DNA of 40,118 nucleotides from an uncultured Eubacteriales bacterium (GTDB lineage Bacteria > Bacillota > Clostridia > Christensenellales > Aristaeellaceae), in contig CACWZI010000019.1 in NCBI GenBank assembly GCA_902765305.1, forward strand, positions 1-40,118, in the 5' to 3' direction. The translations under genes and the position numbers were made by a program. The notes beneath the pieces were generated by a model. It was not told where the DNA came from. It did no database searches and saw only the letters and a program-made list of their open reading frames with translations. Every line of letters begins with the position of its first letter. The first letter of the stretch is position 1. Positions 1 through 40,118 of the stretch are shown one piece after another.

Positions 1-101
1 GCTACAATTCGCACGGTATTGATAGGTTCGCGGCAGCCGCCATTCCTGTTCCCTGTTCCCTGTTCCCTGTTCCCTCGTCTCCCCGACAAATCAGTATTTA
101 C
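1..101 (+). repeat. Left arm of ~100-bp inverted repeat flanking the MATE gene
   Basis: The reverse complement of this stretch matches 1581-1674 almost throughout. Shared parts are an AAATACTGATTTGTCG-like end, a run of GGGAACA units, then GGAATGGCGGCTGCCGCGAAC and an end reading GTTGTAGC or ATTGTAGC. The left arm carries four 7-bp units and the right arm three, so copy number differs between arms. The arm starts at the first base of the window and could extend further. No coding function is seen. Confidence 0.85.
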
Positions 102-137
102 AGATCAACTCTTAACCGTAAACTCCATCATCCGATA

Positions 138-166
138 TTGAATCCATACAAAATGGGTGGTATAAT
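138..166 (+). promoter_or_regulatory. Sigma-A-type promoter for the MATE gene
   Basis: TTGAAT (138-143) and a perfect TATAAT (161-166) are separated by 17 bp. Transcription would begin near 173, about 30 nt ahead of the ATG at 203, with GGGAGGA at 187-193 as ribosome binding site. Confidence 0.75.
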
Positions 167-202
167 CCCTTTCGCTGCGTGGCGGCGGGAGGAAGTGCTT
201 TT

Positions 203-1558
203 ATGAATCTGCGTTTGCGCCGGGGGCGCTATGATATCGACATGCTGAACGGGCCGGTGCTGCCGAGGCTGTTGAGCTTCGCGCTGCCGCTGATGCTGTC
301 CAGCATGCTGCAGCTGACCTTCAACGCCGCGGACGTGATCGTGGTGGGGCGCTTCGAGGGTGACGCCGCGCTGGCGGCGGTGGGCGCGCCGGGGTCACTG
401 ATCAACCTGCTGGTGAACCTGTTCCTGGGGCTGTCGGTGGGCGCGAACGTGGTGGTGGCCCAGTGCTGCGGCGCGGGAGACTACCGCCAGACCGGCGAGG
501 CCGTGCACACCGCCGTCGCCCTGAGCCTGGTGGGCGGGGTGCTGGTGGGCGTGTTCGGGTTCCTGCTGGCCGGGCCGCTGCTGGGCCTGATGAGCACCCC
601 TGCCGAGGTGCTGCCCCTGGCCACCAGCTACATGCGCATCTACTTCCTGGGCATGCCGGCCAACATGCTGTACAACTTCGGCGCGGCGATCCTGCGGGCC
701 ATCGGCGATACCCGCCGCCCGCTGGCCTACCTGACCCTGGCTGGGGTGGTGAACGTGGTCCTGAACCTGCTCTTCGTCATCGCCTTTCATATGGGCGTTT
801 CCGGCGTGGCGCTGGCCACGATCATCAGCCAGCTGATCTCCGCGACGCTGGTGACGCTGTGCCTGATCCGCACCGACGGAGCCATCCACCTGGACGTCAG
901 GCGCATCCGCCTGCACCCGGACAAGGTGTGGCGCATCGCGCGGGTGGGCCTGCCCGCGGGGCTGCAGGGCATGGTGTTCTCGCTGTCCAACGTGCTGATC
1001 CAGTCCACCGTGAACAGCTTCGGCAAGAGCGCCGTGGCGGGCAACACCACCGCCAGCAACCTGGAGGGCTACATCTACGTGGCCATGAACAGCATCCACC
1101 AGGGGGCCATCACCTTCACCGGGCAGAACGTGGGCGCGCGGAAGTACGACCGCATCTCGAAGGTGTGCGCGGCATCGCTGGTGGCGGTGACCGGCATCGG
1201 CCTGGCGCTGGGCGGCTTCTTGATGCTGGCCAAGGGCTGGCTGTTTCGCATCTATACCAACGACGATGCCGTCATCGCGGCGGCAGGCCTGCGCAGCGGC
1301 ATCATCGCGCCGACCTACTTCCTGTGCGGCATGATGGAGGTCATGGTGGGCCTGCTGCGGGGCATGGGCAGCTCGGTCACGCCGATGGTGGTGTCGATCC
1401 TGGGCGCCTGCGTGCTGCGCATCGTCTGGATACTGACGATCTTCCCGCTGAATCCCACCCTTCCCACGCTGTATCTGTCCTATCCGGTGTCCTGGTTCAT
1501 CACCTTCGCCGCGCACACGGTGTGCTATGTGGTCATAAAGAACAGGAAGTACAAATAA
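203..1558 (+). CDS. MATE family multidrug/Na+ antiporter
   Basis: The 451-residue protein is a polytopic membrane protein of usual MATE length, expected to export drugs or metabolites using a cation gradient. The N-terminal lobe begins with LNGPVLPRLLSFALPLMLSS and continues with the characteristic FNAADVIVVGRF segment. Family-typical stretches such as ILRAIGDTRRPL and GQNVGARKYDRI follow, the latter in the second lobe. The ATG at 203 is chosen over an in-frame GTG at 179 because GGGAGGA lies 9 nt upstream of it. The gene is monocistronic, with its own promoter, and sits between inverted repeats (1-101 and 1581-1674). The substrate cannot be predicted. Confidence 0.92.
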   Translation: MNLRLRRGRYDIDMLNGPVLPRLLSFALPLMLSSMLQLTFNAADVIVVGRFEGDAALAAVGAPGSLINLLVNLFLGLSVGANVVVAQCCGAGDYRQTGEAVHTAVALSLVGGVLVGVFGFLLAGPLLGLMSTPAEVLPLATSYMRIYFLGMPANMLYNFGAAILRAIGDTRRPLAYLTLAGVVNVVLNLLFVIAFHMGVSGVALATIISQLISATLVTLCLIRTDGAIHLDVRRIRLHPDKVWRIARVGLPAGLQGMVFSLSNVLIQSTVNSFGKSAVAGNTTASNLEGYIYVAMNSIHQGAITFTGQNVGARKYDRISKVCAASLVAVTGIGLALGGFLMLAKGWLFRIYTNDDAVIAAAGLRSGIIAPTYFLCGMMEVMVGLLRGMGSSVTPMVVSILGACVLRIVWILTIFPLNPTLPTLYLSYPVSWFITFAAHTVCYVVIKNRKYK

Positions 1559-1580
1559 AGTGTAACTGTTCAGTTGTTGC

Positions 1581-1674
1581 AAAATACTGATTTATCGAGG
1601 AGATGAGGGAACAGGGAACAGGGAACAGGAATGGCGGCTGCCGCGAACATTTCGATAACGTACGAGTTGTAGCG
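1581..1674 (-). repeat. Right arm of inverted repeat flanking the MATE gene
   Basis: This is the inverted counterpart of 1-101. Its AAATACTGATTTATCG start resembles the stem of the perfect hairpin at 11296-11332. Three GGGAACA units follow, then GGAATGGCGGCTGCCGCGAA. It begins 22 bp after the MATE stop codon, and it may also act as a 3' boundary for that transcript. Confidence 0.85.
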
Positions 1675-1675
1675 C

Positions 1676-1748
1676 CCCTAAGGGACTAACTTCGTGTCGC
1701 CCTTAAAGGACTAACTTCGTGTCGCCCTAAAGGACTAACTTCGTGTCG
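1676..1748 (-). repeat. Three tandem, diverged copies of the 24-bp coding module
   Basis: On the minus strand the units are at 1725-1748 (24 bp), 1700-1724 (25 bp, one extra T) and 1676-1699 (24 bp). Read in the open frame a unit gives R-H-E-V-S-P-L-G, against R-R-E-A-S-P-L-G in guaA. The extra base breaks the shared frame. This fits loss of selection on frame in an intergenic array. It directly abuts the palindromic repeats at 1749-1813. Confidence 0.85.
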
Positions 1749-1813
1749 CGGCAACCTGCCGCCACCGGTCCCAGCCGATAAGAATGCCGTGGCGGCAGAT
1801 TGCCGCCGCTACA
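1749..1813. repeat. Pair of GC-rich palindromic repeats
   Basis: Two palindromes lie in tandem: one around GCAACCTGCC at 1751-1760 and one at 1791-1807 (GGCGGCAGATTGCCGCC), followed by GCTACAGGG. The core matches the 26-nt repeats inside the Tet(M)-like gene at 3175-3287 and the hairpin at 21814-21836. They lie in the 380-bp gap between the MATE gene and the GTPase gene, which holds no gene. Confidence 0.75.
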
Positions 1814-1883
1814 GGGCTTTCAGAGATTCTATACTTCATTTTCGTCGCGGGAACGTTCCCTTCGTTCTGGCTGCAACATTCCG

Positions 1884-1934
1884 TGACAACTTTCTAACCG
1901 CAAGAAGTTGTCAACAGAACCGTCCCCATGACAC
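1884..1934. repeat. Hairpin and probable dispersed repeat 3' of the GTPase gene
   Basis: TGACAACTT (1884-1892) can pair with AAGTTGTCA (1905-1913) over a 12-nt loop. Next comes CAACAGAACCGTCCCC, which resembles a sequence I associate with dispersed repeats in clostridial genomes, but I could not verify this. There is no U tract on the minus-strand side, so a terminator role for the gene ending at 1939 is doubtful. Confidence 0.4.
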
Positions 1935-1938
1935 TTTT

Positions 1939-3978
1939 TTATTCCTCCACAGGGCAGTGGGCGTGGGCCTTCACCTCGTTCCAGGGCACGGTGTAGCCCG
2001 CCCCGTGGGAACAGAACACCGAATCGGGGGTATCGTCGGCCAGGGGGTTGTAGTGCGCCGCCTCGATGACGGTCCCGGCGTCGCGACAGGGGGCGTAGTG
2101 GTCCAGCCGGTATTGCAGCTGGCCCCGGCCGTGGGTGGCGGCGAGGAAGGCGTCGTTGTACAGCGAGAATTCGGCGACGGTGGCTTCACCGGTTATGGTG
2201 AAGCGCTCGCCCTCCGCCTGGGGGGCGTCGGTCTCGGCGTGCATCCGGGCCAGGTCGCCCATCACCTTGCCGTAGCTGTCCGCCGGGGCCCGCAGCGTGA
2301 AGCGGCAGATTGGCTCCAGCAGCACGCTCTGGGCGTACATCAGCGCGTTGCGGATAGCCCGGTAGGTGCTCTGGCGGAAGTCGCCGCCCTCGGTGTGCTT
2401 CAGGTGGGCCCGGCCGTGGAGCAGCTGCACCACCACGTCCGTCAGCGGCGCGCCGGTGAGCACGCCCTTGTGGGCCTTTTCATAGACGTGGGTCTCGATC
2501 AGCCGCTGCCAGTTCAGCGCCAGCTCGTCCACGTGGCACAGCGATTCAAAGCGTACCCCGCTGCCCCGGGGTCCGGGGACCAGCCGCAGCTGGACCTCCG
2601 CGTAGTGGCGCAGGGGCTCGTAGTGGCCCACGCCCACCGCGGGGGCGGCGACGGTCTCCATGTACAGCACCCGCATCGGCCCGAAGTCAACGGCGGTGGC
2701 GAAGCGGTCCTGCATCAGCTGGCGGATGACCTCCAGCTGGATGCGCCCCATCACCCGCAGGTCGATGCCGCCGGTGGCCTCGTTGACCGATACCGATAGC
2801 GCCGGGTCCTCGTCCTCCAGCGTAAGCAGGGCGGAAAGGACTCTGTTCGCGGGGACGGATTTGTCGAATAACACGGTGGCGGCCAGCATCGGCTCGGTGT
2901 GGAAGCGGTTGCGCCCGCCGCCGAAGCCGATCACGTCCCCGGGCCGCGCCTCGGGAAGCCCCGGCGCGGCGCAGAGCATGCCCGCCCCGGCCTCGGGGAT
3001 CAGGGTGTATTTCGTGCCGCTGTACAGCCGAAGCTCGTTCACCCGGGCCGTGCCGCCGGGGACGGGGAATTCCTCACGGGGCCGGAGGCTGCCGGAGCGC
3101 ACCTTGAAGAAGCACACCCGCCCGCCCTGGGCGTCGTGGCGGACCTTGTAGACCAGGGCGCTGAAGGGGGCGTCCTGTGGCGGCAGGTTGCCGCCGCTAC
3201 GGGGTAGGGCGGGTTGGGGCATGTAGCGGCGACGATCAGTCGCCATGCCATTTTTTCCGCTCTGTGGCGGCAGGTTGCCGCCGTTACACAGCAGGCACAG
3301 CGCGTCCAGCAGGGTTTCTACGCCCACGTCGTTCAGCGCGGAGCCGCTGTACACCGGGAACAGCTGCCGCCGGAAAAACTGCCCGCGCAGGCCCTCGAGC
3401 CAGGCACCAGGGTCGTGGTCGTCCGCCATCCACCGATCCAGCAGCGCCTCGTCCCGCTCGGCCACGGCCTCGATCACCCCGCCGGGCATCGCGCCGCCGC
3501 CCCAGCCGCCCATGTCCGTGATGTCGCCGGAGAGCCGCTGCTTCAGCTGGGCCAGCACCGCAGGGGCGTTGCAGGCGGGGCGGTCCGTCTTGTTGATGAA
3601 CAGCACCGTGGGCACGCCGTAGGCCGCCAGCAGGCCCCACAGCGTCTCGGTGTGGCTCTGTATGCCCTCCGCGCCGTTGACCACCAGCACCGCCATATCC
3701 AGCACCGACAGCGCCCGCTCCATCTCGGCGGCGAAGTCGGCGTGGCCGGGGGTGTCCACCCAAAAATAGCGGTGCCCGTTTCGCTGGAACACCGCCTGGT
3801 CCGAGAATATGGTGATGCCCCGCTGGCGCTCCAGCGGATGGGCATCCAGAAAGGCATCCCGATGGTCCACCCGTCCCGGCGTGCGGAGCACGCCGGCGTG
3901 GAACAATAGCTGCTCCGACAGGGTGGTCTTGCCCGCGTCCACGTGGGCCAGTATGCCGATGACGTGATTTTTGCTCAT
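1939..3978 (-). CDS. Tet(M)/Tet(W)-like ribosome-protection GTPase with in-frame repeat insertion
   Basis: The 679-residue EF-G-like translational GTPase begins MSKNHVIGILAHVDAGKTTL. It has the P-loop, the QRGITIF switch I segment, the DTPGHADF G3 motif and NKTD, followed by EF-G-type domains with a Tet(M)-like GRIQLEVI segment. Family members displace tetracycline from the ribosome. Residues ~230-267 (3175-3287) are a repeat-derived insertion between the G domain and domain II; without these ~37-40 residues the length is about that of Tet(M) (639). The C-terminal tail (DSVFCSHGAGYTVPW) differs from classic Tet(M), so this may be a chromosomal relative and resistance is unproven. The ATG overlaps the dipeptidase stop (ATGA), indicating translational coupling. 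Confidence 0.88.
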   Translation of the reverse strand: MSKNHVIGILAHVDAGKTTLSEQLLFHAGVLRTPGRVDHRDAFLDAHPLERQRGITIFSDQAVFQRNGHRYFWVDTPGHADFAAEMERALSVLDMAVLVVNGAEGIQSHTETLWGLLAAYGVPTVLFINKTDRPACNAPAVLAQLKQRLSGDITDMGGWGGGAMPGGVIEAVAERDEALLDRWMADDHDPGAWLEGLRGQFFRRQLFPVYSGSALNDVGVETLLDALCLLCNGGNLPPQSGKNGMATDRRRYMPQPALPRSGGNLPPQDAPFSALVYKVRHDAQGGRVCFFKVRSGSLRPREEFPVPGGTARVNELRLYSGTKYTLIPEAGAGMLCAAPGLPEARPGDVIGFGGGRNRFHTEPMLAATVLFDKSVPANRVLSALLTLEDEDPALSVSVNEATGGIDLRVMGRIQLEVIRQLMQDRFATAVDFGPMRVLYMETVAAPAVGVGHYEPLRHYAEVQLRLVPGPRGSGVRFESLCHVDELALNWQRLIETHVYEKAHKGVLTGAPLTDVVVQLLHGRAHLKHTEGGDFRQSTYRAIRNALMYAQSVLLEPICRFTLRAPADSYGKVMGDLARMHAETDAPQAEGERFTITGEATVAEFSLYNDAFLAATHGRGQLQYRLDHYAPCRDAGTVIEAAHYNPLADDTPDSVFCSHGAGYTVPWNEVKAHAHCPVEE
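3175..3287 (-). repeat. Intragenic repeat cassette in the Tet(M)-like gene
   Basis: Two 26-nt direct repeats (3175-3200 and 3262-3287) differ at one base and lie 87 nt apart, exactly 29 codons. Each contains the palindrome GGCGGCAGGTTGCCGCC and is read on the minus strand as GGNLPPQ. Between them is another palindrome (GGCGAC at 3228-3233 with GTCGCC at 3239-3244). The whole cassette is open in the gene frame. Confidence 0.85.
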
Positions 3979-4895
3979 TTGATCTTTGCTTCCCGCTCGG
4001 CCCGCTTCAGCAGGTTCCAGAGGTTCATGCCCGCCAGGCCCTCGAGGATCCCCTCGCTGTAGCCACGCTTGCGCAGCGCGTCCAGCAGCGTCGGGAAGCC
4101 GGAGGGATCGCCCAGGCCCTCGGGCCATAGCTCGATGCCGTCGAAGTCGGAGCCGAAGCCGATCACGTGCTGGGCCCCCAGCTCGCACAGCGCGTCGATG
4201 TGGCGTACCACGTCGTCCAGCGTGGCGGGGCCGTCGCTCTTCAGGAATTTGCTGTAGAAGTTGACGCCGATGAAGCCGCCCCGGTCCACAATGGCCTTCA
4301 CCTGCTCCTTCCTCAGGTTGCGGGGCACGTCGCACAGCCAGCGGCAGTCGGAGTGGCTGGCGATGGGGGGCAGGGCGGCGCGCTCGCACACCTCCCAGAA
4401 GCCGGCCTCGTTCAGGTGAGAGGTGTCGGGCAGTATGCCGTAGCGGTCCATCGCCGCCAGCAGCTTCCTGCCGAAGGGCTTCAGGCCCCCCTTCGGTCCC
4501 TCGGCGGCGGGATGGCCGATTTCGTTTTCAAAGTTCCAGGTCAGGGCGATCATGCGCAGCCGCGCGGCCACCTGGAACTCCGTCAGCCGCTCCAGCGCCC
4601 CCTCCAGCATCTCGCCCCCCTCGCAGGAGAATATGCCCATCGGCGTCTGCGGGGGCTTCTCAGGAAGGTCGTCCGTCAGCATCGGGGCGTTCAGCCAGCT
4701 GGCCGAGGCCAGCATCGCCAGGCCATCGGCATAGGGCGTGCCCTTGGGGCCCTCCCGTCCGGCGAACAGCGCAAAGGTCTGAAGGCCCACGCCGCCAGCC
4801 GCCAGCCGCTGGGGCGTAACGACGCATCTTCCGGGCGCCTTTCCATTGATGGCGATTTGATAAAGCGTATCGCAATGAGCGTCTGCAACAAACAT
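3975..4895 (-). CDS. Membrane dipeptidase (peptidase family M19)
   Basis: The 306-residue protein matches renal-dipeptidase-type M19 enzymes: a zinc-binding DAHCDT near residue 6, SCEGG (bridging Glu), DTSHLNEAGFW, ASHSDCR and a C-terminal GFGSDFDG. These enzymes hydrolyse dipeptides, often with D-residues, and bacterial members are usually cytoplasmic. No signal peptide is visible. GAGAGGAAG about 8 nt upstream supports the ATG at 4895. It is the first gene of a two-gene operon and its TGA overlaps the ATG of the ribosome-protection-type GTPase. Why the two are coupled is unknown. Confidence 0.9.
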   Translation of the reverse strand: MFVADAHCDTLYQIAINGKAPGRCVVTPQRLAAGGVGLQTFALFAGREGPKGTPYADGLAMLASASWLNAPMLTDDLPEKPPQTPMGIFSCEGGEMLEGALERLTEFQVAARLRMIALTWNFENEIGHPAAEGPKGGLKPFGRKLLAAMDRYGILPDTSHLNEAGFWEVCERAALPPIASHSDCRWLCDVPRNLRKEQVKAIVDRGGFIGVNFYSKFLKSDGPATLDDVVRHIDALCELGAQHVIGFGSDFDGIELWPEGLGDPSGFPTLLDALRKRGYSEGILEGLAGMNLWNLLKRAEREAKIK

Positions 4896-4932
4896 GACAA
4901 TCGCTTCCTCTCATGTAAAAAACATCATATAT

Positions 4933-4961
4933 ATCATAACACACATATACGGAAAATGCAA
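4933..4961 (-). promoter_or_regulatory. Promoter for the dipeptidase-GTPase operon
   Basis: On the minus strand TTGCAT (4956-4961) and TATGAT (4933-4938) are 17 bp apart. They lie about 40 nt before the ATG at 4895 in an AT-rich divergent intergenic region. Confidence 0.6.
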
Positions 4962-5005
4962 TGTTATGGCGAGAGAAACGCAGTGACGAATGCTTTATAT
5001 TAGCA

Positions 5006-5035
5006 TTGACCAATTTATGGTTAAGGACATATACT
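5006..5035 (+). promoter_or_regulatory. Promoter for the redox operon
   Basis: TTGACC (5006-5011) and TATACT (5030-5035) are separated by 18 bp. Further TATA-rich sequence follows. The start codon at 5100 is preceded by GAGGAGGAG (5085-5093). Confidence 0.65.
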
Positions 5036-5099
5036 ATATATAAATACTATACGTGTATACAATACACGAACATATAAATCAAGCGAGGAGGAGTATTCC

Positions 5100-6788
5100 A
5101 TGAGCACGATCAAGATCAAACAGGAAGGGTCCCTGGAATACACGCTGGATCGCGGCTATGTGGCCAAGGTTGAACCGTCGAAGTGCGTCAACTGCGGCAC
5201 CTGCCGGGAGAGCTGTCCCGTTGAGGCCATCGAGGAGGCCCAGCGCTGGATCTGCCGCGTGTGTCCCGAGTGTACCGACCAGCCGGTGATGCGCCTGGCG
5301 AACATCGACGCCTTCTGCACCAAGCAGTCCTGCACTACGGCCTGCCCCCTGGGCATCAGCCCCCAGGGCTATATCGGCCTGGCCCGCAGCGGCAAGGACG
5401 AGGAAGCCTTCAGGATCATCTGGGAAAAGAACCCCCTGCCGTCCGTGTGTTCCCACATCTGCCACCATCCCTGCGAGCAGGTCTGCAAGCGCGGCGTGCT
5501 GGTGGACGAGCCCATGGCCATCCGGGGTATCAAGCGCTATCTGGATGAAAACGTCGCATACACCCGCCCGAAGTACCCGAGGCTGCACGACGAGCGCGTG
5601 GCCGTCATCGGCGCAGGCCCGGCGGGCCTGTCCGCGGGCCACTTCCTTTCCACCCTGGGCTATGACGTGACGGTTTTCGAGGCCAACAACGAGCCCGGCG
5701 GCATGCTGGTGCGCGCGATTCCCGAGTTCCGGCTGGACCGCGACGCGGTGCGCAAGGACATCGAAAAGCTGGAAGAAGCAGGCCTGGACATCCGCTGCGC
5801 GTCCCCCCTGGGCAGGGCTCAGATCAAGGCGCTGCAGGCGGAGTACGACGCCATCGTGGTCGCCGCGGGCACGCCCCACGGCAAGGAGATCACCTGGGCG
5901 CCGAAGTGGAACTACGACGCCGTGTACACCGCCATCCAGTTCATGGACTTCGCCAACAACGACCAGGATACCTACCGCATGCCCCACCAGAACTTCGTGG
6001 TGGAGGGCCGGGAGGGCGTCGTCATCGGCGGCGGTTCCGTGGCCATGGACACCGCCCGCACGGCGCTACGCCTGGGCGCGAAGAAGGTCACCGTGGTCTG
6101 TCTGGAAGAGGGCGAATACGTGCCCGCCCACAAGTGGGAGAAGGACGAGGCTGCCGAGGAGGGCGTGGCCTTCATGGAGGGCTACAGCCCGAAGGCCTAT
6201 ACCGGCCGTGTGAACACCCTGGAGGGCATCGACTTCGTGAAGGTCACCAACTTCGCAAAGGACGAGAACGGCAAGATCCACTTCGAGACCGACGACGACC
6301 AGCTGGTGCACATCCCCGTGCAGTTCTGCATCGTGGCCATCGGCCAGTACGCCGATCCCATCTTCCCCGAGGCGGACGGCGAGAGCGTGTTCTATGCCGG
6401 CGATATCGCGGGCGGCGCCTGCTCGGTCATCGACGCGCTGGCCAGCGGCCGCAAGGCGGCCTTCGACGTGGACGCTGCCATCCAGCAGCGCGTGCTGCGC
6501 GACGCGGCGATCGGCCACAAGCTGGTGGCCGGTCCGATGGAGGAGAAGATCTATCCCTGCAATCGCCGCAAGACCCGCCATCACGAGCGCCCGATGCAGG
6601 CGGTCGAGGATCGGCTGAAGAACTTCGACGACGTGGAGATCACCTATACCGCAAAGCAGGTGCGGCAGGAAGAACTGCGCTGCCTGGGCTGTGGTTACGC
6701 GCTGATCGATCCCGAAAAGTGCATCGGCTGCGGCGTGTGCCAGAAGCTGTGCCCGAAGGGCGACGTCATTTCCATGGTGAAAAAGTAA
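5100..6788 (+). CDS. GltD-like Fe-S/FAD/NAD(P) oxidoreductase with terminal ferredoxin domains
   Basis: The 562-residue protein has an N-terminal 4Fe-4S motif (C29, C32, C35, C39) and further cysteines typical of the glutamate-synthase small-subunit-like Fer4_20 region (SHICHHPCEQVCKRG). An FAD-binding Rossmann motif follows (VAVIGAGPAGLSAG, ~residues 167-180), then a second nucleotide motif (VIGGGSVAMDTA, ~307-320) and a C-terminal 4Fe-4S motif (CIGCGVCQKLCP, ~540-551). It would pass electrons between NAD(P)H, flavin and ferredoxin-type clusters. No glutamate-synthase large subunit is nearby. It lies 13 nt upstream of a geranylgeranyl-reductase-like gene, so it may supply that protein with electrons. 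This role is inferred. Confidence 0.88.
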   Translation: MSTIKIKQEGSLEYTLDRGYVAKVEPSKCVNCGTCRESCPVEAIEEAQRWICRVCPECTDQPVMRLANIDAFCTKQSCTTACPLGISPQGYIGLARSGKDEEAFRIIWEKNPLPSVCSHICHHPCEQVCKRGVLVDEPMAIRGIKRYLDENVAYTRPKYPRLHDERVAVIGAGPAGLSAGHFLSTLGYDVTVFEANNEPGGMLVRAIPEFRLDRDAVRKDIEKLEEAGLDIRCASPLGRAQIKALQAEYDAIVVAAGTPHGKEITWAPKWNYDAVYTAIQFMDFANNDQDTYRMPHQNFVVEGREGVVIGGGSVAMDTARTALRLGAKKVTVVCLEEGEYVPAHKWEKDEAAEEGVAFMEGYSPKAYTGRVNTLEGIDFVKVTNFAKDENGKIHFETDDDQLVHIPVQFCIVAIGQYADPIFPEADGESVFYAGDIAGGACSVIDALASGRKAAFDVDAAIQQRVLRDAAIGHKLVAGPMEEKIYPCNRRKTRHHERPMQAVEDRLKNFDDVEITYTAKQVRQEELRCLGCGYALIDPEKCIGCGVCQKLCPKGDVISMVKK

Positions 6789-6801
6789 GGAGGGCAGTCA
6801 G

Positions 6802-8025
6802 ATGAATAAGATCAAGAGAACGGCACTGGTCGTCGGCGCAGGCCCTGGCGGCAGCACTGCGGCATACTATCTGGCCAAGCTCGGCGTCGACGTCCTGTTT
6901 GTGGATAAGGAAACCTGGCCCCGTGACAAGATCTGCGGCGGCGTGTACGTCCCGGCGCTCTATCCCATGCTGAAGGAAATGGGCGCGTTTGACAATATGA
7001 TGAAGTATCAGGCGTGCTCCATCACCGAATTCCGCCTCATCGACCGCGACGAGGACTACGTGGACATGAAGACCGAGCCGGCCATGATCGCCACCCGGCG
7101 CTTCACGGACGACTGGATCCGCCGCGCAGCCATCAAGGAAGGCGCGGATTTCATGGAGAACTACGAGGCCACCAGCCTTATCATCCGCAAGGGCGTGGTC
7201 AAGGGCGTGCACGGACTGTACCACAACCAGGACATGGACATCGAGGCGGACATCACCGTCATCGCCAACGGCTCCCACAGCGAGCTGACCCGCCAGCTGG
7301 GGCTGTTCCCGGACGACCCCGACCTGACGATGTATTGCTTCCGCGCCTACCTGGACGGCGTGGAGGGCCTCGCCCCCCACATGGCCGAGGAGTACTACGT
7401 GCCCATGGGACTGAACGGCTGGAGCCCGATCTGCACCACCTGGCTGAATCCCCACTACGGCGGGAAGCAGGCGGTCCTCGGCCTGACCATCACCGAGAAG
7501 GCCCTGCGCGACACGGGCCTGTCCTCCATGGAGTTCTATGAGTATTGGCGCGACAACACCAAATTCGGTCACGAGCGCCTGAAGAACGCCACCCTGATCG
7601 ACAAGTTCCGCGGCTGGCGGCTGCCCGGCTCACGCAAGCTGGGCAACGGCGTGGTGCCCGGCGCCATCGCCATCGGCGATGCCATCGGCGCGGCGGAATG
7701 CGCCTTCGAGTACGGCATTCCCTCCGCCATGACCGGCGGCATGATCGCCGCCCAGGTGATCGCCCAGTGCGCCGCGAGGGACGATTTTTCCTTCGAGGCG
7801 ACCAGCGTCTACCAAAAGCTGGCCGAGGACGCCCTCAATCCCAGCCTCGGCTTCAACGCCCTGTTCCGTGACGAGCTGCTGAACAAGGAAGACGTGATGA
7901 AGGACTTCTTCAGGTACGTCAAGGCCCAGAAGGACTATCCGAACATCATGTTCGGCGACACCGCCGCCAAGTACATGATGGAGGTCCTGCACCTGGATCT
8001 CGGCGGCAACAAGAGCAATCAGTAA
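6802..8025 (+). CDS. FAD-dependent oxidoreductase, geranylgeranyl reductase family
   Basis: The 407-residue flavoprotein starts with a dinucleotide-binding motif (VVGAGPGGSTAAYYL, ~10-24). The family signature WPRDKICGG follows near residue 40, and a second FAD motif (AIAIGDAIGAAECAFEYGI) lies near 290. Relatives reduce isoprenoid double bonds or act as FixC-like electron-transfer oxidoreductases. The substrate cannot be read from sequence. AGGAGGG upstream supports the ATG. Immediate linkage to the Fe-S oxidoreductase suggests a two-component reductase, with the upstream protein as electron donor (inference). Confidence 0.88.
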   Translation: MNKIKRTALVVGAGPGGSTAAYYLAKLGVDVLFVDKETWPRDKICGGVYVPALYPMLKEMGAFDNMMKYQACSITEFRLIDRDEDYVDMKTEPAMIATRRFTDDWIRRAAIKEGADFMENYEATSLIIRKGVVKGVHGLYHNQDMDIEADITVIANGSHSELTRQLGLFPDDPDLTMYCFRAYLDGVEGLAPHMAEEYYVPMGLNGWSPICTTWLNPHYGGKQAVLGLTITEKALRDTGLSSMEFYEYWRDNTKFGHERLKNATLIDKFRGWRLPGSRKLGNGVVPGAIAIGDAIGAAECAFEYGIPSAMTGGMIAAQVIAQCAARDDFSFEATSVYQKLAEDALNPSLGFNALFRDELLNKEDVMKDFFRYVKAQKDYPNIMFGDTAAKYMMEVLHLDLGGNKSNQ

Positions 8026-8039
8026 GCCGATACATGATA

Positions 8040-8072
8040 CAGGCACCCGCGGGTCTGACCCGCGGGTGCCTG
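8040..8072. terminator. Strong hairpin between convergent genes
   Basis: CAGGCACCCGCGGGT (8040-8054) pairs perfectly with ACCCGCGGGTGCCTG (8058-8072) over a 3-nt loop. It lies 14 bp after the reductase stop codon and 14 bp beyond the stop of the convergent esterase. There is no T tract on either side, so it may act as a shared 3' stabiliser or a factor-assisted terminator. Confidence 0.65.
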
Positions 8073-8086
8073 TGCGTGCTTGCGGC

Positions 8087-8971
8087 TCACATTTTAAAGA
8101 ACCGGATCATGTCCTCGTTGGCCTTCATGCTTTCCGGATACTCGGGATGCAGCACGTTGAACACGTGGTCCAGCTTGCGCGCCGGGCTGGCATATTCCCG
8201 GTATTCGTGGGGAATGCCCTTTTCTGTCATGTATTCGTGCATCCGCCGCGTGTGGGTGTAGAGCAGGAAATCGGTGGGCGAGGTGCAAAACCAGACGCGG
8301 GGATAGCCACCCGCCATGTAATACTCGTAGGAGGAATGACGGACATATGCCTTGTCAAAGGTGTATTTGTGGAGGATGAAGTAGAGCATTCGGGCAGAGA
8401 GGTTGGGCGGCAGCAGCTGCCAGTCGAAGCTGCCCTCGGGGCAGGACGCGGCATATCGGGCGATGGGGAAGGGCGGCTTGCGGACGTGGAAGAAGTCCGC
8501 GGATCGGCCGGTGGTGAACATGGCTGCGGCAAGCAGCACAAAGTGGCCGCCCGCGCTGTCTCCGGTGAGGCAGACGCGCGAGGTGTCAAAGCCGTATTCC
8601 GTTTTGTGCGTTTCGATCCATTCAAGGACGTCGACCAGCTCGTTGAGGATGACGCCGATATCCCCCTCCGGGCACAGCGTATAGTTCATGTTGACCACGC
8701 GAAAGCCCCTGCTGGCGAGGTATTGCCCGTGCTGGGCGTTGATCTCCTTGTTGCAGGAAATATAGCCGCCGCCGTGCATCTCCACGATCACAGGCATCGA
8801 GGCGCGACCCTGAACGGGCGCATAGACGTCCAGCAGGTGCTCTGCCCTGTCGTCTCCGAGGTAGGGGATATCCCTTATAATATGAACCCCGTAGGGGTTG
8901 GGGTTGGCGGCGATGCGCGGCGCGTTGGCCCGTAGCTGGGATTTTCGTATGATCTGAATGATTGGATTCAT
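8087..8971 (-). CDS. Alpha/beta hydrolase (hormone-sensitive-lipase-type esterase)
   Basis: The 294-residue protein has the HSL-family oxyanion motif HGGG (66-69) and nucleophile elbow GDSAGG (137-142, Ser139). Candidate catalytic Asp and His lie in SPTDFLLYTH and LDHVFNV. It probably hydrolyses small acyl esters in the cytoplasm, as no signal peptide is seen. The ribosome binding site is poor (an A-rich GAAAAG before the ATG). A minus-strand promoter at 9180-9208 would give a ~200-nt leader containing the palindromic repeat 9010-9060. It is monocistronic and convergent with the reductase gene. Confidence 0.88.
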   Translation of the reverse strand: MNPIIQIIRKSQLRANAPRIAANPNPYGVHIIRDIPYLGDDRAEHLLDVYAPVQGRASMPVIVEMHGGGYISCNKEINAQHGQYLASRGFRVVNMNYTLCPEGDIGVILNELVDVLEWIETHKTEYGFDTSRVCLTGDSAGGHFVLLAAAMFTTGRSADFFHVRKPPFPIARYAASCPEGSFDWQLLPPNLSARMLYFILHKYTFDKAYVRHSSYEYYMAGGYPRVWFCTSPTDFLLYTHTRRMHEYMTEKGIPHEYREYASPARKLDHVFNVLHPEYPESMKANEDMIRFFKM

Positions 8972-9009
8972 GGCTTTTCAGTTTTTTTCTTTTTATTTTG
9001 AACAGACCT

Positions 9010-9060
9010 CGTAGGGGCGATTTCCAATCGCCTGCGGGCGCTCGGAGAGCGCCCCTATGA
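9010..9060. repeat. Palindromic repeat with two nested hairpins
   Basis: An outer CGTAGGGGCG/CGCCCCTATG pairing encloses GGCGATT-TCC-AATCGCC (9016-9032) and GGGCGCTC-GGA-GAGCGCCC (9036-9054). The result is a possible three-way junction. It lies in the presumed leader of the esterase gene. Confidence 0.75.
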
Positions 9061-9429
9061 CGCGTTCATTCATGGAGGCGCGGGTTACCGCATGATGATT
9101 CAGTCGCATGCAGAACCGCCATTAACTCGCCTGCCGTGTGACCTGGCCGGCCTGCGGCGGGCAAGCCCTTCTGACCGATATTATACCATGCGACAGGGGT
9201 ATTTTCAATCGGTTTTGGCAACACACTCCAAAGTGGTCGAATCTAATAAAAAAAGCATGCAATGCGCAGCATCGCGCAACCAATGAATGGTTTTATTCGT
9301 TAGTTCACGCTCTAATAATATTATAGATTGAATTGCCAATAATTGTACAATAGTTTTCTGCGCTTTTGCTTACCTTGTAATGCAGATCATCGGTCAGCGG
9401 GCGCAAGGCATGGGGTTTACCGTTTGGGC
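9061..9429. other. Gene-free stretch
   Basis: This AT-rich stretch lies upstream of the transporter relics. Apart from the minus-strand promoter at 9180-9208 I see no coding sequence, RNA gene or clear repeat. Short open frames here have no recognisable content. Confidence 0.5.
9180..9208 (-). promoter_or_regulatory. Minus-strand promoter upstream of the esterase
   Basis: On the minus strand TTGAAA (9203-9208) and a perfect TATAAT (9180-9185) are 17 bp apart, pointing toward the esterase start at 8971. Transcription would begin near 9173. Confidence 0.6.
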
Positions 9430-9643
9430 AGGCGACCTACACGCTGGTGGGCGTCTGGCAGAGCATGGGGTGGGGACGATCCTCTACCTGTCGGCCATCA
9501 CCGGCATCAACCCGGAGCTGTTCGAGGCGGCCAAAATCGACGGCGCCAACAAGCTGCAGCAGATCTGGCACGTCACGCTGCCGGGCATACGCGCCACCAT
9601 CGTGGTGCTGCTCATACTGAACGTGGGCCAGATGATGAACAAA
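9430..9643 (+). pseudogene. Relic of LplB-type sugar ABC transporter permease
   Basis: The segment reads TYTLVGVWQSMGW, then after a one-base frame change TILYLSAITGINPELFEAAKIDGANKL and on to VGQMMN. The EAA loop of a binding-protein-dependent sugar permease is clear. A missing G in the run 9472-9475 shifts the frame. The N-terminal part is absent, and the sequence runs after MMN directly into solute-binding-protein sequence. It is a dead fragment left by a deletion. Confidence 0.85.
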
Positions 9644-9644
9644 C

Positions 9645-10022
9645 GGCACCCTGGTTCAGCAGTGCATCGATGACGAGGGCATCTGGACGACCTGCTGGAT
9701 ACTTACGGCGAAAACCTCAAGGCTTTCCTGGGCGAGGAGCTGCTGCCCTACGGCCAGGGCGACCACGACGGCGACGGCACGCCGGAGCAGTGGTACATTC
9801 CCGCCCGTCGCATTTCCCGGGCCAACGCGGGCAACTTCATCCGCCAGGACTGGCTGGATGCGCTGGGCATGGAAAAGCCTACGACCGTCGATGAGCTCAC
9901 CGCCTATCTGCGCGCGGCCAAGGAAGCCGGCCTGGGCGGCGACAGCACCGTTCCCTTCGCCTTCAGCATCTTCGAGTCCGACCCGCTGTTCAACGTGCGC
10001 CGCATCACTGACGCTTCGGCGG
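9645..10022 (+). pseudogene. Relic of extracellular sugar-binding protein
   Basis: The sequence begins GTLVQQCIDDEGIW and, after another missing G at 9685-9686, continues DDLLDTYGENLKAFLGEE, WYIPARRI, IRQDWLDALGMEKPTTVDEL and FAFSIFESDPLFNVRRI. These are typical of family-1 (LipO-like) solute-binding lipoproteins paired with LplB-type permeases. Both ends are missing; similarity stops near 10022. No functional product is expected. Confidence 0.85.
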
Positions 10023-10120
10023 GGAACTGTCTTATCGGTGTATATCCGTGCTGTTCAGGTGGGCGCGCCAGAATAGCATGTGGATATAATCCGACAGGGC
10101 ATGATATGAATGACTGCGTA

Positions 10121-10150
10121 TTGCATTGGGCCGGATCATGGTGGTATAAT
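10121..10150 (+). promoter_or_regulatory. Promoter for the P1 peptidase unit
   Basis: TTGCAT (10121-10126) and a perfect TATAAT (10145-10150) are 18 bp apart. They lie about 60 nt before the small ORF at 10210 and ~148 nt before the peptidase ATG. Confidence 0.65.
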
Positions 10151-10209
10151 GGTGATGATAATATATCCTGAATACCCACGGGCTGCCGGATTCAGAGGGA
10201 GATGACGGT

Positions 10210-10296
10210 ATGAACGGCAAATCCTTCTGTAGAGCGCTCTGTATCCTGCTGGCAGCGCTCCTGCTGCAGATGACTTTGATTGCGGGGGGACTTTGA
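10210..10296 (+). CDS. 28-residue hydrophobic small ORF
   Basis: The frame reads MNGKSFCRALCILLAALLLQ followed by MTLIAGGL and a stop. It looks like a single membrane segment or a severed signal peptide. AGAGGGAGATG lies just upstream. Its TGA ends one base before the ATG of the peptidase gene, so translation could be coupled. It could equally be the orphaned signal sequence of the decayed solute-binding protein. No function is claimed. Confidence 0.4.
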   Translation: MNGKSFCRALCILLAALLLQMTLIAGGL

Positions 10297-10297
10297 T

Positions 10298-11287
10298 ATG
10301 CGTGAGATCCCGGTGACGGAGGTTGGTCCGGTATTTATCGGGCAGACAGAGAATGCCGAGGCCGCGACGGGCTGCACGGTGCTGATCGCGCCTCAAGGCA
10401 TGCGCGCCGGACTGGATGTGCGGGGCGGCGGTCCCGCCAGCCGTGAAAGCCAGCTGCTCAACCCGTTGATGGCGGCCCAGCGCATCCACGCCATCGTCCT
10501 GGCCGGCGGCAGCGCCTACGGCCTGGGCGCGGCGAACGGCGTGATGGAATATTTGGAAATAAACGGCATCGGCTACGATACGGGTTATGCGCTGGTGCCG
10601 CTGGTGGCGCAGTCGGACATCTACGACCTGTCCGTGGGCGACGCTTCCGTTCGTCCGGACGCGGCCATGGGCTACGAAGCCGCCCGGCTGGCCATGGAAG
10701 AAACGAATTACAGGGACGGCAACTATGGCGCGGGGTGCGGGGCCACCGTGGGCAAGCTGGCCGGGATGGACTTCTGCATGAAGTCCGGCATCGGAAGCTA
10801 CGCCGTACAGATCGGTGAACTGAAGATCGGCGCCGTCGTGGTCGTGAACGCCCTGGGGGATGTCTATGACTGGAAGAGGGGCCGGCAGCTCGCAGGCATG
10901 CTGAACGAGTCAAAGGACGGATTGCGCTGCACCGCAGAATACATGCGCCAAAGCTATGCCGTGGTCGACAATAAGTTTACCGGGAACACCACGGTTTGCG
11001 TTGTTCTCATCAACGCGCACTTCGAAAAGGCGCAGCTGTGCAAGATCGCCGGCATGGCCCACGATGGCTATGCCCGCTCCATCAATCCCGTGCACACCTC
11101 AGCCGACGGCGACAGCATCTATGCGGTGTCGATCGGCGACGTCGCCGCAGACCAGGACCTGGTGGGCGCGGTTTCAGCGGAGGTGGTCAGCGCGGCCATC
11201 ATCCGCGCCGTGGAAAATGCCGAAGGGGCCTATGGCTTCCCGGCACTGCGGGACTTGGGTGGGAAAATTTTACAGCCCAGGGCTTAA
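10298..11287 (+). CDS. P1 family (S58, DmpA-like) peptidase/acyl-amide hydrolase
   Basis: The 329-residue protein matches the DmpA/P1 family of N-terminal-nucleophile hydrolases. Family-like stretches include the glycine-rich LAGGSAYGL, GAGCGATVGK and, near residue 230, GNTTVCVV. In DmpA the chain self-cleaves before a Ser in the corresponding position; here the nucleophile would be Thr. Relatives release N-terminal residues, often with D- or beta-amino acid preference. GGGGGGA 7 nt upstream favours the ATG at 10298 over a TTG at 10280. The gene is followed by a perfect hairpin at 11296-11332. Confidence 0.88.
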   Translation: MREIPVTEVGPVFIGQTENAEAATGCTVLIAPQGMRAGLDVRGGGPASRESQLLNPLMAAQRIHAIVLAGGSAYGLGAANGVMEYLEINGIGYDTGYALVPLVAQSDIYDLSVGDASVRPDAAMGYEAARLAMEETNYRDGNYGAGCGATVGKLAGMDFCMKSGIGSYAVQIGELKIGAVVVVNALGDVYDWKRGRQLAGMLNESKDGLRCTAEYMRQSYAVVDNKFTGNTTVCVVLINAHFEKAQLCKIAGMAHDGYARSINPVHTSADGDSIYAVSIGDVAADQDLVGAVSAEVVSAAIIRAVENAEGAYGFPALRDLGGKILQPRA

Positions 11288-11295
11288 CAATATGC

Positions 11296-11332
11296 AAATA
11301 CTGATTTGTCGCTCCGCGACAAATCAGTATTT
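11296..11332. terminator. Perfect 17-bp hairpin made from the AAATACTGATTTGTCG module
   Basis: AAATACTGATTTGTCGC (11296-11312) pairs with its exact complement at 11316-11332 around TCC. It lies 8 bp past the peptidase stop and could act as a terminator, although the T tract is only TTT. The arm sequence recurs in the inverted repeats flanking the MATE gene (84-99 and 1582-1597), so it is also a repeat module. Confidence 0.75.
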
Positions 11333-11353
11333 ACCGAACTGAATAGATACATA

Positions 11354-11383
11354 TAGACTTGTTATATGTAAATATGGTATAAT
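11354..11383 (+). promoter_or_regulatory. Promoter for the EAL-domain gene
   Basis: TAGACT (11354-11359) and a perfect TATAAT (11378-11383) are 18 bp apart. This puts the start site about 25 nt before the ATG at 11416. Confidence 0.6.
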
Positions 11384-11415
11384 CGTTGTATGAACCTGGG
11401 AAGGGACAGTTCTGC

Positions 11416-13359
11416 ATGAGCGACTACCTGTTTGACCTGTGCTCAATACCGATCTATATACTGATCCTGTGGACGTGCTACGTGCGTAAGATATCCAAGG
11501 ATCATGCCAGCCGCATCTTCATCACGATGAATGCGGTATCGCTGTTGTGCGCCGTGCTGGATGCCGCGATGGAGCTTGCCGTCAATCCTGTTCCGATCAG
11601 CAACGCTGCTGTTTTTTGGGGGAGCCTGACCAATTATCTGTATCTGTTCTTCAGGAATGTCACCCTCGTGCTGTATCTGCTGTTCGTGTTTGCCATTACC
11701 AGGACCGATTTCAGAATCCGGTCGCCCCAGATGCGATGCCTCCTATGGGCGCCCAATGGCGTTCTGGTCCTGATGCTGCTCCAGAATCTGTTCACGCACA
11801 ACGTCTTCAACGTGACCACTGCGCAGGGCTATACGCGCGGCCCGTTGATGATCGCGCTGTACATCATCGCTGGGATCTACGGCCTGAGCGCCGCGGGGTA
11901 CAGCTTCGCCGTGCGGCAATACCTCCCGGCGGAGAAGTGGGCCGCGCTGATCTCGGTATTCGTGCTGACCGTCATCGCGGTCATCGTGCAGATGATCAAG
12001 CCATACTATCAGGTCGAGATGTTTTCAACCAGCATCGGCTCGCTCATGATCATGCTGCTGGTCATGCGCCCGGAGGAGTCCATTGACGCGACCGTCAATA
12101 TCTCCAGCTGGAAGGCCTACCGGGACGACCTGAGAAATATCGTGCGATCGGGCCAGCAGGTCCAGATCGTCGTCGTGCGCATGGGAAACGCCGCCGAGAT
12201 ACGCAGCTACATCGGTGAAAACAAGTTCAACGATTTTGTCAAGGAAGTGGCCGACGAGATCGTGGGGCTGTACAATCGCCAACACGTCCGGATCAGCCTC
12301 TATTTCGAGCGCCCCGGGACCTTCTACCTGATACTGGATGACATGGGCGTCGACGTGCCCGCCCTCGTGCCGGATTTTGTCGACGCCACGACGGAGCGGG
12401 TGAAGCGATTCGCGGATCAGGGCGTGCGGTTCGACCCGAAATTCTGTGTGATCCACGTGCCCGACGACATGGACACCTTCGAGGACATCATCAACATGGG
12501 CCATCGGTTCAACCGCCTGGGCGCCCACGATCGGGTCCTGTTCGTGGCCTCAGAGCTGGTGGATTCCAGGAATTACCGGATCATCAGCCACATCGACGGG
12601 ATACTGAACCGGATCATCACCGAAAACACGCTGGAGATGGTCTACCAGCCGATATTCGACATCCGGGAGAACCGGTTCAGGTCGGCAGAGGCCCTGGCCA
12701 GGATCAGGGATACGGAATACGGCTCGATTTCCCCGGCGGTATTCATTCCGGCGGCGGAGAGCGCCGGGCTCATGTGGCCGATCGGTGAGATCATACTGGA
12801 GACCGTGTACCGCTTTATCTCCCGGCACGATCTGAAGTCGATGGGCCTGTCCTATATCGAGATCAACCTCTCCGTGGCGCAGTGCCTCCAGCGGGAATTG
12901 CCGGAGACCATCCGGAGGCTGCAGCATAAATACGGGGTCTCGCCGAGCCAGGTCAATTTTGAAGTGACGGAGACGATGTTTGACAACCTCAGCGGCGTGA
13001 TGGACAAGAATCTCCGGGAACTGGCAGGTATGGGCTATACCTTCTCGCTGGACGACTACGGCGTGGGCTATTCCAATATCCAGCGGCTGAAGAGCCTTCC
13101 CCTGAGCATCATCAAGGTCGACAAGAGCCTCGTGGACGATATGTTCACGGAGGACGGCAAGGTCATCATCGAAAACACCGTGCACATGATGCAGGGCATC
13201 CACAAAAAGCTGGTGATCGAGGGCGTGGAGACGAAGGAGGCCGTGGAAGCCTTCGGCAGTCTCGACTGCGATTACATTCAGGGGTATTACTATTCCAGGC
13301 CGCTGTCGGCCGGTGATTTTGTGCGGTTTATGCAAGCGCGCAACCGAACCGGCGCGTAG
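11416..13359 (+). CDS. Membrane-bound c-di-GMP phosphodiesterase (degenerate GGDEF + EAL)
   Basis: The 647-residue protein has about seven hydrophobic helices in its first ~220 residues, then a degenerate GGDEF-like region without the GGDEF motif (~225-385), then an EAL domain (~395-640). The EAL catalytic set appears intact: EALAR (~424), INLS, EVTET, DDYGVGYSN (~545), KVDKS, EGVET (~601) and QGYYYSRPL. It should hydrolyse cyclic di-GMP to pGpG in response to a membrane signal, while the GGDEF part is probably non-synthetic and regulatory. GGGAAGGGA 9 nt before the ATG at 11416 favours it over an in-frame TTG at 11386. It lies 167 bp upstream of a large MscS-like channel on the same strand. 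Confidence 0.92.
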   Translation: MSDYLFDLCSIPIYILILWTCYVRKISKDHASRIFITMNAVSLLCAVLDAAMELAVNPVPISNAAVFWGSLTNYLYLFFRNVTLVLYLLFVFAITRTDFRIRSPQMRCLLWAPNGVLVLMLLQNLFTHNVFNVTTAQGYTRGPLMIALYIIAGIYGLSAAGYSFAVRQYLPAEKWAALISVFVLTVIAVIVQMIKPYYQVEMFSTSIGSLMIMLLVMRPEESIDATVNISSWKAYRDDLRNIVRSGQQVQIVVVRMGNAAEIRSYIGENKFNDFVKEVADEIVGLYNRQHVRISLYFERPGTFYLILDDMGVDVPALVPDFVDATTERVKRFADQGVRFDPKFCVIHVPDDMDTFEDIINMGHRFNRLGAHDRVLFVASELVDSRNYRIISHIDGILNRIITENTLEMVYQPIFDIRENRFRSAEALARIRDTEYGSISPAVFIPAAESAGLMWPIGEIILETVYRFISRHDLKSMGLSYIEINLSVAQCLQRELPETIRRLQHKYGVSPSQVNFEVTETMFDNLSGVMDKNLRELAGMGYTFSLDDYGVGYSNIQRLKSLPLSIIKVDKSLVDDMFTEDGKVIIENTVHMMQGIHKKLVIEGVETKEAVEAFGSLDCDYIQGYYYSRPLSAGDFVRFMQARNRTGA

Positions 13360-13526
13360 TCGCTTCATGGCGCAAGACCCGCTGCATGCGCTGGCGCTCC
13401 TTCAATCGGCCCAATGATTATATAGGCAAAGATCAGAAATCAATAAACCTGTGGCAGAATAGCTGAGATCTACACGCGCCTGTTTGCTATAGCTTGAAAC
13501 GATTCCCGGTTAAACGGAGGCATACG

Positions 13527-16500
13527 GTGAAAAAGGCAAGGGAACAATCCATTCATAAAAGAACGATACGCGCGTTGGTCATCATGGCCATCATGCTGGT
13601 CCCGGTCTGCGTCTTCATGGTCCTTGGAGGCATGCGCCTTGCCAAGGACAGGGAGAGCGCCCAGATCAAGCTGAAGATGGATGCCCTCGCGCAGCTCGTC
13701 GACAACGAAAATGAAATGTACAACGCTGCGGTGGAGGCGTTTGACAAGAACCTGGCCACCCATGTGAATATGATGCGGGTATCGCTGGGCAATCTGATTT
13801 CCGAGGACGGTTATGTCGGCCCGCGCACGCTTTCGGATGGATTTGTGGTGGAGCTGCGGGGCGACGATGTCATACTGCCCGAGGGCATGCCCGGGGGCGC
13901 GCTCAAGCTCACCCGAAGCGGCATTGAACAAAGCCTTGCTTCAGGTAAGCTGAGAACAGGACGCTTCAAGGTTGAGGAAGCGGCTTCAGACAGCGCTTCC
14001 CTGCTTGCAGACGCGCAGGATGCCGCGGAGGATACCGTCGTCCAATACCAGCCGGGAGAGTATTATCTGTCCTTTGGAAGAATTGCAGACAGCCTGGTCT
14101 ATGTGAGCATGATTTCCAAATCCATGTTTGACGAGGTGGTCAACAGCTATGTCCAAAGAAACTATACTGCCGTTGAGAATGAAAATGGCGGGTTTGGAGG
14201 CATAACCCTCGTCGTCAACGAGCAGGACGGCAATGTCGAGCTCCTGAAGGCATACGGGGACGTCGGCGCCTACGACAGCCTGTCGGATGTTGGGATCACT
14301 CCGGACCAGATCCTGAACCGGACGCCTTTGCTGATCGTCAATAATACGACCTATAGCTGCAACTATTCGACGATCCAGGGCGCCCGGGACGGCTGGGAGG
14401 CCCCGGTCATGATCCAGATGCTTCCGGTTGTGACCATCGGCACGCGAAGCCTGGTCCAGTCGGCGATCATCAGTTATGTGATGGTGCTGATCCTCGTGAA
14501 TATCATCGTATACGTGATGTCCGTCCAGCGCCACGTCAGGGATCACGTCATCACCGAGGCGCAGGCGGCCCGCTACACGCCCAAGAGGCTGCGCATAAGA
14601 ATGACGAATGCCGCCGTGATCGGTACGATCGCGATCTTTGTGATCGCCCTGATCGTCCAGGGCGTGGGGCAGCTGTATATCGAGCTGAGGTATGGTCAGG
14701 ATACCTTGCGCGTGTTTTCAAAGCAGCTGGAGCAGGAGGACCATCGTCAGAACGATATCCTGCAGCGCATTCAGGAGGATTGGTACGTCTACTATGGCGA
14801 GCACATGGCTTCGCTGTTGACCGCCTGTCCCAGCCTTGCCACATCCGGGATGCTTCAGAACTGGTGCGACATACTGAGCGTGGATTTCATCATGCTTTTC
14901 GACGGTCAGGGCAAGGAGACGCTGTGCAGTCGGGATTATGTGGGCTTTACGCTGGACAGGGGATTGGGCCAGAAGGGGTCGGAATTCCGCCGGTTGCTGT
15001 ATGGACTGTCGAGCATCGTCCATGAGCCCTCCGTGGATTCGACCACGGGCATGGAGCGGCAGATGATCGGTGTAAAGCTGGATCTGCCGAATTCCAGCGG
15101 TGGGGAACAGCATGGCGCGCTGATCATGGCGCTGCTGCCGGAGCAGACCAGGCAGACCGAAAACCAGTTCCACATCAATGAGCAGCTGGCGCAGCTCGAA
15201 GCAAAGGGTACGCTATGCTTCAATGCCGACGCGTCCTCCGGGGTGATTCGCTTTTCCGGCGACGCCAAAATGGCGGGCCAGGCCATTCAGGATTGCGGGC
15301 TTTCGGAAAACAGCCTGCGGGACGGCTATATGGATTTTATGATCGTGAACGGCGTCAGGCGGTTTATCGTCACGTTGAAGCAGGACAGCTCGGTATTCTA
15401 TTACGCGCTGGATCTGAAGGTGATGTTTGGACATACCCTGGCGTATGCGGGTATTACCGCGGTCCTGTTTGCGCTCGCGGTTGCGGTTGTGCTGGTGAAC
15501 GTGTTCAGGGACTATAACGACAAGGTTTACGCCGCCTGGGCGGTCGTCCGCATGCCGGGAGAGGATTCACAGGCGCTGCTGGATTCGCGGAAGGAAGCGC
15601 GCCCGGCGCAAGAAAAGCCCGGCGGCGTGAAATCCCATGAAAAGCATGGGACGATCAAAAAGCTCGTCGGCAAGCTCGTCGATAAGGTGTCGGACACCAC
15701 CCAATGGAGGAACCGCACGCCGGAGGACAAGGCCAACCTCATGTTCCAGGCGAGCATGCTGGTGCTGCTCGTATCCTGGGCAAGCCTCCTGCTCAGCAAG
15801 AACATCGTCTACAGCAAATACGATTCGCTGGCCGGGTTCCTGCTTCGGGGTGACTGGATGCGGGGCGCCAACCTGTTCGCCTTCTGCAGCATATTCCTGG
15901 TCATCGCCTATGCCTACCTGATCAATCTGCTCAGCCGTGGCATATTGACGCTGATATCCGGCTTTCTGCTGGGAAAGGGGCAGACCTTCTGTCGGCTGCT
16001 GTACAGCTTCGTCAAGTATTTTTCGCTGTTTGTCGTGCTGTATCTGATCCTGCACTATCTGGGCTTCCCCATCGGCACGGTGGTGGGTTCTTTGAGCATC
16101 GCCTCGCTGGCCCTTTCCCTGGGCGCGAGAGATCTGGCCGCGGATATCCTGGCGGGCTTATCCATCGTTTTCGAACGCGCCTTCCAGGTGGGCGATATCG
16201 TGGAAATCAATGGAAAACAGGGCACTGTACAGGAAATCGGCATGCGTTCGACCAAGCTGATCGTTCCGGTCAACAACGTGTTGGTCATCAGCAACCATGA
16301 AATCAGGGATATCCTGAACCTGACCCAGGACGTATCGATGTATCAGATGGCGTTGAAGGTCAGGCTCTCCCAGTCCCTGACGGACACAGAGGCGGTGCTG
16401 AAGCGGGAATTGGCTTCCATACAGAGGGGGAATGAAAGGATCATCTCGCTCAGATACCTCGGCGTGACGGCGCTGGGCGGTGGCCTGGGCGAGGAATCGG

Positions 16501-16622
16501 CGTCTCTGGTCACGCTGGCTATCGGCGCGTACTGCCGTCAGGAAGACATAGAAGACATTGAACTCTACCTGAAACGGGAGATCCGGTTGATGTGCGAACG
16601 CGAGAATATAAGGATCGGGTAA
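13527..16622 (+). CDS. Large MscS-family mechanosensitive channel with two extracytoplasmic domains
   Basis: The 1031-residue protein starts at GTG 13527, with CGGAGG 6 nt upstream. Helices lie near residues 10-30 and 312-332, bracketing a ~280-residue outside domain. Another pair near 361-383 and 637-660 brackets a second ~250-residue outside domain. A charged cytoplasmic linker (~665-735) follows, then three more helices and the MscS core: the pore-helix stretch SIASLALSLGARDLAADILAGL, then FQVGDIVEINGKQGTVQEIG. The channel would release solutes under membrane tension, and the two outer domains look like ligand or stress sensors (inference). Neither outer domain was recognised. The upstream neighbour is a c-di-GMP phosphodiesterase. 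Confidence 0.88.
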   Translation: MKKAREQSIHKRTIRALVIMAIMLVPVCVFMVLGGMRLAKDRESAQIKLKMDALAQLVDNENEMYNAAVEAFDKNLATHVNMMRVSLGNLISEDGYVGPRTLSDGFVVELRGDDVILPEGMPGGALKLTRSGIEQSLASGKLRTGRFKVEEAASDSASLLADAQDAAEDTVVQYQPGEYYLSFGRIADSLVYVSMISKSMFDEVVNSYVQRNYTAVENENGGFGGITLVVNEQDGNVELLKAYGDVGAYDSLSDVGITPDQILNRTPLLIVNNTTYSCNYSTIQGARDGWEAPVMIQMLPVVTIGTRSLVQSAIISYVMVLILVNIIVYVMSVQRHVRDHVITEAQAARYTPKRLRIRMTNAAVIGTIAIFVIALIVQGVGQLYIELRYGQDTLRVFSKQLEQEDHRQNDILQRIQEDWYVYYGEHMASLLTACPSLATSGMLQNWCDILSVDFIMLFDGQGKETLCSRDYVGFTLDRGLGQKGSEFRRLLYGLSSIVHEPSVDSTTGMERQMIGVKLDLPNSSGGEQHGALIMALLPEQTRQTENQFHINEQLAQLEAKGTLCFNADASSGVIRFSGDAKMAGQAIQDCGLSENSLRDGYMDFMIVNGVRRFIVTLKQDSSVFYYALDLKVMFGHTLAYAGITAVLFALAVAVVLVNVFRDYNDKVYAAWAVVRMPGEDSQALLDSRKEARPAQEKPGGVKSHEKHGTIKKLVGKLVDKVSDTTQWRNRTPEDKANLMFQASMLVLLVSWASLLLSKNIVYSKYDSLAGFLLRGDWMRGANLFAFCSIFLVIAYAYLINLLSRGILTLISGFLLGKGQTFCRLLYSFVKYFSLFVVLYLILHYLGFPIGTVVGSLSIASLALSLGARDLAADILAGLSIVFERAFQVGDIVEINGKQGTVQEIGMRSTKLIVPVNNVLVISNHEIRDILNLTQDVSMYQMALKVRLSQSLTDTEAVLKRELASIQRGNERIISLRYLGVTALGGGLGEESASLVTLAIGAYCRQEDIEDIELYLKREIRLMCERENIRIG

Positions 16623-16652
16623 CTGTTCGGCGCGGGGCGCATCCGCATCTTC

Positions 16653-16673
16653 TGTGGCGGCGTCTATGCCGCA
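16653..16673. repeat. Short copy of the GC-rich palindromic repeat
   Basis: TGTGGCGGCGTCTATGCCGC contains GCGGC (16657-16661) pairing with GCCGC (16668-16672). The TGTGGCGGC start matches the repeats in the Tet(M)-like gene. It lies just ahead of the shared terminator. Confidence 0.45.
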
Positions 16674-16679
16674 ACGACC

Positions 16680-16724
16680 GAAAGCCCCGCCGCTCCCGAC
16701 TTCGACGGGTACGGCGGGGCTTTC
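16680..16724. terminator. Bidirectional terminator between convergent genes
   Basis: GAAAGCCCCGCCG (16680-16692) pairs with CGGCGGGGCTTTC (16712-16724). The arms end in AAAG and CTTT, so a short T run follows on both strands. It separates the MscS gene from the convergent CmpB-family gene. Confidence 0.8.
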
Positions 16725-16733
16725 GCATCGCGC

Positions 16734-17666
16734 TTAGCGCCTGCCATGCGGGCGTTTGATAAAGCCATGATGCTCAAGGCGTCCCTTTTGTCGGTCGATC
16801 TCGGCCTTCAGCTGCTTCACAGCATCGTCGGCGGACGATTCATCATAGAGCATGTCGATCAGCGCCTCCTGCTTCCCGATCAGATCGGCGCGGATCAGGC
16901 TGGCCGGCTCCAGCCTTTCGGCGAACCTGCCCTTCTGTTCTTCAAAGCGCTTCTCCGCCTCCTTCTGCATGCGCTCCGCCTCTGCCTTTACAGAGGCGAT
17001 GCGCGCCTGCACGCGCTCGGTCCTATACACCACCTCGGGATAGGCGTCGGCGAAGCGGCTGTAGAAGTAAGACCTGTTGGTCAACAGCTGGCGCACTTCC
17101 CTGCTGATGTCCTCGGTATTGTCCGCCTGGCTGCTGTCCACGCCGGTCTTTACCAGCTTCAGCACGAACCAGGAGATCACGAAATCCGCGGCGAGTATCG
17201 CCAGCAGGACCCCCGCGACGATCTTCCGGGTGTTCAACGGGATGCGGTCCAGGGCGGGGAAGAGGACGGGGTTGACGATGTGGATGATCGCCACGCCAGC
17301 CAGGCCGAACAGCGCCAGGTTGCCGATCCAGACCCGCCCGTTCAGGTTCATGGGCTTCTGGCTGTAATCCCACCATCGGGCGTGGAAGATCTTTTCGAGA
17401 ACTAAGCTGGTCAGGTATTCCACGACGCCGCAGATCAACATGGACAGCGCGAAGGTCGTCACAACGCCGGATTCGACGCTGACCAGATTGCCCACGACGA
17501 CGGTGATCAGCACCACGCCAAAACCGTAGATGGGAAGGATCGGCCCCGTCAGGAACCCGCGGTTGATAAAGCGGTGGTATTGGCGGTATTTGAGTATGAC
17601 CTCCATGCACCAGCCCGCAAAACCAAAGATAAAGAATTGCAGGACGATATTGATCCAGTAAGACAT
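16734..17666 (-). CDS. CmpB-family putative ABC-transporter membrane protein
   Basis: The 310-residue protein matches the family named putative ABC-transporter type IV (PF06541, CmpB): FIFGFAGWCMEVILKY, NRGFLTGPILPIYGFG, VEYLTSLVLEKIFHARWWDYS and a conserved NLNGRVWIGNLALFGLAG. About six membrane segments occupy residues 5-175. A charged, probably coiled-coil cytoplasmic tail follows. AAAGGAGAT ~7 nt upstream supports ATG 17666 over a start at 17729. The function of the family is not established, and no ABC ATPase is adjacent. Confidence 0.85.
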   Translation of the reverse strand: MSYWINIVLQFFIFGFAGWCMEVILKYRQYHRFINRGFLTGPILPIYGFGVVLITVVVGNLVSVESGVVTTFALSMLICGVVEYLTSLVLEKIFHARWWDYSQKPMNLNGRVWIGNLALFGLAGVAIIHIVNPVLFPALDRIPLNTRKIVAGVLLAILAADFVISWFVLKLVKTGVDSSQADNTEDISREVRQLLTNRSYFYSRFADAYPEVVYRTERVQARIASVKAEAERMQKEAEKRFEEQKGRFAERLEPASLIRADLIGKQEALIDMLYDESSADDAVKQLKAEIDRQKGRLEHHGFIKRPHGRR

Positions 17667-17799
17667 ACTTCCATCTCCTTTCAACGATCGGGTCCTGGAC
17701 AGCGCAGTCATTTCATCATAATAACACATTTTTCCGTAAGAATGCTTATAAAACTGATAAAATAGGCATAAAACTCAAATATATAACACAAATTACATA

Positions 17800-17827
17800 T
17801 TGGTTTTGATCCGAAATCTGTTATAAT
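17800..17827 (+). promoter_or_regulatory. Promoter ahead of the leader/coiled-coil gene
   Basis: TTGGTT (17800-17805) and a perfect TATAAT (17822-17827) are 16 bp apart. Transcription would begin near 17834, about 220 nt before the next gene start. Confidence 0.55.
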
Positions 17828-17940
17828 AAAATAGAAGACATATGTGGACAGCGCATGACTTCCTGGATTTCTAAGTTTTCACCTGTCGGCGCCTGCGCGC
17901 GTCGTGACGGTGATACTGCGCCGAAAACGAAGAAATGAGG

Positions 17941-17980
17941 AGCCCCGCAAATTGCGGGAAGATATGCTCGCGGGGCTTTT
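17941..17980 (+). terminator. Intrinsic terminator in the leader, with competing hairpin
   Basis: AGCCCCGC (17941-17948) pairs with GCGGGGCT (17970-17977) and runs into TTTT. An alternative stem, CCCGC (17944-17948) with GCGGG (17954-17958), would use the same left arm and prevent the terminator. It lies 74 nt before the gene at 18055. It could be an attenuator, or the 3' end of a ~147-nt small RNA starting near 17834. Confidence 0.65.
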
Positions 17981-18054
17981 GACAGTTTTGATCATACAGC
18001 CGGGAACAACGAGGCTGATGAAATATACACAAATCAGAAAGGAAGCTGTTAACA

Positions 18055-18537
18055 ATGGCAAGAACATGGGACGAGAGATTGGCAAGCCTCAGCGTTAAGC
18101 TGGACGAGCTGAGCAAGAAGGCGGCGGAGGCCTCGGAGGAGGCGAAGATCTATCGCGAGCAGCGCACCGAAGTGATCCAGGACCGCATCAACACCGCCAA
18201 GGGCAACGTCGCCGCAATGCAGGAGAACGCCCACATGGCAGAGGAGGAGCGCGAGAGCAAGCTCCGCAGCGCGATGCTCAAGGCCCGCATGACCGTGAAG
18301 GCCAAGCATGAGGACCACGTGGACGCCCGCGACAAGAAGCACCTTGAGCGGTTCATCGACGAGGAGATCAATTACATTCTCGATTGCTACGACGCCGCCG
18401 CTTTCCTGATTGCGGATGCGGAGCTGTCGATCTATGAGGTGGCCGTCGCCCTGAAGACGTATGAGGAGCGCTTCGGCGGCGCGCCGGAGACCGTCGAGAC
18501 GGCTGAGCCCGCTCAGACTGCCGAAGCAGAGAAATAA
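18055..18537 (+). CDS. Small coiled-coil protein of unknown function
   Basis: The 160-residue, charged, mostly helical protein begins MARTWDERLASLSVKLDELS and is rich in heptad-like Leu/Ala and Glu/Lys through residue ~110. A less charged stretch follows (NYILDCYDAAAFLIADAELSIYEVA), then an acidic Ala/Glu/Thr tail. There is no signal peptide. AGAAAGGAAG upstream supports the start. I do not recognise the family. The leader carries a terminator-like hairpin, suggesting conditional expression. Confidence 0.75.
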   Translation: MARTWDERLASLSVKLDELSKKAAEASEEAKIYREQRTEVIQDRINTAKGNVAAMQENAHMAEEERESKLRSAMLKARMTVKAKHEDHVDARDKKHLERFIDEEINYILDCYDAAAFLIADAELSIYEVAVALKTYEERFGGAPETVETAEPAQTAEAEK

Positions 18538-18548
18538 GCTCACATCGA

Positions 18549-18661
18549 AGGGCTGTCTCAAGACGATCATGGGGCGAGAAGGCGCTTTCTGCCGCTGTCT
18601 GCGCCGGGCAAGCGCCGCCGCGTTCGCCTTCACAGTGCACGCGTTTTGGGACAGCCTCCCG
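18549..18661. repeat. ~110-bp inverted-repeat element
   Basis: GGGCTGTCTCAAGACG near the left end and CGTTTTGGGACAGCCTCCC near the right end are imperfect inverted copies, giving a long hairpin. GGCTGTCCCAAAA-like ends are common on small non-autonomous elements. It begins 12 bp after the stop of the coiled-coil gene. The interior has no coding content. Confidence 0.65.
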
Positions 18662-18680
18662 TAAGGGGCAATGTCATCAG

Positions 18681-18915
18681 CTTAAGGAACTACCGCACAA
18701 TACGGCGGCACATCTGGCGGTGCCTTTTCCGCCAGTCATCTCTTGCAGATTTTTTGATTTACCTCCGGGGCTTTGCCAGCCCGTTCTCGCTGAAAACGCT
18801 CCACCGGAGCGTTTTCCGGGCGCTCGAACCCAGTAAACCTTCAAAATCTGCAAGAGCGCCTGACGAAAAATTCACTCGCCAGCTGACCACCTTAATTGCG
18901 CGGTATTTCCTTAAG
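18681..18915. repeat. 235-bp MITE-like element
   Basis: The ends are imperfect inverted repeats: CTTAAGGAACTACCGCACAA on the left, and on the right a stretch whose complement reads CTTAAGGAAATACCGCGCAA. Inside are nested hairpins: TCTTGCAGATTTT (18741-18753) with AAAATCTGCAAGA (18843-18855), and GAAAACGCTCC (18792-18802) with GGAGCGTTTTC (18806-18816). The left 60 bp recur inverted at 22206-22265 with about two differences. No transposase is present. The rest of the gap to 19107 shows nothing else. Confidence 0.75.
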
Positions 18916-19107
18916 AATTCACTTCACGGCAATCTCAACCACGTTTGACGGCTGGGCGATTGATAGAGGCCGCTGCGGAGGCGATAACTCGCGTTGTGAA
19001 CGCCATAAAACTTCTTCTTAAGCTGACGACATTGCCCTGCGGAGGGTTTTGCGTATGCGCGATGTGTTCCCATCGGCGCATGCAGCTATCGACAGGGAGG
19101 GATAAGT

Positions 19108-19656
19108 ATGCTCTTTCAAGAACTGGGAAAGCTGAAGCGGTCGTCGATCATGACGTCGATCATACTGATGGCGGTGGGGATATTGATGATCATCTGCCCG
19201 AAGCAGTATGTGAACGCGCTGGTGGCCACACTGGGCTACGGGGCGCTGGTCTTCGCGGTGGTCATGATACTGGACTTTATATCGGGTAAGAAGGCGCTGA
19301 TGAACTATATCTACTTCACCGGGGCGCTGATACTGGCGCTGCTGGGCATCGCCATCGTGGCCTTTGAAGCGGATGTGGCGCGCATCATCGGGTTGATTTT
19401 CGGCGTGATACTGGTCACAGACGGGATCGCGGGCATCGTCAGCACCTGGATGTACGTTCGACGGGCCGGACGCAGCGGCTGGTGGGTGCTTAACGTGCTG
19501 AACGCGCTGTTGATACTGTTTGGGCTGATCGTGCTGGTGAATCCGTGGTGGAACGAACCCACGATGCTGTTTGACGTGATCGGCGTCATGCTGCTGTTCT
19601 CATCGATCGTGAGCGTTGCGCGGCTGTTCTATCTGTGGCCGATCAGGGAAGCGTAA
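19108..19656 (+). CDS. DUF308/HdeD-like membrane protein
   Basis: The 182-residue protein has about six transmembrane helices in the paired arrangement of DUF308 (HdeD-like) proteins, for example LMAVGILMIICPKQYVNALV followed by LGYGALVFAVVMILDFISG. The family's role is poorly known; E. coli HdeD relates to acid stress. CAGGGAGGGATAAGT upstream supports the start. It ends 13 bp before a UbiB-like kinase gene, so the two are probably co-transcribed. Confidence 0.85.
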   Translation: MLFQELGKLKRSSIMTSIILMAVGILMIICPKQYVNALVATLGYGALVFAVVMILDFISGKKALMNYIYFTGALILALLGIAIVAFEADVARIIGLIFGVILVTDGIAGIVSTWMYVRRAGRSGWWVLNVLNALLILFGLIVLVNPWWNEPTMLFDVIGVMLLFSSIVSVARLFYLWPIREA

Positions 19657-19669
19657 GGAGGGTGGAACG

Positions 19670-21796
19670 ATGGAGAACAACAGGGACAGGGAAATGAAAG
19701 GCGCGCCGCTGGAGGACGCGCTGGAAAACGTGCTTGAGGAACAGACGGTACAGCCGGACGAAACGCCTCTGGATGGGGCGGAATCGGGCAAGCTGGATGA
19801 GATGATAGAGTCGCCGGACGTCGAAGTGTCGCAGGTAGCGGAATCGGCAGATGAGGCTGAAGCCGTGGCGCCGGCGGTGAGCGAGGTGGAGGCCCTCAGG
19901 GCAGAGCTGGCCCGGGCGGAGCAGGCCTTGCAGGAAGCCCGGGCGGAGGTTGAGACGGGCAAAAAGCGGACGTTCGCGTCGCCGAAGGAAATCGCTGAGG
20001 CGAGGAAAGCGCAGGCGACCCAGAGGAAGCAAGCCAAAGAGGCTGAGCGGCGGGAGAAGCAGCAGAAGAAGCAGGAGGCCGCGGCGAAGAGCAAGGAGGA
20101 GCGGCACCTGGAGCTGGAGCGCCGGAAGGCGCAGCTGCAGCACACCCAGGCCGAGATGGGCGCCAAGCTGAAGAGCATGCTCTCGAGCGAGCTGAAGGCG
20201 ATGGAGAAGTACAAAAAGACCCGCGCCGCCGAGATCATGGCCGTGTTCGCCAAGCATAATTTCTATGCCAACGGCTTTACGCCCGTGGAACTGCGCACGA
20301 CCCTGGAGGACCTGGGGCCGACCTATGTGAAGATCGGTCAGATCATGTCCAGCCGTGTGGACATGCTGCCGGAGAGCTACTGCAAGGAGCTGGAGAAGCT
20401 GCGGCAGAACGTGAAGGAGCTGGACCCGGAGATCGCCCGCGCGGTGATCGAGCAGGAGACGGGGAAGAAGATCGACGAGATCTTCCTGGAATTCCGCGAC
20501 AAGCCGCTGGGCTCAGCCTCCATCGGTCAGGCGCACTACGCGGTGCTGAAGGACGGCACGAAGGTGGTCACGAAGGTGCAGCGGCCGCTGATTGCCGAGA
20601 TGATGCGGGAGGATTTCGTGCTGCTGAAGAAGCTGGCGGGCATGGTGAATGTCGTCAACGAGGCGGATTCGGACGGCGAGCAAATGATCGACCTGCTGTC
20701 GGTGATCGAAGAGCTGGAGAAGGTGGAGGACGAGGAGCTGGACTTCCGCGTGGAGGCGGAGAACACCAAGTTCTTCAAGGAGAACTGCATCGACGACGAG
20801 GAGAAGATCACCTGCCCGACGGTGATCGACGAGCTGACGACGGAGCGACTGTTCACGATGACGTTTGTGGACGGCTATTCCATCGCCAAGCGGGACCGGC
20901 TGATCGAGGAGGGGTATGACCCGGAGCAGATCGGCTCGGTGATCCTGGACAACTACATCCACCAGGTGCTGGACGTGGGCACGTTCCATGGCGACCCGCA
21001 CCAGGGCAACATCATGATCAGCCACGGCAAGCCGGTTTGGATCGACTTCGGCATGATCGGGCGGATCACGGACCAGGACGTGAATATCATCCAGTCGCTG
21101 ATCATGTCGCTGATCGAGCGAGACCTGGACGCGCTGGTGAACGCGATCATGTCCATGGGCGCGACGTCGCCGAAGACCGACCGCAACAAACTGATCCAGG
21201 ACGCGGACATGATGTTCGACAAGTACATGAACGTGACGAATCTGGACGAGCTGGACCTGGCGGCGCTGCTGACGGAGATCACGGACCTGGCGGCGAAGCA
21301 CCACATCTCGCTGCCGGGCAAGTACACGATGCTGGTGCGTTCCATCGCAACGATCGAGGGCGTGATCGAGCAGCTGTGCCCGGAGCTGAATCTGTTCAAG
21401 CAGATCACGGACAGGATCATGGAGCGGATGCGGCAGAGCTTCAGCATCGAGCAGGAGCTGATCTCGGCGGGCAAGGACGTCCTGGAGCTGACGAAGAAGG
21501 TACAGAAGATGCCGGGCCTGGCCTACGACGCGCTGAACAACGCGGTGAAGGGGAGGCTGAAGCTGAACTTCGAGCTGACGGGCTACGAGGAGATTCTGAA
21601 GAGCCTGGGGGACACGGCAAAGAGCATCGTGCTGGCGCTGTTCGCCTGCGTGCTGTTCTTGGGCTCGGCGATACTGTCCACGGCGGACATCAATCCCAAG
21701 ACCCCGGACGGCCAGCCCCTGGTCGCCGCGGCGGGCCTGGTATTCTCCATCGCGCTGGCGATCTACACCGTAAAGCACATGTCAAAGAAGAAATAG
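19670..21796 (+). CDS. ABC1/AarF/UbiB-family atypical kinase with long N-terminal extension
   Basis: The 708-residue protein has a ~190-residue acidic then Lys/Glu-rich coiled-coil extension, followed by a UbiB core. Core motifs are the KxGQ region (YVKIGQIMSSRVDMLPESYC, ~218), GSASIGQAHYAVLKDG with the Lys-bearing VVTKVQRP, the catalytic HGDPHQGNI (~440) and the metal-binding DFGMIG (~458). Two hydrophobic helices close the C-terminus (~650-705), as in membrane-tethered UbiB proteins. These atypical kinases/ATPases support isoprenoid quinone or lipid metabolism. AAGGAGGGTGG supports ATG 19670. It follows the DUF308 gene. The extension is unusual in length and its role is unknown. Confidence 0.88.
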   Translation: MENNRDREMKGAPLEDALENVLEEQTVQPDETPLDGAESGKLDEMIESPDVEVSQVAESADEAEAVAPAVSEVEALRAELARAEQALQEARAEVETGKKRTFASPKEIAEARKAQATQRKQAKEAERREKQQKKQEAAAKSKEERHLELERRKAQLQHTQAEMGAKLKSMLSSELKAMEKYKKTRAAEIMAVFAKHNFYANGFTPVELRTTLEDLGPTYVKIGQIMSSRVDMLPESYCKELEKLRQNVKELDPEIARAVIEQETGKKIDEIFLEFRDKPLGSASIGQAHYAVLKDGTKVVTKVQRPLIAEMMREDFVLLKKLAGMVNVVNEADSDGEQMIDLLSVIEELEKVEDEELDFRVEAENTKFFKENCIDDEEKITCPTVIDELTTERLFTMTFVDGYSIAKRDRLIEEGYDPEQIGSVILDNYIHQVLDVGTFHGDPHQGNIMISHGKPVWIDFGMIGRITDQDVNIIQSLIMSLIERDLDALVNAIMSMGATSPKTDRNKLIQDADMMFDKYMNVTNLDELDLAALLTEITDLAAKHHISLPGKYTMLVRSIATIEGVIEQLCPELNLFKQITDRIMERMRQSFSIEQELISAGKDVLELTKKVQKMPGLAYDALNNAVKGRLKLNFELTGYEEILKSLGDTAKSIVLALFACVLFLGSAILSTADINPKTPDGQPLVAAAGLVFSIALAIYTVKHMSKKK

Positions 21797-21813
21797 CATG
21801 CCGATATTCAAAG

Positions 21814-21836
21814 GGGGCGGCGCAACCTGCCGCCCC
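21814..21836. repeat. Palindromic repeat/hairpin after the UbiB gene
   Basis: GGGGCGGC (21814-21821) pairs with GCCGCCCC (21829-21836). The centre GCAACCTGCCGCC equals the core of the repeats at 1751-1763 and in the Tet(M)-like gene. It could double as a transcription stop 18 bp after the UbiB stop codon, but no T tract follows. Confidence 0.6.
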
Positions 21837-21985
21837 TGGCCGTTATATTCATTATGGGCTGCGTACTGCGCAAAGGGCAGATAGGCAGCCGCTTTGGCCG
21901 CGGGGCCTGTGAGAGCAGTCGCCGGTGGGTTTCGGAGCTTCTGTGCTTCGTGGAATCGCTGACCTTCTGACGGGAGGAACGGGCA

Positions 21986-22093
21986 ATGAGCATTTTCTCC
22001 GGGATATCGAAAATCAAAAAGCTGCATGATGCCGGGACGGATGCCATCAGGAAGGGCGATGCTCAGGCGGGTGACGTTAGAGTGTGTTTCTAA
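21986..22093 (+). pseudogene. 35-residue ORF, probable 5' stub of a disrupted gene
   Basis: A good ribosome binding site (GGGAGGA, 21973-21979) precedes MSIFSGISKIKKLHDAGTDA and a short polar stretch that stops at 22093, where repeat-like sequence begins. The strong start with an abrupt stop suggests the beginning of a longer gene cut by the element at ~22091-22265. Whether the membrane protein downstream was its continuation cannot be shown. Confidence 0.5.
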
Positions 22094-22265
22094 AATGCCT
22101 GAAGCGCAATTGGCTGGAAACTCCGTTGCAGTTACGGCGTCTTTGCCTGCATTTCCGCGGTGATTTCCCTTGATTTACCGCCAGGTAAATCAAGAAAACG
22201 GCATCAGATGACTGGTGGAAAAGGCACCGCCAGATGTGCCGCCGTATTGTGCGGTATTTCCTTAA
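22091..22265 (-). repeat. Partial inverted copy of the MITE-like element
   Basis: 22206-22265 is the inverted, nearly identical counterpart of 18682-18741. Further left, TTGATTTACC (22171-22180) pairs with GGTAAATCAA (22184-22193) as a hairpin resembling a TTGATTTACC segment of the first copy, after which similarity is lost. The element lies between a 35-residue ORF and a headless membrane-protein frame. Confidence 0.7.
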
Positions 22266-22768
22266 ACCGCATACTGTCCTGGCTGTCCATACTGATCGAA
22301 GCGGCGCTGGGGGTGAATTTCTTTGTGCCGCTGCTGTTCAGCGTGGATGCCCAGGGCGTCTATCGCCGGGGCGCACTGTTTCCGCTGGCCCTGGCCCCGG
22401 TGCTGGTGGTGCTGCCGCCGCTGACCCAGGACTTCATGCGTTACGACGGCCCGGATAAGATCAAGCGCGTGGCGCGGCTCTTCTTTTTGCTGCCGCTGAT
22501 CGCTGTGGCGCTGACCTGCGTCAACGCCGGTCACGAATACCCGCTCGTGAAGCGCGCCGGCGGCGCGCCGCAGATGTACGGCAGCTATCAGTGGTCCATG
22601 GAGGATTACCGCGAGCAGCTCAGGCAGTACCGGGAACAGAACGCCGAGGGCAGCCAGGAGGCATGGGACGAGCTGGAAAAGTCGGTCGTATCCCGCGTGG
22701 CGGACGACGTGAAGGTGAGCATCCTGGGCCGGACGGTGGAAATGACCATCGTGAAGCGGATGGCATGA
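22160..22768 (+). CDS. Membrane protein truncated at its N-terminus by the repeat element
   Basis: The open frame starts inside the repeat (GTG 22160; other starts are ATG 22208 or a TTG further on), with no good ribosome binding site. Native-looking sequence begins right at the element border with LNRILSWLSILIEAALGVNF. Three hydrophobic segments follow, then a charged tail (YREQLRQYREQNAEGSQEAW and VKVSILGRTVEMTIVKRMA). It is not recognised. It may be expressed from an element-borne start or may be a pseudogene. Confidence 0.5.
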   Translation: MISLDLPPGKSRKRHQMTGGKGTARCAAVLCGISLNRILSWLSILIEAALGVNFFVPLLFSVDAQGVYRRGALFPLALAPVLVVLPPLTQDFMRYDGPDKIKRVARLFFLLPLIAVALTCVNAGHEYPLVKRAGGAPQMYGSYQWSMEDYREQLRQYREQNAEGSQEAWDELEKSVVSRVADDVKVSILGRTVEMTIVKRMA

Positions 22769-22797
22769 CGGGCCATGCGCAGGTGTGCGCATAAGAA

Positions 22798-22837
22798 TCC
22801 CCCCTGCCGAACTGCATTGCGGGTTCGGCGGGGGGAT
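22798..22837 (+). terminator. GC-rich hairpin after the truncated membrane protein
   Basis: TCCCCCCTGCCGAAC (22798-22812) pairs, with a T-G wobble, with GTTCGGCGGGGGGAT (22823-22837). It lies 30 bp past the stop codon. There is no T run on the plus strand. Confidence 0.6.
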
Positions 22838-23156
22838 GTCCCTCCTCGTAAAAATCCTCTTTTGAATGGTTGAACCCGGATGCACGGCCGGGAACACGCA
22901 TATCCGCTGTCTGCGCGACGGCCCTGCACGAACTGACGCGGCAGGTCGCAAACCTGCCACGCTTGTTACAAAATTATTGTATCACCATTTCTAATTTATG
23001 TCAATAATGAATATTTATGTAACTTTGACAAACGATACAATGATGCTTTAGCTTGGCTTAAGGATGCCCGACTATACTGACGTCACAGCAGGAAAGAGAG
23101 CCTGCGAATACAAGCGGGGTATCGTGCGGCGCAAGCGTAAGTCCGGATACTTCGAT
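22838..23156. other. Intergenic stretch upstream of the esterase gene
   Basis: It contains a small hairpin (GGCAGGT 22940-22946 with ACCTGCC 22952-22958), then strongly AT-rich sequence with TTGACA at 23025-23030. No convincing -10 box lies at the right distance, so the promoter of the next gene is uncertain. No gene is seen. Confidence 0.45.
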
Positions 23157-23170
23157 GGAGGTAAGGGAAA

Positions 23171-24184
23171 ATGAAGCGTTTGTTTTGCATGGTGCTTGTG
23201 GTTGCAATGGTAGCGATGGGAATGGCGGCGTTGACCGAGGGCGAAGGGCCGCGCGGCGGCTTCGGCGGCGGCCCCAACGGCGAACGCGGGGCGGGCGGCC
23301 CCAACGGCGGCGGAGGCCGCATGGGCGGCGGACAGGCGGACAAGTCCTCCGACGAAGCGCTCCAGGCGATGATCGCCGAAGTCGCGCCGAAGTTTCAGTT
23401 GCTGATCTATGAGGACGCCGAAACCGGCACGACGCTGCAATACCAGCTGTACATCCCGGAAGACTATGACGAGACCCGGAGCTATCCGTTGATCCAGTTC
23501 ATTCCGGATTCCAGCGTGGTGGGCAGGGACGCCGACTATGTGCTGACCCAGGGGTGGGGCGGCCTGATCTGGGCTACGGAGGAAGAGCAGGCCAAGCACC
23601 CCGCCTTCGTGGTGGTGCCGGTGTTTACCGAGACCGTGGTGGACGACGACTTCAATCACTCAAGCCAGATCGAGGTGGCCGTGCGGCTCATCCAATCGTT
23701 GGCGGAGCAATACAGCATCGACACCAATCGCCTGTACACTACGGGCCAGTCGATGGGAGGCATGACCTCGTTCTACCTCAATGTCACCTATCCCGACCTG
23801 TTCGCGGCGTCGCTGTTCGTGGGCAGCCAGTGGGACAACAGCATACTGAACGCGCTGGAGGGCGATCGCTTCTTCTATGTCGTTTCGGCGGGCGACCCGA
23901 AGGCCTCCGCCGGGCAGGCCGGGTTGATCGAGGTATTTGAAGCCGACGACGCGGCCTACAGCCACAGCGAGTGGAGTGCCCAGTATGACGCCGACACCCA
24001 GAACGCCGCGGTCGCCAATATGCTGGCCGAGGGCAACAGCGCCAACTTCATCACATTCACGCTGGGCTCCACCACGACGGACGGCAGCACGGGCGGCGGT
24101 GGCGCGGGTGAGCACATGACCTCCTTCGACTACGCCTATAAGCTGGAGGCCGTGCGCGACTGGCTGTTTGAACAGTCGAAGTGA
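23171..24184 (+). CDS. Exported alpha/beta hydrolase (esterase/peptidase-like)
   Basis: The 337-residue protein has an N-terminal signal peptide (MKRLFCMVLVVAMVAMGMAA) followed by a Gly-rich low-complexity linker (~25-55). An alpha/beta-hydrolase domain follows with the nucleophile elbow GQSMGG (~195) and a late GEHMTSFDYAY holding the likely catalytic His. The fold resembles secreted feruloyl-esterase/PHB-depolymerase or prolyl-oligopeptidase-like enzymes in which an N-terminal segment precedes YIPEDYD and YPLIQFI. The substrate is unknown. GGAGGTAAGGG upstream supports the start. A strong terminator follows. Confidence 0.87.
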   Translation: MKRLFCMVLVVAMVAMGMAALTEGEGPRGGFGGGPNGERGAGGPNGGGGRMGGGQADKSSDEALQAMIAEVAPKFQLLIYEDAETGTTLQYQLYIPEDYDETRSYPLIQFIPDSSVVGRDADYVLTQGWGGLIWATEEEQAKHPAFVVVPVFTETVVDDDFNHSSQIEVAVRLIQSLAEQYSIDTNRLYTTGQSMGGMTSFYLNVTYPDLFAASLFVGSQWDNSILNALEGDRFFYVVSAGDPKASAGQAGLIEVFEADDAAYSHSEWSAQYDADTQNAAVANMLAEGNSANFITFTLGSTTTDGSTGGGGAGEHMTSFDYAYKLEAVRDWLFEQSK

Positions 24185-24213
24185 GCGCGTGCGCAAGAAC
24201 TTGATATCAACGG

Positions 24214-24250
24214 TTATCCCCCTGAATTTTGTATTTCAGGGGGATAATTT
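24214..24250 (+). terminator. Intrinsic terminator after the exported hydrolase
   Basis: TTATCCCCCTGAA (24214-24226) pairs perfectly with TTCAGGGGGATAA (24235-24247) over 8 nt, followed by TTT. It lies about 30 bp past the stop. Confidence 0.85.
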
Positions 24251-24312
24251 AACATAAATACCATAATATAATGCTACAATGCCGACATAACAATTGTTCA
24301 AGGGAGGTAGAT

Positions 24313-26655
24313 ATGATGAAGAACCTGAAGCGCGGTGTGTCGCTTTTCCTGGCCGTCCTGCTGGCGCTCACAGCCGTCAACGGCCTCGCCTTCGCGGAGG
24401 CGTCGGAGGCGCCGTTTTCCCTGTGGAACGCGGAGGCCGCGTCACTGAAAGCGCTGACCGACTATGTGGAGGCGGTGACGGACGAGGTATCCCCGGAGTA
24501 CATCCCGCCAGAGAGCCGCATTGCCACCTTCGACATGGACGGCACGCTGATGGGCGAGCTGTTCCCGACCTACCTCGAGGTGGTGCTGCTTGTGGAGCGC
24601 ATCCTTCGGGATCCGACCTATCAGCCGGACGCGGAGATGCTGGAATTCGGCCGAATGTCCCGGGACCACGCGCCGGACAAGTCCTTCCCGGCTGATTACG
24701 ATTACGAATTCTCCTACCACCAGGCCAGGGCCTTCGCCGGCATGACGCTGGACGAGTATGCCGACTTCGTCAAGGGCGTCCTGGCCCACGAGGCGGACGG
24801 CTTCGAGGGCATGACCTACGGCGAGGCCTACTACCGGCCCATGGCCCAGGTGGTGAAGTACCTCCGGGCCAACGGCTTCAAGTGCTATGTGGTCACGGGC
24901 AGCGACCGCTTTATCTATCGCGCCTTCGCCGAGGACATACTGGGCATTCCCCCCGAGAACATCATCGGCTCCGATACCGCGCTGATGGCGAAGGACCAGG
25001 GCGACACGGACGGCATCGAGTATGAGTTTACCGACAAGGATACGCTGGTGCGCACGGACCGGCTGATCATCAAGGATCTGAAGACCAACAAGGTGGTGCA
25101 GATCGCCCAGGAGATCGGCAGGCAGCCGGTGCTCTCCTTCGGCAACAGCTCCGGCGACGTCAGCATGCACAACTACGCCCTGCACAACAACCGCTACAGG
25201 AGCGCCGCCTTCCAGCTGATCGCCGACGACGACGTGCGCGAATACGGCAAATCCGAGAAAGGCCCTGCGCTGCGTGAGAAGTGGGAGGGCATGGGCTTCA
25301 ACGTGATCTCCATGCGGGACGACTGGAAGACCATCTACGGCGAGAACGTCAAAAGGACCGGCAGCTTCCACTGGCTGGAGGACTACGCGGACGATCCTGT
25401 GGCCGCCGACGCCAGCGACGACGCGGGCTATGCCCTCGACAGGATGGTGATGCTGAGCCGCCACAACATCCGTTCGCCGCTGTCCGGCAGCGGCTCGCTG
25501 CTGGGGGACATCACGACCCACGAGTGGTTCCAGTGGACCAGCAATCCCAGCGAGCTGAGCCTGCGGGGCGCGATGCTGGAGACGCGCATGGGCCAGTATA
25601 TCCGGCTGTGGCTGGAAAAGGAGGGCCTGTTCCCCGAGAATTATCATCCGGAAGAAGGCGCGGTGCGGTTCTACGCCAACGCCAAGCAGCGCACCCAGGC
25701 CACCGCCCGCTACTTCTCTGCGGGCCTGCTGCCGGTGGCGGTGGCGCCGGTGGAGATGCACGCGGAATACAATACCATGGACCCGATATTCAACCCCGCG
25801 CTGACCTACATCTCCGAGGCCTACACGCAGGCGGTGCAGGATCAGATCGCCGAAAAGGGCGGCGTGGCCGGCATGAAGGGCATCCACGCGGGCCTGATGG
25901 ACGCCATCGGACTGCTGATGGACGTGACCGACATGGAACAGAGCGAAGCCTACAGGGCCGGCACCTACGGCAACCTCCTGGAGGACGATTCCACCGTCAT
26001 ACTGGAGCAGGGCAAGGAGGCCGGCATGACCGGCCCCATCAAGACAGCCACCTCCGTGGCGGACGCGCTGACCTTCCAGTTCTACGAGATGGCGGACGAC
26101 AGGGCGGCGGCCTTCGGCCACGACCTGACCGTCGAGGACTGGCGCAAGCTGCACACCATCGTGGATACCTACACGGACATGCTGTTCGGCACGCCGCTGA
26201 TCGCCGTCAACGCCGCCCATCCGCTGCTTCAGGAGATCCGCAGCGAGTTGGCTCAGGACGGACGGCAGTTCAGCTTCCTCTGCGGCCACGATTCCAACCT
26301 GGCCAGCGTGCTTTCCGCACTGGGGGTTGAGGACTACCTGCTGCCCGACACCGTGGAGCAGCACACGCCCATCGGCGCGAAGCTGGCGTTCTCCCGCTGG
26401 GTGGACGGCAACGGAGAGGCGTATTGGACGGTCGAGCTCATCTACCAGAGCACGGACCAGCTGCGCAGCCTTGCCGAGCTGTCCCTGGACAACCCGCCGG
26501 TGCGCTACCCGCTGCATTTTGACGGCGTGGCGGAGAACGGGGACGGCATGATCGCGGAGGCGGACCTGCTGGCGCTGCTGGATGGCGCCATCGCAGCCTA
26601 CGATGCGCTGGAGGCGCAGTACGGCGCGGACGCGGCGCTGACGCCCGCGGCATAA
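24313..26655 (+). CDS. Exported fusion of HAD phosphatase and histidine acid phosphatase
   Basis: The 780-residue protein has a signal peptide ending near AFAEA. Domain one (~65-345) is a HAD phosphatase of the phosphoserine-phosphatase kind: FDMDGTL (~72-78), a VVTGSDRF motif-II-like segment (~192) and GNSSGDVSM with acidic residues (~276). Domain two (~375-760) is a branch-2 histidine acid phosphatase: RHNIRSP (~382, catalytic His, usual RHGxRxP with Asn for Gly) and GHDSN (~657, proton-donor pair). Family members remove phosphate from phytate, sugar phosphates or other monoesters. GGGAGG precedes tandem ATGs at 24313 and 24316, and either could be used. It is monocistronic, adjacent to another exported hydrolase, and suits phosphate scavenging outside the membrane. 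Confidence 0.9.
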   Translation: MMKNLKRGVSLFLAVLLALTAVNGLAFAEASEAPFSLWNAEAASLKALTDYVEAVTDEVSPEYIPPESRIATFDMDGTLMGELFPTYLEVVLLVERILRDPTYQPDAEMLEFGRMSRDHAPDKSFPADYDYEFSYHQARAFAGMTLDEYADFVKGVLAHEADGFEGMTYGEAYYRPMAQVVKYLRANGFKCYVVTGSDRFIYRAFAEDILGIPPENIIGSDTALMAKDQGDTDGIEYEFTDKDTLVRTDRLIIKDLKTNKVVQIAQEIGRQPVLSFGNSSGDVSMHNYALHNNRYRSAAFQLIADDDVREYGKSEKGPALREKWEGMGFNVISMRDDWKTIYGENVKRTGSFHWLEDYADDPVAADASDDAGYALDRMVMLSRHNIRSPLSGSGSLLGDITTHEWFQWTSNPSELSLRGAMLETRMGQYIRLWLEKEGLFPENYHPEEGAVRFYANAKQRTQATARYFSAGLLPVAVAPVEMHAEYNTMDPIFNPALTYISEAYTQAVQDQIAEKGGVAGMKGIHAGLMDAIGLLMDVTDMEQSEAYRAGTYGNLLEDDSTVILEQGKEAGMTGPIKTATSVADALTFQFYEMADDRAAAFGHDLTVEDWRKLHTIVDTYTDMLFGTPLIAVNAAHPLLQEIRSELAQDGRQFSFLCGHDSNLASVLSALGVEDYLLPDTVEQHTPIGAKLAFSRWVDGNGEAYWTVELIYQSTDQLRSLAELSLDNPPVRYPLHFDGVAENGDGMIAEADLLALLDGAIAAYDALEAQYGADAALTPAA

Positions 26656-26701
26656 CCGGACGGAAAGCGCAAGCCTGGAAGCGCAGCGCGACGTTGTCGC
26701 A

Positions 26702-26752
26702 GTCCCAAACAAATACCATGTCGGCAAAGCCGGCATGGTATTTGTTTGGGAC
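26702..26752. terminator. 24-bp near-perfect hairpin between convergent genes
   Basis: GTCCCAAACAAATACCATG and five more bases (26702-26725) pair with 26729-26752 around AAA, with one G-T wobble. It lies between the phosphatase gene and the convergent nitroreductase relic, and may stop transcription from both sides. No long T tract is present. Confidence 0.75.
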
Positions 26753-26809
26753 CGATGCTGTTGTGGATATGGAATGGGTGACCTCGCACGAGCCACAGCG
26801 GCGGCGCCG

Positions 26810-27360
26810 TCACTCCGATGCATACTGCTTCAGGTATTCTCCGACAGACCTGCTCATTTCACGGGCGAAGTCGGAGTTGTACTTTCTGTTGCAGAAGGCG
26901 GCCATCCATTCGGCGTACTGCCCCTCCGGTGCCCTGGCGGCGAACATCTGACGCAGCCGGGCTTCGTCGGGCGTCTGATAGCGGTTTTCATGCACGATGA
27001 AGCGCATGTCCACCCGTTCCGGCTTTGGGCGCTGCTTCTGCTGCTCGGTCGGGTACCCGAAGACGAGCAGGGCCGCGGGGAATACGAGATCGGGCAGCCC
27101 CAGTATCTCCCGCTGGGCCTGGCAATTCTCCATGATATCGCCGATGTAGCAGGAGCCGATGCCGAAGGACTCGGCGGCCACGACGGCGTTCTGGGCCGCG
27201 ATCAGCGCGTCGTCCACGGCCAGCAGCAGATCGCCGGGACCGGGCCTGCGGGGCGCGCAGCCGACGTCGCAAAAGGCCCGGTACCACTTCAGGCAATCGG
27301 CGCAGAAGACGAGGACGAGCTTGCCCCTCGCGATAAAGGGCTGGTGGTCGCAGGACTCCG
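26810..27360 (-). pseudogene. 5'-truncated nitroreductase
   Basis: The minus-strand frame reads SCDHQPFIARGKLVLVFCAD, GDLLLAVDDALIAAQNAVV, FGIGSCYIGDIMENC, LVFGYPTEQQKQRPKPER and VHENRYQ. It matches the C-terminal ~180 residues of small FMN nitroreductases. The first ~65-70 residues, with the RRSVRxF-type FMN-binding start, are missing. In-frame similarity begins exactly where the GH31 gene ends (~27360), so a deletion probably fused the two. No plausible start codon or ribosome binding site precedes the remaining part. Confidence 0.8.
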
Positions 27361-29382
27361 TCAGGCGATGCGCTCAAATACCGGCATATAATCGATGGGC
27401 GCGGCCACGCAGACCGTCCGTCCGCCCTCGTAAACCTCGCCGGTGGCCGTCAGCTTCCACTGCCCGGCGGGCAGGTAGACCGCGCGCTCGAACCGGTTCA
27501 GCTCAAATACCGGGGCCACCAGGTACCGGCTGCCGAACATGTACTGGTCTTCAATCGCCCAGCAGCGCGCATCCTCCGGGAACTCGTAGAACATGGCCCT
27601 CAGCAGCGGGGAGCCGTTTTCATGGGCCTCGGCGTAGAGGTCTCGGATGTAGTCGTGCAGGGACAGGCGGATGTCGTAGTATTTGCACAGGATGGCGTAA
27701 TTTGCCTCGCCGTAGCTCCACAGCTCGTTGGGCTGGCCGGTGTGCAGGTAGCCGCCGCCCCAGTCACGATCGTCCAGCGGGGGAATGTTGTAGGGGCCGC
27801 GGTCGCCGTGCATGCGCAGGACGGGGGAGTATACCGCGAACTGGTACCAGCGGATCAGCAGCTGGCGGAAATCCGGGTCGTTCACATCGTCCGTCATGAA
27901 GCCGCCCACGTCCGTCGTCCACCAGGGTATGCCCGCAAGGCCCATGTTGAGCCCGCACTGCAGCTGGTCCCGAAAGGCTTCAAAGGTGCTGGGTACGTCG
28001 CCCGACCAAATCACGTTGCCGTACTTCTGGCTGCCGGCCCAGCCGCAGCGGAGCAGGTTCACCACGTCGCCGCTGTCCTTCATGGCGTCGTAGAAGATGC
28101 GGCTGTACAGCTGGGGATACAGGTTGGAGCAGGTCAGCGCCGGGCCGATGGCGTAGCGGTAGTGATCGAAGTCGTAAACGCCGTAGTCCGGCTCGGAATT
28201 GTCCAGCCAGAAGGCGTCGATGCCGAGATCGAGATAGTTCTTTTTGCAAACCTGCCAGACGTATTCCCGGGCCTCGGGGTTGAACACGTCGATCTCCACG
28301 CAGTCGCCCTGATAGTCGTAGGTCTGCACCGCGCCCCGTTCGGTGCGGATCAGCAGCCCGCGCTCCAGCATCTCTTCGAAGTGTTCGCTCCTGCGATCCA
28401 CGCTGGGCCAGATGGAGACGATCACCCGGATTCCCATGGCGTGCAGCTCCTCCACCATGGCCCTGGGATCCGGCCAATAGGTTGGGTCGAATTTCCAGTC
28501 GCCCTGTACCGTCCAGTGGAAAAAGTCGATCACGATCATGTCGATCTTGATGCCCTCCTGCCGGTAGCGCCGGGCCACGGAGAGCACCTCCGCCTGGGTG
28601 CGGTACCTGAGCTTGCACTGCCACAGGCCCATCAATTCCTCCGGGAACATCCCCGCGCGGCCGGTGACGGCGGTGTAGTTTTCCAGAAGCTGCTTCGGCG
28701 CGTCCGCGACGGTGATCCAGTAATCCATCTGGCGGGTCGCCCGGGCGGTCCACTCGGTCAGGTTCCTGCCGAAGGTGACCCGGCCCACGGCGGGATTGTT
28801 CCACAGCAGGCCGTAGCCGAGGCTGGATACCGTGAAGGGCACGCTGATCTGGCTGTTGCGCTGGGCGAGCTCGAGGGTGCAGCCCTTCAGGTCCAGGTAG
28901 GGCTGCTGGTACTGGCCCATGCCGTAGAGCCTTTCGCCGTCGTTGGGATCGAAGCGCACGGTCAGAGCGTATTCGCTGCCGCCGATGTTGCCCTTCCATT
29001 CCCGGTTCACCACCTTCAGGCAGCGGCTGCCCCGGGACAGCGTGCCCTCGTAGGCGCGGTAGTACTCGCGCAGGATCAGCCGGTCGTCCCGGTAGACGGA
29101 GATGACGCCGGCGAAGTTCACCACGGCCCGTATGCGTCCGTTGGTGATGGAAGCGATGGGGCGGGTGTCCACGGTGCCGTCCCCGACCCAATGGGGTTCC
29201 TCCCCGATCTCGATCTTCGCTTCGATGGCCCCGATCGGCTCGGACAGCGCCCAGTTCACACCTTCGATGGCGGGCTGCATGGTGGCGCGGAAGCGCAGGG
29301 AATCCTTCCCCCAGGGCTCGATGCGCAGCGTTTCGCCCATGCGCCGGGCGATCAGCGCGCCGCTTTCGTTCGTGAATAGCAT
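27361..29382 (-). CDS. Glycoside hydrolase family 31 (alpha-glucosidase/alpha-xylosidase-like)
   Basis: The 673-residue protein has an N-terminal beta-sandwich, then a TIM barrel with IDMIVIDFFHWTVQGDWKFD, the nucleophile motif WLDNSEPDYG (Asp ~392) and the acid/base region WSGDVPSTF (Asp ~460). It would cleave terminal alpha-linked glucose or xylose. No signal peptide is seen, so it acts on imported oligosaccharides. GGAGG 7 nt before ATG 29382 fits better than an upstream ATG at 29406. It has its own promoter. Its stop codon overlaps the boundary with the nitroreductase relic, so the last residues could be deletion-derived, though the ending APIDYMPVFERIA looks natural. Confidence 0.9.
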   Translation of the reverse strand: MLFTNESGALIARRMGETLRIEPWGKDSLRFRATMQPAIEGVNWALSEPIGAIEAKIEIGEEPHWVGDGTVDTRPIASITNGRIRAVVNFAGVISVYRDDRLILREYYRAYEGTLSRGSRCLKVVNREWKGNIGGSEYALTVRFDPNDGERLYGMGQYQQPYLDLKGCTLELAQRNSQISVPFTVSSLGYGLLWNNPAVGRVTFGRNLTEWTARATRQMDYWITVADAPKQLLENYTAVTGRAGMFPEELMGLWQCKLRYRTQAEVLSVARRYRQEGIKIDMIVIDFFHWTVQGDWKFDPTYWPDPRAMVEELHAMGIRVIVSIWPSVDRRSEHFEEMLERGLLIRTERGAVQTYDYQGDCVEIDVFNPEAREYVWQVCKKNYLDLGIDAFWLDNSEPDYGVYDFDHYRYAIGPALTCSNLYPQLYSRIFYDAMKDSGDVVNLLRCGWAGSQKYGNVIWSGDVPSTFEAFRDQLQCGLNMGLAGIPWWTTDVGGFMTDDVNDPDFRQLLIRWYQFAVYSPVLRMHGDRGPYNIPPLDDRDWGGGYLHTGQPNELWSYGEANYAILCKYYDIRLSLHDYIRDLYAEAHENGSPLLRAMFYEFPEDARCWAIEDQYMFGSRYLVAPVFELNRFERAVYLPAGQWKLTATGEVYEGGRTVCVAAPIDYMPVFERIA

Positions 29383-29416
29383 TGAATAACCTCCGTTTCT
29401 CGTCATTCGCCACTAT

Positions 29417-29445
29417 ATTGTAATCGCTTCAGGCTTCAAGGTCAA
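29417..29445 (-). promoter_or_regulatory. Promoter for the GH31 gene
   Basis: On the minus strand TTGACC (29440-29445) and TACAAT (29417-29422) are 17 bp apart, about 35 nt before the ATG at 29382. Confidence 0.7.
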
Positions 29446-29558
29446 TCGGTTTTTGTACAAATTATGTCAAAGGGATGGCGAGCGGGCGTCAATGCGGTTT
29501 ATATGGCAAATCGTGATCGGAATGACATGTTTTTTTAGAATTATTCCCAAATCACCTG

Positions 29559-29586
29559 TTGCAGAATGCGAGAAGAGCGGTATAAT
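29559..29586 (+). promoter_or_regulatory. Promoter for the six-gene envelope operon
   Basis: TTGCAG (29559-29564) and a perfect TATAAT (29581-29586) are 16 bp apart. The leader to the GTG at 29693 would be about 100 nt. Confidence 0.6.
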
Positions 29587-29692
29587 ATATAGTTGAGAGT
29601 AGTTTAATCCGTTCCCTGCCGATGGTACATTGCGGTTGCGGCGCATTCACTCTGCAAAGCAGTATGGACGCCGCCTGAAAGGAGTGATTTGC

Positions 29693-30913
29693 GTGGCTGT
29701 AGAAAAGCGCTATACAAAGGCTACCTGGATGATCATGGAGCAGCTTTTGGAGGAAGATAACATCGAGAGCGCTTTGTCAGGAAGCCTGGAGATCCTCTTC
29801 AATACACTGAAAAGCGAAGCAGGGGCGATCTGGCTGTTGGACAAGGAGACCGACCGGCTGACCTGTGTTTTTCACATCGGGCCCGTGGATCTGTCTGATG
29901 TCACCATCGAAAACGGGCTGGGCATCGAAGGGGTGGTCACCAAGACGGGTCGATCCGTGCTGGTGAAGGACAGCGGGAGCGAGGCGCAATTCGACGGCTC
30001 GGTATTCGACGACAACGGCGTCGTGACCAGGACCATGGTCTGCGTGCCGCTGAACGACCTGCATGAGGTGATCGGATGCGTTCAGCTGGTCAACAGAGCG
30101 GATGGCGGCGTCTACGACGATGTGGACCTGCAGTTCTGCGAGCAAATGGCCGCCCTGGCCGCCATGACCATCGATGAAAAGGGCCTGAAGGTCAATCTGA
30201 AGGAGAATAAGGAGGTCCTCGCCGTCCTCAGGGATGTGACGAAGGAATTTCCCTCCGGCGGTGAGGTGCTGAAGGTACTGAAGGGGATCAACCTCGAAAT
30301 CTACAAAAACGAGTTTGTCATCATACTGGGCGAGTCCGGCTGCGGCAAGACCACCATGATGAACATCGTCGGCGGCATGGATTTCCTCACGGGGGGCACG
30401 CTGATGATCGAGGGGAAGGACTTTTCCCATCCCACGGACGCGGAGCTGACCCGGTTCAGGCGGGAATATGTGGGCTTTATCTTCCAGGCCTATAACCTGA
30501 TGCCCAACCTGACAGCCCTTGAGAATGTGCAGTTTATCGCGGAGCTGGTGCAGTATCCGATGTCTCCCAGCGAAGCCATCGCCAAGGTCAAGCTGTCCGA
30601 TCGGGCGGATAATTACCCCGGGCAGCTTTCCGGCGGCCAGCAGCAGCGGGTGTCCATCGCCCGCGCCATCGTCAAGAACCCGAAGCTGATCCTGGCTGAC
30701 GAACCGACGGCAGCGCTGGATTATACCACCAGCATCGAGGTGCTGTCCGTCATCGAGGACATCGTAAAGAACCAGGGCACGACGGTGATGATGGTCACCC
30801 ACAACGCCGAGATCGCCAAGATGGCGGATCGGGTGGTCAAGCTGCGCAACGGCAAAATATCCAGCATCAAGAGGAACATGCATCCGCTTCACGCGGAAGA
30901 ACTGGTGTGGTAA
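29693..30913 (+). CDS. GAF domain fused to MacB/LolD-type ABC ATPase
   Basis: The 406-residue protein has an N-terminal GAF domain (~20-165; [51 protein letters not shown]). An ABC ATPase of the MacB/LolD/FtsE class follows: Walker [10 protein letters not shown] (~213), Q-loop [11 protein letters not shown], signature LSGGQQQR (~311), Walker B LILADEP (~335) and switch His in VTHN. It powers the permeases encoded next. The fused GAF domain suggests that a small ligand or redox cue gates transport (inference). AAAGGAG 8 nt before GTG 29693 fixes the start. It heads a run of six genes with gaps of 39 bp or less. Confidence 0.92.
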
Positions 30914-30919
30914 CGGACC

Positions 30920-32269
30920 ATGAAAAGGACGCAACTGAAGGACGCCCTGCGAAACATATGGAAGCAGAAGGTGTCCTATCTATCGGTCATTGTCATCGCC
31001 TTTCTCGGCGTGGCGACCTTCCTGGGCATCAATTATTCCGACGGCGCTCTGCGCAAGAACGGTTCCGCCATGTATAATGCCGTCAACTACCGCGATCTGG
31101 AGATCATGTCCACCAACGTGTTTTACCAGGAGGATCTTGACGCGGTAATGGACGTGGAGGGCGTCAGGGACGCGGAGCCCGTATGGCAGACCGGAGCGAA
31201 GGCCTCCTCCGGGGACAAGCGGCAGGATATCAGCGTCATTTCCCTGACGGACAGGGTGAATCAACCTCAATTGATCGAAGGCCGCATGCCTCAAACGGCG
31301 GAGGAGTGCGTCGTGGAGCAGAGGCTTGCCCAAAACATGGGCTGGGGCATGGGCGACGCTGTGGTGGCGCAGAACGCGAAGGGCGAGGCGGCCCCATTTC
31401 TGAAGAACAATCGCTTCACAGTCGTGGGCATTGCCAATCACCCGGATCACACCAGCGTAAGCATACCGGATACGCTCTACGTCATGGTGGAAAAGACCGC
31501 CTTTGACATGGAGTCCCTGAAAGACGGCTTCATGAAGATGGAGGTCGTCGTCGACAAGCCCGAGGGCATCGACCGCTTCAGCAAAGGGTATGAAGCGATC
31601 GTCGGCGCGGTGTCTCAGAGAATGGAGGAGGTGGGCGACCGTCGCGCGGCGATACGGGACAGGGAGGTGCACAGCCAGGCGCAATCCCAGCTGGACGAAG
31701 CCCAGACAAAGCTGGACGAAGCCCACGAAACGCTCCAGAAGGGACGCGAAGAGTTGGACGAGGGGTGGAGCCAGCTGGAGGAGGGCAATAAGCAGATCAG
31801 TGAAAACGAGGCAAAGCTCATCGACGGCCAGGGCCAGCTGATGACCGCGCAGACAGAGCTGATAGCCGGTCGTGACAAGCTGGCGGAGGGCGAGGTCAAG
31901 CTGGCGCAGGCAGAGGTGGAGCTGAGCATGGGAAGCAGCGTGCTGAATATCGGGCGGGAGCAGCTTGACAGGACCCGGAAGGCGCTGATCGATTCCTGGA
32001 ACATGAAGGAGGACGCCGTCGAGAGTCTCCGCAATTCACTTCGCGACGCACTTGGCAGCGCGGGCGAGGATATACATTGGAGCTCGCGCCGCAGTGTGAA
32101 CATCGACAGCTCAAACGTCACCGCCATGAAGATCGATATTGCCGATTCATTGAAATTCGACCTCAAAAAGTCACTGAAGACAAACGTCAGGGCCCTGCTG
32201 GATTCCGGCCTCATCTCTGACGAGGCAATGATCCTTCTTTACATCGGATTGACGGGGGGCGGAAGCTGA
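30920..32269 (+). CDS. N-terminal half of a split MacB/FtsX-type permease
   Basis: The 449-residue protein has one transmembrane helix (~19-38), then a MacB periplasmic-core-like domain (~45-230; EDLDAVMDVEGVRDAEPVW, VVGIANHPDHTSVSIPDTLY). A long coiled coil follows (~235-345, repeated LDEAxxxLxEG). The usual FtsX helices are missing. The gene ends in ordinary sequence and its TGA overlaps the ATG of the next gene (TGATG), so the two halves are made together. In related large permeases these parts form one chain with the segments found in the next gene. The ribosome binding site is weak, so translation may depend on the upstream ATPase gene 6 bp away. Confidence 0.85.
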   Translation: MKRTQLKDALRNIWKQKVSYLSVIVIAFLGVATFLGINYSDGALRKNGSAMYNAVNYRDLEIMSTNVFYQEDLDAVMDVEGVRDAEPVWQTGAKASSGDKRQDISVISLTDRVNQPQLIEGRMPQTAEECVVEQRLAQNMGWGMGDAVVAQNAKGEAAPFLKNNRFTVVGIANHPDHTSVSIPDTLYVMVEKTAFDMESLKDGFMKMEVVVDKPEGIDRFSKGYEAIVGAVSQRMEEVGDRRAAIRDREVHSQAQSQLDEAQTKLDEAHETLQKGREELDEGWSQLEEGNKQISENEAKLIDGQGQLMTAQTELIAGRDKLAEGEVKLAQAEVELSMGSSVLNIGREQLDRTRKALIDSWNMKEDAVESLRNSLRDALGSAGEDIHWSSRRSVNIDSSNVTAMKIDIADSLKFDLKKSLKTNVRALLDSGLISDEAMILLYIGLTGGGS

Positions 32270-34656
32270 TGCGTTGCGGCAAAGCCAGTCGCCTCGTCAT
32301 CGTGCTCCTCCTTGGGGCGCTCCTGCTGAATCTGGCCATAGCGGTGGCTTCCGACACGGAATCGGAAATCGCCCTGGAGCTGGAGGACGCTGAAGCGCCG
32401 GATTTCATCGAAGGGATGGAGATCGGCGATGCGCAGGGCGACATCGTCGCTGTGGACGACGGCATGGAACTGGACGATATCCCAGCGTTGGATGACATCA
32501 TCGACCTGGACAGCCTTGATAACCTGGACGACCTGGACGACCTGGCTGATTTGAGCGACCTCTCGGAGCTGGATTTCGGCCCGGACGTTGAACCGGAGCG
32601 GGAATACGACATAGAGGTGGTCAAGTCGTATCTCACAGACTACCTGAGCTCGAAAACCACCGGTTACACCATGCTCCAGAGCATGGCGAAGACCTGGGAC
32701 AGCACTCACGCCGAATATCTGAAGCGTGAGGCGCAGTATCGCAAGGGGGTAGAGACGTACAATAAGGGCAAGCAGGATTACGAGCAGGGCATGGAGGCGT
32801 ACAATGCGGGCAAGGAGAAGTATGAGCAGAGCCTGCAGCAGTACAAAGAGGGCGTCGATCAGTTCAGGGAGGGCGCCTCAAAGCTGAGCGAGGCAAAGCA
32901 AAAGCGGGATGAGGGCATGCAGCAGCTCCAGGAGGGAGAGGCCAAGTACGAGGAGAACCTCGCCCTCTACCAGGACGGCGTGCAAAAGCAGAGCGAAGCG
33001 CAAAGACAGGTGGAAAAGCTGCCGGAGGCCCGGTGGGTCATCATGGACTGCCGGGGGAATTCCAGCTTTGTGCAGCTGCTGCTGGGCAGCAGCAACCTCG
33101 CCAGTCTGGAAATGACCTTCGCGCTGATGTTCGTTCTGGTGGGCGCGCTGGTCATCTACGCGACCATCAGCAAGATGATCGACGAGCAGCGCAACCTGGT
33201 GGGCGCGGGAAAGGCGCTGGGCCTTTACAACCGTGAGATATTCGCCAAGTACCTGATGTTCGGCATGACCGGCACGTTGCTGGGCACCGCCCTGGGCATC
33301 CTGACGGCTCGCTTCCTGATGGAGGTCTATGTGCTGAAGAGCGCCGGCTCCTTTTACACCTTCGACACGACGAAGCCGGCGCTGATCGTCGCGCCGACCC
33401 TCGTCGCGCTGGGGGCGGGCGGTCTGCTGTCGCTGGCCGCGACCTGGTTCGCCTGCACAAAGCTGATGCGCTCCACGGCCATCCAGCTGATGCAGCCGAA
33501 GGTGCCCGCCGGAAGGAAGAAGGCCGGGGGCGGCAAGCACATCCTGTCGCTGTATTCAAGGCTGATCCTGCTGAACATCAGGTCGGATCTCAGGCGCGTC
33601 ATCGTGACGATCGTGAGCGTGGCGGGCTGCTGCGCGCTGGTGGTCATCGGCTTTACGCTGAAATCCGCGGTGGAGGGCGCGCTGCAGAAGCAGTATGACA
33701 AGGTCGTGAATTACGACGGACGCATCAAATATGACGTCGATACCTCGGCGGATGCCGCCGGGCAGATCAAATCGCTGCTGGACGGCGATGGGATCGAATA
33801 TACGCAGTTCTTTGACGGAGTGGTGACCTTCAGGATCAAGGATATACTGGTGGGCGAGCTGCTCTGCGGCGACATCTCCCAGATCAGCGACTTCTATCAT
33901 CTGCTGGACTGGAAGACGAACAAACCCCTGGCGCCCTCGGACAACGGCATACTGATCCAGAAGCGCACAGCCGAGAGCTATGACCTGGAGGTGGGCAGCG
34001 AGCTGGAGCTCACCGTCGGCGCTTACCAGCGGGCCAAGGTTCGCGTGGCGGGGATATTCGATAACTATATCGGCCGCGTCATGGTGATGAGCCGGGCGTA
34101 TTACCGGGAGCTGTTCGATGAGGACTGCGTGAACAACCAGTTCTACATCCGCCTGAACGGGGCGGACGAGGCAAAGCTGCAGGCGGATCTGACGAAGATC
34201 GCCGGCTTTGAGAGCTATAGCCGCTCGGATTCCGACAAGGCGCTGTTCGCTTCGACCTCCACGCTGGTCACCGCCATCGTCGCGCTGTTCATCTTCATGG
34301 CGGCGGTCATGGCCGGCGTGGTGCTGACGAACCTCACCAATACCTACATACTCCAGAAGAAGCGGGAATTGACGATCATGCGCATCAACGGCTTTACCGT
34401 CAGGGAGGTCATCGCCTATGTCACGCGGGAGACGGTGCTCACGACGGCGACCGGCATTATAGCCGGCGTCGCCATGGGCGCGATGATCGCCTACAGGATC
34501 ACCCGCGCGCTGGAAACGGTATTTGTACAGTACAATCGCAGCGTCTGCCTGCCTGCGTGGGCTTACGGCGTGGTGATCACGGCGTTCTTCACGATTGTCA
34601 TCAACGTCATCGTGCTGCGCAAGGTCAGGCGCCTGAAGCTCACGGACATGGGTTGA
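32269..34656 (+). CDS. C-terminal half of the split FtsX-type permease with its own N-terminal anchor
   Basis: The 795-residue protein opens with a hydrophobic signal/anchor (LVIVLLLGALLLNLAIAVAS). A strongly acidic Leu-Asp repeat region follows (~64-105, including DLDSLDNLDDLDDL), then a coiled coil with YxxGxxxYxxG-like repeats (~135-245). Next come an FtsX three-helix block (~283-405), a fourth helix near 445-465, a second periplasmic core (~470-665) and a final FtsX block (~667-780). With the preceding protein and the GAF-ABC ATPase it would form a MacB-like mechanotransmitting transporter that handles envelope lipids, lipoproteins or peptides (inference). A new anchor on the downstream half restores correct topology after the split. 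Confidence 0.87.
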   Translation: MRCGKASRLVIVLLLGALLLNLAIAVASDTESEIALELEDAEAPDFIEGMEIGDAQGDIVAVDDGMELDDIPALDDIIDLDSLDNLDDLDDLADLSDLSELDFGPDVEPEREYDIEVVKSYLTDYLSSKTTGYTMLQSMAKTWDSTHAEYLKREAQYRKGVETYNKGKQDYEQGMEAYNAGKEKYEQSLQQYKEGVDQFREGASKLSEAKQKRDEGMQQLQEGEAKYEENLALYQDGVQKQSEAQRQVEKLPEARWVIMDCRGNSSFVQLLLGSSNLASLEMTFALMFVLVGALVIYATISKMIDEQRNLVGAGKALGLYNREIFAKYLMFGMTGTLLGTALGILTARFLMEVYVLKSAGSFYTFDTTKPALIVAPTLVALGAGGLLSLAATWFACTKLMRSTAIQLMQPKVPAGRKKAGGGKHILSLYSRLILLNIRSDLRRVIVTIVSVAGCCALVVIGFTLKSAVEGALQKQYDKVVNYDGRIKYDVDTSADAAGQIKSLLDGDGIEYTQFFDGVVTFRIKDILVGELLCGDISQISDFYHLLDWKTNKPLAPSDNGILIQKRTAESYDLEVGSELELTVGAYQRAKVRVAGIFDNYIGRVMVMSRAYYRELFDEDCVNNQFYIRLNGADEAKLQADLTKIAGFESYSRSDSDKALFASTSTLVTAIVALFIFMAAVMAGVVLTNLTNTYILQKKRELTIMRINGFTVREVIAYVTRETVLTTATGIIAGVAMGAMIAYRITRALETVFVQYNRSVCLPAWAYGVVITAFFTIVINVIVLRKVRRLKLTDMG

Positions 34657-34695
34657 CGGCATCACAACCATTATTCTGATCAGCGGGGTGTTTAT

Positions 34696-35610
34696 ATGTT
34701 TGGAAGAAGGCCGGACGGAAGGCGAGTCAGGGGGATCGATCCGATCATGCGGATCACGCCTTATACCATGCCGATGCGCTGCGATGCCCAGGTGTTCCTG
34801 AAGCACCGGGCGGACCTGGAGGTGCTGCTGGATTTCATCCGGCGGCAGCGGCTGGAAAAGGGCGAACAGATCTCGTACATGCAGATCATCGCGGCCGCCT
34901 ACGTGCGGGCCATCAGCCGCAATCCCCAGGTCAACCGCTTCATCATGAACAAGCAGCTGTTTGCCCGAAACAACTGCTCCTGCGCCTTTACGATTTTGAA
35001 GGATCCCCACGACATCGACAAGGGCGAGGCGGTGGTGAAAATCAAGTTCGACCTGACGGATACCGTCTACGACGTGCGCGACCGCATGGAGGCCGCCGTG
35101 GCGGCCAACCGGATCGACCAGCCGCCGGGGTTTGTAGACAAGCTGCTCGGCTTCCTGTTCGCCGTGCCAGGGCTGGCCACCGTCGTCGTTGCGCTGGTCC
35201 GCTTCCTGGACCGCTACGGCCTTGCGCCCAGCGTGCTGATGGAGGAGCTGCCCTTTTACGTGGGACTGTACATCACGAACATGGCCTCCCTCCAGCTTCA
35301 GGATGTCAACCACCACCTGTACAACTGGGGCAATGTGGGCATGTTCGCCGGTATGGGCGTGGAGGAGCGGAGCGCCGTGGTGGAAGGGGGCCGGACGCGA
35401 ATGAAGCGCTATCTGCCCATCGGCATCACCATCGACGAGCGCGTCTGCTCCGGCGCGCACTACGCCCGCTTTCTGAAGGACATCCGGCGCTACCTGAGCC
35501 ACCCGGAGCTGCTGGAGCTGCCCCCGGACGAGGTGACCTTCGACCAGGGCTATGAATACCACGAACCGAAGCCCCGGGCCGCCAAGGATCCTGCACAGCG
35601 CCCGGTATGA
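34696..35610 (+). CDS. CAT/2-oxoacid-dehydrogenase E2-fold acyltransferase-like protein
   Basis: The 304-residue protein resembles the catalytic domain of E2 acyltransferases and chloramphenicol acetyltransferase but has no lipoyl domain. QISYMQIIAAAYVRAISRNP, VNRFIMNKQLFARN and the C-terminal ITIDERVCSGAHYARFLKDI align with the family. The classic DHRxxDG active-site motif reads DERVCSG, losing His and Asp, so normal CoA-dependent acyl transfer is doubtful. It may be a divergent or non-catalytic member. It lies 39 bp after the permease and overlaps the PlsC-like gene by 4 bp (ATGA), arguing for a shared lipid or envelope job. Confidence 0.8.
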   Translation: MFGRRPDGRRVRGIDPIMRITPYTMPMRCDAQVFLKHRADLEVLLDFIRRQRLEKGEQISYMQIIAAAYVRAISRNPQVNRFIMNKQLFARNNCSCAFTILKDPHDIDKGEAVVKIKFDLTDTVYDVRDRMEAAVAANRIDQPPGFVDKLLGFLFAVPGLATVVVALVRFLDRYGLAPSVLMEELPFYVGLYITNMASLQLQDVNHHLYNWGNVGMFAGMGVEERSAVVEGGRTRMKRYLPIGITIDERVCSGAHYARFLKDIRRYLSHPELLELPPDEVTFDQGYEYHEPKPRAAKDPAQRPV

Positions 35611-36383
35611 AGCCAATGAAGCAACTATCATGGTATGTCTATCGCGCGGTGTGCGCCGTGGTGCGGCGGCTCTTCCCCGCGCCGGAATTCACAGGCCTGG
35701 AGAAGCTGCCCGCCGACAGGCCCTGCATCATCGTTGGGAATCACGCCCAGGCCTACGGTCCGATCTACATGGAGCTGTATCTTCCCCGCAAGCGCGCGAT
35801 CTGGTGCATCGCCGAAATGATGCACCTGAAGGAGGTCCCCGACTATGCCTTCCGGGACTTCTGGTCAAAAAAGCCGGGATGGTGCCGCTGGTTTTACCGG
35901 CTCCTCTCCTTCGTGGGAGCGCCCGTGATCGTCTGCGTGCTGAAGAACGCCCATACGATCGGCGTTTACAGGGACAGCCGCGTGCTTAACACGATGCGCG
36001 AATCGCTGGAGCGCTTGAAGGAAGGCGCGAGCGTCGTCATCTTTCCCGAGCATGAGGTTTACCGCAACGGCCTCGTCTGGGAATTCCAGGAGGGATTTGT
36101 CAACCTGGCGCGGCTGTATTCCCGGCGAACGGGTGAGGGCATCGACTTTGTGCCGATGTATGTCGCCCCGAGGCTGCGCAGGGTGTGCTTCGGCGATCCC
36201 ATCGCCTACGACCCGGCGGCCGATCCCGGCAAGGAGGCTCATCGCGTCTGTGATGCGCTGATGGATGCCGTCACGGACCTGGCGCTCGCGTTGCCACCCC
36301 ATGTGGCTGTACCGTACCCGAACCTGCCCAAAAGCAGCTATATTTCAACAGATTCGATGAAAGGTGCCCCTGCCGGGGAATAG
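35607..36383 (+). CDS. PlsC-like 1-acylglycerol-3-phosphate acyltransferase family protein
   Basis: The 258-residue protein has the acyltransferase fold: CIIVGNHAQAYGPIYMEL (~40-57) at motif I and VVIFPEHEVYRNG at motif III. Motif I lacks the usual Asp (NHxxxxD reads NHAQAYG), and FPEG reads FPEH, so this is a divergent subfamily and its acceptor may not be lysophosphatidate. There is no long transmembrane segment. The start overlaps the upstream stop, and a PAP2-like gene begins 7 bp after its stop. Confidence 0.83.
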   Translation: MKPMKQLSWYVYRAVCAVVRRLFPAPEFTGLEKLPADRPCIIVGNHAQAYGPIYMELYLPRKRAIWCIAEMMHLKEVPDYAFRDFWSKKPGWCRWFYRLLSFVGAPVIVCVLKNAHTIGVYRDSRVLNTMRESLERLKEGASVVIFPEHEVYRNGLVWEFQEGFVNLARLYSRRTGEGIDFVPMYVAPRLRRVCFGDPIAYDPAADPGKEAHRVCDALMDAVTDLALALPPHVAVPYPNLPKSSYISTDSMKGAPAGE

Positions 36384-36390
36384 ACAGCTC

Positions 36391-37086
36391 ATGAAGCGTC
36401 CAGTCGTTGATTATCGCCAATTCCGCCTCGGGCGGTTGAATGATCCCCGCTTTGTCCACCTCCGCCTGCTGGGCGGATGGCTCGTCTACCTTGCGCTCTA
36501 CTTCATCACGGAGAATTTTATACCGCTGGAGCGCTGTCACGTCATCCACTGCGCCCTGGACGACCTGATTCCCTTCAGGGAGGGCTTTTTGATCTTCTAC
36601 TGCTACTGGTATGCGCTGCTGGCGGGATCGCTGCTGTATTTCCTGCTGTACGACATACTCAGCTTCAAGCGCCTGCAGATCTACATCATGATCACGCAGC
36701 TCGTGGCAATGGTGGTGTACATACTGTTTCCCAGCGTCCAGCTCATGCGCCCGGACAGCTTTGAGCGGGACAACCTGCTGACCCGCCTGGCGGCGTTCAT
36801 CTATGCCTTCGATACCCCCACGGGGGTGTGTCCGTCCCTGCACGTGGCCTATTCCGTGGGAATCGCCTCCGTCTGGTGCCACAGGCGTCAGAGCAGCGGG
36901 CCATTGAAGGCCTTCATGGTCCTCTCTGCCGTGGCCATCTCCCTGTCCACCGCCTTCGTCAAGCAGCATTCCGTCGTGGACATCTTTGCTGCGGTCCCCG
37001 TCTGCCTGTACGCCGAATACCTGGTCTTTGGGCGGACACGGTTGAACCGATGGATCGAGTGCAGCGACGCGAAGCTAGTCCTTTAG
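36391..37086 (+). CDS. PAP2-like membrane phosphatase, 3' end in the 24-bp repeat array
   Basis: The 231-residue protein has about six membrane helices and the PAP2 pattern CPSLHVAYSVG (~148) and STAFVKQHSVVD (~186-197), which supply the Ser/His and His/Asp catalytic groups. The N-terminal KxxxxxxRP motif is not clear. It would dephosphorylate a lipid phosphate or transfer lipid head groups. Its last residues, SDAKLVL, are encoded by the first 24-bp repeat at 37065-37088, which also supplies the TAG stop. The native C-terminus has therefore been replaced or trimmed. ATG 36391 is preferred to GTG 36364, which has no ribosome binding site. Confidence 0.85.
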   Translation: MKRPVVDYRQFRLGRLNDPRFVHLRLLGGWLVYLALYFITENFIPLERCHVIHCALDDLIPFREGFLIFYCYWYALLAGSLLYFLLYDILSFKRLQIYIMITQLVAMVVYILFPSVQLMRPDSFERDNLLTRLAAFIYAFDTPTGVCPSLHVAYSVGIASVWCHRRQSSGPLKAFMVLSAVAISLSTAFVKQHSVVDIFAAVPVCLYAEYLVFGRTRLNRWIECSDAKLVL

Positions 37087-37276
37087 GGCGACGCGAAGCT
37101 AGTCCTTTAGGGCGACGCGAAGCTAGTCCTTTAGGGCGACGCGAAGCTAGTCCTTTAGGGCGCAGTTCCTGCTTGTCGGCTTCCATATCGTCGCAAAGCG
37201 CGTCCAGCGATCCGTACTGGTCGCGGAGCTTCATATTCAGAAAGCTGAACAGGATCATCGGGTCTTTTGGCAGCAT
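36959..37276 (-). CDS. DUF4250 protein with C-terminus replaced by the 24-bp repeats
   Basis: A strong AAAGGAGAA precedes MLPKDPMILFSFLNMKLRDQ and YGSLDALCDDMEADKQEL, a clear match to the start of DUF4250 proteins (about 60 residues, function unknown). At residue 39 (37160) the frame enters the repeat array and reads RPKGLASR four times. It then runs on through sequence antisense to the PAP2 gene to a stop at 36959. The normal C-terminal ~20 residues are lost. The gene lies 35 bp after the SDR gene. It may still be expressed as a hybrid, or be dead. Confidence 0.7.
   Translation of the reverse strand: MLPKDPMILFSFLNMKLRDQYGSLDALCDDMEADKQELRPKGLASRRPKGLASRRPKGLASRRPKGLASRRCTRSIGSTVSAQRPGIRRTGRRGPQQRCPRRNAA
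37065..37160. repeat. Four perfect tandem copies of the 24-bp module
   Basis: Units at 37065-37088, 37089-37112, 37113-37136 and 37137-37160 are identical (start CGACGCGAAGCTAG, end CCTTTAGGG). Plus-strand frames read RREASPLG or DAKLVL-stop; the minus strand reads RPKGLASR. The array is the junction between the convergent PAP2 and DUF4250 genes. Confidence 0.97.
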
Positions 37277-37311
37277 GGTATATTCTCCTTTCAAAACCGT
37301 CGGGCTCTGGG

Positions 37312-38076
37312 CTATTGGAGCGTCTTTCCTCCGTCGCAGACGAGGTTTGCACCGTTGACGTAGCGGGCGGCGTCGGACAGCAGGAAGCATACCGCTTCGC
37401 TGATTTCATCGGGGCTGGCGGGGCGCTCCATGGTCCCGTGGTTCAGCTCGTGCTTGCAGGGGGACATCCCGTTCAGGGATTCGTATCCCCGCAGCACCTC
37501 GTCCAGCATGTCGGTGTCGACCCATCCCGGCGAGACGCAGTTGACGCGCACACCGTTTTTGCCGTTTTCACTGGCCGCGTTCTGGGTCAGCCCCAGCACC
37601 GCGAATTTGCTGGAGCCGTAGCCGATCTCGTTGGAATATCCCCGCATGCCCGAACAGGAGCACGCATTCACAATGGCGCCGCTGCCGTTGCGCTGCATGT
37701 GCGGCAGGCAGTATTTCATGGTCAGGAAGGTACCGAACACATTGGTGCGATAGACGCGCTCAAAATCCGCCATAGAATAGTCCTCGGCGCGCGCGCACGG
37801 CCCGCTGATCGCCGCCATGTTGGCCAGCAGGTCGATCCTGCCGTGGCGGCTGACGATCGATTCCACGGCGTCGCGCACCGCGCCCTCGTCTCCGACGTCG
37901 ACCGACATCGGCACGCAGTGCATGATGCGTGCGGCCAATGCCTCCAGGGGCGCCTTCCTGCGCCCCCAGATGTAGACCGCCTCTGCGCCTTCCCGGCTCA
38001 GCTGGCAGGCCACGGCCGCCCCGATGCCTGTGCCGCCACCGGTGACAATGGCCACGCGCCCGGAAAAACGATTCAT
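37312..38076 (-). CDS. Short-chain dehydrogenase/reductase (SDR)
   Basis: The 254-residue classical SDR has the cofactor motif TGGGTGIG (12-19), an NMAAIS version of NAG (~86-91) and the catalytic set Ser140, Tyr153, Lys157 (YGSSK). PGWVDTDM follows the active site. It oxidises or reduces an alcohol/ketone with NAD(P); the substrate is unknown. GGGGAGGA 6 nt upstream selects ATG 38076 over ATGs at 38082 and 38118. A DUF4250 gene follows in the same direction. Confidence 0.92.
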   Translation of the reverse strand: MNRFSGRVAIVTGGGTGIGAAVACQLSREGAEAVYIWGRRKAPLEALAARIMHCVPMSVDVGDEGAVRDAVESIVSRHGRIDLLANMAAISGPCARAEDYSMADFERVYRTNVFGTFLTMKYCLPHMQRNGSGAIVNACSCSGMRGYSNEIGYGSSKFAVLGLTQNAASENGKNGVRVNCVSPGWVDTDMLDEVLRGYESLNGMSPCKHELNHGTMERPASPDEISEAVCFLLSDAARYVNGANLVCDGGKTLQ

Positions 38077-38157
38077 GCCCATTCCTCCCCGCTGCATGAC
38101 GTCCTTGGGATCTGTCATTCAAGACGAAAGCCGCTTCGCCCGGATCAAATCCATCAC

Positions 38158-38186
38158 AGTATACCACATCCTCCACGATCTGAAAA
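38158..38186 (-). promoter_or_regulatory. Promoter for the SDR gene
   Basis: On the minus strand TTTTCA (38181-38186) and TATACT (38158-38163) are 17 bp apart, and the -10 has an extended TGG start. It lies about 75 nt before the ATG. Confidence 0.55.
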
Positions 38187-38207
38187 GTCCCGGAAGCGCC
38201 AATGTTT

Positions 38208-38237
38208 GGTGTAGCGGCGCCTGACAGGCGCCACACC
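38208..38237. repeat. GC-rich palindromic repeat upstream of guaA
   Basis: GGCGCCTG (38216-38223) pairs with CAGGCGCC (38225-38232), flanked by GGTGT/ACACC. GTAGCGGCG at the left resembles other palindromic repeats in this window. The remaining ~200 bp before guaA show no gene and no recognisable guanine riboswitch. Confidence 0.6.
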
Positions 38238-38437
38238 GACACGCCAACAGCAGAAAGGGATTGTATCGACAAAGCAGAGCAATCCAACGGAATTTGAAGT
38301 CTGTGTGAAGCGCAGTGACGCCAGGCAGGAAAATCAGATGGGACGTCGAAATACGATTCATGGGCCCTTTTACAGTGAAGAGGAATGAACGGGGCGTTCT
38401 TAACCGGCACACAGAAAAAACAGCGAGGCACGAGTAT

Positions 38438-40006
38438 ATGGCAAATCGGCAAGAGATCGTTATTCTTGACTTTGGCGGGCAATACACCCAGCTGATCGCC
38501 CGGCGCGTGCGGGAGTGCCGCGTCTATTCGGAGGTCGTGCCCTGGAGCGCTTCCTCGGAATCGATCAAGGCCCGCCGGCCCGCCGGCATCATCCTCTCCG
38601 GCGGGCCGGCCAGCGTGACCGACGCGGACGCGCCGCGCTGCGACCCGGCAATCTACGAACTCGGCGTGCCGGTGCTGGGCATTTGCTATGGCATGCAGCT
38701 GACCGCCGCGCTGCTGGGCGGCGGCGTGGCGCGCGCAGTGGAACGGGAATACGGCCGAGTGACGGTTCGGATGCACGAACGGGCCGGATTGCTGGAGGGC
38801 CTGTCGCCCGAATCTGCCTGCTGGATGAGCCACACCTGGCAGGTGAGCCAGTGCCCGCCGGGCTTCCGCGTGATTGCGGGGACGGATAATTGCCCCGTGG
38901 CCGCCATGGCCGACGATGCCAGGCGCGTCTATGGCGTGCAGTTTCACCCAGAGGTGACGCACACCGACGAGGGCCGGCGGATCATCGAAAACTTCGTGCT
39001 GCGTATCTGCGGCTGCGCGGGGGACTGGACGATGGACGCCTATGCCGAAACCGCCGTGGAACAGATCCGGGATATCGTCGGCGATACCGGCACGGTGCTG
39101 CTGGCCCTGTCCGGAGGGGTGGATTCCTCGGTGGCGGCGGCGCTGATCCACCGGGCCATCGGCAGCCGCCTGACCTGCGTGTTCGTCGATCACGGGCTGC
39201 TGCGCAAGGGCGAGAGCGAACAGGTATGCCGGGTGTTCAGCGAACTGTTCCCGGTGCGCTTCGTCCGCGTGGATGCCGCCGAACGCTTTTTCGACGACCT
39301 GAAGGGCGTCATGGAGCCCGAACAGAAGCGAAAGATCATCGGGCGTGATTTCATCGAGGTGTTCAAGGACGCGGCGAAGGACCTGGGCAGGCTGGACTAC
39401 TTCGCACAGGGCACCATCTACCCGGACGTGATCGAGAGCGGTCAGGGCGCCAGCGCCGCGGTGATCAAGAGCCACCACAACGTGGGCGGCCTGCCGAAGG
39501 AGCTGGGCTTTACCGAACTGATCGAGCCGCTGAGGATGCTGTTCAAGGACGAGGTGCGCGCGTTGGGCGAGGCGCTGGGCCTGCCCCGCGAGCTGGTCTG
39601 GCGGCAGCCCTTTCCCGGCCCCGGCCTGGCCATACGCATCATCGGCGAGGTGACGCCGGAAAAGGCGCAGATCGTTCGGCAGAGTGATGCCATCTTCCGG
39701 GAGGAGATCGCCGGGGCGGGCCTCGCCGGGCAGCGACGCGAAGCTAGTCCTTTAGGGGTCAGCCAGTACTTCACGGTGCTGACGGGCGTGCATTCCGTGG
39801 GCGTGATGGGGGACGAACGCACCTATGACTACACCGTCGCCCTGCGCGCCGTCACCACCGACGACTTCATGACCGCCGACTGGGCGCGCCTGCCCTATGA
39901 CCTGGTCGCCCGCGTCTCGGAGCGAATCGTCAACGAGGTGCCCCATGCCAGTCGCGTGGTGCTGGACGTGACGTCCAAGCCACCTGCGAGCATCGAGTGG
40001 GAATGA
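38438..40006 (+). CDS. guaA: GMP synthase (glutamine-hydrolysing) with 8-residue repeat insertion
   Basis: The 522-residue enzyme converts XMP, ATP and glutamine to GMP. The glutaminase domain has the nucleophile Cys83 in GICYGMQL and the FHPEV His-Glu pair. The ATP-pyrophosphatase P-loop LSGGVDSS lies at ~223, and the C-terminal dimerisation domain ends with [11 protein letters not shown]. Residues 433-440 (RREASPLG) are encoded by a 24-bp repeat. Removing them leaves AGLAGQVSQYF, the same length as AGLDREIWQYF of B. subtilis-type GuaA (from memory). GAGG 10 nt upstream supports ATG 38438 over a start at 38315. A possible IS21-like end starts 7 bp after the stop. Confidence 0.96.
39734..39757 (+). 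repeat. Single 24-bp module inside guaA, in frame
   Basis: The unit is identical to those at 37065-37160 and falls exactly on codon boundaries, reading R-R-E-A-S-P-L-G. Flanking guaA sequence is intact on both sides and the rest of the gene is open to a normal C-terminus. Confidence 0.96.
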
Positions 40007-40012
40007 TCGTTC

Positions 40013-40118
40013 TGTCAAGGGGCAATCTCGTTTTCCCTGTTTGGGGCAAAATAGTTTTCCCTTTGCTCGTATGAAAACCGAACAGAAAACCAGCTCCGGG
40101 AACCGTGCTCAGGCATCG
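40013..40118 (+). mobile_element. Possible left end of an IS21-family insertion
   Basis: TGTCAAGGGGCAA begins at 40013. Two copies of a GGGGCAA...GTTTTCCCT unit follow at 40019-40038 and 40043-40062, a 24-bp period. Multiple internal end repeats and a TG start are typical of IS21-family ends, and the sequence resembles clostridial examples from memory. The window stops before any transposase. Confidence 0.45.

Follow-up and report, generated by a model that had tools for sequence, protein, structure and literature searches.

Results

A 24-bp insert in the GMP synthase gene

The window, a stretch of 40,118 nucleotides analysed as a whole, contains a gene for a glutamine-hydrolysing GMP synthase (guaA) whose product matches its NCBIfam model with 760 bits against a cut-off of 400. 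Within this gene lies a 24-bp unit that is on a codon boundary, in frame and equal to the consensus of the copies described below (Table 1); its placement is ambiguous by one base, the position one base to the left being equally possible. The preliminary description, made from the letters alone, had reported such a unit adding eight residues to GuaA and had noted its identity to tandem units nearby, and both observations were borne out, the tandem units being four exact copies.

Table 1. Features of the window discussed in the text.
Feature	Position	Strand	Remarks
guaA, glutamine-hydrolysing GMP synthase (host gene)	38438..40006	+	522 codons; NCBIfam NF000848
24-bp mobile unit CGACGCGAAGCTAGTCCTTTAGGG in guaA	39734..39757	+	RREASPLG, residues 433-440 of GuaA
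Four exact tandem units	37065..37160	+	First unit gives TAG stop of ORF 36364-37086
Three units, GACACGAAGTTAG subfamily (G5A with C11T)	1676..1748	-	Variant copies

The suggested alignment with close relatives was made at the DNA level with the closest 12 of 29 other GuaA loci (10 from the genus and two from the family), and all 12 had 0 bases between both flanks, a clean empty site. The 10 genus loci show 88-90% protein identity to the GuaA of the window, and the GuaA matches of the remaining genus genomes are at about 58% identity or below. The best-scoring GuaA structure in the PDB likewise has an 8-residue gap where RREASPLG stands, and, as had been proposed, GuaA is of ordinary length without the unit. 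In the AF2 model (16 sequences, mean pLDDT 81.4), residues 433-440 are predicted to form a loop between a helix (407-426) and a strand (443-454), and the block containing them has a pLDDT of 64. The identification of the host gene as a GMP synthase gene stands, but its description as essential is uncertain because the same genome encodes another GuaA-like protein at C7:39076-40071, in an open frame of 442 aa with 53% identity over query 180-522.

Copies in the genome and variation of the unit

Allowing up to 3 mismatches, the window contained 8 matches to the unit, compared with 0 in 100 shuffles. The genome of the window, G000 (a 177-contig assembly of a gut bacterium), contained 154 near-copies at the same threshold against 0 for the reversed pattern, and at least 21 exact 23-mers were among the matches listed for it; the genome search proposed in the preliminary description thus identified the unit as a dispersed repeat. 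Tandem arrays of 2-4 units occurred at 21 of 79 places in the G000 stretches examined. The four-unit array of the window may have shortened or re-ended the ORF that stops at the TAG within its first unit.

The ends of the unit are constant, with C at position 1 in 195 of 197 copies and G at position 2 in 196 of 197 (copies with up to 5 mismatches), and the variants group into subfamilies. Positions 5 and 11 covary from G-C to A-T to an extent reached by 0 of 2000 shuffles, a change that may be one inherited event, while the pair 15-24 showed no significant covariation (1250 of 2000 shuffles). The unit folds no better than its shuffles (z-scores of -0.28 to 1.92). At gathering thresholds, no Rfam family covered the unit in 10 unit-bearing loci; a skipping-rope RNA (RF02924) was found in the same genome at L094:6217-6296 on the plus strand (43.2 bits versus 36.7). 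Neither the 22-mer nor RREASPLG had a match in the literature text searched, and literature searches on in-frame short repeats and on Nostoc heptamer repeats gave nothing on point.

Many non-genic units are nested in other dispersed repeats and adjoin heptamer arrays such as CCTAACC/TAAAACC, and unit-free copies of intergenic host repeats are present among the matches listed. Heptamer arrays of TGTTCCC, TAAAACC and CCTAACC are among the commonest repeats of the G000 stretches, and an array of CCTGTTC lies at positions 45-75 of the window. Such arrays have been reported around the small dispersed repeats (SDRs) of cyanobacteria. In G025, the other genome of the genus with many copies, the count is inflated by a longer composite repeat with two units. 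More generally, though most of all in G025, some copies result from the amplification of larger composite repeats in which the unit sits. Another short repeat, read as EACSGAYQAPHGG, stands beside units next to L089:8445-8507 and in L092 near position 7590, so that the unit is not the only small element to enter or border reading frames here.

Precision of insertion

Comparison with genus-mates resolved seven further insertion sites. An FGE-sulfatase/flavodoxin gene holds two of them, a histidine kinase gene one and a GH2-like ORF the remaining four, two of which consist of four units each. Together with guaA these make eight precise insertions of 24 or 4 x 24 bp, with target bases neither duplicated nor lost, save for placements that are ambiguous by a few bases. 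Of the other 4 places among the 11 examined, three lacked a relative carrying both flanks; at the fourth, where two units lie within another repeat inside a GH2 gene, a clean gap was not obtained. The GH2-like ORF (L090:8029-10932, 967 codons) is a hot spot, with ten units at four places (4, 4, 1 and 1) in two reading frames.

Target-site preference

Upstream of the unit, a pyrimidine occupied position -3 in 47 of 49 independent non-cyanobacterial sites (p = 3e-12), compared with 39-63% pyrimidine at the other positions (-12 to -4 and -2) of the same sites, and insertion therefore looks targeted. G stood just before the unit in 35 of the 49 and C just after it in 31. This set, from which contexts related to a kept one, sites near contig ends or beside another unit, and the AAATCC..GGATTT family had been removed, is defined as non-cyanobacterial by exclusion and includes an Akkermansia record (L164) if that passed the filters. 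A larger, less strict set from all taxa, leaving out sites near contig ends, next to another unit, with N or with related contexts, had a pyrimidine at -3 in 68 of 77 sites, divided into 37 of 39 in G000, 5 of 5 in G025, 21 of 22 in other non-cyanobacterial genomes and 5 of 11 in cyanobacteria. The cyanobacterial sites thus departed from this rule, with 5 of 11 in the stricter analysis too; there all 11, a small number, had a pyrimidine at -2.

Insertion into hairpin loops was considered as a further target feature and is not claimed here. Outside G000, pairing of the flanks exceeded a re-paired null, with 51% versus 25% in 72 contexts from 80 exact-23-mer loci and 76% versus 45% in G025 (17 contexts); in G000 it was 36% versus 32% (67 contexts). 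Once related contexts were removed the loop position was not clearly special: the value at the junction was 0.37 versus 0.10-0.43 at other offsets in 30 non-cyanobacterial contexts of other genomes, and 0.24 versus 0.17-0.31 in G000.

Reading frames and effect on host genes

One frame of the unit is open on each strand, in agreement with the open frames on both strands that had been noted from the letters. Choosing the host frame from the joined flanks by codon score gave 15 clearly genic sites among 68 distinct ones, where a stricter first version of the count gave 9 of 67; both counts excluded sites that lay too close to a contig end, contained N or duplicated the flanks of an earlier site. 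The joined-flank count was used in place of an earlier ORF list, which was biased toward open frames by construction. In 11 of the 15 genic sites the unit is read in one of its two natural open frames, in two it is read in other frames with changes that remove the stop, and in the last two it contains a stop. The frame of the histidine kinase stops within the unit, and its ATPase domain is continued in the following ORF; a GH39 frame, which spans just a part of its Pfam model, terminates at the unit as well.

As these two frames end at a stop of the unit, insertion is not harmless in itself, and the pattern of frames is read as selection after insertion. The view that the unit can enter genes without killing them holds only in part, given the two of the 15 genic sites that carry a stop. 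In other taxa, in-gene copies are mostly ambiguous; the clearest is in a Xenococcaceae MAG (L172 near position 263), where the unit lies in a cyanobacterial reading frame (ETVE / QIKENPYLQYFIG), which we take to be transposase-like, and supplies its stop.

Distribution across taxa

With up to 2 mismatches, G000 contained 121 copies and G025 156, whereas the other 26 genomes of the genus contained 0-1 (one copy in six, none in twenty), and the expansion of the unit is specific to particular lineages. None of 72 family and order genomes searched at this threshold had a copy. The exact 23-mer was found in at least 115 stretches of the genome collection and recurs in Pleurocapsales cyanobacteria, Lachnospiraceae and Anaerovibrio. 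Among the 80 matches listed, 23 were cyanobacterial by title (Xenococcus, Hyella, Pleurocapsa, Myxosarcina and others), 16 were Anaerovibrio, Selenomonas or Selenomonadaceae, 40 had Lachnospiraceae or other Clostridia-type names, four of these being from RGIG5665 (JAFWEL01, a sheep-duodenum MAG), and one was an Akkermansia MAG. Thirty carrier genomes of other taxa, chosen because they bear the unit, had 1-47 copies each with up to 2 mismatches, against 0 in the reversed control. Carriers made up 2 of 291 genomes in a sample of the cyanobacterial class (the genome at the centre of the sample and another known carrier) and 4 of 398 in a sample of the phylum of G000 (G000 itself and three genomes of one family). 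Viral contigs gave 0 exact matches of the unit.

The exact unit also occurs outside records labelled as metagenome assemblies, in Hyella patelloides LEGE 07179 and Anaerovibrio lipolyticus DSM 3074, as well as in a Chondrocystis NIES-4102 plasmid whose description gives it as complete; a binning artefact therefore seems improbable. The Chondrocystis plasmid copy (L346 near position 302) and a Myxosarcina copy (L199 near position 699) have the same flanks (acgaagtttg / ctcaacgggggg), which indicates that in cyanobacteria a larger repeat carries the unit along as well. Direct descent with unchanged letters from a common ancestor of these phyla seems very unlikely; the sameness may possibly reflect transfer, or repeated production from a conserved source.

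Search for mobilising genes

No mobilising enzyme was found, and neither Y1 transposases nor reverse transcriptases track the unit. Y1_Tnp matches occurred in 16 of 28 genus genomes irrespective of copy number and in 22 of the 30 carrier genomes of other taxa, the eight without a match including one with 16 copies; the records of these carriers do not state how complete the genomes are. Of 38 Y1 loci fetched with about 1.5 kb on each side, 0 had a unit within 6 mismatches. RVT_1 matches occurred in 8 of 28 genus genomes, including two matches in G000 and at least one in each of seven genomes with 0-1 copies, and none was found in G025 (92% complete). Among ORFs common to 80 exact-23-mer loci, none was convincing as a linked gene: the largest shared cluster (12 loci in three groups) encodes an ABC transporter and the next (5 loci) a chemotaxis receptor, both of them common families.

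Discussion

Comparison with known repeats

The preliminary description had likened the outcome to that of the Rickettsia palindromic elements (RPEs). Excerpts of the published work describe RPEs in frame in unrelated protein genes, whose products are thereby decorated (PMC10969869, PMC3733652), give their size as about 150 bp (PMC10969869), and class RPE-4 and RPE-6 as palindromic REP-like units (PMC3733652). The likeness is real in that the 24-bp unit is inserted in frame within unrelated genes, and the stated differences also hold, since the unit is shorter than RPEs and not palindromic, with no excess folding. REP elements, as described in excerpts of PMC3733652 and PMC3116915, occur as short dispersed copies with known intragenic cases, and the unit resembles REPs and REPINs in both respects. 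It differs from the REP/REPIN and RAYT systems in having no GTAG or CGTC tag beside a palindrome, no linkage to Y1 genes in the 38 loci and no Y1 match in some carriers. The ends of REP or IS200 elements fold, unlike the unit. MITEs are likewise dispersed and non-autonomous, but they are far longer than the unit, which has neither terminal inverted repeats nor a target duplication.

A closer match is offered by the small dispersed repeats SDR1-8 of Nostoc and relatives, reportedly 21-27 nt long, which Elhai et al. are said to have described in 2008. SDRs are not known outside a group of cyanobacteria, and their predicted structure is backed by compensatory changes. One of them, SDR5, enters HIP1 precisely and at a fixed point, according to an excerpt of PMC4390886. 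The unit shares with SDRs its length of 24 bp, its dispersal (154 near-copies) and its precise insertion, also into other repeats and next to heptamer arrays. A compensatory pair (5-11) may be a further likeness, the pair 15-24 lacking covariation and folding being like that of shuffles. It differs in occurring in Bacillota (at high copy in two genomes) as well as in Pleurocapsales, in standing in frame within several genes, in forming tandem arrays and in having a target motif of its own. Judged by these features, the SDR class is a closer comparison than the Rickettsia elements and should replace it. We provisionally file the unit as a variant of the SDR kind and do not count it as a member, since it occurs beyond the taxonomic limit described for SDRs and the comparison used the description of SDRs in place of their sequence tables.

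A probable very small mobile repeat

With a probability of roughly 0.78, we regard the unit as a putative mobile repeat of the SDR type, very small and non-autonomous, that is inserted precisely after a YNN target without duplication or loss, a reading that draws on sequence comparison. A 24-nt copy or a head-to-tail multiple would enter precisely after YNN, often between YNG and C, and selection would retain those insertions that lie in an open frame, between genes or with stop-removing changes. On such a course guaA would have gained one consensus-identical copy in a protein loop, its relatives having none. The data show the dispersal of the unit, the precision of its insertion, its target preference, the pattern of frames and the lineage-specific expansion; that it is produced and inserted by an enzyme or a copying process acting in trans we infer. 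Our best single guess for the insertion step, and one that is more probably wrong than right, is single-stranded, HUH-like cutting and joining by a putative enzyme, suggested by the lack of target duplication together with a strand-specific short motif on one side; the lack of duplication also argues against a DDE transposase. The mechanism, described earlier as not visible, is thus visible in part, in the missing duplication and the pyrimidine at -3, although it remains true that no enzyme gene was found.

Several other explanations compete with a mobile repeat. The idea that this GuaA lineage has long had the eight residues as a native homologous segment has practically no chance of being right, and nothing was found in its favour: clean empty sites rule it out, with exact absence in all 12 relatives tested (10 of them genus members with 88-90% protein identity), no such segment stands in the best PDB relative, and the inserted DNA is the same as that of the dispersed copies. 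Errors in assembling a fragmented draft, or contamination by an adaptor-like sequence, might be suspected from the 177 contigs of G000, from several copies at contig ends and from the guaA copy, which is less than 400 bases from the end of its contig. Whole units inserted at eight precise sites, mostly in frame, make this very improbable, as do the subfamilies of variants, the presence of the unit in the Hyella, Anaerovibrio and Chondrocystis records named above and its absence from most other assemblies of the genus. If the copies were functional sites kept by selection (for protein binding, uptake or processing) and not selfish repeats, one consensus across distant taxa would be accounted for; yet they arose by clean insertion and not by point change, their host genes are unrelated and two of these end at the unit, and most of the genus has 0-1 copies, with carriers at 4 of 398 in the phylum sample, so that we hold such a role to be improbable.

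Copying could also proceed by other routes. The unit could be copied in the course of replication or break repair, by template switching or by capture of filler DNA, perhaps with help from its mini-hairpin GC-GNA-GC, while tandems would grow by slippage. Such a route would need no dedicated enzyme and would fit the missing linked gene, the tandem arrays of exact units and the lack of target duplication. It is nevertheless unlikely in view of the constant ends of the unit, the strong target signature at one position and copy numbers that range from 0-1 to more than 100 between species of one genus. For cyanobacterial SDRs, a reverse-transcriptase route has been proposed. Spread of the unit as RNA copied into DNA in this way would be consistent with the compensatory change at positions 5 and 11 and with the two reverse-transcriptase matches in G000, but it is less likely still, as high-copy G025 yielded no RVT_1 match whereas such matches occur in each of seven genomes with 0-1 copies, and the unit folds weakly.

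Implications

Returning to the unit as a mobile repeat, we can tentatively imagine, while leaning against it, a single 24-nt selfish element that moved between phyla (Bacillota and Pleurocapsales at least) and expanded independently in each, its insertion being supplied by the host with a lineage-specific target rule (after YNN, as opposed to a pyrimidine at -2 in the 11 cyanobacterial sites). If this were true, the unit would be, to our knowledge, the smallest DNA to spread horizontally and add ready-made 8-residue modules to proteins.

If mobile, the unit would be one of the smallest mobile DNA elements known. The results suggest that a unit far smaller than ordinary transposons can enter enzyme genes (GMP synthase, glycoside hydrolases) precisely, and that more than 100 copies can be attained in one species while most of its genus-mates have none or one. 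As the same letters occur in distant phyla, the origin of such repeats is directly testable, and genus-mates with and without copies provide a natural comparison for finding the machinery.
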